From positions 496,001 through 560,000 of the forward strand of contig JAVKFU010000018.1 in the NCBI GenBank assembly GCA_040223695.1: DNA of 64,000 nucleotides, in the 5' to 3' direction. Made by a program: the position numbers and the translations under genes. The DNA comes from Deltaproteobacteria bacterium (GTDB lineage Bacteria > Desulfobacterota_D > UBA1144 > Nemesobacterales > UBA2774). The first letter of the stretch is position 1, and every line of letters starts with the position of its first letter. This document shows, one piece after another, positions 1-64,000 of this stretch. Below the pieces are notes generated by a model that made no database searches, was not told where the DNA came from, and saw only the letters and a program-made list of their open reading frames with translations.

Positions 1-2
1 AC

Positions 3-152
3 AATCTTTTTAAGGACAATTTAATTACTTACGATGAGGCTATGAGGCAGGCGACAAACCGAAACGATCTTGCTATGAGGATCGAGGGAATCACATCCGG
101 TTCCTCCTCACTCGTGACCGAAGAACAATACGGCAAACAAACATCGGGTTAA
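3..152 (+). CDS. PilT-type twitching motility ATPase, C-terminal end (partial)
   Basis: Only the last 49 codons lie in the window; the gene enters from the left edge and stops at TAA 150-152. The visible peptide has the C-terminal pattern of PilT/PilU hexameric retraction ATPases: a run about a lysine-containing loop entering a 'Y-D-E-A' helix (residues such as LITYDEAMRQATN) followed by 'R-N-D-L' and a glycine near the end. PilT powers type IV pilus retraction at the inner membrane. The ATP-binding part is outside the window, so PilT cannot be told from PilU or a close GspE-family relative. The next gene, tsaB, starts 110 bases later and need not be in the same operon. Confidence 0.7.
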   Translation, partial: NLFKDNLITYDEAMRQATNRNDLAMRIEGITSGSSSLVTEEQYGKQTSG

Positions 153-262
153 CTTGTTGTACAGGGTTTATTTAATAATTCATCCAGGCTGTTTCACTAA
201 AAAATACTATCCCGGCGCACTAATAATATTCGATAGACTCTGATATACTTCTTTTATAAAAT

Positions 263-982
263 ATGAGAATACTGGCAATCGAGACTTCCACTTATTCGGG
301 CAGTATAGCGGTTTCGAACGGGGAAGAAATCCTGGGGGAGTTTTACTTCAATATGGGTCCCTCCCATTCGGAGAAACTGGTTCCTTCGATCGACTGGCTG
401 CTCTCCGGGCTGAAAATGGCAAAGTCGGAATTGGACGGCGTCGCGGTCTCTCTGGGTCCGGGTTCTTTTACGGCCCTTAGGGTTGGTATTTCCACGGCCA
501 AGGGAATTGCGTACTCGCTGGGAATACCGGTAACAGGCGCCTCTTCTCTGGAGATTCTGGCGATGAACCTCCCTTTTTCCCGCTACCAGATCTGTTCGCT
601 TATAGATGCCAGGAAGGGAGAGTATTTTGCGGCTCTTTTCAGATCGGATGACGGACGGATCGAAAGGATAGCCGAAGACAGAGCTTATTCACCCATGGGT
701 TTGACGGAAATAATCAAGGAAAAAACAATATTTATAGGGGAAGGCGCTTTACTTTATAAAGATTTTCTGGAAGATAATCAGGTGGGGGGAAGGGAGCTGG
801 CCGACTTCTGTCCCCCGTATTTGAACTATCCGAGGGCGTCTTCACTTGCGCTTCACGGGTCGGGGAGACTTGAAGAAGGACTCACGGAGGATTTATTCGG
901 TCTTGCGCCGCATTATTTGAGAAAATCTGATGCGGAATTATCCACAAAGGGGAGATATCATGACAGAATCGGACATAATTGA
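263..982 (+). CDS. tsaB: tRNA threonylcarbamoyladenosine biosynthesis protein TsaB
   Basis: A 239-residue protein of the ASKHA/YeaZ fold. TsaB is the scaffold partner of TsaD in adding the threonylcarbamoyl group to A37 of ANN-decoding tRNAs in the cytoplasm. The N-terminus MRILAIETST is the family signature (phosphate-1 loop), followed by GPGSFTALRVG near residue 65, which is the most conserved TsaB motif. Length is normal. There is no clear Shine-Dalgarno sequence before the ATG; a TATACT hexamer at 244-249 would give a very short leader. Its 3' end overlaps the next gene by 23 bases, so the two are probably cotranscribed. Confidence 0.93.
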   Translation: MRILAIETSTYSGSIAVSNGEEILGEFYFNMGPSHSEKLVPSIDWLLSGLKMAKSELDGVAVSLGPGSFTALRVGISTAKGIAYSLGIPVTGASSLEILAMNLPFSRYQICSLIDARKGEYFAALFRSDDGRIERIAEDRAYSPMGLTEIIKEKTIFIGEGALLYKDFLEDNQVGGRELADFCPPYLNYPRASSLALHGSGRLEEGLTEDLFGLAPHYLRKSDAELSTKGRYHDRIGHN

Positions 983-1178
983 GAAGCTTCTCGAGGGGGA
1001 TGAGGAATTTAAGAGGATTTATTCCCAGCACAGAGAGCTTGACGAGGTTGTAAAAAGCTTGGAGAATAAGGGCTCTTTGACTCTGGACGATGAGGTTGAG
1101 GTGAGAAAGCTTAAAAAGATAAAGCTTTCGCTCAAGGATCAGATGGAAGCCAAGATAACGGAATTAAAGCACAAATAG
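960..1178 (+). CDS. DUF465 (YdcH-like) small coiled-coil protein
   Basis: A 72-residue protein that I start at ATG 960 because AAAGGGGAG lies just upstream at a good distance; an ATG at 930 in the same frame has no such site. The protein is almost all charged helix. It has the DUF465 pattern: FxxIYxxHxxLDxxVxxLE, a short turn with GSLTLDDE, then LKKIKLSLKDQ. The family is widespread in proteobacteria and its role is unknown. It overlaps the tsaB 3' end by 23 bases, which suggests translational coupling. Not an enzyme by its composition. Confidence 0.85.
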   Translation: MTESDIIEKLLEGDEEFKRIYSQHRELDEVVKSLENKGSLTLDDEVEVRKLKKIKLSLKDQMEAKITELKHK

Positions 1179-1255
1179 ATTAAATTAACTAAATATAAAG
1201 CATCGCGCGGTTTTCACTGATCGGGCAGTGCAGAATCAACGGGGGTAAATATAAA

Positions 1256-2959
1256 ATGGCAAGAATGATTGGCGCCGAGATGTTTTTTGAAACTCTTATA
1301 CACGAGGGCATCGACGTAGTGTTCGGGCTGCCGGGCGGCTACGTCCTTAAAGTGTACGACGTAATGCCCAAGTACGCCGACAGGATTAAACACGTTCTTG
1401 CCAGACATGAGCAGGGAGCGACACACATGGCCGACGGCTACGCGAGGGCATCCGGGAAACCCGGAGTTGTGCTTTGCACTTCAGGACCCGCAGCCACAAA
1501 CACCGTTACGGGTATTGCGACCGCTCAGATGGATTCCTCCCCCATCGTCGTATTTACCGGGCAAGTCCCGCTTCCCTATCTTGGCAGCGATGCCTTTCAG
1601 GAAGCGGACCACATAGGTATTACAAGGCCGTGCACGAAGCATAACTATCTCGTCAGGAGGACTATAGACCTTCCGCGCGCGATGAAAGAGGCCTTCTACA
1701 TTGCGGGCACCGGGAGGCCCAGCCCTGTTCTTGTCGATATGCCCAAAGACGTGCTTCTTGGGGAGGATGAGCTGGTAATCCCGGAATCGGTAAGCCTGAG
1801 AGGATATAAGCCGCCTAAAAAGGGCCATCCCGGTCAGATTAAACGCGCCGTTGAAATGATGCTTGCCGCCAAAAAGCCCCTAATATTCGGCGGCGGCGGC
1901 CTGATTTGGTCAGAGGCCACTCCGGAGCTGATAGAATTCGCCCACAGGCTTCAGGTTCCCGTTACTTCTACTCTGATGGGGCTCGGAGCTTATCCCCCGG
2001 ACGATCCTCTCTTTATAAGCATGCTCGGAATGCACGGGTCTTACGCCGCAAACATGGCCGTACACGACTCTGACCTCGTTATCTCAATCGGAGCCAGGTT
2101 CGATGACCGCGCGACGGGCGGAAACTTCGAGAAGTTCGCTCCGAACGCGAAAATCGTACATATAGATATAGACCCGGCCACAATAGACAAGAACATAGTG
2201 GTTCACTGCCCCATAGTGGGAGACGCCAAAGAAGTCCTGAAGCAGATACTGGAACTACTTCCCGCCAAGATTAAAACGGACCGCAAGGAATGGCTCGGCC
2301 AGATAAAGGAATGGCAGAAAAAACACCCGCTGACCTACAATCAGAACGGCGACAAGATACTCACATCCTACGTTATCGATACTCTGAGCAAGATAACGGA
2401 CGGGGAAGCCATAATCGTATCCGACGTAGGACAGCATCAGATGTGGGTAGCGCAGTACTACAAGTTCAAATACCCGAGAACCCATATTACGTCAGGCGGT
2501 CTCGGAACGATGGGATTCGGATTCCCCGCCGCGATGGGGGCCAAATTCGCTCGACCCGACAAGCTCGTCGTGAGCGTCTGTGGAGACGGGAGCTTCCAGA
2601 TGAACTTCCAGGAACTCGCGACCGCTGTTGAGAACAAAATGGATCTCAAGATTTTGCTGCTCAATAACGGCCATCACGGTATGGTAAGGCAGTGGCAGAC
2701 GATGTTTTATGACAGAAACTACTCCGCTTCGAAATTTGAAGTCCTGCCCGATTTCGTCAAGCTGGCTGAGTCCTTCGGGGCGAAGGGGCTGAAAGCGAAG
2801 AGGCCCGAAGACCTTGAGGCTACGCTTAAGGAAGGTCTTTCGACCGACGGCGTCGTTCTGATGGAGATATTCGTCGATTGCGAGGAGCTCGTGTACCCGA
2901 TGATAGCCCCCGGGGGTGCTATGAATGAAATGATTCTCGGCGCCTCGGATGTAGCTTAA
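1256..2959 (+). CDS. ilvB: acetolactate synthase, large (catalytic) subunit
   Basis: A 567-residue thiamine-diphosphate enzyme catalysing the first common step of valine, leucine and isoleucine synthesis: condensation of two pyruvates, or pyruvate with 2-oxobutyrate. The order is the usual one: an N-terminal Pyr domain with FGLPGG and the catalytic glutamate E52 (RHEQGA), a middle domain, and a C-terminal PP domain with the ThDP/Mg motif [11 protein letters not shown] near residue 440. The full family length is present. GGGGGT upstream serves as ribosome binding site. It is followed after 113 bases by ilvN and ilvC, giving the complete upstream half of the pathway. The N-terminus and GYV in place of the usual GAVLP motif show it is a somewhat divergent member. 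Confidence 0.95.
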
Positions 2960-3004
2960 TTTCACAAATTGGGTATACTGAGTGAACTTTTTTATATTTT
3001 AGGG

Positions 3005-3033
3005 TTCTCAATTGTCTCATTCCCCTATATAAT
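3005..3033 (+). promoter_or_regulatory. possible internal promoter before ilvN
   Basis: A perfect TATAAT lies at 3028-3033, 17 bases after a weak -35 match (TTCTCA, 3005-3010). It would start transcription near 3040, about 33 bases before the GTG of ilvN. It would allow ilvN-ilvC-psd-pssA to be made apart from ilvB. Only the -10 is convincing. Confidence 0.35.
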
Positions 3034-3072
3034 GAAGGCTTTTACTCGATTATAACCGGAGGTTTATAAGTA

Positions 3073-4588
<1,516 letters not shown>

Positions 4589-4589
<1 letters not shown>

Positions 4590-5272
4590 TGGAACGAAAG
4601 CGGTCTCCCATAGCTTCCGAGGGATTCATTTATCTGGGCATCCTTGCCTTCCTTGCGTGGGCATCCGCTATCTTCGATTTCACCTTACTTTCATTTATAT
4701 TCGCGCTTCTTACCGTCATAACACTCTTTTTCTTCCGTGACCCCGACAGGAAAATTCCGGATGAGGAGGACTCCGTAGTATCGCCCGCCGACGGCAGGGT
4801 GATAATGATAGAAGAGGTCTACGAGCGGGATTTCCTCGGGGAGCCGATGAGAAGGGTAAGCATATCGCTTGCGCTCTATGACTGTCATATAAACAGAATG
4901 CCTGTCGGAGGTAAGGTCATCGGGACCAAGTACTCGCCGGGTAGCTTCAACATAGCAAATATGCCCGAGTGGCTTTTCTCGGAAGGTATGAAGCGAAAGT
5001 CCGAGGACAACGAAAGGCTTTCGACTTTGATTGAGACAGGGGACGGTGAAAAACTCGTAGTGACGCAGATCGCAGGATTCCTCGCAAGGAGATTAGTGTC
5101 CTATGCCGATCTCGAAATGAAATTTAAAAAAGGCGAAAGGTACGGTATGATTAAGTTCGGGTCCAGGGTGGACCTTTATCTGCCCGAAGATTCTATTCTC
5201 GAAGTGGGACAGGGGGATAGAGTGAAAGCGGGAGAGAGCGTAATAGCTTGGCTTGACGGGAGCAGGGAATGA
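4589..5272 (+). CDS. psd: phosphatidylserine decarboxylase proenzyme
   Basis: A 227-residue protein that decarboxylates phosphatidylserine to phosphatidylethanolamine at the inner membrane. Two hydrophobic segments lie at about residues 13-50. The catalytic set expected for Psd is visible: D68 (SPADGR), H100 (LYDCHINRMP) and the self-cleavage Gly-Ser at G191-S192 (MIKFGSRVD), where the pyruvoyl group forms. This is the short archaeal/asd type, not the longer E. coli type. I use ATG 4589, which overlaps the ilvC stop as TGATG; a TTG three bases earlier is possible. It overlaps pssA by four bases. Confidence 0.92.
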
Positions 5273-6072
5273 GAAGAAAAAAATCCAGGAGACAGAGGGT
5301 GATGCCGGTTCTGCCCAATATTTTCACTACTGGCAATCTTTCATTCGGACTCTTATCCATAATGACCTCGCTTCAGATCATGGAGGGATTAGCGGGCGGC
5401 GCTTCGCCTGAATGGCTTTTCCGAAAGTTCTGGTGGGCGGGTGCGTTTGTCGTAATCTCCTTCTTTTTTGATACCCTTGACGGAAAGCTTGCAAGGTTTA
5501 TCAAGCACGAAAGCAATTTCGGCCTTTCCTATGATTCTCTCTCGGATCTCGTTTCATTCGGTGTGGCTCCCGGAGTTTTAATATACGTATGGACGCTCCT
5601 TGACGCTGGAAAGTTGGGGCATATGGCATTGCTGTTTTACATTGTTTGCGCCGCGCTCAGGCTGGCCCGTTTTAATGTTCAGTCGGGGGACGTGGAAAGG
5701 TTCAATTTTACGGGGCTCCCGAGCCCGATGGCCGCGGGGCTTATGGTATCCCCACTTATGCTGCTTTCTTCTCTGAACATAGAACCGGATGCGAGGGTAA
5801 TGTGGTTTTATCTCATAGCAGCCCCGGTAATAGGGCTCCTTATGGTCAGCAATGTAAGATATTCCAAACGACCCACCGTCAGGCTGGGAGGTCCTTTCAA
5901 CGCGCTTGTCGTTGCCGCGATAATAATAGCTGCCATAATAACAAACCCTGAGATAATGTTTATTTTTCTGGTTTATCTCTATGCGCTCTCGGGGCTTGCT
6001 TACTATGCGTACAGGCAACTAAAGAAGGAGTCCGAAGTTTCGGAAGAGGTACATTCCGGAAAAAGCGGATGA
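5269..6072 (+). CDS. pssA: CDP-diacylglycerol-serine O-phosphatidyltransferase
   Basis: A 267-residue polytopic membrane protein of the CDP-alcohol phosphatidyltransferase family, making phosphatidylserine from CDP-diacylglycerol and serine. The catalytic signature DGxxARx8GxxxDxxxD is intact: D71, G72, A75, R76, G85, D89 and D93. About eight hydrophobic segments follow. The N-terminus is very basic. The order psd-pssA with an ATGA overlap supplies substrate and product enzymes together. Length is typical of type II PssA. Confidence 0.94.
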   Translation: MRRKKSRRQRVMPVLPNIFTTGNLSFGLLSIMTSLQIMEGLAGGASPEWLFRKFWWAGAFVVISFFFDTLDGKLARFIKHESNFGLSYDSLSDLVSFGVAPGVLIYVWTLLDAGKLGHMALLFYIVCAALRLARFNVQSGDVERFNFTGLPSPMAAGLMVSPLMLLSSLNIEPDARVMWFYLIAAPVIGLLMVSNVRYSKRPTVRLGGPFNALVVAAIIIAAIITNPEIMFIFLVYLYALSGLAYYAYRQLKKESEVSEEVHSGKSG

Positions 6073-6233
6073 AAATTTATAATAATCGAACCCCTTTTGA
6101 CCGATATACTATTTACATAATTTTGAGGATAATTGCTTGAACGGGGCATAATTCTCATTATCTTATTACGGGTAAAGTATTTCTGCCATTTCCGGGACAG
6201 GACTATTAAATTCACAAATGAGGATTTTCTGAC

Positions 6234-9143
6234 ATGGAGACAGGGTTGACGACGAATATCAAATTTCTTATGAGCCGGGTGCTCCCGGCAAGCCTGAAAA
6301 AATACCCCGGATTCAGGAGCGGTTCTGCGCTTATTGCCGCTCTTTTAATAATTTCCCTGGGCTTGACTGTAGTTTCATGCAACAGAGAGGAGAAAAAAAT
6401 GGATAACGAAGCAAGTACGGTCAGAGAAACGACAAATGGCATAACGAAGTACCAGCTTGAGAACGGGATGACCGTAATTCTGGAGGAGAACCATTCCTCC
6501 CCTGTCGTAGCCGTAAACGTATGGGTAGAGACGGGAAGCGCATGCGAGAACGAAGGTGAGTACGGGCTCGCGCACGTGCACGAGCACATGGTTTTCAAGG
6601 GCACGGACAAGAGGGATGTGGGCGAGATAGCGAGAGTAATAGAAAGTAGCGGAGGCGACATAAACGCCTTTACCTCCTTCGATGAGACCGTTTATTATGT
6701 GGTGATAGCGAGCAGGTTCCTGGACACGGCGCTCGACGTTCTCTCAGACGCCATGGAAAACTCCGCATTCAACCCCGCGGAGCTCGAAAAGGAGCTTGAA
6801 GTCGTAGTAGAGGAGATAAGGCGGGGGAAGGATTCCCCCGGGAGGAACCTCAGTGAAATGATGTTCTCTACCGCTTTTTCCGAGCACCCGTACGGGAGAC
6901 CTGTTATTGGCAGCATTGAGAGCGTAAGAAGCTTTGACAGGAAGAGAGTTACGGATTTTTATCACAAATGGTATGCGCCCAACAACATGATACTGGTTGT
7001 CGTGGGTGACTTCGACCCCGCGACAATTGAGCCCAAGATAGCGGGGACATTCGGAAAATTGAAAAGAAGAGAACTGCCTGAATGCAATATCGCCGGAGAG
7101 CCGGAGCAGGGCGGGATGAGGACATTCGTCATAGATAAGCCGCTTCAGGAGGGCTATTTTTCATTCGCCTATCATATCATGAACGCAAAGGGGGAGGATA
7201 CGCCGGCGGTTGACGTAATGGCTAATATTTTGGGCGGCGGGGAGAGCTCGAGACTTTTCAGGAATATTAAAGAGGAAAAAGGGCTTGCTAACAATATTTA
7301 TTCTTACGCTTTTACCCCCAAGAGAGAAGGAATACTCGCTGTGGGCGGAAGCCTTGACCCGGCTCGATCTGAAGAAGCGCTTGAGGAGATAATAAAGGAG
7401 ATTAATAGACTCAAGTACGAGCCTGTAAGCGATGTTGAATTGTCGAGAGTAAAGGTGAATATACAAAGCGACGCTATCTACACAAAAGAGACGATGCAGG
7501 GGCAGGCGCAGAAGCTCGGATTCTTCGAGGTTGAAACCGACGATTTCAGATACGAGCAGGAATACCTGGACAAGGTGCGCAATGTAACCGCTGAGGACGT
7601 GATGCGCGTCGCTAAGAAGTACTTAACTGATGAGAATCTTACTGCGGGCTTTCTGCTGCCCACGGGCCAGGTGACGGTAACTGAAGACGATATCAAAACC
7701 ACTGCCGCGCACGCTTCCGAGGAAGCCGCAAAAGAGTGGGGCAAAGAGGGGACCGTAGAGGCAGGGGCGGACGCATCGGACGGAACACTCGTTGAGGAAA
7801 TAATACCTGTCGACGCCGGTAGCGGGGCCGCCGATTCCGTATCTGAGGATAATACGGAGAGTGAGGATAAAAAGCCTGCTCAGGCCTCAAAGGCGGAAGT
7901 GAAAAAATTCGTGCTCGACAACGGTATTACGGTACTCATAAAAGAGAACAGGAATATCCCTCTCTTTGCAGCGAGAGCAGCGTTTCTTGGAGGTGTGAGG
8001 TATGAGGAAGACTCGACAAACGGCGTATCCAACTTTGTATCCCGCATGCTGACAAGGGGAACGAAAACAAGAAGCGCCGCCCAGATAGCACAGGAGATCG
8101 AATCCATAGCAGGTGAGGTACAGGGTTTTTCAGGTAAAAACAGCTTCGGCGTTACTGTTGAATCCCTGAGTGATAATTTCGATGAGGCGATGGACATTTT
8201 TTCAGATGTCCTCCTTAACCCTTCCTTCGACCCGCAGGAGACCGACCGTGCGCGAAGAGAGATACTTGCCGAGATTAACAGACAGGGTGATAACCTGCTC
8301 AGAACAACTGTGAACATGTTTCTTGCCACCCTGTATAGCGAACACCCCTACAAATACGATACGCTCGGCACGGTCGAGACTGTAAGCGAATTCGACGGGA
8401 GCGACCTGAGTGAATTCTACCGGAAATATGCCCGCCCTGAGAACATGGTCATTTCGGTCGTCGGGGACGTGGGTGAAGAAGAGGTGCTTACGGCGGTAAA
8501 AGAAAAATTCGGGACTCTGAAAAGGGGCCGGTCACCCGCTCCTGAAATTCCGGAAGTCAACCCTCCGTCAGAAATAACGGAGAAGGTGGAAACAAAGCCT
8601 GAGAAGGCTCAGACACACATTATAATGGGGTTTCATGCTCCCACGCTCAAAGGCAAGGATCATTACGCATTCGAGGTGCTGAACACGATACTCTCGGGTC
8701 AGGGCGGAAGGCTGTTCATCGAATTACGAGATAAAAAGAGTCTCGCATACACAGTTACGTCTTTCTACACTCCCGGACTCGAACCCGGATATTTCGGCGT
8801 ATATATAGGGACCGCTCCTGAAAAGGAACAGGAGGCGGTAAGCGCGATAAAGGAACAGCTCGAAGTCGTGCTTGATGAAGGCGTGACCGATGATGAGATG
8901 AAAAGAGCCCAGAACTATCTTGTGGGAAACTTCGAGATAGGGCTTCAGCAGAACTCCTCGCAGGCGGCGAAGATCACCTTCGACGAGCTTTACGGTATCG
9001 GTTGGGACGAGTACAAGAAATACCCGGAAGAGATATACGCGGTCACCAAAGAAGACGTGCAGAACGCCGCGAAGAAATATATAGATCTCGATAAGTACAC
9101 GCTCGTTATAGTCAAGCCCGAAGAGGCTCCGAGCCAGGGGTAA
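6234..9143 (+). CDS. M16 family zinc peptidase lipoprotein, two fused M16 units
   Basis: A 969-residue protein with an N-terminal signal (hydrophobic residues 31-47) ending in a lipobox at C49 (TVVSC), so it is likely a lipoprotein facing the periplasm. The first M16 unit (about 60-490) has the inverted zinc motif H114-x-x-E117-H118 and the downstream glutamate pair E193/E194. A low-complexity acidic linker covers about 495-550. The second M16 unit (about 555-965) has the same fold but lacks HxxEH at the matching place (SNFVSRML), as in the non-catalytic partners of bacterial M16B pairs. So one chain replaces a heterodimer. GAGGA lies nine bases before the ATG. It stands alone after a 161-base gap; the substrate is unknown. 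Confidence 0.9.
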   Translation: METGLTTNIKFLMSRVLPASLKKYPGFRSGSALIAALLIISLGLTVVSCNREEKKMDNEASTVRETTNGITKYQLENGMTVILEENHSSPVVAVNVWVETGSACENEGEYGLAHVHEHMVFKGTDKRDVGEIARVIESSGGDINAFTSFDETVYYVVIASRFLDTALDVLSDAMENSAFNPAELEKELEVVVEEIRRGKDSPGRNLSEMMFSTAFSEHPYGRPVIGSIESVRSFDRKRVTDFYHKWYAPNNMILVVVGDFDPATIEPKIAGTFGKLKRRELPECNIAGEPEQGGMRTFVIDKPLQEGYFSFAYHIMNAKGEDTPAVDVMANILGGGESSRLFRNIKEEKGLANNIYSYAFTPKREGILAVGGSLDPARSEEALEEIIKEINRLKYEPVSDVELSRVKVNIQSDAIYTKETMQGQAQKLGFFEVETDDFRYEQEYLDKVRNVTAEDVMRVAKKYLTDENLTAGFLLPTGQVTVTEDDIKTTAAHASEEAAKEWGKEGTVEAGADASDGTLVEEIIPVDAGSGAADSVSEDNTESEDKKPAQASKAEVKKFVLDNGITVLIKENRNIPLFAARAAFLGGVRYEEDSTNGVSNFVSRMLTRGTKTRSAAQIAQEIESIAGEVQGFSGKNSFGVTVESLSDNFDEAMDIFSDVLLNPSFDPQETDRARREILAEINRQGDNLLRTTVNMFLATLYSEHPYKYDTLGTVETVSEFDGSDLSEFYRKYARPENMVISVVGDVGEEEVLTAVKEKFGTLKRGRSPAPEIPEVNPPSEITEKVETKPEKAQTHIIMGFHAPTLKGKDHYAFEVLNTILSGQGGRLFIELRDKKSLAYTVTSFYTPGLEPGYFGVYIGTAPEKEQEAVSAIKEQLEVVLDEGVTDDEMKRAQNYLVGNFEIGLQQNSSQAAKITFDELYGIGWDEYKKYPEEIYAVTKEDVQNAAKKYIDLDKYTLVIVKPEEAPSQG

Positions 9144-9363
9144 GCGAATTTCTGCGTATTGCGTTTATCGGTGATTGGCAATATTCCACGGTTTACCAAC
9201 CTGAAATTGGTACATTTCAGCTAATCCCGCATTGTCGAATCATGTTTTATTTGCCGCCCTGTCTGCAGTTAATAATTTTAAGTTGTTCTCCTTTAAATCC
9301 ATGAAAAGCGCAGGATGAACAGGTGTCCAACGTACCGACTTGAAATTTTAAATTGGATTAGTG

Positions 9364-9465
9364 TATAATGGGGAGTTAAAGAGCCCGGGGGGACTAATCA
9401 GCTCCTGAAATGTCTCGTTAAAGGAGGATTTGATTAAAGAGGTATGGAGAGTCTCCCCCCCCAGG
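9364..9465 (+). ncRNA. candidate structured RNA or decayed 5' leader
   Basis: A TATAAT at 9364-9369 is followed by a stretch that can fold into nested helices: 9387-9395 with 9450-9458 (nine pairs, one G-U), then 9396-9400 with 9431-9435 (five pairs), then 9402-9406 with 9422-9426 (five pairs) closing a 15-base loop. An unpaired 14-base purine-rich strand, 9436-9449, faces the second helix junction. No protein reads through it. It sits about 120 bases upstream of the alcohol dehydrogenase remnant and could be a leader left from that gene or an independent small RNA. I do not recognise the family. Confidence 0.35.
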
Positions 9466-9584
9466 CCCAAGCTTTATTCCTATCATTATAGTATAGCTGA
9501 AAATTTCCGTCTGCAACCAATTTTCTAACTATCACCCGTTTTTTGCCAAAAATTATTAGCATTTACGGTGTCTTATTTACGTAG

Positions 9585-9720
9585 AATATTCACCTAGATG
9601 AAGTGAGGCGGCTGATGGACCTGGTGAAGAGCACAAGGGTTAATACGAAGCAGCTCATCACGCACCGCCTCTCGCTTGACGAAATAGAGGAGGCATATGA
9701 GCTGTTCTCATGCCAGATGG
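9585..9720 (+). pseudogene. remnant of a zinc-dependent alcohol dehydrogenase (C-terminal end)
   Basis: The frame read through GTG 9603 encodes a peptide (RRLMDLVKSTRVNTKQLITH and then RLSLDEIEEAYELF) that matches the last helix-strand segment of medium-chain Zn alcohol/threonine dehydrogenases, where it is normally about residues 300-340. Upstream the frame closes at TAG 9582-9584, and no catalytic or Rossmann domain is seen before it. After ELFSCQ the reading frame runs on into unrelated sequence to 9872. This is therefore a 3' fragment of a lost gene, not a working protein. Confidence 0.65.
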
Positions 9721-9855
9721 CGTTTTTTCATTTGGATAATTTCGCGGCTTCTTCCATAATAGGTTTAGGTCATGCTCGGTTGGGGATTGTTTATTGCTGC
9801 GTGACCGGAGCCGCTAATATACTAAAGTATATGGGAAGAATCATTTTAGTAGATT

Positions 9856-12800
9856 CTAAGAAGATATTGTAGAGTCCAGCTTATAACGCTCGATACCCAG
9901 TCTGCGCATTCTGGATTCAAGCGTCGTCGGTTTCAAGCCCAGTAGCTCGGCCGCTCCGGCTTTTCCTCTTATCCGCCAGTTTGTGGTATTCAAAATTTCA
10001 ACGATGTGATTTTTTTCCAGCTCATTCAGAGATTTTGCCTTAATAGCGGACTGCCTCTCTACGCTGGGCAGATCAATATTAAGTTTGTCGTCCTTCGTGA
10101 TAATAACAGCCCGTTCTATGACATTTCGCAGTTCTCTCACGTTTCCCGGCCACCTGTAATTTACCAGTGAATTCATCACTTTTTTGGGAATCTTGTGGAT
10201 TTTTTTGCCCATTTTGTTTGAAAATTCCTTGACAAAGGCCTTAACCAGAATCTGGGTATCCTCCTTTCTTTCCCTGAGCGGAGGGAGTTTTATTGGAAAG
10301 ACATTAAGCCTGTAATACAGGTCTTGCCTAAAGCTGCCCTCCTCGACTGCCTGTAGCATATCGCGGTTAGTGGCGGCGATGACCCTCGCGTCCACGCTGA
10401 TTGTCGAGCTTCCGCCGATACGTTCGAACTGACCTGTTTGCAATACCCTCAGCAGCTTGCTCTGGAGCTCGAGGGGAAGCTCGCCGACTTCATCGAGAAA
10501 AATAGTTGATCCGTCAGCTACCTCGAACCGCCCCGCACGCCGGTAGGTAGCTCCGGTAAAAGCCCCCTTTTCATGACCGAAAAGCTCCGTTTCCACAAGG
10601 GTCGCAGGGAGAGTTGCGCAGTTTACCATTACCATCGGGCGCCCTTTGCGCGGACTCATATTGTGAATAGCGTGCGCCAGGAGTTCTTTGCCGGTCCCGG
10701 TCTCACCGAGAATAAGTACTGTGGACTCTGTATTCGCGACCTGCTCGGCAAGACTGAGAGCCGATTTAAGGGCTTTGCTCTCACCGTAAATCTCTCCGTA
10801 GTGGTATCGTAACTTTACCTCCTCCTGGAGGTATATATTTTCCTGCTCAAGCTGGTTCTTTAATTGTTCTATCTCCGAGAAGGCTTTCTGAAGCTTGTCC
10901 TCAGAAAGTTTACGCTCGGTTACGTCCCTGGAGGAAATGACTATTCTCAGTTCGCCGCTTGAGGTCCAAAACGGCCTGCCGGTGCTCTCCAGCCATACCC
11001 ACTTCCCGTTTTTAGTTTTATATCTGTAAATGAGAGAGTGCTCGGATTCCAGATACTTTTCAATCGCTCTCTCGCCTTTTATCCATAATTCACGGATTTT
11101 CTGGTGATCGACATTGGCAAAATTATTGTCTGTAAGAATATCGTCAACATTGAGTCCCAGCGAGTTTATTATGTTTAAAGCTATTCTCCGGAAATTCGAT
11201 AAAACTTCCTGAGTGTCATCAGGGTGGATATTCTCAAAAATACTGTTACCTATGAGCTCTTCCTGCTCATAACCTAACGCTGTTGTATGATTTGGACTGA
11301 CATATAGGAATTTGCAATCGGGACTGATTTCGATTATTAAATCATATGTGTTTTCCACGAGCGCTCGATACCTTTCTTCCACCTCTTTCCTCCTGTCTTC
11401 CGCCAGTTTGCGCTCGGTTATGTCTCGGGAGGATATAACTCCTCGAATTTCCCCATTCGCATCCCGGTAAGCTCTTCCGGTACTTTCAAGCCAGCGTAAA
11501 TTGCCGTCTTTACGTTTGCACCTGTAGCGGGCTGTTTGAATAGCTTCCCCTGTGGAGGCGGCTCTCCGGAATGCGGCGGCAATATTCATACGGTCATCCT
11601 CGTAAACCAGATCCAGGCAATTCATTCCGATCATTTCTTCAGGCCCGTAACCTAATAGTTCTTTATGGCGGGGATTGGCATATGAGATATTGCCCAGAAT
11701 GTCCGTTTCGATGATCAGATTATAAGTGTTTTCAACGATAGTACGGTACCGTTCTTCCGCCTCGCGCTTGTCATCTTCGGCTTTTTTTTGCTCTGTGACG
11801 TCTTCACAAGCTACTAGAGCGACTTTGCTCCCGCCTGCATCAATAACGCAGCGTGCAAGCTCGTTAACCCATATAACGCTTCCGTTCTTACAGACCTTGC
11901 GAAGCTTCCATCTGAAAATCTGGTCGGGGTTTTCAAAACAATTAATGAGCTGCTCTTTTATTTTTGGTTTGTCTTCTTCGTGAAATACCGAGACTACTGA
12001 GCACCCTATCAATTCCTCCTCGGTGTAGCCCAGCTTCTCTACTCCATTCCTATTCACGGAAAGAACATTTCCATCTTCATTAATGGTGAAATACATAGAA
12101 GGGTTTTCCTGATACAATGTGCGGTAGCGTTCCTCGCTATTTCTGAGTGCTTCCGCGTCCCTGCTTTTATTTATGGCAATTTCAATTTGTTCTCCGACGA
12201 CTTCCAGGAGATTGATATCGTCCTTATCGAACGCGTTTTTGTTTAATGAATGCACATCAATGCATCCGATTGTGTTGCCTTGCGCCGTAAGCGGTATGGC
12301 TACATAACTCTTCGTCCCGACTTCTTTCCCGGCGGGGCCTATCACACTGTCATTCTCCGCATCGGGGCAATGAACTACTTTGTCCTCGTTTATACAAGCC
12401 CAGGTAAACCCCACGGGTTTCGGTATTCTCATGATTCTTTCCAGGAACCATTCGGGATATCCTCTGTGAGCTTTCATGACTGCATGTTCGCCCTCGACAA
12501 AATAAATTGACACATGGTCCGCCACCTCGATATTCGAGCACATCGATTCGACAGCGTTTTCAAGAACTTCCTGTAATTCCGTCGATTGGTTTACACTCTG
12601 CGTAACCGTACATACAATTTCCTCATAACGGTTTTTCCTAGAGAGCCGTTCGAGATTCTCCTTGAGGGACTCGGCCTGTTTCGCATTATTGATGGCGGTT
12701 TCAATCTGGTTAGAAACAATTTTTAAAAGTCTGATTTCTTCATCATCAAAAGAATCTTCTTCGGTGGATGCAATAGCAATCACGCCTACAGTTTCATTCG

Positions 12801-14463
12801 ATGAAATCAGCGGAACGGCCAAATAACTTTTCTGCCCAAGGGTCCTTCCGGCATTACCGATGATTTTATCTTCGTCGATATTAGAAACATATCTGCATTT
12901 TCCTTCCAGAATCGTGTGCCAGACTGCTCCTTTGCCGAAGGGAATTCTGCCTGCTTTTCTAATATACTCCTCGGTCAGACCCCTATTTGTTTGTAGAACG
13001 GCGGTGTCATGTTCCACAAAATATGTCATGACAACGCTGGCGTTTTCAACATTTTTACTAATAACATCCACTGCATTCTCCAGTACTTCGTTCAGGTCTA
13101 GAGATTGGTGAACTATTCTTGTAACCGTACTTATAATTTCCTCATAACGGTTTTTTCTGGATAATTGCTCAACGTTCGACCTCAGGGCGTCTTCGGCTTT
13201 CTTACGTACCTCGATTTCGGATTTAAGCTTTTTGTTGAGCTCTACGAGTTCGGCGGTTCTTTCCGCGATCTTGATTTCAAGCTCGTTATAGGTTTTTTTA
13301 AGCTCGTCCTTCGCTTTTTTGCGCTCGGTAATATCATTCAGAATCCCCACAAAGTGAGTAAGAGAGCCGGAATCATCTCTGACCGGAGCGACTATAAGTT
13401 CGTTCCAGAAGAGCGTTCCGTCTTTTTTGTAATTTCTGAGCAAGCCGTTAAATGGTTTCCCCTTTTCGAGAGCGGCTCTCAGTTCCGTAAGGGCTTCCTG
13501 ATCTGTGTCGGTTCCCTGAAGAAACCGGCAGTTTTTGCCGATAACCTCTTCGCGTGCATAGCCGGTCATTTTCAAAAAGGCGGCATTGCAATTATTAACT
13601 GGATAGTCGTCTTCATCTGTGCCGGTAACTATGATGCCGTTAGTTATGGTTTCGAAAGCGAGGTCCCTAATCCTTTTTATTCCTTCCAGTTCTTTTCTCC
13701 CGGTTATGTCTTCTGAAATGCCCAGAAGGTATTTGGATTTGTTGTTCTCATCTTTTATAGCTATTTTCTTAGTATGGAGTATTCGCAGACCTTTATCTTT
13801 TGTGTGTATAGGCTCTTCCTCGATTTCAAGGACTTTTCCTGACCGAAGCACTTCCCTGTCCTTTGCCATAAAGAAATCGGCTTGTTCTTTATGAAAGATA
13901 TCGTAATCATTTTTACCGAGGAGATCGTTGCTCGTATAGCCGATCAGTTCCTCGCCCGCCCTGTTTAATCTGACAAAACGGAGATTTTCCGCCTCCTTCA
14001 AAAAAATCATGTCGGCAATGTTTTCTATGATGGAGTCGAAAAACAATTTGTTTTCGTAGAACTCCGTTTCAGCTTTTTTCAGCTCCGAAATATCGTCTAT
14101 GACGCACAGTATCAGGCGCTCGTCATCGAATTCGAGAAGTTTAGTGTGAACACATGCGGGGAAGGTCTCACGGTTTTTCTTCTTAAGGATGAGCTCACAG
14201 TTTGTCGAGCCGTTTTTCAATGTCTCTTCAATTATTTTGCCGTGTGCGTTAAGTGTTTCAGAGGTTTGTAGAGCGGTGATGTTTAAAGAATCTATTTCAT
14301 TCGCAGAATAACCGAATACCTCAATGAATTTATCATTTACTTCATAGATATTTCCTTCACGGTCATGTAGGAGTACAATGATATTTAGTTTGTAGAATAT
14401 TTCTCTATAGTTATCAATAGCTAACGATAACGCTTTCGATTGAGCTTTATTGTTTTCAGCCAT
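9856..14463 (-). CDS. sigma-54-dependent transcriptional activator with PAS, LOV and GAF sensor domains
   Basis: A 1535-residue cytoplasmic regulator. In order: PAS (about 18-130), PAS (138-258), a LOV-type PAS (267-385), coiled coil (385-435), two GAF domains (440-600, 610-770), three more PAS domains (775-895, 900-1020, 1027-1187, the last with an insert of about 40 residues), coiled coil (1187-1215), AAA+ domain (1219-1455) and a Fis-type helix-turn-helix (1475-1525). The AAA+ part has Walker A GETGTGKE (1253-1260), the sigma-54 contact loop GAFTGA (1300-1305) and Walker [10 protein letters not shown] (from 1322). There is no receiver domain, so control is by ligands, light or redox through the sensor array. 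AGGGGT precedes the ATG. The LOV domain keeps the adduct cysteine C312. Targets are unknown; no -24/-12 promoter was found nearby. Confidence 0.92.
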
Positions 14464-14821
14464 TCGGTTATACCCCTGCTACATAGAATACGTTTACAAT
14501 CATTATACTATAAAAGTTCTCTCCGAATGTCTAGAAATGTACTATAGAAAAACCGGGCAATGAAAATTACAGGTATATGCTGCATTGCTTCTTTAATCAA
14601 TTTCGTTGTGAGTCTAACAGATTTGGTGCTGGCTAAAAGCATCTCTCTATACAGTACATCTGAAAAAACCGCGCAAAAGTGATAAGTATAGAGTGAGGGC
14701 GTTGATTTTGGAGAAGATCGCAATTATAATAACTTTTTCAAGCAACAATGAGAGCCTGGAAGCTTGCCGGTTATTTCCTATATAAACTCAAATTCAGGTA
14801 TTGTAATTACACCCTTTAAGT
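14464..14821. other. intergenic region between the regulator and tRNA-Lys
   Basis: AT-rich, 358 bases, no convincing coding frame. It must hold the promoter of the leftward regulator (several TATAGT/TATAAT-like hexamers at about 14505-14545) and that of the rightward tRNA pair, but no full promoter is clear. Confidence 0.5.
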
Positions 14822-14898
14822 GGGCTGTTAGCTCAGCTAGGTAGAGCAGATGACTCTTAATCATCGGGCCGGGGGTTCGATTCCCTCACAGCCCACCA
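14822..14898 (+). tRNA. tRNA-Lys (CTT)
   Basis: A complete cloverleaf: acceptor GGGCTGT pairs with ACAGCCC, the anticodon loop is CTCTTAA giving CTT, the T arm is GGGGGTTCGATTCCC-like, and discriminator A is followed by an encoded CCA (14896-14898). It lies three bases before tRNA-Leu, so the two are one transcript. Confidence 0.95.
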
Positions 14899-14901
14899 CT
14901 T

Positions 14902-14986
<85 letters not shown>

Positions 14987-15149
14987 TATGCTCACCCTTT
15001 AATTCATCTTGAATGAGCTAAATCTCACTCTCTAATTTAAAGGAATGTATCTGATCTTATTAGCCGTGTAGCAGAGTATTAATGTTTGAAGGGCAAGAGC
15101 CGCGCGGATTATCCCGGCGGCCCTTATATTCCGGCATTTAATCTGTTGA

Positions 15150-15383
15150 TTACCTTAGCTCATCAATAGACGCGCCGAAGTTGATGTGGAAAGTCTGGCC
15201 GTCTATGACCAAGGCGGGCACAGATTCTACCCCGGCGGCTTCGGCTTCTGATATCCTATCTCTTTCCTCTCCGAGGTGCACGCTCTCGACCTCGTATTTT
15301 CCAGGGTCAAGCGCCTCGGCAAGACCCCTTTCGGCGCTAACGCACACCGGGCATCCTGCGTGATAGAAAGTTGCTTTACTCAT
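15150..15383 (-). CDS. small thioredoxin-fold protein with CPVC motif
   Basis: A 77-residue cytoplasmic protein with the redox motif C11-P-V-C14 right after the first strand, and a cis-proline-like VPALVIDG stretch near residue 55, as in glutaredoxin/thioredoxin-like proteins. GGAGG lies upstream of the ATG. It is divergent from the MarR gene, and a 13-base palindrome (15410-15422) sits between its -10-like TATAAT (complement of 15403-15408) and the -35 region. The pair layout suggests that the MarR protein controls it, probably in answer to a reactive or oxidising compound. Its redox partner is unknown. Start and length are well supported. Confidence 0.85.
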   Translation of the reverse strand: MSKATFYHAGCPVCVSAERGLAEALDPGKYEVESVHLGEERDRISEAEAAGVESVPALVIDGQTFHINFGASIDELR

Positions 15384-15409
15384 GATTACTACCTCCTTAT
15401 AAATTATAG

Positions 15410-15422
15410 TATCGACTCGATA
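15410..15422. promoter_or_regulatory. operator site 1 (13-base palindrome)
   Basis: TATCGACTCGATA is a perfect 6-1-6 inverted repeat. It lies 27 bases upstream of the thioredoxin-like gene, directly upstream of its TATAAT. A near-identical copy lies 50 bases away in front of marR. Likely the MarR binding site. Confidence 0.65.
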
Positions 15423-15447
15423 TATATTATCCGGTTTTCAAAAGGCA

Positions 15448-15476
15448 TTGTCAAGCTGGTTTCGATTCGATACAAT
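15448..15476 (+). promoter_or_regulatory. marR promoter, apparently giving a leaderless transcript
   Basis: -35 TTGTCA (15448-15453), a 17-base spacer and -10 TACAAT (15471-15476). The ATG at 15483 begins seven bases after the -10, where transcription would start, so the mRNA may have no leader. Operator site 2 fills the spacer end and the first bases of the -10. Confidence 0.6.
15460..15472. promoter_or_regulatory. operator site 2
   Basis: TTTCGATTCGATA differs from site 1 at two positions (one is the central base). It overlaps the spacer and -10 of the marR promoter, so binding would block marR itself: autorepression. Confidence 0.6.
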
Positions 15477-15482
15477 GATTAT

Positions 15483-16058
15483 ATGGAAGACAGGGTAAAA
15501 ATCGCTTATTTGATTGAGAGGCTCGGAAACCTCCTGAGGGCGGGGGAGCGCTCTCAAGGGATCATAGACGGACTGCAACCGGTCCATATTCAGATGCTCG
15601 GATACCTTTCGATCTGTAACCGCTACAGTGACACTCCCGCCGGTGTGACCGATTTCGTGGGCGCCACAAAAGGGACTACATCTCAGAGCCTGGGCGTGCT
15701 TGAGCGAAAGGGCTATATACGGAAGAAGAGTGACAAAAGAGACAGGCGCGTCGTACGCCTTGAGTTGACGGCCAGGGGAAAGCGTTTTGTCGAAACCGGC
15801 TTTCCGCCGCCTGACTTCGTGGCCGCGCTCGGGGGGATAAAGACCAGGGAAAGAGGAGAGCTTTCCCGTTTACTCACGGAGCTTCTGGTAAGGCTACAGA
15901 GAAATAACCGGTCGAGAATGTTCGGCGTCTGCCATACGTGCCGCCATTTCAAACGTGACGGACTTGGGGAAACGCATCAGTGCGGGCTTACGCTTGAGCC
16001 TCTTACTGAAGGCGAGAGCATGAAAATATGCCGTGAGCATGAATTGCCGGCTGCTTAA
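15483..16058 (+). CDS. MarR family transcriptional regulator with C-terminal cysteine cluster
   Basis: A 191-residue winged-helix repressor. The DNA-binding part is at about residues 35-105 (VTDFVGATKGTTSQSLGVLE, then KKSDKRDRRVVRLELTARG, the wing typical of MarR). The last 45 residues carry CHTC, then HxC and a final C-x-E-H, which could bind a metal or sense oxidants; some MarR proteins have this tail. I start at ATG 15483, since sequence upstream in frame overlaps the promoter and is not conserved-looking. Divergent from the thioredoxin-like gene, with shared operators between. Confidence 0.88.
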   Translation: MEDRVKIAYLIERLGNLLRAGERSQGIIDGLQPVHIQMLGYLSICNRYSDTPAGVTDFVGATKGTTSQSLGVLERKGYIRKKSDKRDRRVVRLELTARGKRFVETGFPPPDFVAALGGIKTRERGELSRLLTELLVRLQRNNRSRMFGVCHTCRHFKRDGLGETHQCGLTLEPLTEGESMKICREHELPAA

Positions 16059-16439
16059 AGTGTGGTTGATTTAGGGTCCGCCGTGAAAAGAATTCATGCA
16101 TCAGGCGCCCGTACTTCTCCCCAAAGACCCTCTGTTATTAATCTTTCACAGCTTATTCTATTTACCGGCTTCAGTATGATTGGTTATTAACGGAAAGTTG
16201 AGACCCGGCTTTCTTTGCGTCACTGCCTGAAATTCTGATTGAATGTTAGCTGGATTCAAATAAGTCCACTGCCCGGAATCTTTAACCTGACAAAATTCAT
16301 CGAAAAAGGTGTTCCCCCGATTCTGTCCATGACTTGTATTGTCTGGTATACTATCAAACTTTAATTCTCAAACTTTAATTTCAGAGATAAGAGCTTGTGA
16401 ATATTGTAAAAATTTAGCGAATATGAGAGGACCCGTTAT
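16059..16439. other. intergenic region before tig
   Basis: 381 bases with no coding frame. A direct repeat, CTTTAATT...CAAACTTTAATT, lies at about 16358-16380. The tig promoter should be here, but I cannot place it with confidence. Confidence 0.4.
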
Positions 16440-17768
16440 ATGAAGGTAAACATGGAAAATTTAAGCGGTACGCAAAGGAAAGTGGATGTTGTAATCCCCG
16501 TGGATGAAGTCAAGCAGGCCCGCGCCGAGGTGTTTAACGAGATCAGTAAGAGCGCGAAGATAAAGGGCTTCCGTCCGGGTAAGGCGCCCGCGAATGTGAT
16601 TGAGTCAGCGTATAAAAATGAAATACTAAGCGAAGTCGCGACAAGGCTGGTTACAGGGTCTCTCGAAAGTGCATTGAAAGAGGTATCGGCCGCCCCCATT
16701 ACGAGGCCCCAGATCAATCCTCCCGAAGAGTTCACTACGGACAAGGATTTTGAGTACTCCGCGGTTTTCGAGGTGCTTCCCGAGTTCGACCTTGCGGAAT
16801 ATAAGAATCTTCCTCTTAAAAAGGAAGTTCGTGAAGTAAGCGACGAGGACGTCGAGCACACGATAAAACATTTTCTCGAGCACAAGGCCGAAATAAAGCC
16901 TTATCAGGAGGAAAAATCGGCCGAAAAGGATGACGTTGCCACCGTTGACTTCGAAGGATTTCTAGACGGCGGGCCGGTAAAGGATTTGAAAAGGGAAGGC
17001 CTTCAATTCGTTATCGGCGAGGAAAAGGTGATACCGGAATTTGAGCAGAACGTAATTGGAATGAAGAAGGGGGAGGAGAAGGAGTTTGATGTCGCGTATG
17101 GTGAGGATTTTCAGATAAAGGAAGCGGCCGGAAAGACCGTGCGCTTTAAATTCAAGCTTGCCGAGCTTGCGGAGAGAATAATCCCCGAATTAAACGACGA
17201 GATTGCCAAGGAGCTTGGAAAGGACGATGTCGCAGCGCTCAAAGATCAGATAAAAGAGGATTTAAAAAAACAGTCGGAAGATCAGGGGCAAGGAAAGATG
17301 AGGCAGCAGCTTGTCGATCTGATTGTGGAGAGGAATACGGTTGAGTCGCCCGAGAGCCTCGTTAAGGAAGAAGCCGCAAGGCTCGCCCGCAATATCGCTC
17401 AGAGAATGCAGCAACAGGGTCTCCCTCCGGAAGCTATGGACGATGGGACAAAAAAGATGATCGGCGAGCAGGCGCTCAGAAACGTTAAAGCGTCGATTGT
17501 GCTTGGCGAAATTGCGAAAATAGAGGGAATCACGGTCACTGAGGAGGACGTAAACGAGAACCTCTCTGCCATCGCCGCCAGCTACAATGTGCCCCCCGAA
17601 CAGGTGCGGGAAATCTACCAGCAGAACAACCTTCTGGACGCGCTTGAAGCTAATCTCGCCGAGCAAAAAGTCATTGATTTTATTATAGAAAATGCAGAAA
17701 TTGAAGAGGTTCCAGCAACGGAAAATCACGTTGACAATAAAGAGGAGAATCAGTATACTGAAGAATAA
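16440..17768 (+). CDS. tig: trigger factor
   Basis: A 442-residue ribosome-bound chaperone and peptidyl-prolyl isomerase. The N-terminal ribosome-binding domain has the GFRPGKAP signature (about residues 43-50), the FKBP-like domain is at about 155-245 ([12 protein letters not shown], then [16 protein letters not shown]), and the helical C-terminal chaperone domain follows. GAGAGGA precedes the ATG. The stop overlaps the clpP start by one base (TAATG). The tig-clpP-clpX-lon order is the classical one. Confidence 0.97.
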
Positions 17769-18367
17769 TGTCCAGCTATGTACCGATTGTAATTGAACAG
17801 ACCAGCAGAGGCGAGAGGGCATATGACATTTTTTCCCGTTTACTCAAAGACAGGATAGTTTTTATCGGCTCCCCGATTAACGATACAGTGGCGGACACGG
17901 TGATTGCTCAGATGCTTTTTTTGGAGTCGGAGAACCCCGAGAAGGACATTTATGTGTATGTGAATTCGCCCGGCGGACACGTGACTGCGGGGCTCGCGAT
18001 TTACGATACGATGCAGTACGTAAAGTGCGATATCGCTACAATGTGCCTGGGGCAAGCGGCCAGTATGGCGGCAGTCCTGCTCGCGGCAGGGGCCAAGGGG
18101 AAAAGATACGCTCTTCCTCATGCCAGGGTCATGCTCCATCAGGTGCTTGGAGGAGTGGAGGGGCAAGCTACGGATATAGAAATTCACGCAAAGGAAATTT
18201 TGAGGATTCGCGAGGAGTTAAACCGTATTCTTGCCAAGCATACTAACCAGCCCATAGACAGAATTGCTAAGGACACGGAGAGGGATTTTTTCCTGAGACC
18301 AAATGATGCCTTAGAATACGGGCTCGTGGATGCTATAATTACTAAGAGAGAGGAGGCGCCCAAGTGA
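17768..18367 (+). CDS. clpP: ATP-dependent Clp protease proteolytic subunit
   Basis: A 199-residue serine protease that forms the 14-mer chamber of ClpXP. The triad region is intact: nucleophile serine in GQAASMAA (about residue 99), histidine in RVMLHQ (about 124) and a downstream aspartate. The glycine-rich strand NSPGG is present. It overlaps tig by one base and clpX by four bases (GTGA). Normal length. Confidence 0.97.
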
Positions 18368-19641
18368 CTTCTAGACGAGATGCTAAAGAGGGAAAACTTT
18401 ACTGTTCCTTCTGCGGAAAAAGCCAGAAGGAAGTTAGGAAGCTAATAGCGGGGCCGACAGTATACATATGTAACGAATGTATAGAGCTCTGTAACGAGAT
18501 TATAGCTGATGAGGACGCCAAGGAAGGCGTTCTCAAAAAAAGATATTCAACCCTGCCCACACCCTCACAGATCAAAAAATTTCTGGACGAATACGTGATC
18601 GGGCAGATAAGGGCTAAAAAAATACTTTCAGTAGCGGTTTACAACCACTATAAAAGGGTTGAGCTTAACGCATACAGCGGTGGAAAAAGAAACGCTGATG
18701 TGGAGGTTCAGAAGAGTAATATCCTTATGATCGGTCCTACCGGAAGCGGTAAGACGCTTCTCGCGCAGACACTCGCCAAATTGCTGGACGTGCCGTTCAC
18801 GATTGTGGACGCTACATGCTACACGGAGGCGGGGTACGTCGGAGAGGATGTGGAGAATATGATAGTAAGTCTTCTCCAGGCCGCCGATTACGACCTTGAA
18901 AGGGCCTCAAAGGGTATTATATATATAGATGAGATAGATAAGCTTGCGAGGAAAACCGGTGACAGCCCTTCTATCACAAGGGATGTTTCCGGAGAAGGTG
19001 TACAGCAGGCTCTACTTAAAATAATGGAAGGAACCAAGGCAAATGTGCCGCCCAAGGGCGGAAGAAAACATCCCCAGCAGGAGTTTCTGCAGATAGACAC
19101 TACGAACATTCTGTTTATCTGCGGCGGTGCTTTCTGCGGGCTTGAGGACCTGATTAAGCAGAGAATTGGAGAGAAATCGATCGGGTTTGAAGCGAATCTC
19201 GGCAAAGTCAACGAGAAAGACCTCGGGGCGATTCTTAAAGAAGTTCAGCCTGAGGATCAGATACAGTTCGGTCTTATACCGGAGTTTGTAGGCAGAATAC
19301 CGGTCGTGGCTACGCTCGAAGAACTCAGTGAGGAATCTTTTGTGGAGATTCTTACGAAGCCCAAGAACGCTATTATCAAGCAGTTCCAGAAGCTGATGGA
19401 GCTCGAAGGAGTGGATCTCGAGGTTACGGATGGAGCCCTTGCCGCAATAGCCCGCGAAGGTATAGCGAGAAAGACCGGGGCGAGAGGCCTGAGGGCGATT
19501 ATCGAGACCGTAATGCTCGAGATATCATATGAGGTTCCGTCCCTAAAGGGACTCACACGATGCGTGATCACGGAGGAAGTGATAAACGGAACGGGAGATC
19601 CTCTTTTCATTTACGAAGAAGAAGCCCGTCTGGGTACATAG
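18364..19641 (+). CDS. clpX: ATP-dependent Clp protease ATP-binding subunit ClpX
   Basis: A 425-residue AAA+ unfoldase that feeds substrates into ClpP. The N-terminal C4 zinc finger is visible (CSFC, then CNEC, residues about 15-40), then Walker A GPTGSGKT (about 124), Walker [10 protein letters not shown], the pore loop GYVG, and the ClpP-binding IGF-type loop is present as a short IGF-like stretch near [11 protein letters not shown]. The start is GTG at 18364 inside the clpP stop. Length is normal. Confidence 0.97.
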
Positions 19642-19673
19642 GATGTGAATCCCGGTAGTTAAGGAGATGAACA

Positions 19674-22100
19674 ATGCCAATGTTCTTTAAAAACGAAGAA
19701 GGGAAGGGGCAAATGGAAACATTACCGTTATTACCACTGAGAGACGTTGTTATTTTCCCATATATGGTCGCGCCGCTTTTTGTGGGGCGTGAAAAATCCA
19801 TACGGGCGCTGGAAGAGGCGATGAAGAAGTCTAAGGAGATTTTCCTGGTCGCTCAGAAGGACGCGAAGACCAACGATCCTCAGGAAACGGACATTTACGA
19901 AATAGGAACGATAGGAACGATAGTACAGATGCTGAGACTCCCTGACGGGACCGTGAAGGTGCTGGTAGAGGGGAAGAAAAGGGCAAAAATTCACAACTAC
20001 CTGCCGAACAAGTCTTATTTTATGGTGGAGGTAGAGCAGATACCGGAGCCTGACGAAGTCGGCGTAGAAACCGAAGCCCTCATCCGTACTCTTATAACAG
20101 CTTTTGAAAACTATGTGAAGCTTAATAAAAAGATACCGTCGGAGGTGCTTGTTACAGTTTCCTCGATCGACGAAGCGGGACGCCTGTCGGATACGATTTC
20201 GTCCCACCTCGGGTTCAAGCTCGAGGACAAACAGGAAATTCTCGAAACACTTGACCCCGCGGAGAGGCTGGAAAAACTCTACGAGAAGATCCAGGCCGAG
20301 GTTGAGATACTCCAGATAGAAAAGAAGATCAGATCACGGGTCAAGAAACAAATGGAAAAGGCCCAGAAGGAGTACTATCTCACCGAGCAGATGCGGGCCA
20401 TTCAGAAAGAGCTCGGAGAGAAAGATGACCTCAAATCGGAGATTCAGGAGTTCGAAGACAGGCTTAAGAAGAAAAACATGCCTGAAGAGGCTGAGCAGAA
20501 GGTAAAGAAAGAGATAAAAAAATTGAAACAGATGTCTCCTATGTCGGCTGAGGCTACTGTAGTCAGAAACTACATAGACTGGCTTCTCTCGGTTCCCTGG
20601 GAGGGAGAGGTAACAGAAGACAGGATCGATATAGACGAGGCGCAGAAGATACTGGATGAAGACCATTTCGGTCTAGAAAAACCCAAGGAGAGAATACTCG
20701 AATACCTTGCGGTTCAGGCTCTTACCAGCAAGATAAAGGGCCCGATACTCTGTTTCGTAGGACCCCCCGGAGTGGGTAAGACATCGCTTGCGAAGTCTAT
20801 AGCGCGCTCCATGGGCAGGAAATTCGTCAGGGTATCGCTGGGCGGCGTAAGGGACGAGGCCGAGATCAGAGGACACCGCCGGACGTATATCGGCGCGCTT
20901 CCCGGAAAAATAATCCAGGGACTCAGGAAGGCGGGAACCGCCAACCCGGTGTTCCTGCTGGACGAAATAGATAAACTGGGAATGGACTTCAGGGGCGACC
21001 CGGCTTCTGCATTGCTTGAGGCCCTCGACCCGGAGCAGAACAACGCTTTCAATGACCACTACATCGAGGTCGATTACGATCTCTCGAATGTAATGTTCAT
21101 AACCACGGCGAACGTTCTGCACAGTATACCCTGGGCGCTCCAGGATAGAATGGAAATCATTCGTATTTCCGGGTACACCGAAGACGAGAAGCTCGAGATT
21201 GCGAAGAAATTCCTTATTCCCAAACAGCTTGAAGCCCACGGCCTTAAGGACGAGAACCTTAAGCTTTCTGACGCCGCCATATACACAATCATAAGGCGTT
21301 TCACGAGGGAGGCGGGCGTGAGGACTCTCGAGCGCGAGCTTGCGAGCCTCTGCAGGAAAGCGGCAAGGGATATAGTGAAAAAGGGATCCGACCATGTGGT
21401 CAAGCTGACCCCGTCTCAGATAACCAGCCAGAAATACCTCGGCATTCCGAAGTATAAATACGGTGAGATCGAGGAGAAGCCTCAGGTAGGTATGTCCACG
21501 GGGCTTGCCTGGACCGAAGTTGGCGGAGAGCTCCTAACTATCGAGGTATCGGTAGTGCCTGGTAAAGGGAACTTCACGGTTACCGGTAAACTTGGCGAGG
21601 TTATGCAGGAGTCCACACAGGCGGCGATGAGCTACGTCAGGTCAAGGGCCGAGAGGCTGGGGCTCGAGAGAAACTTCCATCAGAAGGTGGACATTCATAT
21701 TCACGTCCCCGAGGGTGCCACGCCCAAGGACGGGCCTTCCGCTGGTATAGCGATTTCGACGGCTATCGTTTCCGCGCTTGTCAAGAAACCTGTTAAGCAC
21801 GATGTCGCCATGACCGGCGAGATAACTCTCAGAGGAAGAGTGCTTCCGATCGGAGGGCTCAAGGAGAAAATCCTAGCTGCCCACAGAGGAAAGGTGAAGA
21901 CCGTGATTATTCCTCAGGAGAACGAGAAGGACCTGAAGGACATCCGTGAGAACATCCTGAAGGACATAAAGATAGAGCTCGTAGATCATATGGATGAAGT
22001 TCTCGAGGCGGCTATCGAGTCCGACGAGCCGGTAATTAAAAATGTTGTGATACCCCCTGCAATGCCTATGGGCGATGAGATCGGGGCCAACGTAAATTAA
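19674..22100 (+). CDS. lon: ATP-dependent protease La
   Basis: An 808-residue homo-oligomeric protease for damaged and regulatory proteins. It has the N-terminal LON domain (about 15-210), a coiled-coil middle part, the AAA+ module with Walker A GPPGVGKT (near 363) and Walker [10 protein letters not shown], and the C-terminal protease domain with the Ser-Lys dyad (serine in PKDGPSAG near 686, lysine about 43 residues later). AAGGAG lies seven bases before ATG 19674. It is 32 bases after clpX and ends at a strong terminator. Confidence 0.97.
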
Positions 22101-22130
22101 AAAACAATCAAATAACTATAAATTTCACGA

Positions 22131-22160
22131 GGGGCGGTAATCTTTTCCGCCCCTTTTTTT
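22131..22160 (+). terminator. Rho-independent terminator after lon
   Basis: GGGGCGG (22131-22137) pairs with CCGCCCC (22147-22153) around a nine-base loop, followed at once by seven T. It ends the tig-clpP-clpX-lon unit. Confidence 0.92.
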
Positions 22161-22302
22161 ATGAATAGTCGAATCAAGCACGGATTTACACGAGTATCGT
22201 AAAATCACACGTTGTGTGTGTGGACAAATGCTTAAAATTCAGTTATATATTTTCCCCTCATTACCGTCTGTATTGATTGGCTGAAATACAGCGGTAACAA
22301 GT

Positions 22303-22379
22303 GGGCGGTTAGCTCAGCCTGGGAGAGCGCCTGCCTTACAAGCAGGATGTCATAGGTTCAAATCCTGTACCGCCCACCA
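22303..22379 (+). tRNA. tRNA-Val (TAC)
   Basis: Acceptor GGGCGGT pairs with ACCGCCC, anticodon loop CTTACAA gives TAC, and the T loop is GGTTCAAATCC. Discriminator A and encoded CCA follow. Confidence 0.95.
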
Positions 22380-22396
22380 CCCGAAATTCTACCTGC

Positions 22397-22474
22397 GGAG
22401 CCGTAGTTCAGCTTGGTTAGAACGCTGGCCTGTCAAGCCAGAGGTCGCGAGTTCAAATCTCGTCGGCTCCGCCA
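22397..22474 (+). tRNA. tRNA-Asp (GTC)
   Basis: Acceptor GGAGCCG pairs with CGGCTCC, anticodon loop CTGTCAA gives GTC, and discriminator G is followed by encoded CCA. It lies 17 bases after tRNA-Val and is probably in the same transcript. Confidence 0.95.
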
Positions 22475-22880
22475 CTATTTTCTTAAATGTATATCGTGCA
22501 AACATGTGTCTATAACAGCCTCAGCCCTTGCTTCACGGAAAATTCCTTCCCGTTGAACACCGTTGCTTTGCCAGATCTCTCTACTTTTAATTGATCCGGT
22601 TAATCGGGGCGCTCATAAATATGGTATAAAGCTCGCTATAATGCCAGCTTTAATTATCAGCAAAGTCCAAGCGTTGAGTATACCAAGCTCTGTCCTTTTA
22701 ATAATCATTGAAAACTTAAATGCCAACTTCTATAATAATAGCCTTGTATAATTTCATCACGGACAATCCTAAACGGTATTTTAAAAATAGTTTCGCAGTT
22801 AATCGGGGAATGAATTGTAATAGTATGCGAAAAACAATGATTTTTAGCGATAGGCCGGGTTCTAGTCGGTAAAAGTATCC
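22475..22880. other. intergenic region
   Basis: 406 AT-rich bases between tRNA-Asp and the glycosyltransferase. A 62-codon open frame exists but has no ribosome site or recognisable content. I see no terminator or clear promoter. Confidence 0.4.
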
Positions 22881-24407
22881 ATGCGGAACAGATTACTGTC
22901 TATATTAGAAAAATGGTCCGGCAGTGAAACATTTTGGCTACTGTTTTTTCTGCTCCTGGTTTTCATAATCAGGCTTCTCTCATTACACATAACAGTAATT
23001 GATTGGGACGAATCTGTCTATTTCACGATAGCTCAGGATATAACTGACGGCGGGGTTCCATATAAAACTTCGTGGGACAACAAGGGGCCTTTTTTATACT
23101 TCATTTTAGTGCCAATAATTTTTCTCTTCGAGAACAGTATTCCCGCTCTTCGAATTTTCACATCGGTCTATCTTTTGATTTCTATGTATTTTCTGTATCT
23201 CTTAGCCGGCAACTTATTCCGTGGTTTTGCATGTGTGATCCCGCCTTTAATCTACGGGTTATTTTTTCTCATTCCTGGTTTCGGAGGATTTGCCTCCAAT
23301 GGAGAGCTATTCATGATGTTGCCGGTGATTCTAGCGCTCCTTATGTATATCAAATACAAGAAAAAAGGTAATGTTTACCTGCTATTCTTGTCGGGCTTAT
23401 TCTCCTCCCTCGCTTTTTTTACTAAGGGAACGGCAATTTTCACGCTTATGGTTATTCCTGCTTTTATAATTTACGAAAATCTAATCCGAAAATCTGAAAG
23501 TTTAAAATTGCTTTATACAGAGACGCTTTATTTCTCCCTGGGGTTTATTACTCCGTTCGTAATCCTTAACTTATATTTTTGGATGAACGCCGCGCTTCCC
23601 GATTTCTATTTCGCGAATTTCATATTTAACGAGGGGTACCTTGGTCTGGTCCCGATTGAATATGCTGTGTTGGATATGATTAAATTTTTATATAGAACCG
23701 TACTGTACGACTTTGAGGTTATTACCCTCGCAGCTATAGCAAGCACGTTATACCTTCTCGTAATGTATTTTAGAAAGGGGTATGATGAGCAGGAGAAAAA
23801 TACACTGTATTTCATCCTGGCTCTATCCATCTTCTCAGCCGTAGGTGTTCTTTGGGGCAGGCGTATGTTCTCCCATTACTATTTGCAAATGGGGTTAGCT
23901 TATTCTCTCCTCATTGCTTTTGCAGTGTACAGGTTGAAGCTGAACAAGAACTACATCAAGGGATTCATGATTGTAATCCTCGCGGGTTACTTTGTTCAAT
24001 CGTCTGGTGGACTAATGATATTGAGTGCTCAAGAAAAGAATGGGGATTGGTACGATTCCGGAGATATCCATGAAATCGCTGATTATGTAGAGGATAAAAC
24101 GGTCAAAGAGGAAAATATACTGGTTATCGGCGGTCAGCCGATTATCTATTTCCTTAGCGACAGAAAAGCGCCCGTAAAACATTTCTGGTGGACAGATCAT
24201 CATTACATTGCCATGGAATCGATATTGGATTTCGAGAGGACAGTGTTTCCTGTCTTAAATAAAAAGAAGCCCGAGTACATTATTTTTTACGATGGTAAAC
24301 ACGATTGGCAAATATTCAGGGTCGATTACTTCGACAAATACATTGCCAGCAATTACTCTTTAAAAAAAAGAATCGGTGACTATGAAATATATGAACTCAA
24401 TAAATAA
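22881..24407 (+). CDS. ArnT/PMT-type membrane glycosyltransferase (GT39/GT83-like)
   Basis: A 508-residue polytopic inner-membrane protein with about ten hydrophobic segments and a soluble C-terminal part (about 390-508). After the first membrane helix comes IDWDESVYF (about 39-47), the conserved acidic site of lipid-linked-sugar-dependent glycosyltransferases, followed by the GGVPYKTSWDNKGPF loop typical of this superfamily. Such enzymes move a sugar from a polyprenyl-phosphate carrier to lipid or protein in the periplasm. Acceptor and sugar cannot be told from sequence. No clear ribosome site before the ATG. Lower GC than its neighbours, and single. Confidence 0.78.
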   Translation: MRNRLLSILEKWSGSETFWLLFFLLLVFIIRLLSLHITVIDWDESVYFTIAQDITDGGVPYKTSWDNKGPFLYFILVPIIFLFENSIPALRIFTSVYLLISMYFLYLLAGNLFRGFACVIPPLIYGLFFLIPGFGGFASNGELFMMLPVILALLMYIKYKKKGNVYLLFLSGLFSSLAFFTKGTAIFTLMVIPAFIIYENLIRKSESLKLLYTETLYFSLGFITPFVILNLYFWMNAALPDFYFANFIFNEGYLGLVPIEYAVLDMIKFLYRTVLYDFEVITLAAIASTLYLLVMYFRKGYDEQEKNTLYFILALSIFSAVGVLWGRRMFSHYYLQMGLAYSLLIAFAVYRLKLNKNYIKGFMIVILAGYFVQSSGGLMILSAQEKNGDWYDSGDIHEIADYVEDKTVKEENILVIGGQPIIYFLSDRKAPVKHFWWTDHHYIAMESILDFERTVFPVLNKKKPEYIIFYDGKHDWQIFRVDYFDKYIASNYSLKKRIGDYEIYELNK

Positions 24408-24663
24408 CATCGCCTTGACTCCTCTAATCTCCATCCTGGAAGTGGATAGGGGCCAGGCAACAGAATAGTAACGACCTTGAAATTTTTTAATACTCATTGT
24501 GATGGCAGCTAAACCCGGCCACGCGGAGGGCGTTCAAATAGATGTCCATTTTGTGCCAACATACAAACCATTCGGATAGATATTAGATTAAATAATCAGC
24601 ATAAGTCATCGTATATGCATGAATTCTATGCTAAGTCATACACATACTGTGGACGATTCGGAG

Positions 24664-24909
24664 TCAGTTCAGGGTACGTTTCAGGTAGCGGCTGTACTGG
24701 GTCTTTTCGAGCTCTATCAGGTAGCCGATAAGCCCCTTTCTGTCACCGTTTGTGAAATCTCCGAAAGCCGCCTCCGCTTCCCTCTCGCTGAAGTAGAAGT
24801 CGGAGTCGTCCGAGAACCGGAGCTTGCCTTCCTTTCTGCACTTCTCGATAAAGAAATCAAAAAGCGCTGTGTCTATGCTTCTCTTAAACCCTATCTTGAA
24901 TCTTTTCAT
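24664..24909 (-). CDS. small hypothetical protein
   Basis: An 81-residue, highly charged protein with no signal or membrane segment. I prefer it to the overlapping forward frame because its composition (alternating charged and aromatic residues, FFIEKCRKEGKLRFSDDSDFYF) is like a real soluble protein. A TATAAT (complement of about 24920-24925) lies only some ten bases before the ATG and there is no ribosome site, so a leaderless or very short-leader mRNA is possible. It follows the FAD dehydrogenase gene in the same direction after 183 bases. Function unknown. Confidence 0.5.
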   Translation of the reverse strand: MKRFKIGFKRSIDTALFDFFIEKCRKEGKLRFSDDSDFYFSEREAEAAFGDFTNGDRKGLIGYLIELEKTQYSRYLKRTLN

Positions 24910-25092
24910 CTTGACATAAATTATAAGGGGCCGATGTTAAGGAGGCGTTAATTTCGTCTTAGCTCACGGTTAAGAATGTTGAGAGGCTTTCGGCTAGGGC
25001 AGGAATGAAGGTTTTAACCTTGCGAGTCGTCCTATATGTACGCGTCTGCCTCTCTGTCTATTGAAATATCGGAGGCATTATTACAATGGAAA

Positions 25093-28053
25093 TCACTTAT
25101 TACTCAGAGCGTCCCAAAGCACCTCTGCCGGATGGTATGCCCGTCTCTCTGCGCCGTCTCTAATCTGGTGGCGGCAGCTTGTGCCCGGCGCCACTAACAG
25201 CACATCCTCAGGCTGTTTTCTCACAGTGGGCAGCAGCACCAGCTCGCCTACCTTCATGGATACATCGAAATGCTCGCTCTCGTAGCCGAAAGAGCCCGCC
25301 ATTCCGCAGCAGCCGGACGGGATAATATCGACGCTGTAGTTCTCGGGCAGGGAAAGCATCTTCTTCGAGTGGTCCAGGGTCGAGAGGGATTTCTGCTGAC
25401 AGTGGCCGTGGAACTTGATTTGTTTCTCGCTCCGGCAAAAGCTGTCGGGCGTTATGTTGCCCTTGCCCATCTCTCTCGAAATAAACTCGTCGAATAGATA
25501 CGTGTAGGGGGCTATCCTGACGGCGTCCGCTTTAACCTCCTTATCGGCGAGGTCCACGTACTCGTCCCTGAAGCTCAGCACGGCCGAGGGCTCTATGCCG
25601 ACAAGGGGGGTTTCTTCGGTGATCAAATCCTTGAATATCCTGATGTTCCTGTTCGCGATAACTTTGGCGTCACGGATCAATCCCTTTGAAATATGGGCTC
25701 TCCCGCTCTCCTCGTGTTCTATCACTTCGGGATAATAGCCGAGCCTGTCGAGCAGCTTTATCATGGTGACGCCGATTTCCGCGTCCAGGTAATTAGTAAA
25801 TTCGTCGCAGAATACATAGACTTTTCCGTTCCCGCCTGACTGGAGAGATCTCTTATTCTTTTTGTACCAGTCCCTGACCGTCTGGAGAGAAAGAGGTGGG
25901 ACGGAACGCTCGACCGCGAACCCTGTTAATTTTTTAACCACGGGAGCGGTTACGGGATTCGTGAATATAAAATTATAAGCCTGGGGGAAAATGGATGAGA
26001 CTTTCGCGAACGTATTGAAATTCGCTATCATCCGGGACCTCATCGGCACCCCGCGCCTGTCGTAATAATGCTGGAGGAATTCCCCCTTCAGTTTCGCCAT
26101 ATCCACATCCGATGGGCATTCGGACTTGCATCCCTTGCACGAGAGACAGAGATCGAGCACCTCGTGTATTTCTTCGCTTTCAAACGGATTCTTATCGCTT
26201 GAGCGGGTGAATATCTCCCGGAGGATATTCGCCCTAGCCCTCGTAACGTGCATTTCATCCCTGGTCGCCATGTAGGAAGGGCACATCGTGCCGCCGGCAT
26301 GCTCCGTTTTTCGGCACTCGGCGGTTCCGTTACACCTTTCCGCGTGTCCTATAAACCCCTCTCTACCGAAGTCAAAGACGGTTTCGAGTTGAGCAGATTT
26401 CCTGTCCGCGTCGTACCTGAGGTTGATGTTATTTCTTGGTGCATCCACCACCTTTGTCGGATTGAATATGTTTTGAGGGTCCCAGGTATGCTTGATGTCT
26501 TTCATAAGTCCGTAAATCCTGCTCCCGAGCATAAATTCTATAAACTCACCCCTGAGCCAGCCCGTGCCGTGCTCCCCGGAGAGAAAGCCTTTGTACTTTT
26601 TCACGAGCCTGGCGGTATCTTTTGTGATGTCTCTAAAAAGTTGAACCCCTTCTTTTGTTTTAGTATTAAAATACGGGGTTATATGAAGCTCTCCCGCGCT
26701 TGCGTGAGCGTAGTACATTACGTGGAGATTATTTTTTTTGAGTAGCTCGTCAACATCTTTAATGAAATCCGGGAGGTCTTCGATCGCGACTGCGCAGTCG
26801 TCGATATTTGTGGAGGGTTTTTCATCGCCTTCCACGTTAGACGCGACTCCGAGAGCGGCATTCCTCAAGTGCCATACATGGTCCACCATTTCACATGAAA
26901 CAATGGGGAAATGATATCCGTATCCCGTCTTTTTCACATCCTCTATAATCTTCTCGATGTCGGCCCTTGCCTCGGCCTCGGTCTCCCTCGCAACTTCGAT
27001 GATCAAGACCGCGCCGGGATTGTCCTTTATGAAAAAGAGCTCCTCTCTCAAAACGGGGTTCGCTTTCGCGCAGTTAATCGTGTAGTCGTCAATAAGCTCA
27101 CACGCCATAATATCGTGTTTTGAGACAGTGATGTTAGCCCTGAGCGCGTTGTCCAGGGTCTTGAAATTAATACAGGCGAGATTTCTCGACTCCGGAGGGT
27201 GGGGGACAAGGTTTAACTTGAGCTCGGTAATGAATATAAGCGTGCCCGCCGAACCAGCAATCAGCTTGCAGAAATTAAAAGGCGCGCCGCCCTTGTTAAA
27301 AGGCTCCATTTTAGCCATTATATCGAGCGCGTAGCCTGTGTTTCTTCTGAAAATGCAGTCTCTCGGGAAATTGGTATTTATTTCATTGATGTTTTCCCTG
27401 TCCGATAGCATCTCCTTAATCTGCCGGTAGATTTTTGTTTCTAACAAAGTCTCATCGCCGTTACATTTGGCTTCAAATTGCTCGTTCGTGAGTTCTCGGA
27501 ACGTGACCGGAGAGCCGTCCGCCAGAAACCCCTTTACCTGCAGGAGGTGCGTCCGGCTGTCTCTATATACGACCGAGTTGGCCCCGCAGGAATTGTTGCC
27601 TACCATCCCGCCTACCATGGCGCGGTTCTGGGTCGAGGTCTCAGGTCCGAAAAACAGTCCGTATGGCTCAAGGTACTCGTTTAATTCATTACGTATGACG
27701 CCGGGCTCGATTCTTACCCAGCTTTCTTCCTTATTTATCTCGAGCACCTTATTCATATGTCTGCCCACATCCACCACTATACCCCTCCCGATAGGCTGTC
27801 CCGAAAGGGACGTGCCCGCGGCTCTGGGAGTGATGGGGATGTCTTTTTTTATGGCGAAATCAATCAGGTGTTTAACATCGTCAGCGGTTCCCGGCATAGC
27901 AACCGCCATGGGGGGCATTCTGTAAGAGGACGCGTCGGTTGCGTATAGGGTCCTCATTGCATGGTCGTAGTGGAGCTCTCCTGAGAGTTTTTGTTTCAGA
28001 GTTTCCCATTCGGATGGGTTAATCTCTGCGGTATTTCTCCCGGACTCACTCAT
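25093..28053 (-). CDS. FAD-binding and iron-sulfur oxidoreductase (YdiJ/D-2-hydroxyacid dehydrogenase type)
   Basis: A 986-residue fusion. The N-terminal half is a PCMH-type FAD domain (PRAAGTSLSG and GGMVGNNSCGANS at about 75-165) with the linked FAD-oxidase C domain, ending with the SGEHGTGWLRG histidine stretch near 500. Then two 4Fe-4S clusters: one set of cysteines at about 575-595 and CLSCKGCKSECP near 640. The last part is a CCG domain with HGHCQQ (near 880) and the SGCCGMAG motif (near 915). This matches the large YdiJ/D-2-hydroxyglutarate or D-lactate dehydrogenases that pass electrons to the membrane chain. The exact substrate is not fixed by sequence. Start ATG 28053; no other genes of the pathway are near. 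Confidence 0.9.
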   Translation of the reverse strand: MSESGRNTAEINPSEWETLKQKLSGELHYDHAMRTLYATDASSYRMPPMAVAMPGTADDVKHLIDFAIKKDIPITPRAAGTSLSGQPIGRGIVVDVGRHMNKVLEINKEESWVRIEPGVIRNELNEYLEPYGLFFGPETSTQNRAMVGGMVGNNSCGANSVVYRDSRTHLLQVKGFLADGSPVTFRELTNEQFEAKCNGDETLLETKIYRQIKEMLSDRENINEINTNFPRDCIFRRNTGYALDIMAKMEPFNKGGAPFNFCKLIAGSAGTLIFITELKLNLVPHPPESRNLACINFKTLDNALRANITVSKHDIMACELIDDYTINCAKANPVLREELFFIKDNPGAVLIIEVARETEAEARADIEKIIEDVKKTGYGYHFPIVSCEMVDHVWHLRNAALGVASNVEGDEKPSTNIDDCAVAIEDLPDFIKDVDELLKKNNLHVMYYAHASAGELHITPYFNTKTKEGVQLFRDITKDTARLVKKYKGFLSGEHGTGWLRGEFIEFMLGSRIYGLMKDIKHTWDPQNIFNPTKVVDAPRNNINLRYDADRKSAQLETVFDFGREGFIGHAERCNGTAECRKTEHAGGTMCPSYMATRDEMHVTRARANILREIFTRSSDKNPFESEEIHEVLDLCLSCKGCKSECPSDVDMAKLKGEFLQHYYDRRGVPMRSRMIANFNTFAKVSSIFPQAYNFIFTNPVTAPVVKKLTGFAVERSVPPLSLQTVRDWYKKNKRSLQSGGNGKVYVFCDEFTNYLDAEIGVTMIKLLDRLGYYPEVIEHEESGRAHISKGLIRDAKVIANRNIRIFKDLITEETPLVGIEPSAVLSFRDEYVDLADKEVKADAVRIAPYTYLFDEFISREMGKGNITPDSFCRSEKQIKFHGHCQQKSLSTLDHSKKMLSLPENYSVDIIPSGCCGMAGSFGYESEHFDVSMKVGELVLLPTVRKQPEDVLLVAPGTSCRHQIRDGAERRAYHPAEVLWDALSNK

Positions 28054-28343
28054 ATTGAAAGTTCTCCGCCGCTGATTATATAATTCTTTGTATCGACAAA
28101 CCTGAAGAAAAGATGATTATGTAAGTTAGTTCTATATTAAGGTTAAAGCGTTTATTTGTAAACCATTCTATTATTTTTACATCAAGGGAGTACTTATAGC
28201 GGAGTTTCCGTAAACGAACTCTTCAGCTCTGCAGTTAACCATAAGTAATTAACATAGTATGACTGGACTAAGGCGAACTTTTTTGTTTTAATTTAGCTTG
28301 CCCGTGCATTTGTTTTTCCAAATTCAGAAGGGGGATACATGAA

Positions 28344-29152
28344 ATGAGAATAGCAGCAATTTTTTCTATGATGCTTTTAATGCTGGTTGGAGTCGCTTCC
28401 GCCCGGAGTCAGGAAGAGGTTAGGCAGTTAAAGATGTCAATCTCAGGTTTCAGGTGCTGCTGTATCAGCTTTACGAACTGTCCAACTGGAATCCGCCTCC
28501 CGGAACAAACGCCGCGAGCGGCGCCTGGAGGGACAAGGTAGTCGCGGACGATAAGATAAAGAACCTCGGCAGGTTCACGACAGAAGGGCTCACGGGTGAC
28601 GCGGCCAAACTGGGCGAGGTGTTTCAAGTATTCTATGACGGTACATACCGCGCCTTCTCCCGAAACCCGAACGTCGATGCAGAGTGGTCGGGGGAAGCGG
28701 CAACTTTAAGAGCTGAGCTCGCGCAGGCGGGTGAAAAGGTATACGGCATAAGTTTCAATATCTACCAGTCCGCGGGAGGGGATGAAGCGGAAAACAAGAA
28801 GTTTGCGACAGAGGCGCGTAATTCCGCAAGAGCTCTTATCAGGACGACCGATGAAAAAGGCCCGGTTTACAGCGGGCAGTTCGCAAACCCTCAGATCGCC
28901 GTTTCTGAGTATAACGCGGCTGCCGCGGCGCTTCAAAAGCTGAATCAGCTTTTCGGGGAGGATTACAGCGGCCCGGCGGGGCTCCCGGCAAAGCTGTTGA
29001 GGCAGGTTTTTACGGAGATAACCACTATTCCCACTGCTCCGTCCGGTGTGGTAATCCCGTGGCTGTCACCCGCTTGGCAGGTGCAGTTTCAGTATGTATG
29101 CCTTACCGGCTCGATAGTGATGGAGAAAATATCGCCGCCTGTCCGCGAATAA
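28344..29152 (+). CDS. exported hypothetical protein, frame disrupted near its N-terminus
   Basis: ATG 28344 follows AAGGGGG and encodes a good signal peptide (MRIAAIFSMMLLMLVGVASA, then RSQEEVR). About codon 27-29 the frame is lost; the continuing protein lies in another frame. In that second frame, in-frame codons before ATG 28454 read AVKDVNLRFQV and lead directly into MLLYQLYELSNWN, so the mature protein begins upstream of the 28454 ATG. One base missing at about 28425-28430 (in AGGCAG) explains both halves. The second part is 232 residues with no known domain. Either a real broken gene or a sequencing/assembly slip. Confidence 0.6.
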
Positions 29153-29252
29153 TGGGGGTCAGGGTTTTTGGGGGGACCGGTATCAGTTGCGTGAAGCCGA
29201 TTGTTTCACTCTTGTCTTTTCCGGCGGTAGAAAACGTATATGTGATAACAGC

Positions 29253-29774
29253 TTAAGGGACCACCGCGCTATTGCAATCGAGGAAGAATTCTTCCCCGCC
29301 TATAAATATCGCGCCTTTTGGGAATCCGAAACTTTCTTGTCCCTCAACATCCTCCCCGACCGGGGTGTCGTTCACGCTCTCTATGACAATGGAGGCTTCC
29401 TCTGCTACCGTTCCCGATTCGTTCTTCAAATCCTCGCATTCTAGCCTGAAGCAGTCGGTATCGGTGCATTTCTTACCGAAGACAATGGTGATGTTGTCGA
29501 CAATTTCCGGAATTTCTGTACTGTCGTCTATAATGTCACAAATGTAAGGAAGGCATACGGACCCGGCCAGGCTCGTTGCGGGACAACTCAGGTCAATGTC
29601 GAATGTGCCGTCGCATTCGGGCGGAAATCCCGTAGTCGCCGGCTGGGGGGTCGGACTTGCGCCTCCGCTGCCTTCGCACCCTCCGGTGATCATAAAAGCG
29701 ATTATTACCAGAGATGAAATCAATATTATTATCTCGGCCACACGTTCTGCGAAGGGTTCTTCAACTTTATTCAT
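29253..29774 (-). CDS. hypothetical cysteine-rich membrane-anchored or exported protein
   Basis: A 173-residue protein with one hydrophobic segment (about residues 14-32) ending in TGGC; this is a weak lipobox, so it may be a lipoprotein or be simply anchored. The outer part is low in lysine, acidic and carries about eight cysteines, which suggests disulfides in the periplasm. A proline/threonine-rich linker follows the anchor. No family recognised. Convergent with the broken exported gene on its left. Confidence 0.6.
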   Translation of the reverse strand: MNKVEEPFAERVAEIIILISSLVIIAFMITGGCEGSGGASPTPQPATTGFPPECDGTFDIDLSCPATSLAGSVCLPYICDIIDDSTEIPEIVDNITIVFGKKCTDTDCFRLECEDLKNESGTVAEEASIVIESVNDTPVGEDVEGQESFGFPKGAIFIGGEEFFLDCNSAVVP

Positions 29775-29974
29775 GACAGTTCTCCTCCGCGATTTCGGGG
29801 AAAAAAACTTACGGCCGACTAGTATGTTAATTAATTATATCCTGGATACGGGAATCGAACAAGCTATTTCTGAGAGGGTTTGCGCGGTTAGAGGCGTCCT
29901 TCGATTGAACTCAGGACGAATGGATTAAAAGGGTATTCTGAATCGCTTCTGAAATTACGTCTGCCGGCAAAGAT

Positions 29975-30322
29975 TTATTTTGCGGCGTAATTCTCGAGGC
30001 AGGAAAAATAGTTTTTCAGGACGTCGTTTGCATCTTCAGGGTTTACGCTGTCCGATTCCGAGATAATAGCCATTGCCCTCAGTTTGAACTCGTCGCTGAT
30101 TTTTCCGCCGTAGTTTTTGAGCGCTTTAGCGAGCGTCTCTGAGTCTTGCTCCTCGAGTCCAGTATTCTGAGCGCAAGTTGTAGAGGTTTCAGCTGGATTA
30201 TCGACTTTCTGTGATTTAATCTTTGGCGACGCGGACTTCCCGCAGCCCGCCGCTGTTATAAAGAGACAGATTATTATAAGCAAATAAGAACGTGTAATTG
30301 GGTTCACGTTTAAAATTTTCAT
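29975..30322 (-). CDS. small lipoprotein, hypothetical
   Basis: A 115-residue protein. Residues 12-26 are hydrophobic and end in the lipobox TAAGC (C27), so it should be lipid-anchored. The mature part is a short linker and an alpha-helical domain with two further cysteines. No domain recognised. It runs in the same direction as the cysteine-rich gene 200 bases downstream, but is separated from it. Confidence 0.65.
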   Translation of the reverse strand: MKILNVNPITRSYLLIIICLFITAAGCGKSASPKIKSQKVDNPAETSTTCAQNTGLEEQDSETLAKALKNYGGKISDEFKLRAMAIISESDSVNPEDANDVLKNYFSCLENYAAK

Positions 30323-30656
30323 AGTCCAATTCTACAGAAAACTCCGGGCTTGTAAAGATGTTTTAATGTTATGGGCGTCCGTGCGGTACGATATTTATAT
30401 GCTTACTCGGACACAAATGGCAGTCCGGGATATGTAAATGCCTCATAGAATCAACTTCCTGCATTGTAAGTCACCCAAACGCCGATGTTTGGAAAAGCGG
30501 TGACAAATATTGTCAATCAATCTGTACAATATTCTCATTCTCTCACAAAACATGTAGTAATACCGGTAGGTTATTAAATAATTCCTGTGGCATGGCGATT
30601 GCTTAATTCTTCAAAAGGGGTAACTGTGCACCTATTATCCTGTTTGCGGTCTATTA
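30323..30656. other. intergenic region between divergent genes
   Basis: 334 bases separating the leftward lipoprotein and the rightward kinase. Both promoters must lie here. TATTAT at 30633-30638 is a possible -10 for the kinase. No coding frame seen. Confidence 0.4.
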
Positions 30657-33600
30657 ATGAAGACTTCGAGCCGTAACTTACAATCGGAGCATGTATCCTT
30701 TCCCTGGGGGCTTCTTATAGCGGTTCTTGCGGTTAGCTCGCTTCCGTTCGCCCTGTCGCTTCTCGGCGCAGGCTTCAGGTTCGGAGATATGGATTTTTCG
30801 GAAGCGTTTAATATGGCCGTGAGTGTTATAATTGCCGTCGCGCTGTTTACGGGAATACTCTGCCTCGTACATTATGCGATAGAGAGGAACAGATACACAT
30901 TTCTTTTGGGCGTCTCGTTTGTGGGAACGGCCATAATCAGCGGGTTTCAGCTTTTCACCGCCCGCGTATTCGATAATACACCGTACAGTGAGTTTGTCAT
31001 TTTTGCCTCATCTTCAGTGGTAGACCTGTTTCCGGCGGTGATTATCCTGGCAGGTTCGCTGATGCTCCTCGGCGGGCGTCCTTATGAGGATTTCAACCGA
31101 CGGACCGGGCTGTTCCTTATATTGAGTTCGGTGATCATAGGGGCTTCTATCGCATTAATATATTTAGTGGCAAAACCGGGCGCAGTTTCAGGCGCGCTTG
31201 GTCCGCGTTCCATGTCGTCGAATGTCTGGGCGCTCATCCCCCTTGTATTCGTTCTTGCCGCCGGCTTGGCGGCCGAAATTTGCGGAAGGAAAAAAAGGAC
31301 GTTCTTCTCCTACATACTCCTTCTGACGCTCATACCGCTTCTGGCCTCTGAGCTATATATCATTCTCGTTTCATCAAACCTTTCCGGCGAATACTTCCTG
31401 TATTCGGATTTCCTTAGAGTTTTCGCGTGCTTTGTCCCGTTTCTCGGACTTGTGGCGGATTACGGGAGGAATTACCGGGAGAAATCCTTGACGGAGAGGG
31501 CATTAATAGAGTCCGAAGCAAATCTCGAACATGAGAAAGAACTTAACAAAACCGCTATGGCGGAGCTCGAAGAGAGAATCAGAGAATATAAAGCGTCTGA
31601 GGAATTCCATCAAACTGTATCGGAGAGCTCACCAAACGGTATATATATAATCTCGGGCGGCAAGTTCGAATTCGTGAATTCCAGGTTCGCATCTATTACG
31701 GGTTATGACAGGGACGACCTTATCGGAAGCGGTATCGATGAAATAGTATTACCGCAGGATCTGGAGGCGCGCGAAACTGGCGCTCGGGATATGATGGACG
31801 GTCTGGGCATTGCCCCCTATCAGTACAGAATCGTAAACAAAAACGGTGAGACTGTATGGATATCGGAGACGGTTACGAAAATCAATTACAGCGGCGGCGG
31901 GGCTGTTTTGGGAAGCGTGTCCGATATTACCGAGACGAAGCATGTCGAGGATATGCTGAGAACGCTATCCAATACTTCACCACTGGGTATATATATTGTC
32001 CAGGACGGAGAAATACAATACGTCAATAAGCAATACTGCGAACACACGGGCTATGGGGAAAAGGAGCTTCTGGGTACAGTTGCCGAGAGAATTATTCTTC
32101 ACGTGGACCGTGAGCCCACTAAAAAAAACCTGAGGCAGATGATCGACAGCGAGACCGGCGCGCCCTATGAATACAGGATCCTCAGCAAGAGCGGAGAAGT
32201 TAAATGGTTCATGGAGACCGCAAGAAAGATTAAATACAGGGATAGGAGCGCGATACTGGGGAGCGTTGCCGACATAACGGACAGGAGAAGGGTAGAGACA
32301 ATGCTGAGAACCCTTTCCACGAGCTCCCCGATCGGGATATACATTATCCAGGACGGCGAGTTTAAATTTGTTAACCCGCAGCTGGAGAAACAAGCCGGTT
32401 ATAAAGAGGAAGAGCTTCTAGGGAAGAAATCACTGTGGTTCGTTTACGGGGACGACAGAGAGTCGGTCAGAGGGAAGGCCATCAGGATGCTCAAGGGGGA
32501 TATTCAGGCCCCGTATGAGTACAGGATGGTCAAGAGGGACGGAAGTATTGTATGGTCAATGGAGGTGGTGAAGTCGATTCAGTACATGGGCAGAGAGGCT
32601 GTGCTCGGAACAGTGATGGATATATCCGAGCGAAAACAGGCGGAAGAGCTGTTCGAAACCCTTTCAAAGCGTTCCCCGATCGGGGTTTTCATAATACAGG
32701 ATTCCAAGTTTCAGTACGTGAACCCTCAGTTCGAGGAGTTTATGGGACACTCGCGCGACGAGCTTATCGGGACAAATCCTTGGAAACTGATTCACAAGCA
32801 GGACCGCGAGGAGGTCAGGGAAAAAAGCAGGGAGATGCTGGATGGAAAAAGGCATGCGCCCTACGAGTACAGAATCGTCAATAAGCAGGGCGAGATGAGA
32901 TGGGTAATGGAGACCACGACCTCTATACAGTACCGCGGCAGACATGCGGTACTGGGAAGCTTCATGGACATTTCAGAGCGCAAGAAGACGGAAGTCGAGC
33001 TAAAAGAGGCAAAGGAAGCGGCAGAGGCGGCAAGCCAGGCTAAAACCGAGTTCCTAGCGAACGTGAGCCACGAGATACGAACGCCGCTCAACGCCATAAT
33101 GGGTATGACGGAGCTTGCGCTCGACACTGAGATAACCGACGAGCAGGAAGAGACACTCAGTGTAATACAGTCTTCCTCCGAATCTCTTCTGGGTCTCATA
33201 AACGATATCCTTGATTTTTCACGTATAGGAGTCGGGCAGATGGAGATAGAAGAGTCTTTTTTCAGCGTCAGGGAGCTTGTGGAAGCAGTTGCGGAAACAC
33301 ACTCGGTAAGGGCTTTTGAGAAGGGCATTGAGCTCGTTTCCTATGTGGAGCATGATGTTCCGGACAGGCTCAAGGGGGACATGAAGCGTATACGACAGGT
33401 TTTTGACAACCTCGTTGTGAATGCGGTTAAATTCACGGACAGTGGGGAGGTGTTCATAAAGGTTGAGAACACGGGACAGGTGGATGGAAACCGGTTCGAC
33501 ATTCACTTTACGGTCGCCGACACCGGCATAGGAATTTCAGGCGAGCACGGGGTGAAAATATTCGAAAAATTCTCACAGGTTGACAGCTCTACCACAAGGA

Positions 33601-34634
33601 CCTTCGGCGGGGCCGGGCTCGGACTAAGCATCTCAAAATCGCTGGTCGAGCTTATGAACGGGAAAATCTGGTTCGAGAGCGAACTCGGAAAAGGCACGAA
33701 ATTTCATTTCAGCCTGCCGCTCAAAGTTGATTGGGAAAGAGAGGGCGGGGTCAGTAGAATGAAGCCGGATTTTCCCGGCGCAGCCGTTTTGGTGGTGGAT
33801 GATAATAAGACAAGCAGATTCATGCTTAACAAGACTCTTTCTCTCTGGGGTTTGGAGGTAATGGAGGCGGAGACGGGAAGCGCCGCTTTGGAAGTTCTGG
33901 AGAGTATGGATAATAAGCTGGCCCTGGTGGTAGTGGATAATCTTATGCCCGACATGAGCGGGGTCGAGTTTGCCGGGCGGGTTAGAAAAAGGCTGGGAGA
34001 TGAAATAAAAATGCTCCTTCTTACTTCACGGCGAGGCAATAGCGGCTCCGAGGTTAGAGACGCGGGAGTGGATGAATCTATAGTCAAGCCTGTAAAGATT
34101 TCAAAGCTGCACCAGGCGGTAAGAAGACTCGTTAACGGAGATATGAGCCGGAGCGGAAGAAAGGCTGATATCTCCGGCGGGAAGTTTTCAGGGTCGTCCG
34201 AGGCAGAAGAAAAAATTACTCCCCGGCTCCTAGTTGTGGATGATACGCCGGATAATCAGAACCTGGCAAAGCGGATACTCGAGATCGGCGGTTACAAAGT
34301 TGACCTCGCGTCGGGCGGGCGCGAGAGCGTGGCCGCCGTGCGGGAAAACGAATACGACCTTATTTTGATGGACGTGCAGATGCCCGAAATGGACGGCTTC
34401 GAAGCTACAAGGAGTATAAGGAGCTGGGAGCGCTGTGAAGCAAAGGAGAGGACTCCTATAATCGCTGTCACCGCGCACGCTATCGCGGGCTACAGGGAAA
34501 AGTGTCTGGAAAACGATATGGACGATTATATAACGAAGCCGCTCAAGAAGCGGGCCCTCCTCGACATCGTGAGCAAATGGCTCAACGACAGCATCTACGT
34601 AAACGGGTCCTTCGGTCAGGACCCCGGTTCCTGA
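30657..34634 (+). CDS. hybrid sensor histidine kinase with four tandem PAS domains and two receivers
   Basis: A 1325-residue inner-membrane sensor. Residues 15-270 hold about eight hydrophobic segments (a MASE-like integral sensor), then a coiled coil (275-312). Four PAS repeats with a constant period of about 115-118 follow (312-430, 431-547, 548-662, 663-778); each carries a version of SPxGIYIIQDGxFxFVN and a closing ADITxRK-like end. HisKA has phosphoacceptor H805 (ANVSHE), the ATPase domain spans about 905-1025 (N box near 921, DTGIGI, GGAGLGL). Receiver 1 has D1094, receiver 2 has D1239. The last step needs an HPt, and a free HPt gene lies 1.8 kb downstream. No clear ribosome site at ATG 30657. 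Confidence 0.93.
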   Translation: MKTSSRNLQSEHVSFPWGLLIAVLAVSSLPFALSLLGAGFRFGDMDFSEAFNMAVSVIIAVALFTGILCLVHYAIERNRYTFLLGVSFVGTAIISGFQLFTARVFDNTPYSEFVIFASSSVVDLFPAVIILAGSLMLLGGRPYEDFNRRTGLFLILSSVIIGASIALIYLVAKPGAVSGALGPRSMSSNVWALIPLVFVLAAGLAAEICGRKKRTFFSYILLLTLIPLLASELYIILVSSNLSGEYFLYSDFLRVFACFVPFLGLVADYGRNYREKSLTERALIESEANLEHEKELNKTAMAELEERIREYKASEEFHQTVSESSPNGIYIISGGKFEFVNSRFASITGYDRDDLIGSGIDEIVLPQDLEARETGARDMMDGLGIAPYQYRIVNKNGETVWISETVTKINYSGGGAVLGSVSDITETKHVEDMLRTLSNTSPLGIYIVQDGEIQYVNKQYCEHTGYGEKELLGTVAERIILHVDREPTKKNLRQMIDSETGAPYEYRILSKSGEVKWFMETARKIKYRDRSAILGSVADITDRRRVETMLRTLSTSSPIGIYIIQDGEFKFVNPQLEKQAGYKEEELLGKKSLWFVYGDDRESVRGKAIRMLKGDIQAPYEYRMVKRDGSIVWSMEVVKSIQYMGREAVLGTVMDISERKQAEELFETLSKRSPIGVFIIQDSKFQYVNPQFEEFMGHSRDELIGTNPWKLIHKQDREEVREKSREMLDGKRHAPYEYRIVNKQGEMRWVMETTTSIQYRGRHAVLGSFMDISERKKTEVELKEAKEAAEAASQAKTEFLANVSHEIRTPLNAIMGMTELALDTEITDEQEETLSVIQSSSESLLGLINDILDFSRIGVGQMEIEESFFSVRELVEAVAETHSVRAFEKGIELVSYVEHDVPDRLKGDMKRIRQVFDNLVVNAVKFTDSGEVFIKVENTGQVDGNRFDIHFTVADTGIGISGEHGVKIFEKFSQVDSSTTRTFGGAGLGLSISKSLVELMNGKIWFESELGKGTKFHFSLPLKVDWEREGGVSRMKPDFPGAAVLVVDDNKTSRFMLNKTLSLWGLEVMEAETGSAALEVLESMDNKLALVVVDNLMPDMSGVEFAGRVRKRLGDEIKMLLLTSRRGNSGSEVRDAGVDESIVKPVKISKLHQAVRRLVNGDMSRSGRKADISGGKFSGSSEAEEKITPRLLVVDDTPDNQNLAKRILEIGGYKVDLASGGRESVAAVRENEYDLILMDVQMPEMDGFEATRSIRSWERCEAKERTPIIAVTAHAIAGYREKCLENDMDDYITKPLKKRALLDIVSKWLNDSIYVNGSFGQDPGS

Positions 34635-34745
34635 ACTCCCTTAAAGGACATTCCCGTCGGTATAAATATCATTTTCTTTGGGCAGAAGCGAATTTCCGTT
34701 TAGAATATTTTCTGAAGAGTCCCTTAAAAAAAGGAGTGACGGAAA

Positions 34746-36323
34746 TTGAGTGATAAACCGGCGCAGCTCGAAGAGTATGTGCTTAGAGAACTGGAATCGA
34801 GAGGGATTAATCCCGATACCGTAATTTCCCAGCTGGAGATGTTCAGAAAGGGGCTTCCCCCTGTAGAGCTTGCGCGCCCGTGTACGCTCGGCGACGGCAT
34901 TGTCTCTATAGAAGGTGAGGAAGAGCGGTATGCCCGGCTTTTCGAGGAAGCGTCGGGAGATAAGAAGATAGTGAAGTTCGTACCTGCGTCCGGGGCTGCC
35001 AGCAGAATGTTCAAGGAGCTTCTCGCGGTGCTGAACAGGGCTGAAAGCTTGGACAGGCGGGCCCTCGGAGAGGCTGCCGATAGGGGTGATGAGGAAGCCG
35101 AAAAGGTTCTCACCTTTATAAATAATCTCGATAAATTCGCATTTTTCGACGACCTTCGCGGCTCGCTTGAAAATTCCGGCTACGATTCGGAGGCTGTTTT
35201 AGCGGACGACGGTTGCGTTCCGGAGATTCTCGAGCACCTGCTCCTTGAAAAGGGGCTTAATTACTCGAACCTTCCCAAGGGGATAATAAAATTCCACAGC
35301 TATCCCGGCGCCCGGAGGACGGCGTTTGAGGAACATCTTGTAGAGGCGCTTAACTATACGCGGGACGAGGGAGGCAGGGCGCGCGCGCATTTCACTGTCT
35401 CTCCGGAGCATATGGAGAACGTAAAGGATCATATCCGGGACGTAAAGGGAAACTACGAAGATAACGGGGCGACTCTAGAAATTAATTTCTCCGTTCAGAA
35501 GCTTTCTACTGATACAATCGCGGTGGATATGGATAATAGACCGATTCTGGACGAGGAGGGAAAGCCCGTTTTCAGACCGGGCGGCCACGGGGCGCTGATA
35601 GAGAACCTGAACGACCTTGACTGCGACATAGTGTTTATAAAGAACATCGACAACGTAGTGCCTGACAGGATAAAAGGGCAGACATACCTTTATAAAAAAG
35701 CTCTGGGCGGTTATTTGATAGAGCTTGAGCGGCGGGTATTTTCGGTTCTACGCCTGCTGGATAGAGGCGCGCCCGAGGATGACGTAACAAAACAGTTGAG
35801 GAATCTCAAGGACATGGGCATCGATGTTACTATTCCCAAAAACCTCGACGGCTCGACACGGGAGGAGAAAACAAAGTTTATCCGCTCCGGGCTTATGAGA
35901 CCCATAAGGGTATGCGGAGTTGTAAAGAACGCGGGGGAGCCCGGAGGAGGGCCTTTCTACGTGAGAGGGAGCGGCGGCTCGTTGAGCATGCAGATTGTGG
36001 AATCGGCACAGGTCGATATGAATTCCCCCGGGCAAAAGGCGGTATGGGAATCCTCCACCCATTTCAATCCCGTTGACATCGTGTGCGGACTCAGGGATTA
36101 CAAGGGCAGGGCCTACAATCTTACAGAGTATATAGACCGTGACGCCGGATTTATAACGATAAAATCAAGGGACGGAAGGGAGTTTAAGGCCCTTGAGCTA
36201 CCCGGCTTATGGAACGGATCCATGGCTTACTGGAATTCTGTCTTTGTAGAGGTTCCTCTTATAACTTTTAATCCTGTAAAAACGGTATTCGATCTGCTGC
36301 GGCCCGAGCATCAGCCCGGTTAG
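34746..36323 (+). CDS. DUF4301 family protein
   Basis: A 525-residue cytoplasmic protein matching the DUF4301 pattern: an N-terminal helix followed by QLEMFRKGLPPVELARPCTLGDGI, then the phosphate-loop-like VPASGAASRMFKEL near residue 80. That last motif resembles the nucleotide loop of sugar-nucleotide transferases, so the fold may be related, but the function is unknown. Start TTG at 34746 with AAGGAG nine bases upstream. It lies 111 bases after the hybrid kinase and 84 before the HPt gene, all in one direction. Confidence 0.75.
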   Translation: MSDKPAQLEEYVLRELESRGINPDTVISQLEMFRKGLPPVELARPCTLGDGIVSIEGEEERYARLFEEASGDKKIVKFVPASGAASRMFKELLAVLNRAESLDRRALGEAADRGDEEAEKVLTFINNLDKFAFFDDLRGSLENSGYDSEAVLADDGCVPEILEHLLLEKGLNYSNLPKGIIKFHSYPGARRTAFEEHLVEALNYTRDEGGRARAHFTVSPEHMENVKDHIRDVKGNYEDNGATLEINFSVQKLSTDTIAVDMDNRPILDEEGKPVFRPGGHGALIENLNDLDCDIVFIKNIDNVVPDRIKGQTYLYKKALGGYLIELERRVFSVLRLLDRGAPEDDVTKQLRNLKDMGIDVTIPKNLDGSTREEKTKFIRSGLMRPIRVCGVVKNAGEPGGGPFYVRGSGGSLSMQIVESAQVDMNSPGQKAVWESSTHFNPVDIVCGLRDYKGRAYNLTEYIDRDAGFITIKSRDGREFKALELPGLWNGSMAYWNSVFVEVPLITFNPVKTVFDLLRPEHQPG

Positions 36324-36407
36324 GTTGCGGCTTGTTTACAGACAATTGGTAGCAGGTGTATTATTAACTAATAAGATACGTTCTAATTTTCAGGGGGCGC
36401 ATTCGAT

Positions 36408-36731
36408 ATGTCGGGCAAATGGTATCAGAAAGAAGTAGTGTACATAGACCCGGATTTTGAAGATCTGATTCCTTCTTTCCTCGAAAGCAGACGGAATGAA
36501 ATAGGAATCATCAGGGAATGCATTGTCGTTTCAAATCTGGCGGAGGCACAGAGACTCGGCCACGGAATGAAGGGCGCAGGCGCAGGGTACGGATTCCCTG
36601 AAATAAGCGCTATTGGAGCCAAGATAGAGGAAGCCGCAAAAAGCAGGGATACGGCAGGCATGGAGGAAGCTCTCGATATGCTTGACGAATACCTTTCAGT
36701 GGTCGAAATACGCCCCGGCGAATCCGATTGA
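36408..36731 (+). CDS. stand-alone HPt phosphotransfer protein
   Basis: A 107-residue helical protein with the HPt signature at residues 50-62: RLGHGMKGAGAGYGF, with H52 as the phosphoacceptor and K55/G56 beside it. HPt proteins move a phosphoryl group from a hybrid kinase receiver to a final response regulator. The hybrid kinase upstream (30657) has two receivers and no HPt of its own, so this is its likely partner. No DNA-binding response regulator is nearby, so the end target is elsewhere or is receiver 1 or 2 in reverse. The N-terminal 15 residues are extra to the domain. Confidence 0.85.
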   Translation: MSGKWYQKEVVYIDPDFEDLIPSFLESRRNEIGIIRECIVVSNLAEAQRLGHGMKGAGAGYGFPEISAIGAKIEEAAKSRDTAGMEEALDMLDEYLSVVEIRPGESD

Positions 36732-36801
36732 TCCAGCAATCCTGTAGCCGGGAATATTCCCCCTTTCCACGTATTAAGCTTATTGGTTAAAATATCGGGA
36801 G

Positions 36802-38130
36802 ATGCCGGAGCCGAACAATACCGTAACGGTTGATCTGCCGGTCGTCCTGCCGAAGGATACCGGAGGGATTGCGGGATATTTCTCGGAAGCGCTCCGGTAT
36901 ATCGATCGGCTTTATCAGTCGGAGCTTACGGGGGGGATTACCCCTTCACGTGAAAACACCCTTTGGAAAGGGCTTACGGATAAGCTCAGCCAAGGCTCCG
37001 GATACCTTGCGGGTCCTGAAAGAGAGGCTTATGAGGCTGGGGTCTATTCGGTTCAGAAAGGAATATTTGATCTCTATCCCCTTTTTGCGGGCAACTCTAA
37101 TTCAGGCGGGATTGAGCTCATAATCGGAAAGGTGTTCTCTTCCGGGGGCGGCGGGAAGAGATTCTACGCCGGAGCGGCGGGTGTCTTTAACCGGAATTTC
37201 GACAACACAATAAAGGAATATGACAGCCGTCTGCCGCTGTTTGCGGATAAGCTGACGGATTTGCAGGGCTCTGTGGTCTACTCCCCCGGCAAACAAGTGC
37301 CTGAGATAAGCTGTATTGATGTATTTTCACTCGCGGGCGCGCTCGACGTTTCTCATAAGCCGATTTGTATTTTTTATTCAGGGGGCAGTAAGGAAAATCT
37401 CTCTTCCCTTTCTCGAATGACGGTTTTCATTAATCTCTACGCGGCAAGGTTCAAAGCCCTTACGGAAACAATCGCCCGACGTTATATAAACGCCTCCGGG
37501 GGACTGGAGGAACTCACTTATGAAGATACCGCGAAGCTCCTGTTGATATGGCTCAGGGGGCATGACGTCGGTCATTTTATGGGGACTGATTGTCTGGGAA
37601 AGGCGATGTCTGAATTAGACAGGGATTATATGATTCTCCATGAGCTGAAATCGGATATGATCGCGCTATATAACATGAGGTGGCTTGCGGACGGCCTGCT
37701 CGCTGACGGGCTCCTAAAGCAGGCTTATCTTGTTTCCGTTGCGGAGATGCTGAGATATATAAGAAGGGGCGGATGCTACATCCATCCCGATACCGGCTCC
37801 GCCTATCTTACCTACCGGATGTTCAGGGACAAGGGGGCAATTGGTTTCGACGAGAAGACGGGGCGATTCCAGGTCGATCTCAAGCTCTTCGAAGACGCTG
37901 TGGAGGAGTGCGCCGGCCGGCTGATCAAGCTGTTTTCAGACGGCGACATCTTAGGGGCGAGGGGCTTAGTAAACTCTTGGGGACGGCTGGCTCCTGAAAA
38001 AGACGGTCTCCCACAAGGATGCCCTGATGAGCTTCGTTTGTTAATGACGGATACGGACCTGCCGTTTTACACAGACTTCAACTTTTCGGTGAGCGGTATG
38101 TCCTCGGGGGCTCGGAAAGCGAAGCGGTAG
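36802..38130 (+). CDS. hypothetical protein with HDxGH and HExxxD motifs (putative metalloprotein)
   Basis: A 442-residue soluble protein that I cannot assign. Its middle is notable: H254-D255-V-G-H258, then H280-E281-L-K-S-D285 22 residues later inside a predicted helix. Histidine pairs with a following E/D are the usual ligands of zinc peptidases of the M49 type and of HD-type phosphohydrolases, so a metal site is plausible. It starts at ATG 36802, 70 bases after the HPt gene, and may belong to the same unit as the hybrid kinase and DUF4301. No signal peptide or membrane segment. Function is not claimed. Confidence 0.6.
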   Translation: MPEPNNTVTVDLPVVLPKDTGGIAGYFSEALRYIDRLYQSELTGGITPSRENTLWKGLTDKLSQGSGYLAGPEREAYEAGVYSVQKGIFDLYPLFAGNSNSGGIELIIGKVFSSGGGGKRFYAGAAGVFNRNFDNTIKEYDSRLPLFADKLTDLQGSVVYSPGKQVPEISCIDVFSLAGALDVSHKPICIFYSGGSKENLSSLSRMTVFINLYAARFKALTETIARRYINASGGLEELTYEDTAKLLLIWLRGHDVGHFMGTDCLGKAMSELDRDYMILHELKSDMIALYNMRWLADGLLADGLLKQAYLVSVAEMLRYIRRGGCYIHPDTGSAYLTYRMFRDKGAIGFDEKTGRFQVDLKLFEDAVEECAGRLIKLFSDGDILGARGLVNSWGRLAPEKDGLPQGCPDELRLLMTDTDLPFYTDFNFSVSGMSSGARKAKR

Positions 38131-38256
38131 GGCTTTGCGCGCTCGCTGTTAAAGATATTAAGCGACGGTATTCTAAATCGGTACTGTCGGGTATATAATA
38201 TATGTGCCCGGCAAAATGGAGAGCCGGGAGCTTATGTCCGGCAGGAGGATGAATTC

Positions 38257-38610
38257 ATGAGAATTGTCGCCGCTTCGATCCTTTTTCTCGTTATGAGCGC
38301 TCAGTTTGCGGGCGCCTGGGACAATCTGAGAGATTTTGTATTCATAGAAGAAATGAACGTACCGGACGAGATCGAGAATTATGATTCCGTCGAATACGTG
38401 ACAGGGAAGAGCGAGAGGCACTACAGGCTTGCGTGGGAGCGGGAATATAACGAGGATACTTACGTCAACCAGTGCATTAACGTGCTAAAGGACCAGGCCG
38501 TGCTTATCGGCGCAAACTCTGTTCTGAATATGAGCTGGTACCTCGAGAGGGAATACCCGGACAACTGGTTTACGGTCGTCTGCCAGGGTCTTGCCGCCTG
38601 GAAATACTAG
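38257..38610 (+). CDS. small exported hypothetical protein
   Basis: A 117-residue protein with a clean signal peptide (residues 1-20, cleavage after GAWD or FAGA) and AGGAGG eight bases before the ATG. The mature part is about 95 residues, acidic, with two cysteines (about 73 and 109) that may form a disulfide. No family recognised. It lies 126 bases after the previous gene in the same direction. Confidence 0.75.
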   Translation: MRIVAASILFLVMSAQFAGAWDNLRDFVFIEEMNVPDEIENYDSVEYVTGKSERHYRLAWEREYNEDTYVNQCINVLKDQAVLIGANSVLNMSWYLEREYPDNWFTVVCQGLAAWKY

Positions 38611-39012
38611 GCGCGAACCTCTATACACAGAGGTATCGGCACGTGTACGGCACTGTGGTTATTCTTGCCTGCCGTTAGAGTTCAACTGTATAAGCCGGTT
38701 GCTACGAGTAATCCCCGCCGCCGGGCCGGATTCTTCTGTTCACACCTTCAATATTCTGATGTACGATGGGAATAAAGATTCAAACCACCCCGGTTTTCCT
38801 TTGTTCTGATTTGATAATTACAATTTCAATTGTAATATCCGTTCTTCCGATCTGAAGGACGGCTGTACAATCGATAGGGGCACTTAGGAACGAATACGAG
38901 AATAGAAGATTGGATTTGCTCTATTCGAATATGAGCATTAAAATTACATCGGATAACTCACTACACGGTATTGTTCGCTAAGGGAGGAAAGGATTTGGAG
39001 AAGGGAGATATA
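38611..39012. other. intergenic region
   Basis: 402 bases with no credible coding frame; a 72-codon frame (38591-38809) overlaps the previous gene, has no ribosome site and looks like chance. Confidence 0.4.
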
Positions 39013-39249
39013 ATGCCGCTTTCCGAGATTTTCGGAAACGACACCCAGGGGAGGCTTATATTCGATCTTGTAAGAGCCATAGTTTCCGACCGGATGAAGA
39101 TTACGGCTCTGGAAAAGCTTCTCATTGATAAGGGAATTATGAGCCGGGAAGAGCTCCAGGACAGTTATGACGAAATAATGAGTGTGAGCTCGGATGACGT
39201 CATAAACGATGTGCTTCAGCAGTTCGGCAGCGGTAATTCGGATTTTTAA
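39013..39249 (+). CDS. small hypothetical protein, helical
   Basis: A 78-residue acidic protein rich in helix (LIFDLVRAIVSDRMKITALE). I start at ATG 39013 with AAGGGAG just upstream (39001-39007); TTG 38995 with GGGAGGA (38982-38988) is equally possible and would add six residues. Function unknown. Directly after its stop is a run of eleven G (39263-39273). Confidence 0.6.
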   Translation: MPLSEIFGNDTQGRLIFDLVRAIVSDRMKITALEKLLIDKGIMSREELQDSYDEIMSVSSDDVINDVLQQFGSGNSDF

Positions 39250-39632
39250 CCTAGTGGTAACCGGGGGGGGGGGTCGGGGTCAACCGGATACATTCGTCAT
39301 ACTAATGCCTTCATTTTGCGTAGAGCGGTTTCTATTTGAATCCTGCCAATAACTCTACTGCTATACTATTAATGAGCTCACCTCGCTGGAAAAAAAGCGG
39401 CTACCGGATAATTCCCCATATAAGAGAGGACTTTGCTTCCTTAAACATCATATAAAAAATTTAAATTCGTGGATTCATTTGAATTATCCGCCGGATACTT
39501 ATATAATCAAGGTAAATTCCGGGTGAGATATCCGGATTCGGGCGTTAATTCCTGCAATCGATATGAATGAGGAAATTCCAAACACGGCTTTGGTGAACCT
39601 GCTTCAATACCCCAGACTGGCGAAATCCTGAC
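39250..39632. other. intergenic region with a G11 run
   Basis: 383 bases, AT-rich except a homopolymer of eleven G at 39263-39273 followed by GGGG after TC. No coding frame seen. Promoter for the next small gene not placed. Confidence 0.45.
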
Positions 39633-39872
39633 ATGATTCAATACAAGGTTGAAAATATAACGCTTACCGATGACGAGAAATCCTTTCTAGTCGATTTGAC
39701 CATAGAGCTAGAAGATCTGGAATCGGCCACCGACCCTGTTTTCATCTCGCTTTCCTTCCCCCTCGCCAATGAGTCGAACGATCTTGAGGAGATAAAGGAG
39801 AAAGCTGTAATACACGCAAAGAGTCTCTTGAAAAGGGTGCTCCTGGAGGACGCTCAGCGGGAGCTTTTCTAA
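39633..39872 (+). CDS. small hypothetical protein
   Basis: A 79-residue acidic soluble protein (IELEDLESATDPVFISLSFPL, then a long basic-acidic helix at the end). The amphipathic composition supports a real gene, but there is no clear ribosome site before ATG 39633 and no family recognised. Confidence 0.5.
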   Translation: MIQYKVENITLTDDEKSFLVDLTIELEDLESATDPVFISLSFPLANESNDLEEIKEKAVIHAKSLLKRVLLEDAQRELF

Positions 39873-39966
39873 CAGATTTTTTTAATCGGACCTAAAACAA
39901 CGCTTCCCGGCAATCTAGGTTGCCCAGCGTCTTATTATATCGGCACAGGTCACTTCAAGTTAAACT

Positions 39967-40425
39967 CTAGTTTTCAACAATTTGTCCTTTCAGCCCCGAG
40001 AGCATGCTGAGTAGTTCCCCCTTTTCCTTTTCAGGCACTTTAAATTCATCTAGAATTCCCACTAGAATCTCTACAGAGACATCCCAATCACTATCTGTTA
40101 TGCCCAATCCCGTATGAGCAACCTTCATATTTTCACCAAGGTATAAGCAAGGCCCGCCGGTTGCTTTACAAATAAAATCCACAGTTAATTGTTGTGCCTT
40201 TTGCTTCGATTCTGTATTCAGCCCAATAAAATATTTTCCAAGCTGCTCGTTTTCGATCATGCGGGCAAAAAGCTGGGCGGTCACCGCCGCTATGGCATCA
40301 TAACCGCCTAGACGTTTGTATAAAGATTCTTCCTTTTGCTCCTGTGCCAGGACGCCTGACAAGCTAAAAGATACAAAGAGGAAGAAAACTAACGGGATGC
40401 TGAGACTTTTGATATTGTTAAACAC
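39967..40425 (-). CDS. exported group 1 truncated haemoglobin
   Basis: A 152-residue protein. Residues 1-27 form a signal peptide (hydrophobic core then SGVLAQ). The mature part is a truncated globin: SLYKRLGGYDAIAAV at the start, CKATGGPC (about 86-93), and proximal histidine H104 in MKVAHTGLGI. The tyrosine that usually binds ligand at B10 is replaced (LF at 52-53), as in other exported members. It would bind O2, NO or CO in the periplasm. A strong GGAGG is upstream of the ATG. No electron partner nearby. Confidence 0.88.
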   Translation of the reverse strand: MFNNIKSLSIPLVFFLFVSFSLSGVLAQEQKEESLYKRLGGYDAIAAVTAQLFARMIENEQLGKYFIGLNTESKQKAQQLTVDFICKATGGPCLYLGENMKVAHTGLGITDSDWDVSVEILVGILDEFKVPEKEKGELLSMLSGLKGQIVEN

Positions 40426-40816
40426 ATGACACCTCCTTATTTATTTCCCTTAATTTTATTCAACGCTTTTTATAATGTGCTTGCTAATGGAAGAGACCAT
40501 TTTCCATGCAATGAATACCGCAGATACAATCAACTAATGCGCTGATTACTAGTTATATCGATTATTTTAAATTGAACGTATTTTGTCAAGCTTCCGAAGG
40601 AGCCAGAGCTTGTCAAAAACCTGACCTAACATGTTTTTTTATTGTAGCGTGGGCAATTCGGGTTATAGAAGACGAATGAATCTCCGGAATTAAAATCACC
40701 TAATCTAGTTGTAACTACACAGAATTTACAACTGGCTTAAATTATAGCGAGCAATAGTACGTTTGAACCCACTCTTTACAAATTATTCAAAATAAGGTCA
40801 ATTGTATTCCTAATAT
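40426..40816. other. AT-rich intergenic region
   Basis: 391 bases between divergent genes, markedly AT-rich. It must hold the globin promoter. No coding frame or hairpin stands out. Confidence 0.4.
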
Positions 40817-41197
40817 ATGACAGACCTAAATTTGCCACCTAGAACCGGAATAGTTCTCTTTATTGTTTTTACCCTTATCTCTTTTTCTTTTACAAAAAGC
40901 GAAAAAGAAGATTATGAGTTCATAAATGCACCCTGCACATTAAGGACTATGGTTTCGAAGGGCTCAGTGACTTACGGCCTGTCCGCTGGTGATACTGTTC
41001 CCAAAAAGCATTTCTTAATCGAACTAAATCAAACGATAATTGTTAATAAGAAGTATAAGGATTTCGGGCTTAGCAATGATAAGCAATTTACTTGCAACTC
41101 TGAAATATATTCCCTCGGTTTATATGAACATGATATCAATTATGTATTGATTGTAGAAAACAGCGTTAATCGCTCCCCTCCTTTATTCAGTTCCTGA
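40817..41197 (+). CDS. small membrane-anchored or exported hypothetical protein
   Basis: A 126-residue protein with an N-terminal hydrophobic segment (about 11-25) and a polar outer domain with two cysteines (about 39 and 95). AT-rich like the flanking sequence and without a clear ribosome site. No family recognised; may be a genuine orphan or chance frame, though the anchored layout favours a gene. Confidence 0.45.
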   Translation: MTDLNLPPRTGIVLFIVFTLISFSFTKSEKEDYEFINAPCTLRTMVSKGSVTYGLSAGDTVPKKHFLIELNQTIIVNKKYKDFGLSNDKQFTCNSEIYSLGLYEHDINYVLIVENSVNRSPPLFSS

Positions 41198-41283
41198 CAC
41201 TGTATCTTCATTATTTCTAATAACAATAATACGTAAAGATGAAATCTTTTCGTAAATGCTGACTTGCATAAAGGAGGAGTCAT

Positions 41284-42156
41284 ATGTCATATATAAAATA
41301 CAAAGCGGTTTTATTTACGTCCACTCTACTTTTATTACAGTTATTATGTCCACATATATCACCCCGTGCGCATGAGGAGGAGTCGCGCCATATTCAGGGG
41401 CTGCACTTCTCACACCCTCTTATTACCGAATCACCCTCCCCAGACACGAAAATAAGGCTCGACTATTTTTTTCTCGATGTAGACGGGGAGGCAGAGGATG
41501 AGGAGCTCGGGGAGGAAGGTGAAGGGCCGTCTGGGTTCAAGGAGCACACCGTAAACCTGGAGCTAGAATACGCCTTTACCAGAAACATAAGCATAGAAGC
41601 CGACATACCCTATACGTTCCTCGACCCGGATGAGGGTTCGGGTGTGAGCCATTTTAACAATATAGAGATAGGTCTCAAGCTCGCAAGCTTTATCCTGGAG
41701 GAGTACGGGATACTCGTGGGGGGAGGCATCGAGTTCGGACTCCCTACGGGGGACGACAGTAAAGGGATAGGCAGCGACAACATATTCGAGATCGAGCCGT
41801 TCCTCTCTTTCGGTTATAAGTACAGGATTCTCGAAGTCGTATCGTTTCTTCATCTCGGATTTCCTGTGAACCAGAATAATAATCAGGATGAAGGGGATGA
41901 GCTGGGCTACAACCTCTCCCTGCTTGCACACGCTACTGACTGGCTTGAGGTATTACTGGAATTCGACGGCGAGACGGTTCTAAACGGGGAGGAAGACGGA
42001 GAATCCGTGCTTAATATAGATCCCGGCATCAAGGTAGCTCCCTTTAGTAACAAAGATATACAGATTGGGTTCGGCGCGGGTTTCCCGATTACGGATGATG
42101 AGGAATTCAAGTACAGGCTGATAGCATCTATTTTTTACCATCTGCCGTATAAGTAG
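41284..42156 (+). CDS. outer-membrane beta-barrel protein (PF13557/MetA-like type)
   Basis: A 290-residue protein with a signal peptide (about residues 1-30) and alternating beta-strand pattern throughout, ending in YHLPYK, close to the usual aromatic-ended last strand. The layout (acidic loop with repeated E/D near 55-75, then TVNLELEYAFTRNISIEADIPY) is that of the family of transporter-like outer-membrane proteins sometimes annotated with phenol degradation. The substrate is unknown. AAGGAGGAG lies just before the ATG. A hairpin (42184-42216) follows. Confidence 0.78.
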   Translation: MSYIKYKAVLFTSTLLLLQLLCPHISPRAHEEESRHIQGLHFSHPLITESPSPDTKIRLDYFFLDVDGEAEDEELGEEGEGPSGFKEHTVNLELEYAFTRNISIEADIPYTFLDPDEGSGVSHFNNIEIGLKLASFILEEYGILVGGGIEFGLPTGDDSKGIGSDNIFEIEPFLSFGYKYRILEVVSFLHLGFPVNQNNNQDEGDELGYNLSLLAHATDWLEVLLEFDGETVLNGEEDGESVLNIDPGIKVAPFSNKDIQIGFGAGFPITDDEEFKYRLIASIFYHLPYK

Positions 42157-42183
42157 AGCCGATCACAGTACATAGTCAAAATT

Positions 42184-42216
42184 CCGCAGGGCGGTTGTAA
42201 CTTAACCGCTCTGCGG
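42184..42216. terminator. bidirectional hairpin between the barrel gene and tRNA-Arg
   Basis: A 13-pair stem (42184-42196 with 42204-42216, one G-U) around a seven-base loop. It ends the rightward barrel gene, and on the other strand it lies downstream of tRNA-Arg and is followed by AATTTTG. Tails of T are short, so it may be a weak or Rho-aided terminator. Confidence 0.55.
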
Positions 42217-42291
42217 TAGAAAAGAAGACCGAGCCAAACGTATTTATTTCCTCGTGTAAATGCAACTAGCTGTAATTACGTGGGAAAAAGG

Positions 42292-42368
42292 TGGCGCGCC
42301 CGGAGGGAGTCGAACCCCCAACCTCTTGATCCGTAGTCAAGCACTCTGTCCAGTTGAGCTACGGGCGC
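42292..42368 (-). tRNA. tRNA-Arg (ACG)
   Basis: Read on the minus strand: acceptor GCGCCCG pairs with CGGGCGC, anticodon loop CTACGGA gives ACG, the T arm has GGTTCGACTCC, and discriminator G is followed by encoded CCA. The anticodon is read with inosine after deamination by TadA in most bacteria. Confidence 0.95.
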
Positions 42369-42609
42369 GCAGGGGAGTAATAATTTTACCGATAATGGGG
42401 AGTTCATCAATAGTGGGGGAATTCGAGCCTGAAGAGCTGATTACAGACTGCGAATACCGGAAATGTGTCGGAACTTATGACACTTTAGATCAAAGTCAAA
42501 TTGCTTAATAACAAATAACGAGTTTATACAGGGAGTTATGTTATAGCGAATATGGCATAAAATATGCAACTTGTATTTAATATGAAATAACGTGAAAGGG
42601 GTGAGTTAA

Positions 42610-42969
42610 ATGGGTAAACTCAACACGGTTGTTTCAATCATAGTTAGCATGATTCTTACTGTTTTGCTATTACTGAGTCTTATGGTTCCTTATGTTTTTG
42701 TGCCGATACTTCTTGCTTTTATCTCACTGCTGGCCGTATCTGTTTACTTACTAAAAGAAAGTCGCAATTTGTCTCACAAGCTCGTGATGAAGAAGTTTTA
42801 CTGTCCGTTCAGGAAGATGGTAGTGGAAGCGAAGTTTCGTCCGAGTATCTTTACATTCCGAACTTACGACGACGTTCTGAAATGCTCTGCGTTTAAAGAC
42901 AAAGTGAGATGCAAGAAAATGTGCCTGGATATGCCGGAGCTTGAGCTGAATTCCCAGACATCGGTCTGA
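42610..42969 (+). CDS. small two-helix membrane protein with C-terminal cysteines
   Basis: A 119-residue protein with two hydrophobic segments (about 6-28 and 31-48) and a soluble tail holding four cysteines (about 64, 93, 102 and 106, as FYCPF...LKCSA...VRCKKMC). The cysteines could bind a metal or form disulfides, depending on the side. AAAGGGGTGAG is just upstream of the ATG. No family recognised. Confidence 0.6.
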   Translation: MGKLNTVVSIIVSMILTVLLLLSLMVPYVFVPILLAFISLLAVSVYLLKESRNLSHKLVMKKFYCPFRKMVVEAKFRPSIFTFRTYDDVLKCSAFKDKVRCKKMCLDMPELELNSQTSV

Positions 42970-43028
42970 GGTGAAGAATTCACACTTGCTCAGTGATACA
43001 TATGCTCGATATTCCCAGAAGGCAGCCT

Positions 43029-43055
43029 GGAGACGTGTGAAAGCGCGTTTTCAGG
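43029..43055. repeat. third, shorter copy of the 43.1/43.2 kb repeat
   Basis: GGAGACGTGTGAAAGCGCG followed by TTTTCAGG resembles the inner part of the two 41-base copies downstream (GTGTAAGCGCAGGTTTT). Degenerate; included because the three copies are evenly placed before one gene. Confidence 0.35.
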
Positions 43056-43084
43056 CATACATGGCCTTTCCCATATTTTATTAC

Positions 43085-43125
43085 GAGCAAGGGAGAAACC
43101 ATGTGTAAGCGCAGGTTTTGCGCAG
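43085..43125. repeat. imperfect direct repeat with hairpin, copy A
   Basis: A 41-base element that matches copy B (43203-43243) at 32 of 41 positions, most differences being transitions. It begins with an AAGGGAGAAA block and ends with an inverted repeat GCGCA...TGCGC around five bases. Confidence 0.6.
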
Positions 43126-43202
43126 AAACCCTGGAATCAAAGTATTTTTGGGGCTAATAGCGTCCGCTAACAGATAGCATGAGGGGGTTCCTGCTATCCG
43201 AC

Positions 43203-43243
43203 GAGGAAGGGAGAAAACGTATATGAGCGCAGATTCTGCGCTG
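43203..43243. repeat. imperfect direct repeat with hairpin, copy B
   Basis: Copy B of the 41-base element. Its 3' part is a perfect inverted repeat (GCGCAGA-T-TCTGCGC). It ends 40 bases before the ATG of the haem-oxygenase-fold gene. Between the copies another hairpin (43173-43179 with 43192-43198) is present. Confidence 0.6.
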
Positions 43244-43283
43244 TTTAAATTTCAGGAATTTGGTATATGATATTTGTCCTGTT

Positions 43284-43907
43284 ATGGATAGGCTTGAAGA
43301 GAAGCTCGACTGTGAGGTTGGTGATTATCTCAGCAGGGTAGAGAGCATGGATGAGGTGAGGGCGCTCCTTTCGGGAAAAGTTTCCCGTGAGGATTATATC
43401 AGGTTCCTGAAGACCTTCTACACAATCGAATATATAAGCCGGAGAGCGGTTTTAAGGGCGGCTGAGAGAACCGGGGAATCGAACCCTTATCTGAGCGAAA
43501 GATTCAGGATGTGCGCCCGGGGTGAGCTCGGGCACGCGGAGATCGCTCTGGAAGACCTCTCGGGGATGGGGATAAAGAGTGTGGACATCGCCGATATTCC
43601 GCTTGCGGGGAGCTACGACGGCTTCCTTATGGAGGAGGCGGAGAAGTACCCTCTCGGAATACTCGGTCATTCCTATCTCTTCGAGAACGCCTCTGGGATA
43701 ATGTTCCCGAAGCACAAAAAGCCCGCCTATCCCTCGAAGTTTATAGAGGTTCACGCGAAGGAGGACCCGGGACACTCGCTCGCCATAAAGAGGACCGTGA
43801 GGAAGATCGAGCCCGATTTGTCCGCCGATGACGAGGGGAGGATTGTGGGTTTCGCTAGGAAGAGCGGGGATCATTTACTCAGACTTTTCGAGAGCATGGG
43901 CGCTTGA
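43284..43907 (+). CDS. haem-oxygenase-fold putative di-iron enzyme (TenA/PqqC/CADD-like)
   Basis: A 207-residue all-helical protein like the haem-oxygenase-like di-iron oxidase superfamily (CADD, PqqC, UndA types). Possible metal ligands are E49, E81 and H84 (CARGELGHAE), E134 (HSYLFENASG), and H157/D161/H164 in EVHAKEDPGHS, whose H-x3-D-x2-H spacing is the family's last ligand helix. Such enzymes use O2 for N-oxygenation, chain cleavage or pABA synthesis; the reaction here is not known. ATG 43284 is chosen; TTG 43260 is possible but lies almost on its only AGGA. No neighbouring pathway gene identifies a substrate. Confidence 0.7.
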   Translation: MDRLEEKLDCEVGDYLSRVESMDEVRALLSGKVSREDYIRFLKTFYTIEYISRRAVLRAAERTGESNPYLSERFRMCARGELGHAEIALEDLSGMGIKSVDIADIPLAGSYDGFLMEEAEKYPLGILGHSYLFENASGIMFPKHKKPAYPSKFIEVHAKEDPGHSLAIKRTVRKIEPDLSADDEGRIVGFARKSGDHLLRLFESMGA

Positions 43908-43969
43908 GAGATTATCTTAATAGGGGCTCGAAATTTGTTAGGGCAAATTCAAGAAAAGAAGTAGAAGCA

Positions 43970-44680
43970 TCATTGACTTGATTGCCACATGATAAATTCA
44001 AGTATTACACCAATGATGGTAAAAATACTAGCTACTATTCCGATAATAATAATCACGGTTTTATATTTTTCCATGAAAGATATTTTATCTTGAAGGTTTA
44101 TTTTGGTATGAGAAAACTTCGTCATTGCATGTACAGAGAAGAAGAAGAGGGCTATTCCTAATAGTAGTAATATGCCTAAAATATCCAAGCCCCTATGTAA
44201 TAAAATAGGAAAAAATAATACACTTCCTGCCAAAACTCCTCGAATAAAATAACTCATTTTCGTATGAAAAAACCAAAAGAATGGTCTCCTTTTTCGCAAG
44301 AAATCGGTAACTTGAGAAAACTTACCTATGACCAAACTTTCTGAACTGCCAGATACATATAAGGAAACAAAAGAATTATAAAATTTGAGTTGGAGATGAC
44401 TTATACCTTCATCTCCATTGTTTGTTTTACCGTATTGGTTAATGTATAAATTAGAAAAAACTTTCGGTATTTTCTTATGCTTTAGAAAATCTTCCAGACT
44501 ATTTTCGTGTATTTCAGTTCCATCAAAAGAGGAACTGATTCTAAAATCATCGCTACCTTTAGTAATAAGAAAATCACTTTGTATAATTTCGACCAATTCA
44601 AACAAATCAGATTTATTAAGTCGACAAGGGTGCAAATCTTTTAATTTGGAATATGTGATCATGTTTGATTTTACACACAA
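43970..44680 (-). CDS. AT-rich hypothetical protein with three membrane segments
   Basis: A 236-residue protein: about 130 soluble residues followed by hydrophobic segments at about 143-160, 166-183 and 212-232. The nucleotide sequence is clearly more AT-rich than the genes around it and it sits next to tRNA-Ser, a common place for acquired genes. No family recognised. No flanking integrase or direct repeat of the tRNA end was seen. It could be an abortive-infection or stress membrane protein, but nothing proves this. Confidence 0.6.
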   Translation of the reverse strand: MCVKSNMITYSKLKDLHPCRLNKSDLFELVEIIQSDFLITKGSDDFRISSSFDGTEIHENSLEDFLKHKKIPKVFSNLYINQYGKTNNGDEGISHLQLKFYNSFVSLYVSGSSESLVIGKFSQVTDFLRKRRPFFWFFHTKMSYFIRGVLAGSVLFFPILLHRGLDILGILLLLGIALFFFSVHAMTKFSHTKINLQDKISFMEKYKTVIIIIGIVASIFTIIGVILEFIMWQSSQ

Positions 44681-44804
44681 ACGATCAATTAGGTCATATT
44701 ATACTAGAATGTTGCTTAATTCTTCAAATAGATATTAGTATTTTCAACGGCATTCATCGGATTTTTTTGCCGCTAATCTCCTATGGCAAACATATCCATT
44801 CAGA

Positions 44805-44898
<94 letters not shown>

Positions 44899-45123
44899 TT
44901 ATCCACTCACTTTTTGGCTCAGTATTTATAAGAAATTAGAACATAAAAAATAACCGCAGGGAAGGGGGGTGTCAACGAAGACGGGCTGTCCGGCCCCTGC
45001 GCTTGCTTGCTGACATTCACGTAATTAAATACCCGGTCCGGGCTCGGGGTTAGCGGTCCTAATAAGCGGGGAGGGGGGTATGCGGAAATGAAAAATAGAA
45101 CACAGTACGAGCCGAAAAGAAGG

Positions 45124-45169
45124 GAGCGTCAGGATCAGGTTCCCTTGGGAATTGCTCATCCTGACGCTC
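45124..45169. repeat. 12-base-pair inverted repeat
   Basis: GAGCGTCAGGAT (45124-45135) pairs perfectly with 45158-45169. The 22-base loop itself holds TTCCC/GGGAA, so a two-step hairpin can form. It lies downstream of the HicAB gene. Confidence 0.65.
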
Positions 45170-45237
45170 TATGGGGGGGTATGGGGTTATCTATATAAAC
45201 AATTGCACTTTTTTACTTCAGACCAGGAATTTCTGAC

Positions 45238-45282
45238 CCTGATGTCGGCAGCCCGGTAACACGCTAAGCTGCCGACATCAGG
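45238..45282 (-). terminator. 15-base-pair hairpin overlapping the hicAB stop codon
   Basis: A perfect 15-pair stem (45238-45252 with 45268-45282) with a 15-base loop. One arm contains the stop codon of the HicAB gene (45278-45280). There is no T tract after it, so it may protect the mRNA end or slow ribosomes rather than act as a standard terminator. Confidence 0.6.
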
Positions 45283-45700
45283 AGGCTTGCCTGATCTCGA
45301 AAAATGCCGAAGTATTGCCGGGTTCAGCAACCAGCACCCCGTCCTGTCTCAATCCCTCGAGATGCAGACGGACGGAGTCGAGCATAAGCTCTTTTGTTTC
45401 CTCCAGTGTATCTCCCACGGCGACACAGCCCGGAAGGTCGGGACAGTAAGCCGAAAAACAGTTCCCGGACTGTTCTATTGTTATTTCGTAATGCTCCTTG
45501 TTTATTATCTGCTGTGATTCGAGGCAGTGTTTAAGTGAGTAAAAAAGCGCTCCTTCGGGAAGGTCCTTGTCCATTTTACAGTTGATGGTGAGCCTCGATT
45601 TTTTGCTCCTCAGCTTAAACTGGCGGTGGCTCCCGCAAATCCTCACGAGATACCATCCGTTGTTCTCTACTAAAAACTTGATCACCTCTCTAACTGTCAT
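45278..45700 (-). CDS. single-chain HicA-HicB fusion (toxin domain followed by antitoxin domain)
   Basis: A 140-residue protein made of two TA domains in one frame. Residues 1-66 match HicA (VREVIKFLVENNGWYLVRICGSHRQFKL, with the catalytic histidine in GSH), an mRNA interferase of the dsRBD-like fold. Residues about 72-125 match HicB (EITIEQSGNCFSAYCPDLPGCVAVGDTLEETKELM), which binds and inhibits HicA. Normally these are separate genes. At the junction an AAGGAG is kept in frame (encoding Lys-Glu of INKEHYE) and looks like the former hicB ribosome site. The usual C-terminal DNA-binding part of HicB is short or missing. SD GGATGGAG is before ATG 45700. It lies 42 bases after the ribbon-helix-helix gene. 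Confidence 0.8.
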   Translation of the reverse strand: MTVREVIKFLVENNGWYLVRICGSHRQFKLRSKKSRLTINCKMDKDLPEGALFYSLKHCLESQQIINKEHYEITIEQSGNCFSAYCPDLPGCVAVGDTLEETKELMLDSVRLHLEGLRQDGVLVAEPGNTSAFFEIRQAS

Positions 45701-45742
45701 GGCTCCATCCTCGCCTTGAGTGAATTTGTGAACTAAACTTTT

Positions 45743-45961
45743 CTATACGTCCTGTCTGTACATAAGTACGTTGTCGTACTCCTTTCCTACCATATTTTTA
45801 TCGAGATAGTCGGATATTGCCTCTTCAATAATCTTGGACTGGCTTTTTCTTGAAACAAATGAATAGAGTCTCAATTTTTCATAGAGGAGGGTTGGTATGT
45901 ATAAAGACCCTCTATGCATTTTATTCGGGTTTGCGCGTTGTTTTATTGTTCCGGCAGTCAC
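45743..45961 (-). CDS. ribbon-helix-helix (CopG/Arc-like) DNA-binding protein
   Basis: A 72-residue protein. After a short tail, residues 18-57 have the RHH layout: a strand (GSLYIPTLLYEKL) and two helices (RLYSFVSRKSQSKIIEEAISDYLDKN). The start is GTG at 45961, seven bases after a -10, which would be leaderless; ATG 45919 (MHRGSLY) also fits and gives a 42-base leader but no ribosome site. It precedes the HicAB fusion in the same transcript and probably represses the promoter through the 20-base palindrome 45974-45993. This would supply the DNA-binding function the fused HicB seems to lack. Confidence 0.75.
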   Translation of the reverse strand: MTAGTIKQRANPNKMHRGSLYIPTLLYEKLRLYSFVSRKSQSKIIEEAISDYLDKNMVGKEYDNVLMYRQDV

Positions 45962-45967
45962 AGTTCA

Positions 45968-45996
45968 TTTATAACATCATTACGTAATGATGTCAA
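45968..45996 (-). promoter_or_regulatory. promoter of the RHH-HicAB operon with palindromic operator in its spacer
   Basis: On the minus strand: -35 TTGACA (complement of 45991-45996), a 17-base spacer, and -10 TATAAA (complement of 45968-45973). The 20-base perfect palindrome ACATCATTACGTAATGATGT covers 45974-45993, so it fills the spacer and part of the -35. The GTG start lies where transcription should begin. Confidence 0.82.
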
Positions 45997-46173
45997 TAGA
46001 GTTTTTTGTTAAGCCTCAAAACTCCCTCTCATGACTTAAATTTCCGGGTTTCGGGGTTTTCCGGGGGCGGCGGACAGGCTTATTCTTGAATTAACCTGTT
46101 ATTCGTATATTCGGGGGTGCAGCCTATTTGATAAATTGGTGTGATTGCAAGGAGTTATATGGTCAAGATGGTT

Positions 46174-46680
46174 TTAAATCCATCTCCGTACGCGTTTTTT
46201 ATACTCCGTATATTCGGAGCCGAATTTCCTCTCCAGATAGGCTTCCTCGCGCATTATGACACCCTTCCGTATCACGGCCATAAAAAAGGGTATTACTATC
46301 AGGACCCAGAGGTTGTTTAACAGAAACGCAAGCGCTATTAACAATATGACCATCGACATATACATCGGGTTTCTGGTATAGGAGTAGATTCCGCCTGTAA
46401 CTACGGCTGTCGAGGGTTTTCGGACGTCTATATTAGTGCCGGACCTTTTCATCCTGCGTTGAGCCGACAGCACGATTATCCCCGACACTAACAGTATGAT
46501 AATCCCCGATATGAATCTGGCGGACCCATGTATGAAGCTGAGCGGCACGAGCAGATTTATCAGTATGCCGATGGCGAGGAATATGATGAATATCAGTGGC
46601 GGCATCGCTATGACGCCGGGGTTGTCATTGTCCGCTGTTGTCATTTTCTTTCCGCTTCCGTATTTCCCCCGCTTTCTCAT
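46174..46680 (-). CDS. isoprenylcysteine carboxyl methyltransferase-like membrane protein
   Basis: A 168-residue membrane protein with about four hydrophobic segments and the ICMT/PEMT signature in its C-terminal half (SYTRNPMYMS and then a closing EExxLxxxFGxEYxxYxxRVxRW-type motif). Bacterial members bind SAM and methylate small compounds or are of unknown role. I start at ATG 46680 because GGGAGGA lies eight bases upstream. It overlaps the preceding metal-sensor gene by 56 bases, so it belongs to the ECF operon. Its tie to metal sensing is by position only. Confidence 0.8.
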   Translation of the reverse strand: MRKRGKYGSGKKMTTADNDNPGVIAMPPLIFIIFLAIGILINLLVPLSFIHGSARFISGIIILLVSGIIVLSAQRRMKRSGTNIDVRKPSTAVVTGGIYSYTRNPMYMSMVILLIALAFLLNNLWVLIVIPFFMAVIRKGVIMREEAYLERKFGSEYTEYKKRVRRWI

Positions 46681-47152
46681 CTCCGCTTTCCTCCCATTTC
46701 TCCCACGCGCGGTGAGGTGGAAAATGATGAGTGGGTCTCCTTCTAATAAACTCAGCAATCATTATCCGTTGCTTCTGATCGAGCTCGCTCGCTATCTTCT
46801 TCGACGCGCTTGCGACCTCGGATACAAGCTCTCCCATAAGCTCGTGAAGCTCGGCCACTCTTTGATCGAAAAGTCCGCCGTCGAACTCAGGTGCCGTAAG
46901 GACTTCTAATACCTCGTCCCTTTTCCGCTCGATTTTTTTCTTCGTTTCATTGGTTTCACTGTGGAGTTCTTTCATCGTTCTCTCGACGAGTTCACGTTTA
47001 TCTTCGGGTAGTTCGCCCATCATTTCGTTCATCTGATTATGCATGGTGAGAGGTCCGGTGAGTCTATGGGAAAAGCTCCCGATGATGATGCCGATCAAAA
47101 GAACATTCAGCAGAATGGAAAACGCAAGCACGATTCTAAGCGCTTTACTCAT
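46625..47152 (-). CDS. periplasmic heavy-metal sensor/Spy-like protein (PF13801 type), membrane-anchored
   Basis: A 175-residue protein starting at ATG 47152 with a hydrophobic anchor (residues 6-28) and a long helical periplasmic part of the Metal_resist/CpxP/ZraP type (RELVERTMKELHSE, LFDQRVAELHELMGELV). The tail is rich in histidine and charge (RRRPTHHFPPHRAWEKW), which could bind metal. It overlaps the anti-sigma gene by eight bases and the ICMT gene by 56. In CnrX-type systems such a protein pairs with the anti-sigma factor. Upstream in-frame sequence to 47407 is only the shadow of the anti-sigma gene. Confidence 0.8.
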   Translation of the reverse strand: MSKALRIVLAFSILLNVLLIGIIIGSFSHRLTGPLTMHNQMNEMMGELPEDKRELVERTMKELHSETNETKKKIERKRDEVLEVLTAPEFDGGLFDQRVAELHELMGELVSEVASASKKIASELDQKQRIMIAEFIRRRPTHHFPPHRAWEKWEESGDEKAGEIRKRKENDNSGQ

Positions 47153-47576
47153 AATAAATCTCCTCGTAATATAACAGTCCGGCCAGCTGAGTACTGCTCT
47201 CTGCGTTCTCGGTATAGCTGGCATACAAGAATCCGGCGAATATACCGAGTACAAGAAGAAGCGGAAGGGCGATTGCAGGTCTAGGAAGTGGTATCGTCTT
47301 AAATACTGAGCCCAGAATATCGAACATTGAGTAATTTTCGAGCGCGGGTTTTTCCATTGCCGCCGTGTCGATGATTCTTCGCTCGAGTCCCGGGGATGCT
47401 TCCTCAAAACGCCTCATTGAAAGTGCTTCCTCAAATCGTCTCTCCTCGTTTAATGCTTTCAGCAGGTCGGGCTGCAACGAACAGACCTCTTTTGCTTTTT
47501 CTCTCAGTTCAGCGGGCCACTTATCGAGTTCGGCCCCGTATGCCTCCAGGTATATGAGGAATTTTTTTCTATCCAT
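47145..47576 (-). CDS. anti-sigma factor-like membrane protein
   Basis: A 143-residue protein with a cytoplasmic N-terminal helical region (MDRKKFLIYLEAYGAELDKWP), one membrane helix (about 103-121) and a short periplasmic tail of about 22 residues. This is the plan of anti-sigma factors in ECF/metal-sensor operons. Its start overlaps the stop of the sigma gene by eight bases. No zinc (HxxxCxxC) motif is present. Assignment rests on position and topology. Confidence 0.7.
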   Translation of the reverse strand: MDRKKFLIYLEAYGAELDKWPAELREKAKEVCSLQPDLLKALNEERRFEEALSMRRFEEASPGLERRIIDTAAMEKPALENYSMFDILGSVFKTIPLPRPAIALPLLLVLGIFAGFLYASYTENAESSTQLAGLLYYEEIYYE

Positions 47577-48150
47577 CGTGCAGTCCCTCCCTCTGTGTGG
47601 TGCCGGTTATTTTTCTCCTCAAAGAAGCCTTTGCGCGCATGAGGAGCGATTCGACTGCCTTTACACTTACGCCCATGATCTCTGCCGCTTCTTTGTTGCT
47701 GATACCTTCGTAAAAGCACAGAGCGAGCGCCGTCTGTTGGGAATCGGGCAGCTCCGCTATGTATGTCTCTATATCGTCTTTTCTTCTCTTCATTTCCACC
47801 AACTCCTCGGTGCCGGCGCTCCGGTCCGGATGGTCGTATCCCGCATCTAGCGGGAGTGTAGTTGTCTTTTTCTTCCTGTCGAGGCACGCGTTCGTTACGA
47901 CTCTATAAAACCAGGTCGTAAACTTCGCGTTCCTGCCGCTGTCCCATATGTTGGGTTTGCTCCACAGCATTAGGAAACTTTCCTGCACCAGGTCCTCCGC
48001 TTCTTCCCTGCTCACGAGCATCCGGTATGCTAGCCTGTAATATTTCTCAGTATGCCTTGTTACAAGCTCCGCAAATGCACTGCGGTCACCCTCCTTTTTT
48101 ATGCGCGCCATAAGCTCTTCATCGGTATGTTCTCTGCTCTCGCTTATCAT
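47569..48150 (-). CDS. ECF-family RNA polymerase sigma factor
   Basis: A 193-residue sigma-70-related factor. Region 2 is clear (SAFAELVTRHTEKYYRLAYRML, EEAEDLVQESFLMLW, then KFTTWFYRVVTNACLDRKKK) and region 4 follows (ELPDSQQTALALCFYEGISN, KEAAEIMGVSVKAVESLLMRAK). I use ATG 48150, which gives a normal ECF length; ATG 48186 or a TTG at 48285 that overlaps the upstream stop would add 12 or 45 residues that look unlike a sigma factor. No site has a clear ribosome signal. It likely drives its own operon, which carries metal sensors on both sides. Confidence 0.9.
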   Translation of the reverse strand: MISESREHTDEELMARIKKEGDRSAFAELVTRHTEKYYRLAYRMLVSREEAEDLVQESFLMLWSKPNIWDSGRNAKFTTWFYRVVTNACLDRKKKTTTLPLDAGYDHPDRSAGTEELVEMKRRKDDIETYIAELPDSQQTALALCFYEGISNKEAAEIMGVSVKAVESLLMRAKASLRRKITGTTQREGLHDG

Positions 48151-48281
48151 GGGGGTCAGGGCTTTTATACTTGCGGTCGACTCCATAAGATAATAACATC
48201 CGGGCGTACTGAAATGAACAGACGGAAGGGATGGATCTAACACCTCAGCGCGCCCGTTGACGAGTGTAGGAGTTTTAGCTA

Positions 48282-48707
48282 TCAATCATGCGCGCCGCGG
48301 TGATGCGGTGCATCGGGAGCTATCCGGGCCAGTATCTCCCTCTCCTGTTGCGTCAGTTGAGGAGCTATCTCTGAAATTGTGTCGGTCAATGTTGCAAACA
48401 TCTCGTTCATAAGTGAATGCATCTTGTCGGCGCTTGATTTGAATGCATCTTCGTCGAACTCAGCCGCGGTCAGAATAGCTTTCATCTCATTTCGCGTTAA
48501 TTTCATCTCCTCCCGTAAACCTGCATTCTCTTCCCTCAATGTTTCTAATTCGGAGAGAATTAGTTTCTGCGTTTCTGGAGAGAGTTGTAACAGCAGTTCC
48601 ATTTTTGCTCCGTGCTCCGGGCTGCCTGTCCAGGGCTGAGCGAAAACCGCTATCGAAGCGGTTAACGCGAGGCCTGATATAGCCGCCATTATCACATATT
48701 TTCTCAT
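48282..48707 (-). CDS. secreted Spy/CpxP-like periplasmic protein
   Basis: A 141-residue protein with a cleavable signal peptide (residues 1-23, FAQ cleavage) and a helical body with LSPETQKLILSELETLREEN and LTQQEREILARIAPD, the two hallmarks of Spy/CpxP-like envelope chaperones and metal sensors. It ends in PHHRGAHD, a histidine-rich tail like the second such gene in the operon. AGGGGG precedes the ATG. First gene of the operon; a CGTATAA near 48759 on the minus strand, preceded by GAAGGT about 22 bases earlier, could be an ECF-type promoter, but this is a weak match. Confidence 0.75.
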   Translation of the reverse strand: MRKYVIMAAISGLALTASIAVFAQPWTGSPEHGAKMELLLQLSPETQKLILSELETLREENAGLREEMKLTRNEMKAILTAAEFDEDAFKSSADKMHSLMNEMFATLTDTISEIAPQLTQQEREILARIAPDAPHHRGAHD

Positions 48708-48988
48708 AACTAACCCCCTGTGTATTTTTGATCTTTAGCCGGCTTTACATCTTTATACGAGCCGGCGTAGAAAAACCTTCGGGGGAAACCCTGGTGGCCG
48801 GATCTTAGCCCTCTTCGGCCAGGGGCGGAGTTTACAAACCGCCGTCAAAATGTTATGATGAAATAACTGTCTGGGATTATTGAATATTTTTAGATAGCTC
48901 CTCAGGGCGTTTTTTCTCGCCCGAATAATCTGAAAAACTTCATACAAACTCGGTGAGACAAGAGACTTCGTAAAAAGGGAGATATTTC

Positions 48989-49741
48989 ATGGATGTGGAG
49001 ATTCCTATTCTTAAACAAGAAATTGAACAGGATGAAGAATTCGTTGTTGTAGACAGTGGTGATTTACGTGAAAAAGTGAAGCTTCACGATTACAGGAAAA
49101 TATATTCCGTGCCCGGTCTGTACGAAAAGATCGTATACGACCTGCTGGAATGTAAATCACCTCGGAAGGTTGCGGAGCTGCTTGAGGCGGAGGTGCAGAA
49201 AGAAGAAGGGGAACCGAATGAGCTTAGCGTTCTGGACGTGGGAGCCGGAAACGGCATAGTCGGAGAGGAGCTTAGCAGGATCGGTGTAAACGACATCGTC
49301 GGTATAGATATCATAGAGGAAGCCAGTGAAGCCATGAAGCGGGACAGACCGGACATTTACTCCGAATATCATGTGGTCGACCTTACCGACCTTGACTCAG
49401 GGGTGAAAGAAAATCTTGAGGAAAAGAATATGAACTGCCTTGTAACGGTTGCCGCGCTCGGCTTTGGCGACATTCCTCCTCTCGCTTTCGCAAACGCGAT
49501 CAATATAATAAACGACGACTCCTGGGTCGCTTTAAGTATTAAACAGGACTTTTTATCCGATGGGGATAAAAGCGGTTTTTCCTCTTTCGTAGATGAATTA
49601 GTTGAAGAGGACGTATTACATATAAGAAATCGGGAAAGTTATGTCCATCGCAAATCTCTCAGAGGGAAAGACCTTCATTATGAGGCCATAATAGCCAACA
49701 AATTTCAAGAAATACCGGACCGGATAATTGAGAATCTCTAA
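48989..49741 (+). CDS. class I SAM-dependent methyltransferase
   Basis: A 250-residue protein. Motif I is VLDVGAGNGIVGEEL (about 81-95), followed by an acidic end of strand 2 (VGIDII) and the aromatic-poor motif IV region LVTVAALGFGD. The N-terminal 70 residues form a helical cap. The substrate cannot be told. AAAGGGAG precedes the ATG. Divergent from the ECF operon and separated by 281 bases. It is followed after 260 bases by the Fur-type promoter of feoAB and is not part of that operon. Confidence 0.85.
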   Translation: MDVEIPILKQEIEQDEEFVVVDSGDLREKVKLHDYRKIYSVPGLYEKIVYDLLECKSPRKVAELLEAEVQKEEGEPNELSVLDVGAGNGIVGEELSRIGVNDIVGIDIIEEASEAMKRDRPDIYSEYHVVDLTDLDSGVKENLEEKNMNCLVTVAALGFGDIPPLAFANAINIINDDSWVALSIKQDFLSDGDKSGFSSFVDELVEEDVLHIRNRESYVHRKSLRGKDLHYEAIIANKFQEIPDRIIENL

Positions 49742-50000
49742 TGCTTTGTGGAATCCGCATGCCTTCCTGCTTGCCGACTATATAAAGAGCTGGAAGAGAG
49801 AAAAGGAATATATCTCAGTGACGGACGCTCACCCGAGGGTCGAGCTGAGACGCGACCGGAAATAGCTACTATCATTTTCCCTCCATCATCAAGTCATACT
49901 GTATAAATTACATCCAAGCATCCGTATGGGCCTTGTAAATCTAGTATATCGGCTTTAAGAATCACCCGGCTGGTGTCAGGCGATAAGCCGAAAATTATCC
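49742..50000. other. intergenic region before the feo promoter
   Basis: 259 bases with no credible gene. It leads to the feoAB promoter at 50001-50028. Confidence 0.4.
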
Positions 50001-50028
50001 TTGACACCGTAGCAGAATAATATATATT
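50001..50028 (+). promoter_or_regulatory. feoAB promoter
   Basis: -35 TTGACA (50001-50006), a 16-base spacer and -10 TATATT (50023-50028). Transcription would start near 50035, inside the Fur-like box, giving a leader of about 95 bases before feoA. Confidence 0.7.
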
Positions 50029-50034
50029 GATTTT

Positions 50035-50053
50035 GACATTGATTTTCATTTAG
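50035..50053. promoter_or_regulatory. candidate Fur box upstream of feoAB
   Basis: GACATTGATTTTCATTTAG matches the 19-base Fur consensus (GATAATGATAATCATTATC) at 12 positions, with the central GAT..TCATT part kept. It covers the expected transcription start, the usual place for iron-dependent repression. Confidence 0.6.
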
Positions 50054-50128
50054 CAGATTTTGAGTCTTTGCTTGTTACCAATAATTAATAATTTCATGAA
50101 ACTCACAAAAAGAGGTAACCGGGACTAA

Positions 50129-50350
50129 ATGACTATACGCGACTTGCACAACAACTCCGAGGCGGTATTTACAGGCTCGAGAAATTACAGTCATGACGGC
50201 CTTAAAAAGCTCCAGTCCATGGGTCTCCAAAAGGGCTCAAAGATAAGGGTCAAGAGAATACAGGGGAGAAATATAATTCTCCAGGTCGAGGAGCTGGGCG
50301 TGGAGCTGGTTATAGACAAGGAGCTTGCGGGTGAGATGGAGGTTTCCTGA
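50129..50350 (+). CDS. feoA: ferrous iron transport protein A
   Basis: A 73-residue SH3-like protein that helps FeoB. The pattern LKKLQSMGLQKGSKIRVKRIQGRNIILQVEELGVELVIDKELAGEMEV is typical: a glycine turn then beta strands ending in the RxxGxxxxxI-like part. AGAGG-like sequence precedes the ATG. It overlaps the probable CTG start region of feoB, showing coupled translation. Controlled by the Fur-like box upstream. Confidence 0.92.
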   Translation: MTIRDLHNNSEAVFTGSRNYSHDGLKKLQSMGLQKGSKIRVKRIQGRNIILQVEELGVELVIDKELAGEMEVS

Positions 50351-50352
50351 CT

Positions 50353-52335
50353 CTGATTACAGTAGGGCTCGCGGGTAACCCCAATGTAGGCAAAACCACT
50401 ATACTAAACAGGATAGCCGGCAAAAACCTCAAGGTGGGGAACTGGGCCGGGGTCACCGTTGAAAAATCGGAAGTATTCTTCAAATTCAATAATCATGATT
50501 TCCATATTATAGACCTTCCCGGAATCTATGACCTGAACGCTACCACGGACGCGGAGCGGGTAGCGGTGGATTTTCTCAGGGGAGATACACTTGACGTTGT
50601 CGTAAACGTGGTTGACCTCTCCAATTTCAAGAGAAACATTTTATTGACCGCTGAGCTCATGGAGCTCGATAAACCTACCGTTCTTGCTCTCAACATGGCG
50701 GATGAGTCGAGACGAAGCGGGGTTCAGGTGGATATCCCCAAAGTCGAGTCTCTCCTCGGAGCCCGCGCGTGCTTCACAGTCGGCAAGACGGGCGAAGGCG
50801 TCGATACACTTCTGCAATATATAGTGGAGTGTTATGAAAAGGGCGCCGGGCGGGCGACCGTTGATACGAACGGAAACCCGGCTCGGGCGAAAGAAGCGAT
50901 AACGGATTTCCCTGAAGGTGCTCCTGAAGAGGCCGTCAGCGAAAGGTGGAAGCTCGCGGATAAAGTCGAGAAGGAAGCGACCAGTTTCGCGAGCAGAAAA
51001 CAGAGCGGCATAACTCACAGGCTGGACAACATACTGCTTCATCCGTTTATCGGCATAATACTCTACATAGCAGCCTTCTATCTGATGTTCAAAATATCCT
51101 TCGACTTCTCGGCGCCTTACATGGACTGGATAGACGGCTTCATGAACAACTTTCTTTCTTCTGCGTTCACGAAGCTCGGCATTACGATCGGCCTTCCGGA
51201 AATTCTGATCAAGTCCGTAACCGAGGCCATAATCGGGGGGGTCGGATTCGTGATAACCTTCGTGCCCCTTATCGCGATACTCTACTTCTTCATTACCTTC
51301 TTCGAGATGTCCGGTTATCTGCCGAGAATAGTCTTTTTGATGGACAGGTTTATGCACCGGATAGGACTTCATGGAAATATGATGACCCCGCTTCTGCTCG
51401 GATTCGGATGCAATGTTCCGGCGATAATGGCAACCAAGAACCTGAACAGCCGGACAGACAAAATACTCGTCTCCATGATGATACCTTTTATGAGCTGCCC
51501 CGCGAGACTCGTGGTGTTCGCTTTCTTCTCCTTCATATTTTTCGAGCACCCGGCGCTCGTTATAGTGTCGCTTTACGTCGTGGGAATCATCGTCGCCCTC
51601 CTCACGGCTCTTGTCCTGAGGCGTTCCTTTCTTAAAGGTCGGAAGTCCAACTTCCTGCTTGAAATGCCCCCCTACAGGCTGCCTTCGCTCAAGACCGTAT
51701 TTACAATCGTCTGGGCGCACGTGAAGGCCTTTCTTTACAGGGCCGGGACGGTGATATTCGTAGTCTCTATAATCGTGTGGGGTCTTTTGAACCTGCCGCC
51801 CGGCATAAAAGGACCCGACCAGAGCTTAGCGGCTTCAATAGGCAAGGCGATCACCCCCGTATTCAAGCCGATAGGTCTTGAGGACTGGAGAGCGACGACA
51901 TCGCTGATCCCGGCTTTCATGGCCCGGGAGGTGGTGCTGAGCTCGATGGCGGTGATATATAAAACGTCCGAAGCCGGGACATCCGCCGACCGAGGCAACG
52001 TAGATATACTTTCTCTCGCCAAAGAGCAGGGATCGGGCCTGCTGGAGAGCGTCGAGGACTCCTTTCTCGCTGTTGCCACACTGGGAATATCGACCCTCAG
52101 GGTAGATGAGGCGGAGGAGACGGACGGACTTAAAGAGTCCATAAATCGGGCGTTCACACCGGCGTCGGCCTACTCCTTTATGATACTGCTCCTGCTCTAT
52201 AATTCCTGCGTAGCGACTGTCACTATTATGATAAGAGAGATAGGGCGGAAGTACTCGCTTCTTTTCCTTGCCGGGAGCTTCGTTATAGCCTGGGTGCTCG
52301 CTTTCATAGTCTATAACCTGGCCAAAGCCGTTTGA
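50353..52335 (+). CDS. feoB: ferrous iron transport protein B, apparent CTG start
   Basis: A 660-residue GTP-linked Fe2+ transporter in the inner membrane. The N-terminal G domain has G1 GNPNVGKTT, G3 DLPGIYDL and G4 NMAD; the membrane part has about eight or more helices with the GFGCNVPA motif (near 350) and the SCPARL motif. The only ATG in frame (50434) lies after the G1 loop, so translation must begin earlier. The frame opens at 50335 and contains no ATG, GTG or TTG before G1. CTG 50353 is ten bases after GGAGG (50338-50342) and gives (M)ITVGLAGNPN, the family's normal N-terminus. Slightly shorter than E. coli FeoB, which is common. Confidence 0.88.
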   Translation: MITVGLAGNPNVGKTTILNRIAGKNLKVGNWAGVTVEKSEVFFKFNNHDFHIIDLPGIYDLNATTDAERVAVDFLRGDTLDVVVNVVDLSNFKRNILLTAELMELDKPTVLALNMADESRRSGVQVDIPKVESLLGARACFTVGKTGEGVDTLLQYIVECYEKGAGRATVDTNGNPARAKEAITDFPEGAPEEAVSERWKLADKVEKEATSFASRKQSGITHRLDNILLHPFIGIILYIAAFYLMFKISFDFSAPYMDWIDGFMNNFLSSAFTKLGITIGLPEILIKSVTEAIIGGVGFVITFVPLIAILYFFITFFEMSGYLPRIVFLMDRFMHRIGLHGNMMTPLLLGFGCNVPAIMATKNLNSRTDKILVSMMIPFMSCPARLVVFAFFSFIFFEHPALVIVSLYVVGIIVALLTALVLRRSFLKGRKSNFLLEMPPYRLPSLKTVFTIVWAHVKAFLYRAGTVIFVVSIIVWGLLNLPPGIKGPDQSLAASIGKAITPVFKPIGLEDWRATTSLIPAFMAREVVLSSMAVIYKTSEAGTSADRGNVDILSLAKEQGSGLLESVEDSFLAVATLGISTLRVDEAEETDGLKESINRAFTPASAYSFMILLLLYNSCVATVTIMIREIGRKYSLLFLAGSFVIAWVLAFIVYNLAKAV

Positions 52336-52523
52336 AATTCGGGGCCTTTGTACTTTACACATCTGTACGCCCGCGCCGCATTTTTACTTGTGCGGACGAA
52401 TTAAGAGAGGGTCTTTACTCCGGCCCCGATATTTTATATCCTCTATAAATACGATTAAACCGTTTTTGACAAAGGGGAGCGGTACATAGGCACGTAATCT
52501 TTATAATTAAAAGGAGAAAAAAT

Positions 52524-53378
52524 ATGGATACTAATGATGATTTTATTAGCTGTTGGAACGAAATACTGGTTCCAAAATGGAACACGTTTCGTCATTTACT
52601 TTCCGGGAACGGGGCTGTGCATAGCGCGACGGCATATGATCACTTTGGGATTAAACCGGGGGACAAGGTTTTGGATATAGGCTCAGGCTATGGGGAGACA
52701 TGTCTCGAGATCGGCAGGATAGTCGGCCCTGAGGGTGAAGTATTAGGACTTGACTGTACCCAGGCGTTTGTGGATATAGCGAATAAGGAAAGAGATGAAG
52801 CCGGTCTTAATAATGTAAAGTTTGTTTTGGGCGACGCCCAAACGTATGAGCTTCCTGAAAACTACTACGACGTGGTTTATTCACGGTTTGGCGTTATGTT
52901 TTTTCAGAATATAGTTTATGCGCTTAAAAACGCCCATAAGACGCTAAAACCCGGCGGTAAGCTCTGTATGATTGTCTGGAGGACGATAAACGATAATCCG
53001 TGCTGGGGACTTGCAAAAGAAATTGCATTAAAACATCTGCCTCCCCCGGGGGACAATGCACAAACCTGCGGTCCGGGCCCGTTTGCGTTAGCGGACGAAG
53101 AAACTGACAGGGCGATGTTAAAGGCGGCGGGATTTGAAAATATTGAGCTATTCAGGAGAAACGATGCGGATGTATGTATCGGAACCAGCATGGAAGAAGC
53201 GTTGGATTTTCAGATACTGGTCGGTCCTTCAGGAGAAATAGTCCGCGAAGCGGATGAGCTCGGACAGGAAAAACTCCCTGAAATTCGTGAGGATATGAAG
53301 AACTCAATGAAGAAATACGAAAGAGATGACGGGATTTATCTTCCTTCGAGTACCTGGTTTATCATGGCAACCAAGTAA
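52524..53378 (+). CDS. class I SAM-dependent methyltransferase (UbiE/Methyltransf_11-like)
   Basis: A 284-residue protein with motif I VLDIGSGYGETCLEIG (about 50-65), acidic VLGLDC at the end of strand 2, GDAQTYELPENYYDVVYSRFGVMFF as motifs II-IV, and LKPGGKLCMIVW as the post-motif strand. This is the plan of UbiE-like methyltransferases acting on small or lipid substrates. AAGGAG precedes the ATG closely. No quinone or other pathway gene is beside it, so the substrate is open. Single-gene unit between feoB and the phosphodiesterase. Confidence 0.88.
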   Translation: MDTNDDFISCWNEILVPKWNTFRHLLSGNGAVHSATAYDHFGIKPGDKVLDIGSGYGETCLEIGRIVGPEGEVLGLDCTQAFVDIANKERDEAGLNNVKFVLGDAQTYELPENYYDVVYSRFGVMFFQNIVYALKNAHKTLKPGGKLCMIVWRTINDNPCWGLAKEIALKHLPPPGDNAQTCGPGPFALADEETDRAMLKAAGFENIELFRRNDADVCIGTSMEEALDFQILVGPSGEIVREADELGQEKLPEIREDMKNSMKKYERDDGIYLPSSTWFIMATK

Positions 53379-53595
53379 TTAATTATCAGGTGTGCGCCCC
53401 TTATAATAGGACGCTGAGTTAGGTCGAGTCCGCAATCGTTCATGGCTCCGGCTTAAAACGGCCTTGAAAAAGGTGTGCGGTTTCAGGGATTCAAGCTCTG
53501 CATTCCTTATAATTTCAGGCTTCGGATTCCAAAATTCCAAACTAACGAGTGAAACGGGGCTTTACGTTGACGAGTTTCGTTTATATCATGTTTGT

Positions 53596-54420
53596 GTGTC
53601 AACGTATAATAAGAAAAGGGGCGGCCTCTTTCCAAAGATACTCACAATCATCGCCGTCCTCATCGTGCTTAACGTCATTCTTCATTTCGTATTCGTTAAT
53701 CTGACCCGGCAGGGCGGGGTTTACGCAATCTCCCACAGGGGCGCCGCTGGTATCGCGCCCGAGAACACTATGGCCTCTATACGTGCTGGGGCGGAGTCAG
53801 GCACGACGTTTATCGAAATAGACGTGAGGCTCACGGCCGACAGAGCCTTTGTGCTTATGCACGACGGCACCGTTGACAGGACTACCGGCGGCACGGGTTA
53901 CGTTAGGGACCTTGAATGGGCATACGTGAAGGGCCTGGACGCGGGCGGTTATTTCGGAAGCAGGTTTGAGGGAGAGACCGTCCCTGATCTCGGCAGGGTG
54001 CTCGAGTACATGAAGGGTAAGTCCCCGACCCTGGTTATAGAGGTAAAGAGTCCGGGCGAGCGTCCGGGCACACGAGAGCTGCTTGCGGAACTTATTAGAG
54101 AACACGGTATGGAAAAGGAAATAGCGGTCGTGTCGTTTGACGGCGAATGGGTCACTGAATTTGGCCGCATTATGCCCGACGTTACGCTGGGCGCTCTCTA
54201 TATCTATCCCCTTCTCCCCCCGCCCGCAGAGGAGGTGAGATATCTAAGCGTGTTCTGGCCCTCGTACATTCTTGACCCGACTCTCGTTTGGAGGACACAC
54301 AGAAGCGGTCATGAAGTCTGGGCGTGGAATGTGAATAATCACCTTGTGGCGCGGTTCCTTTCCTGGAAAGGCGTCGACGGTATAGTGCTCGACCGTCCGG
54401 GGTTATTGAGTGAGAATTAG
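53596..54420 (+). CDS. glycerophosphodiester phosphodiesterase
   Basis: A membrane-anchored GDPD TIM-barrel enzyme of about 274 residues, hydrolysing glycerophosphodiesters to glycerol-3-phosphate and alcohols. An N-terminal membrane helix (FPKILTIIAVLIVLNVILHF) is followed by the catalytic His in ISHRG, the metal/catalytic stretch ENTMAS and EIDVRLTADRAFVLMHDGTVDRTTGG. The start is uncertain: GTG 53596 is the nearest reasonable codon before the membrane helix, while a TTG at 53464 would add 44 residues with no membrane or signal character. No ribosome site is clear for either. Confidence 0.85.
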   Translation: MSTYNKKRGGLFPKILTIIAVLIVLNVILHFVFVNLTRQGGVYAISHRGAAGIAPENTMASIRAGAESGTTFIEIDVRLTADRAFVLMHDGTVDRTTGGTGYVRDLEWAYVKGLDAGGYFGSRFEGETVPDLGRVLEYMKGKSPTLVIEVKSPGERPGTRELLAELIREHGMEKEIAVVSFDGEWVTEFGRIMPDVTLGALYIYPLLPPPAEEVRYLSVFWPSYILDPTLVWRTHRSGHEVWAWNVNNHLVARFLSWKGVDGIVLDRPGLLSEN

Positions 54421-54567
54421 GATAGAGCACCGGATCGCCAGCTAAGTATTGGGTTTGTCGCTATGACACTTCCTATGAGCTTATCGTGAACGGGTTGTTT
54501 ACCTAATCTGCTAATTTACGGGACACTCTCAAATAACGCGCGATTTGAACGTATGGGCAACGTTCCT

Positions 54568-55008
54568 CTATTTAGTGACCGGAAAGCCGGTCTCCTCCCA
54601 ACCCTTAATGCCTCCGTCCAGTTCATAAATATTCAAAAACCCCGTTTCCTCCATAATTTTGGAGGCGGCTTCGCTCCTCCTTCCCGAACGGCAGTGAACG
54701 AGATAGGTCTTCGACTTGTCGAGCTTGCCTACTTCGTCCTTAAATGAGTCGGATTTGTAGTCCAGGTTTAAGGAGTTTTCTATGTGCCCGTCGGAGTACT
54801 CTTCAGCAGTCCTCACATCCAGTATTATAAAGTCCGGGTTGTCCCTGTTTTTCTCTATTAGCATGTGGGCGCCCGTGGCGTTGACTTCCTTTATAGCCCG
54901 GGCGTCTTTTTGCCCGGCTCCCTCCGACTCATCGGCCTTTGTATATCGCGGGTAAATGAGAAGTAAAATTAAGGACGCAGCGAATAGTGTGTAAGAAACT
55001 TTTTTCAT
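54568..55008 (-). CDS. exported rhodanese-like protein
   Basis: A 146-residue protein with a signal peptide (residues 1-25) and a single rhodanese domain: DFIILDVRTAEEYSDGHI (about 59-76) and the active loop HCRSGRRS with the catalytic cysteine (about 106). Rhodaneses carry sulfane sulfur or move it; in the periplasm the acceptor is unknown. AGGAGAGG lies before the ATG. Single gene. The 6-residue loop is typical of sulfur-transfer, not arsenate/phosphate-type, members. Confidence 0.9.
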   Translation of the reverse strand: MKKVSYTLFAASLILLLIYPRYTKADESEGAGQKDARAIKEVNATGAHMLIEKNRDNPDFIILDVRTAEEYSDGHIENSLNLDYKSDSFKDEVGKLDKSKTYLVHCRSGRRSEAASKIMEETGFLNIYELDGGIKGWEETGFPVTK

Positions 55009-55473
55009 ATTTTTTCTTCCTCTCCTGAATAATTTATTCTGTTAATTTATAAGTCTATCATAATCAAGAGTCGCCACCTCCTTCTAATTGCTCGGACTAC
55101 TGGCAATTATTAAAGAGCGTAATTTCTCACCGGGGTTAAAATAGCGGTATGGAAGATTCGTATGTGCCCCCTGTCATTACTGTTTTTTCCTGCCCCATAG
55201 GCCTGTCCCCGGTTCATAAGCATTCCGCCTTCTTCAATTCGCTCTGGTTCCCGGCGCAGAATTTTTTAGGCCGTTTTTTGGAAATGGCAGGTATATTTAA
55301 TTGAACCCGTCCTGCCGTATTTAGTACGTTTAGTCTCATGAGAGATTATAACGTACACAGGATATTAGAAAATATGGTTTCAGGCCGGGAATTCAAGGGA
55401 TACGAGGTTTATGAGGTTCATACTCGCACAATAAAGAGGAGTATTATATAGTTAGCCTGTCGGATGGATACAA
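55009..55473. other. intergenic region before the GAF hybrid kinase
   Basis: 465 bases between divergent genes; no coding frame or strong hairpin stands out. Both flanking promoters should lie here. Confidence 0.4.
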
Positions 55474-57702
55474 ATGGAAATCAACCAGTCATTAAGGCTG
55501 CCCCGAAGAATTGCGGACAGTCTGAGAGTGCTTGTCAAGATTGTCGAAGCGGTTCATAAATCTTCTGACCTGAAGGAAATTTACGATATCGCGCTCGATC
55601 TCGTGGTGCAGCTCGACAAAGTGGATATGGCCTGCATCTACCTTGTGGACGAATCCTCAAATGAAGCCGTGCTGCAGGCTCACAGGGATTTCCCCGACGA
55701 CTATATCAAGAGCGCGTCGCGAATCCCCCATCCGAAGGGTATCACCTGGAAGGTCGTAGAAACGGGCAAAATACTCAATATCGAAAACGCGCAGGCAAGC
55801 AAGGACATTGGCCCTGCCGGTATCAGAGCTGGGTACAACGGAATCCTCGGGGTGCCCGTAATGCTCGATGGTAAAGCCATAGGGGCAATATGGTTCGCGA
55901 GATATAAGGACGAAAAATTTACAACGACAGAAGTCGAGCTGCTCGCGACTATAGGGAACCAGATTGCGATCGCCATATCCAAAGTTAAGCAGACTCAGGA
56001 GCTTGAAAAGATAAACAAGAACCTCAGCATACTGAGCGCGATTACCGAGAAGGTCCACAGCTCGGTCGATCTCAAGCTGACTTACGACACGTTCCTTGAA
56101 ATGACGAAAGATATAACGGTGTACGATATGATGTCTCTCTATCTGGTTGAGGAAGATGGGGACTCGAGGGAAGCCGTGCTTCAAATACACAGAGGCCTCA
56201 CTGACGACTATCTGAAGAAGGCCGGCAGAATTCCCCATCCCGGGGGCATAACATGGCATGTAATCGAGTCCGGAGAACCTTTTTATTCCAATGATGCGTT
56301 GGACGGCAAAAATCCTGTCGGCCCGGCCGGATTGGCCCTCCGCCCGCAAGCATATCTTTCCATACCTCTTAAATCGGGCAGCAAAACAATGGGAGTTATT
56401 CATTTCGCGAGCACCGTAAACACCGCGTTCGACGAATATGACAGGGATTTCCTTATATCGCTCGGAAACCAGATAGGCACCGCAATAGCGAAGGCGAAAA
56501 TGTTCGAAGAAGCCAGGGAGCATGCCAAGGAAATGCAGCTTCTTTACGAGGACCTGAAGTCCACGCAGGATCAATTGATTCAGTCCGAGAAGCTGGCGTC
56601 GCTCGGCCAGCTGGTCTCTAGCATTGCGCACGAAATAAACAATCCCCTCACTCCTATCTTGGGTTACTCGCATATGCTTATGACCAATGCCGAAACAGAT
56701 GATGAAAAACGCCATAGATACTTTGAGGTGATAAATCAGTCCGCGGACAAGGTAAGGAGAATTGTAGAGAACCTGCTTTCATTCGCCAGGAAAGACAAGC
56801 CGACACGTGAGTTTGTGGACGTTAACAAAATTATCGAGAAAGCGGTTGAGTTCAGACAGTATCAGCTCGATCTTGAAAATATCGGAGTATCGATGGAGCT
56901 CGATCCCGATCTGCCCAACACTATGGCGGACGCCAACCAGCTTCAGCAGGTTTTTACCAATATAATACTAAATGCTTACCATGCTATTACTCACTCTCCT
57001 ATCCGGCAGGGATCTCTTCAAATACGAACGGCCCCGGGGGACGAGGATGACATCAAGGTTATTATTTCCGACAACGGGCCCGGCATTTCCGGGGATATAC
57101 TGAATAAAGTATTCGACCCGTTCTTCACTACCAACCCTACCGGGGTGGGGACGGGGCTCGGGCTTTCGGTTTCATACGGGATAATCAAGGAGCATGACGG
57201 TGAAATCTTTGTCGAGAGCGAGGAAGGGAAGGGGACGACCTTCACGATATGCTTGCCCGTGCTTGACTACGGGGACTACATCGGGCTCGATGTGGGCGAT
57301 ATAGCTCCGGAAGAAGAGGCCGCCCGGTCCACGCTGCCGAATCATGGACAAAAGGTTTTGATAGTAGATGACGAAGAGCTCGTGACGGCATTGATAAGCG
57401 GGATACTCGAGAGTGACGGGTATGTAGTTGATCTCGCCTCTAACGGTGAAGAGGCGCTCGCAAAAGTGGATGAGAGCGACTACCTTTTCATTGTGTGCGA
57501 TATTAAGATGCCGCAGATGAACGGGAAAGAATTTTTCAAGCGTCTAAACGGCAAGAATCAAAGACTTGCCCGCCGGATACTGTTCATAACGGGGGACCCC
57601 AGTCCGGAGACCGTGGGTTTCATTGAGGAGACGGGAAACCGCTTTCTCCCAAAGCCTTTCAAGATCGAGGAATTCAGGGAAGCAGTTTCCAGTCTCCTGT
57701 AA
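55474..57702 (+). CDS. cytoplasmic GAF-GAF hybrid histidine kinase with C-terminal receiver
   Basis: A 742-residue soluble kinase. Two GAF domains (about 15-170 and 185-340), a coiled coil (343-372), HisKA with phosphoacceptor H386 (SSIAHEINNPLTPILGY), a HATPase domain (about 490-595, DNGPGI, GTGLGLSVSYGI), and a receiver domain with phospho-acceptor D676 (VCDIKMPQMNG). Both GAF domains carry the R-I-P-H-P-x-G-I-T-W motif also seen, in a changed form, in the GAF domains of the sigma-54 activator at 9.9-14.5 kb. No membrane segment, so the signal is intracellular. A response regulator partner is not adjacent. Confidence 0.92.
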   Translation: MEINQSLRLPRRIADSLRVLVKIVEAVHKSSDLKEIYDIALDLVVQLDKVDMACIYLVDESSNEAVLQAHRDFPDDYIKSASRIPHPKGITWKVVETGKILNIENAQASKDIGPAGIRAGYNGILGVPVMLDGKAIGAIWFARYKDEKFTTTEVELLATIGNQIAIAISKVKQTQELEKINKNLSILSAITEKVHSSVDLKLTYDTFLEMTKDITVYDMMSLYLVEEDGDSREAVLQIHRGLTDDYLKKAGRIPHPGGITWHVIESGEPFYSNDALDGKNPVGPAGLALRPQAYLSIPLKSGSKTMGVIHFASTVNTAFDEYDRDFLISLGNQIGTAIAKAKMFEEAREHAKEMQLLYEDLKSTQDQLIQSEKLASLGQLVSSIAHEINNPLTPILGYSHMLMTNAETDDEKRHRYFEVINQSADKVRRIVENLLSFARKDKPTREFVDVNKIIEKAVEFRQYQLDLENIGVSMELDPDLPNTMADANQLQQVFTNIILNAYHAITHSPIRQGSLQIRTAPGDEDDIKVIISDNGPGISGDILNKVFDPFFTTNPTGVGTGLGLSVSYGIIKEHDGEIFVESEEGKGTTFTICLPVLDYGDYIGLDVGDIAPEEEAARSTLPNHGQKVLIVDDEELVTALISGILESDGYVVDLASNGEEALAKVDESDYLFIVCDIKMPQMNGKEFFKRLNGKNQRLARRILFITGDPSPETVGFIEETGNRFLPKPFKIEEFREAVSSLL

Positions 57703-57876
57703 AACTTTTCGTGCCTGCTTTCGGCAAGCCCATACTTCTCTCTATCCCAGATATCCCGAGCTACTTTGTATTGAATCGAATCGGATGAGGGCGGTATCCC
57801 ATCAATCTGAATATTTCTAAAAAATCCCAATCTTGCGTTATAATTGGTCAGGTGCTTATCAAAGAGGAGCAAAGCT

Positions 57877-58851
57877 ATGGCAGCTGCAAAACAGACTGTA
57901 TTCATTCTTATTTTACTGATTTTACCGGCCGGCTCTTCCTTATCTATAGAGATAGCGCACGAGAATATTTACGGGGGTATCCTTACCCGGCCTCCCGCCG
58001 TCAACAGCGCGCTAATACGGAGCGGGGAAGAACTTGAAAAGGCCAAGGAGGCTCTCGGGATAAGCGAACCCTTGCCCGACGTCGATTTCTCAAGCGAATC
58101 CCTTATTTTGATAGTTACACAAGACGGCGCCGGGGCTTTGATTGATATAAAGGGGGTCGAAGCGGAACAAGAAGGCCCGATCGAAGTCAGCTACACCGCT
58201 GAATATCCCGGTCCGATGCCGGAAAGAAACGGCAACCCGACTTATACATTTCTAATCTCCAAAATAAACCATCCTCCACAAGACAAGATCAGCATTAGAT
58301 TTAAGGAGAGAGACTTCAAGCGGAGTCTTGTCTCCGGTACCGGGCTCGGACAATTTGAGCGGTACACCAACATACTTTCAAACTCGGAAGGTTTCTCCAC
58401 GGCTGAATTCGTTCCTCTCGGTAAGGGAAACAGGTGGACTTATCTTGTAAAATCCGAGGGAGAGAATAAGGAGATTACAAACGTCATCGTAGCGGAGTCA
58501 GACGGCTGGTCCGTCTTCGATGAATTTTTCGGCGTGCCTTCCGTGGGCATGAGAATCGCTCCCGACGGCGGTATTTACGTTACTTCCAAGGGCGGTATGA
58601 AGACCTTTTACAGCCCTGAGGTTGTGACGGAATACGATACGTCCGCGGTCAACACGCCCGCGGGCAGTTTTAATGAACTGATGATAGTAACCATCCCCGA
58701 GGGCGGGCCATTCTGGTTCAGGGACGTTTACGCGAAGGGCGTGGGCCTCGTATTTCATGAGCACAAGTCACTCAGGGGCGATGCCGAATACACCCTGATT
58801 GAGGCTAATGTGGGGGGGAGGGACTACCCGCCCGCAGAAAAGTCTCAATAA
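57877..58851 (+). CDS. exported protein with PrcB-like domain
   Basis: A 324-residue protein. I start at ATG 57877, with GAGGAG seven bases upstream; a TTG 33 bases earlier would disturb the signal peptide. Residues 1-22 form a signal peptide. The N-terminal half (about 30-150) has the PrcB/DUF4624-like pattern LIRSGEELEKAKEALG, PDVDFSSESLILIVTQ, and a closing IxxIP-like strand. The C-terminal half (about 155-324) is a beta-rich domain of unknown type. Function unknown, likely periplasmic or outer-surface. Follows the kinase gene after 174 bases in the same direction. Confidence 0.6.
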   Translation: MAAAKQTVFILILLILPAGSSLSIEIAHENIYGGILTRPPAVNSALIRSGEELEKAKEALGISEPLPDVDFSSESLILIVTQDGAGALIDIKGVEAEQEGPIEVSYTAEYPGPMPERNGNPTYTFLISKINHPPQDKISIRFKERDFKRSLVSGTGLGQFERYTNILSNSEGFSTAEFVPLGKGNRWTYLVKSEGENKEITNVIVAESDGWSVFDEFFGVPSVGMRIAPDGGIYVTSKGGMKTFYSPEVVTEYDTSAVNTPAGSFNELMIVTIPEGGPFWFRDVYAKGVGLVFHEHKSLRGDAEYTLIEANVGGRDYPPAEKSQ

Positions 58852-59538
58852 TCATTTTACAAGCTCCGGGTACCTCCTTTTTCGGACGGCGTTCAACAGC
58901 GCGCATGACTACAACCGGTTTCTTGACTAATGTTCGATTTAAGAGATAATCAGACGAAAGTCCATCTTCTTTCATTTCGGGTAGTTAAAAATTCCATGAT
59001 TACCTGATAGAAATTAGGTGTATAATTTTTTTATAATCTGTTAATAAGTCAGCAGGACGCAGTTTACACAGGGGGGCTGCTGCAGTACAAACAACCATAC
59101 ACTTCGTGATTTTTTAAAGACGATTTTTAAAGCCGCTGACGAAGAAACTGGTAGTTGAATTACCTAACCCCCTCAAAAGACAGGTTTAAATTCGTACGGA
59201 TAAACCGCTAATATGGTGATTAAGTTCCTTTTACAGATATGAAAATAGAAGGGGAGCTCACGGAAATATGTGTTATAAGGAATGTGTGTGTGAGGAGGTT
59301 TCATATTCGAGGAGAATTTTGACCGGATAAATTTCTTGCCGATATATGCTGTTTCATAACTACCGTGTGAAATTAGGAGTGAATTCAGACTCCAGCATGA
59401 AATAATGGACAGCCGTAGTTCTCGAGGGGCTGATACAGCAACAATCCACGGGCGGAAGAAGAGATTGTGCTTAATCCTGAAAGTAAAGTTTAATCCGAAA
59501 GAAAACGGATGGGGAACTTTTATGGAAGGAGGTAGTAC
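58852..59538. other. intergenic region
   Basis: 687 bases with no gene I can support and no terminator-like hairpin. A strong ribosome site (AAGGAGG) lies just before the next ATG. Confidence 0.45.
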
Positions 59539-60054
59539 ATGAAATCCAAGTCAGCCGTTTTAAAGAGAAGGGAGTTAGATTTCGACTTCCGAAATGCGTC
59601 CTGGGGAATGACAAAGAGCGATGTCAAGTACTCAGAAGGAATCCAGCCCCATAGCGAGAGTGAGAACTACGTCACATACAGAGAAAAGGTAATGGGCCTG
59701 GATGCGGTAATAGGATTTCATTTCAATGACGGATATCTGGTGCGGGCAGGTTACGCATTCCGGGAATTCCGCGGGGATGAGGCCGATTATATCGAGGAGT
59801 ATGAAAAAGTGAAAGGGATGCTCACCAGTGTTTACGGTGAGCCTGAGGTCGATGAGAATCTTCGAGAAAAAACAAGCCTGTGTGATAGTCAAACCCCCTC
59901 ATGCGATGATTTGGACGATAGGGATACTATTATGCTTCTGTCGCAGTGGCTTACCGGACGTTCTATTGTAAGGCTGATACTGATGGGATGTAATGAGGGA
60001 TGTGATTTCGGGGTATTGTACATTACAAGGGACCATGACGATTCGGTTAAATAA
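59539..60054 (+). CDS. WGMT-motif hypothetical protein, apparently cytoplasmic
   Basis: A 171-residue protein with AAGGAGG just before the ATG and no signal peptide. Residues about 18-30 hold FRNASWGMTKSDVKYSEG; the same start (xxAxWGMTxxxV) is seen in the exported protein 386 bases downstream, so they are distant paralogues. The middle has a beta pattern with GYAFREFRGDEADYIEEYEKVKG, and a repeated xxYGEPEVDE pattern. Two cysteine pairs near the end. Family not named. Confidence 0.7.
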   Translation: MKSKSAVLKRRELDFDFRNASWGMTKSDVKYSEGIQPHSESENYVTYREKVMGLDAVIGFHFNDGYLVRAGYAFREFRGDEADYIEEYEKVKGMLTSVYGEPEVDENLREKTSLCDSQTPSCDDLDDRDTIMLLSQWLTGRSIVRLILMGCNEGCDFGVLYITRDHDDSVK

Positions 60055-60439
60055 AGTTATGAAGATGAACCCGAAGGGCGCTGAAAAGTACCGAGGCAGG
60101 GGGTAGTCCCGCTTTAATTCATGGCGCAGAATGAAATCATGATTTCTTCATTCGTAAACTTATCTTCAGTGCGTTAATTTCCGGAGCTGTGCTTCAATTC
60201 TATATCACTTGTTTATTCCATAAGCCAAGCCGCGTTGTAAAATGTCCACTGCGCGCTGTCAAGCCGTAGTCATGAGCTATTCAGCATGTCGTTTTAAACC
60301 GCAATCTACTTTCGATATCCTTATTTCTTATTTGAGTCAGTGCGAAAAAAACCGTTTTCTTTTTAGCTCTGATATTTTATAGTTTTTAATATAGAGAGGT
60401 CTGGTGATAAACGGTTTCCTGAAAGGGAGGACATTCCAT
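60055..60439. other. intergenic region between the WGMT paralogues
   Basis: 385 bases, no coding frame seen. AAAGGGAGG lies nine bases before ATG 60440. Confidence 0.4.
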
Positions 60440-60973
60440 ATGAAAAAGCTGCTTTTAGCTCCGTTGTTTCTGCTTGTTGTATCAATAGGAGGAAAAACCT
60501 ACGCGGATTCAAAACCTGTTGACGTAAAGGGCTGGCAGTCCGCTAAGTGGGGCATGACGAGCGATGAGGTCAGGGCTGTATTCGGGAAGAATGCCACGGC
60601 CCGCGAGCCGAAAGAGGACGCGCAGGAAGGAGTTTATAGCGATATAGAGCTCAGCGGCCTCGATTGGGGGGGTAGTGAATTCAGGGCGAGTTTATGGATG
60701 GATTCGGAGACGAAGAGACTCAAGAAAATCGTGTTCGTTCCCACTGAGAAGCCCGATGGTTTTAAGTGGGCGGAGATGTTTATAAAGCTCGAAGAGAGCC
60801 TCGTGGACAAATACGGCGCCCCGGACGTAGAGGAAACTTCCAATGACCCGGGGACTTCGGCTGAGAGGAAATGGATATTTCCCTCGACTCTTATAGAAAT
60901 GTCCTATCTAAGGATAGAGGACACGGAGCTTCTGCTGCTCGTGTTTTCAGAGAATGATAAATCACAGGACTAA
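60440..60973 (+). CDS. WGMT-motif exported protein
   Basis: A 177-residue protein with a signal peptide (MKKLLLAPLFLLVVSIGG, cleavage near YADS). The mature protein begins with WQSAKWGMTSDEVRAVFG, the WGMT motif of its cytoplasmic-looking neighbour, then beta strands and a repeated VDKYGAPDVEE part that matches VYGEPEVDE in the paralogue. GTG 60404 is also in frame but ATG 60440 has the ribosome site AAAGGGAGG. Function unknown. Confidence 0.8.
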   Translation: MKKLLLAPLFLLVVSIGGKTYADSKPVDVKGWQSAKWGMTSDEVRAVFGKNATAREPKEDAQEGVYSDIELSGLDWGGSEFRASLWMDSETKRLKKIVFVPTEKPDGFKWAEMFIKLEESLVDKYGAPDVEETSNDPGTSAERKWIFPSTLIEMSYLRIEDTELLLLVFSENDKSQD

Positions 60974-61014
60974 TTTCGGGGGACCGCCGCGTATACTCTT
61001 ACGGCTGAACAACC

Positions 61015-61034
61015 AACCGGAAAAGGCCGGTTTT
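61015..61034 (+). terminator. short terminator hairpin after the exported WGMT gene
   Basis: AACCGG (61015-61020) pairs with CCGGTT (61027-61032) over a six-base loop, and the last T's (61031-61034) begin a TTTT tail. Small, so moderate confidence. Confidence 0.5.
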
Positions 61035-61217
61035 CAAGCCGTCCGGGAAACTTAAAACAAAAATGCCCGTATTATATTTAGTCCGGTTCTTATATCCGGG
61101 GGGCGGTGCTGCAAATAGCGTAGCTTCCCTAATTTGAGATATGTTGACATTTCACAGTCGGTCATTACATTTACCCGGCCGGCGCCAGTAAGCGCGGGCG
61201 TGCTGCCCCCCGATCAT

Positions 61218-62741
61218 ATGGCTGCCGAACACAAACACAAATGGCTTACCCTTGTTGCGATGACCGGCTCACTTTCCATGATCTTCGTGGATCAAACGGT
61301 GGTTAGCGTCGCGCTTCCGAGAATACAGACGGATCTCGGTATGTCGCAGTCCGGGCTCCAGTGGATTATTAACGCTTATGTGCTGTCGCTTGCGGCGACG
61401 GTTGCTCTGGGCGGAAGGCTTGGGGATAGATTCGGCAGGGTCAGGGCGTTTGTCACAGGGGTGATACTTTTCGCCTTTGCATCGGCTGCATGCGGGCTTG
61501 CCCCCAATGAGGCTGTGATAATCGCGTCCCGCGCATTTCAGGGAGTGGCGGCATCTCTGATGGTTCCTTCCTCGGCTGCCATAGTAATCGAATCATTTGA
61601 TATTAGGGAGAGGGGGAAAGCAATGGCGATTTATGTCGGAGTTGCTCAGGCTTTCCTCGCGGTCGGACCTCTTCTGGGTGGATTTCTCACCGAATTCCTT
61701 TCATGGAGGTGGGTATTCTGGATCAACCTGCCCGTGGGAGCGCTCGCCCTGTTTATGACGTACGTATCAAAACCGGCCGATATCATACCAGACAACGGCA
61801 GAGTTCGGCTGAGATATGCCGCACTGCTTATGGCCGGGATGTTCTCATTTGTGTTCGGTATTCAGCAGGGGCATGACTGGGGGTGGATTTCCCCGATTAC
61901 ACTAGGGCTCGTAACGGGGGGATTCCTGCTTCTGGCGTTCTTCGCGTACACTCAGATAAAGACCGAGAACCCGCTCATACAGATGCGTCTGTTTAAAAAC
62001 CCGGCGTTTAGCGCCGACGCCGTGCTTATGTTCTGCATCCAGTTCGCTATGATAAGCATTATAGTTTTCGGAGCGATATATTTGCAGAAAATACTCGGTT
62101 TCACGCCGCTTCACGCAGGTTTTGCCCTCATGCCGATAATCTTCGCCGTAGTCATTATGTCCCAGATCTCGGGGCGCATTTTCGACAGAGTCGGGGTAAG
62201 GCTTCCCGCGCTCGTAGGGACTTTTCTCATAGCGGTCGGGTTTTTTTCTCAGGCCCCTTTCCTGGCAAGGGCGGATTTCATGTGGATACTGCCGGGAATG
62301 ATACTCCTCGGATTCGGGATCGGATTTGTAATGGTGCCCACCAATACCGACGCGCTTAACCGTGCCCCGAGCGAATACCGCGGACAGGCGTCAGGGGTAA
62401 TGCAGACCGTAAGACAGATGGGCGCCACGGTCGGGCTTGCCTGTATCGGCGGTCTGGTGGCCACGCTTGAGGGGTGGGAAGTATCCGGAATTATGGGCGC
62501 TTACGGCGACTTTCCGGGAGGTAAGGACAGACTGGCGGGGCTTATAAGAAGCGCGCTTGAAGGGCAGCCGGGCGCCGTAAACGAGCTTTCTTCCGTCTCG
62601 CCCGGGCTGATCGGAGACCTGAACGTCAGTGTTTCGAAGAGCATTGCGGCAGGCTATTATTTTGCGGGCGGAGTAGTGGTCGCAGCTTTCTTCATAGCGC
62701 TCTTTTTCATGCGCTCGGGTCGTCAGAAAGAGGACGCGTGA
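61218..62741 (+). CDS. DHA2-family MFS drug exporter (EmrB/QacA type)
   Basis: A 507-residue inner-membrane transporter with about 14 membrane helices. The TM1 motif is FVDQTVVSVALPRIQ (D and P conserved, about residue 24), motif A is LGGRLGDRFGRVR (about 80), motif C-like VGPLLGGFLTEFLSWRWVFWINLPVG (about 155). Such exporters move toxic compounds with the proton gradient. Start uncertain: ATG 61218 has no ribosome site; TTG 61134 would add 28 residues. No regulator lies next to it. Confidence 0.85.
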   Translation: MAAEHKHKWLTLVAMTGSLSMIFVDQTVVSVALPRIQTDLGMSQSGLQWIINAYVLSLAATVALGGRLGDRFGRVRAFVTGVILFAFASAACGLAPNEAVIIASRAFQGVAASLMVPSSAAIVIESFDIRERGKAMAIYVGVAQAFLAVGPLLGGFLTEFLSWRWVFWINLPVGALALFMTYVSKPADIIPDNGRVRLRYAALLMAGMFSFVFGIQQGHDWGWISPITLGLVTGGFLLLAFFAYTQIKTENPLIQMRLFKNPAFSADAVLMFCIQFAMISIIVFGAIYLQKILGFTPLHAGFALMPIIFAVVIMSQISGRIFDRVGVRLPALVGTFLIAVGFFSQAPFLARADFMWILPGMILLGFGIGFVMVPTNTDALNRAPSEYRGQASGVMQTVRQMGATVGLACIGGLVATLEGWEVSGIMGAYGDFPGGKDRLAGLIRSALEGQPGAVNELSSVSPGLIGDLNVSVSKSIAAGYYFAGGVVVAAFFIALFFMRSGRQKEDA

Positions 62742-62968
62742 GAGGGCGGCGAGGGCGGCTTTTCTTGCGGAGCCTTCAGAGAGAAAGACGAGAATGTTTG
62801 TGAGCCGGTTTCTCCGGGCCTTCTCAGACAGGATCTCCTCACCACGCCCCCGCCACACAAAGAGCCTGGGCAAGCAGAGCCGCACCTTGAAAATAGAGGT
62901 TAATTTTAAAAAGATTATCGGGTATATTCTTATCACGCGGGTATAATCCCAGCACAGGAGACAAGAAT

Positions 62969-63421
62969 ATGATTAAAAGCAGATTTTTTGATTTCAGGTT
63001 AATAACGGCGTTTTTAACGGCCGTGTTATTTGTATCGGTTCTGGTTACATCGGGATGTACTTCGGACAAGAAGGATGGGACCGAACCTGCCCAGAAAACG
63101 GATACCGAAGTGACGACGGATTTGGAAACAGCGACGCCCGAGGGAAGTGTTACCGAGCCTACTCCGGGACCGGAAAGAACGAGCCACGGTCCTCCGCAGG
63201 AGCTTCTGGATGCCTGCACCGGAATGGTTGAAGGGGACTCGTGCACCGTCACCGTCACCGGAGGCAGGGAGATACAGGGCGCTTGCAAGACTCTTAGGTC
63301 AGGCGATCTGGCCTGTATGCCGCAGCCACGTCCCGGTAAATCCATGCAGCAGAGGACTGAACCGGATGACAATATCGGAGAGCCTGAGGCCGTTCCTGAT
63401 GATTCTGACGGAAACAACTAG
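62969..63421 (+). CDS. small lipoprotein with low-complexity linker
   Basis: A 150-residue protein. AGGAGA lies before the ATG, and a signal sequence (about 12-29) ends in the lipobox TSGC (C30). The next 40 residues are Thr/Glu/Pro-rich, a typical surface linker. The mature end has four cysteines (about 82, 92, 106 and 115) in a compact DACTGMVEGDSC...GACKTL pattern, which suggests two disulfides. No family recognised. The tail is acidic (PDDSDGNN). Confidence 0.7.
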   Translation: MIKSRFFDFRLITAFLTAVLFVSVLVTSGCTSDKKDGTEPAQKTDTEVTTDLETATPEGSVTEPTPGPERTSHGPPQELLDACTGMVEGDSCTVTVTGGREIQGACKTLRSGDLACMPQPRPGKSMQQRTEPDDNIGEPEAVPDDSDGNN

Positions 63422-63519
63422 GGTTTTCAGTACGTAAACAAGGGAATACAAATTGCGGTTCCGGGTCTGAAAAGTTATTACCACGGTTAATTGTTTAAAG
63501 ACCCGCTCTAATAAAAAAA

Positions 63520-63551
63520 GGAAGGCCCGACGTGTACCGGACCTTCCTTTT
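63520..63551. terminator. bidirectional terminator between convergent genes
   Basis: GGAAGG with CCTTCC (63520-63525 with 63542-63547) plus inner CCG/CGG pairs, an A-run on the left (63513-63519) and TTTT on the right. It serves the rightward lipoprotein and the leftward small exported gene. Confidence 0.75.
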
Positions 63552-63588
63552 CCTTGAAATTACCTGCGGCCCGTATGCCGCAAGGCAT

Positions 63589-63861
63589 TTATATAACATT
63601 GTCACCGCTCACGCGGACACCGAATACTGTGTAAACGTTTTCAGCTTCTGCGCTCTCGGATTTGGACACGCTCTCTCTTGTGAGAGTCTGAAAGTGGAAC
63701 GTATCGCCCAGGTCCTGAGCCACGTAGCCGCCCCTTATATTCTCGGAGACTTCCCTCTGCTCTATCGGCAGGTTTACTCCGAAGGCGCTTACCTCCGCCT
63801 GTGAGGTGAGCGGGAAGCTGAGTCCCGCCGCTACTATTGATGCTATGATTAACTTCTTCAT
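63589..63861 (-). CDS. small exported hypothetical protein
   Basis: A 90-residue protein with a strong signal peptide (residues 1-22, SQA cleavage) and AAGGAGG upstream of the ATG. The mature part is about 68 residues, acidic, with a start like EVSAFGVNLPIEQREV and a related phrase (TVFGVRVSGDNV) near the end, an internal echo of FGVxV. No family recognised. Confidence 0.72.
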   Translation of the reverse strand: MKKLIIASIVAAGLSFPLTSQAEVSAFGVNLPIEQREVSENIRGGYVAQDLGDTFHFQTLTRESVSKSESAEAENVYTVFGVRVSGDNVI

Positions 63862-64000
63862 TTTACTGCCTCCTTAAAATGTGTTTGACTTATTAGTTGC
63901 AATTACAACGAAAAAGGATTCAGGATTGTAAAAATTCTCGTAAAGGTGAATAAAGAGGGTATTTTTCGACTTTAGGATTTTCTTGCTTATTCTGGCTGAT

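What the first reader, a model, noticed from the sequence alone, without database searches (positions are those of the whole stretch)
45278..45700. Single-chain HicA-HicB fusion
One 140-residue frame holds a full HicA-like toxin domain (with the catalytic histidine in GSH) and then a HicB-like partial RNase H antitoxin domain. HicA and HicB are usually two genes. The junction keeps AAGGAG in frame, like the relic ribosome site of a former hicB gene. A toxin joined to its inhibitor may be self-silenced and freed only by proteolysis.
Basis: partly seen in the sequence, partly recalled or inferred. Interest (0 to 1): 0.75.

Follow-up and report, generated by a model that had tools for sequence, protein, structure and literature searches.

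The report
Fused HicA-HicB with its own repressor
In one family of uncultured Dadabacteria, a bacterial RNA-cutting toxin and its inhibitor are made as a single protein, always paired with a small DNA-binding gene under one unchanging switch-like promoter; such fusions are known, but this conserved layout appears to be a new variant.

Summary
On the minus strand, 45278-45700 encodes one 140-residue protein with a HicA domain (residues 4-52) and a HicB-like domain (71-129), both above Pfam cut-offs. It is not a sequencing error or decaying fusion: the same gapless 140-residue protein occurs in 8 genomes from 4 genera of one family (Candidatus Dadabacteria by relatives' record titles), at one syntenic chromosomal site. 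No stop separates the domains, and dN/dS is about 0.02-0.06 overall. The 'relic ribosome site' is not supported: AAGGAG is intact only in this genome.

A ribbon-helix-helix (RHH) gene (45743-45961) lies 30-45 nt upstream in all eight genomes and in none of the other 50 phylum genomes searched. Before it is a promoter with 22 invariant bases whose 17-bp spacer lies inside a 20-bp palindrome. That site occurs once per genome, only in those eight.

Best reading: a vertically inherited, self-inhibited HicA RNase under its own RHH repressor, like three-component toxin-antitoxin systems with toxin and antitoxin joined. HicA-HicB fusions were already described (mBio 2024 Classes 11-13; Slr1999), but this layout matches none of those classes. 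Toxicity and binding are untested.

The parts
45278..45700 (-). fused HicA-HicB gene, 140 aa, ATG start, TGA stop
   Evidence: ORF; Pfam; seven orthologues of identical length; only HicA match in its own genome
45521..45700 (-). HicA domain, residues 1-60
   Evidence: Pfam PF07927 4-52; secondary structure and fold match to 6g26 HicA; dN/dS about 0-0.02
45626..45628 (-). codon of His25 of the GSH motif, putative catalytic His, invariant in 8 genomes
   Evidence: Ser24 is Cys in the four genus g2 sequences
45491..45520 (-). variable linker, residues 61-70, holds the in-frame AAGGAG at 45494-45499
   Evidence: lowest identity and relaxed selection here; lowest pLDDT between the two domains
45281..45490 (-). 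HicB-like partial RNase H domain, residues 71-140, no DNA-binding domain
   Evidence: Pfam PF15919 71-129; b-b-b-a-b order and matches to HicB N-domains
45708..45712 (-). GAGGA, likely ribosome-binding site of the fused gene
   Evidence: GAGGA(T) just before the ATG in all 8 genomes
45743..45961 (-). ribbon-helix-helix protein, 72 aa, GTG start; putative dedicated repressor
   Evidence: Pfam RHH_3 24.3 bits against 21.6; present only beside the fused gene, in all 8 genomes
45968..45996 (-). promoter TTGACA - 17 nt - TATAAA
   Evidence: sequence; TTGACATCATTACGTAATGATG invariant in all 8 genomes, one site per genome
45974..45993 (.). perfect 20-bp palindrome ACATCATTACGTAATGATGT containing the promoter spacer; putative RHH operator
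   Evidence: perfect 20 bp in 7 genomes and 18 bp in the eighth; 0 of 2000 shuffles gave an arm of 9 or more

Best explanation
The unit is a two-gene operon: an RHH repressor gene, then one gene for a self-inhibited HicA ribonuclease. Shown here: the fused gene, the RHH gene and the promoter-palindrome are inherited together at one chromosomal site and held by strong purifying selection. Inferred: RHH dimers bind the palindrome, which contains the spacer between the -35 and -10 boxes, and block transcription of both genes (negative autoregulation). Inferred: the HicB domain folds onto the HicA domain of its own chain, or of a neighbouring chain, and covers His25, so the protein is made already silenced at a fixed 1:1 ratio. 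Inferred: a trigger (phage or stress factor, partial degradation from the HicB end, or RNA or ligand binding to HicB) opens the pair and frees the RNase. It works like a three-component toxin-antitoxin system with a separate repressor, but with toxin and antitoxin joined.
For: Eight gapless 140-residue orthologues, no internal stop, no in-frame ATG/GTG/TTG at the junction, HicB start Met gone. dN/dS of HicA about 0-0.02 and HicB about 0.02-0.09, with replacement rates below those of the syntenic neighbours. Catalytic His invariant. Exact co-occurrence of RHH and fused gene, 8 of 8, neither alone among 58 phylum genomes. 22 invariant promoter-operator bases against 4 of 105 invariant columns just upstream, one site per genome and only in those 8. 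Gap of 30-45 nt and a conserved ribosome site suggest one transcript. Both domains predicted folded as HicA and HicB. HicB here lacks a DNA-binding domain, so a separate repressor fits.
Against: No toxicity, RNase, DNA-binding or transcript data exist. The HicA motif GSHRQFKHP of most relatives reads GSHRQFKLR here and GTL reads GAL, so activity could be changed, though toxic E. coli HicA also has KLR after its His. Low mobility and extreme conservation are unusual for toxin-antitoxin modules and would also suit a domesticated regulator. PADLOC models do not match. The tools gave no coordinates, so masking of His25 by HicB was not seen.
Confidence: 0.6

Rival explanations
1. Domesticated RNA-binding regulator: the HicA part has lost toxicity, and the fused protein binds RNA (dsRBD-like HicA plus partial RNase H HicB) as a housekeeping post-transcriptional regulator, with RHH controlling its level.
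For: Vertical inheritance at one syntenic site in 4 genera; very low dN/dS; only HicA in the genome; loss of the KHP and GTL motif letters; four lineage-specific conserved cysteines.
Against: His25 and its GxH setting are invariant, and the HicA part is the most conserved part, as expected if catalysis matters; the antitoxin-like domain is kept too.
Confidence: 0.27
2. Anti-phage sensor-effector like CapRel-SJ46: the HicB part both inhibits HicA and senses a phage product; RHH only sets the level.
For: Proposed for fused HicAB proteins in the 2024 survey (PMC10865869).
Against: No PADLOC match, no defence neighbours next to it; strong sequence constancy does not look like an arms race. This is a sub-case of the best explanation that names the trigger.
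Confidence: 0.08
3. Accidental or decaying fusion, or sequencing error joining two genes.
For: An out-of-frame TAATAA and an AAGGAG lie at the junction of this genome.
Against: Eight genomes assembled apart have the same length and frame, no gaps, and strong purifying selection across both domains.
Confidence: 0.02

Closest known systems
Fused HicAB, Class 11 (HicA + HicB + C-terminal HTH or RHH in one chain; Gerdes, mBio 2024, PMC10865869)
   Same: HicA first, HicB second, one gene; an RHH may be present; 200-residue proteins of this kind were already noted in PMC4826407
   Different: Here the chain stops after HicB with no DNA-binding domain, and an RHH is a separate upstream gene
Fused HicBA, Class 12 (small HicB first, then HicA; PMC10865869)
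   Same: Small two-domain fusion without a DNA-binding domain
   Different: Opposite order of domains
Class 1 two-gene hicAB with small HicB (PMC10865869); nearest phylum example G010:C105, plasmid example Calothrix NIES-4101
   Same: Gene order, sizes, 41-51% identity of each part; likely ancestral layout
   Different: Two genes, stop codon and restart (overlapping by one base in G010), no RHH gene beside it
Slr1999 of Synechocystis PCC 6803 (PMC4963859)
   Same: HicA and HicB in one protein, small HicB type (COG1598)
   Different: Listed as antitoxin/toxin order and without fused homologues elsewhere; no separate RHH repressor described
Three-component systems with separate repressor (paaR-paaA-parE, cited in PMC7167474; omega-epsilon-zeta, whose omega is RHH by own knowledge)
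   Same: Repressor encoded first and apart from antitoxin and toxin
   Different: Unrelated toxins, and antitoxin and toxin are separate proteins there

Membership tests
HicA toxin (PF07927) | HicA profile match above the curated cut-off | tested here: met
   39.8 bits against 27
HicA toxin (PF07927) | catalytic His in G-x-H | tested here: met
   H25 invariant in 8 genomes
HicA toxin (PF07927) | RNase activity and toxicity | not testable with these tools
   needs expression
HicB antitoxin (PF15919) | partial RNase H domain | tested here: met
   35.6 bits against 27; HicB fold matches
HicB antitoxin (PF15919) | inhibits HicA | not testable with these tools
   needs co-expression
Fused HicAB Class 11 | C-terminal HTH or RHH domain in the same chain | tested here: not met
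   protein ends 11 residues after the HicB match, no further domain
Fused HicBA Class 12 | HicB before HicA | tested here: not met
   HicA is N-terminal
Two-gene hicAB Class 1 | separate hicA and hicB genes | tested here: not met
   single frame in all 8 genomes
RHH repressor | RHH profile match above the curated cut-off | tested here: met
   RHH_3 24.3 bits against 21.6
Autoregulated operon | palindromic operator in the promoter, specific to the unit | tested here: met
   binding itself not testable here

The most novel reading that the evidence does not exclude
A distinct class of HicA system, not among the 14 described contexts: HicA fused to a small, DNA-binding-domain-less HicB, controlled by a separate RHH repressor gene and an invariant in-promoter operator, kept vertically as a chromosomal self-inhibited RNase with a normal cellular role.
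Probability: 0.45. Interest if true: 0.65.

Novelty: new variant of a known kind. Interest (0 to 1): 0.5.

Why it matters
Fused toxin-antitoxin proteins are usually rare, scattered and possibly dead. This one is demonstrably maintained by selection across four genera, so it is a good case for asking how a toxin with a built-in inhibitor is switched on, since loss of antitoxin alone cannot do it. It also offers one answer, for one lineage, to the question raised in PMC10865869 of how hicAB units whose HicB lacks a DNA-binding domain are regulated: by a separate RHH gene with its own operator.

Tried and rejected
Relic ribosome site at the junction: rejected, not conserved. Separate HicB made from an internal start: no in-frame ATG/GTG/TTG between codons 44 and 86 in any of the 8 genomes; the only invariant internal ATGs are codons 43 and 106 and neither sits at the domain boundary. 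A wider RHH regulon: no second operator site in any family genome. Phage, plasmid or virus origin: relatives there are below 60% identical; those inspected are two-gene, and 0 of 88 HicA ORFs (52 distinct) in viral contigs carry HicB in the same ORF; a direct search of viral contigs for the fusion found none. RHH relatives on plasmids: none. First structure model from 3 rows was poor (pLDDT 56) and was replaced by the 12-row model. An alignment of partial HicA and HicB rows was misaligned and dropped. Searches in two other phyla gave only two-gene or partial hits, or nothing in a single genome, so frequency of this layout elsewhere is not known. Absence in the other eight family genomes is inconclusive: contigs G003:C104 and G010:C160 end near the expected place. 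The consensus promoter scan does not list this promoter because its second hexamer is TATAAA and that scan demands a final T. Table S1 of PMC10865869 could not be read, so a Dadabacteria fusion may be listed there.

Full report
What is there. The reported stretch holds a single 140-codon reading frame on the minus strand. Pfam finds HicA_toxin at residues 4-52 and HicB_lk_antitox at 71-129, both above the curated cut-offs; NCBIfam and PADLOC do not match it. It is the only HicA match in its genome. AlphaFold2, given 12 aligned two-domain sequences, predicts a-b-b-b-a (HicA) then b-b-b-a-b (HicB) with pLDDT 82.6 and pTM 0.78. Foldseek matches the first part to Burkholderia HicA (TM 0.84 by target length, 1.7 A) and the second to HicB N-terminal domains. 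Nine of the twelve alignment rows were two-gene neighbours read through their stop, used only to align the domains.

Is it real? The fusion is found in eight genomes: the window's own and seven others of the same family, in four genera. Two of them carry titles as Candidatus Dadabacteria, a class that NCBI places in Thermodesulfobacteriota. All eight proteins are 140 residues without gaps. None has a stop between the domains. Pairs with measurable dS give dN/dS of 0.02-0.06 for the whole gene, 0-0.02 for HicA, 0.02-0.09 for HicB, and higher, erratic values for the 11-residue junction. The fused protein changes more slowly than the neighbouring genes: in the window-G002 pair dN is 0.05, against 0.20 for the oxygenase-like gene, 0.30 for the methyltransferase-like gene and 0.13 for RHH. 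It is a maintained gene and not an error.

The junction. AAGGAG lies in frame at codons 68-69, but the orthologues read AAAGAG, AAGGAA, CGCGAC, AAGGAC and AAAGAC there. The reading as a relic ribosome site is not supported; the codons simply encode Lys/Arg followed by Glu/Asp. The start Met of two-gene HicB proteins is gone, and no start codon lies in frame near the junction in any genome. HicB can therefore not readily be made apart from HicA.

Origin. The nearest two-gene relatives in the phylum are G010:C105 and G030:C20 (40-51% identical), where hicA ends in a stop and a small hicB follows, overlapping by one base in G010. Plasmid and phage relatives inspected are also two-gene, and none of 88 HicA ORFs in viral contigs is fused to HicB. 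Fusion of a Class 1 hicAB pair in an ancestor of this family is the simplest account (inference).

Directly upstream, 42 nt away (30-45 nt in the relatives), lies a 72-residue RHH gene on the same strand. In 58 genomes of the phylum it is found only in the eight genomes that have the fused gene, always next to it. Before the RHH gene lies TTGACA-TCATTACGTAATGATGT-TATAAA. The first 22 bases are identical in all eight genomes, whereas only 4 of the 105 columns further upstream are invariant. The 17-bp spacer lies inside a palindrome, ACATCATTACGTAATGATGT, perfect over 20 bp in seven genomes and 18 bp in the eighth. With up to three mismatches the site occurs once per genome, in those eight genomes and in none of the other eight of the family. 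This is a private operator and not a regulon signal. The -10 box ends 6 nt before the RHH start codon, so the RHH message is probably leaderless (inference); the first 14 RHH codons vary synonymously while the peptide is kept, so translation from that start is likely. The fused gene has a conserved GAGGA ribosome site.

Setting. The order methyltransferase-like gene, RHH, fused gene, and, on the other strand, the oxygenase-like gene is kept in all eight genomes as far as contigs reach; in the window a tRNA-Ser gene lies between the last two. The unit sits at a fixed chromosomal site, unlike the usual mobile toxin-antitoxin module.

How it most likely works. Shown: anatomy, co-inheritance, selection, and an invariant palindrome in the promoter. 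Inferred: the RHH protein binds that palindrome and represses both genes; the HicB domain inhibits HicA in the same chain or a neighbouring chain; a trigger frees the RNase. [quoted passage not shown] Against full confidence: letters common in relatives are altered (KHP to KLR, GTL to GAL), though E. coli HicA also has KLR after its His. The main rival is a domesticated RNA-binding regulator, which low mobility and strong constancy would suit. The two are separated by a simple expression test.

What is known. Single-chain HicA-HicB proteins are not new. The 2024 survey (PMC10865869) lists Class 11 (HicA-HicB-DNA-binding domain), Class 12 (small HicB then HicA) and Class 13 (large HicB then HicA); PMC4963859 describes Slr1999 and PMC4826407 notes 200-residue fusions. 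The present protein has the order of Class 11 but lacks its defining C-terminal domain, and the size of Class 12 but the opposite order. The separate RHH gene recalls three-component systems with their own repressor (paaR-paaA-parE in PMC7167474). I therefore file it as a new variant of a known kind. The same survey asks how units with DNA-binding-domain-less HicB are regulated; here the evidence points to a separate RHH gene.

Noticed in passing
window 45238-45282: 15-bp inverted repeat (CCTGATGTCGGCAGC / GCTGCCGACATCAGG, 15-nt loop) overlapping the stop codon of the fused gene; the same arms are seen in G002 and G006 but not in the other five genomes; no T run, so not a standard terminator.
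   Followed up: partly
window 45278-45700 (residues 22, 41, 59, 81): Cysteines absent from the aligned two-gene relatives: C41, C59 and C81 are invariant in all 8 fused proteins and C22 in 7 of 8; could be a redox or metal site, possibly near His25.
   Followed up: no
window 45278-45300: The C-terminal residues QAS are invariant in the fused proteins, and the two-gene HicB of G010 ends in EAS.
   Followed up: no
window 46625-48707: ECF sigma factor gene (47569-48285) with a small gene just downstream (47145-47576, possible anti-sigma) and two Metal_resist (Spy/CpxP-like) genes at 46625-47407 and 48282-48707, all minus strand; also present in G002 and G004.
   Followed up: partly
window 43970-44680: 236-residue ORF, probably a membrane protein, no Pfam or PADLOC match; not found in the syntenic stretches of the relatives.
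   Followed up: partly
L028:13338-13369 (G011 upstream of RHH, -164 to -132 on the gene strand; locus coordinate not computed exactly): A further 15-bp-arm palindrome AGGCTAATTGTGTCAGATGACACAATTAGCCT upstream of the RHH promoter in one genome only.
   Followed up: no
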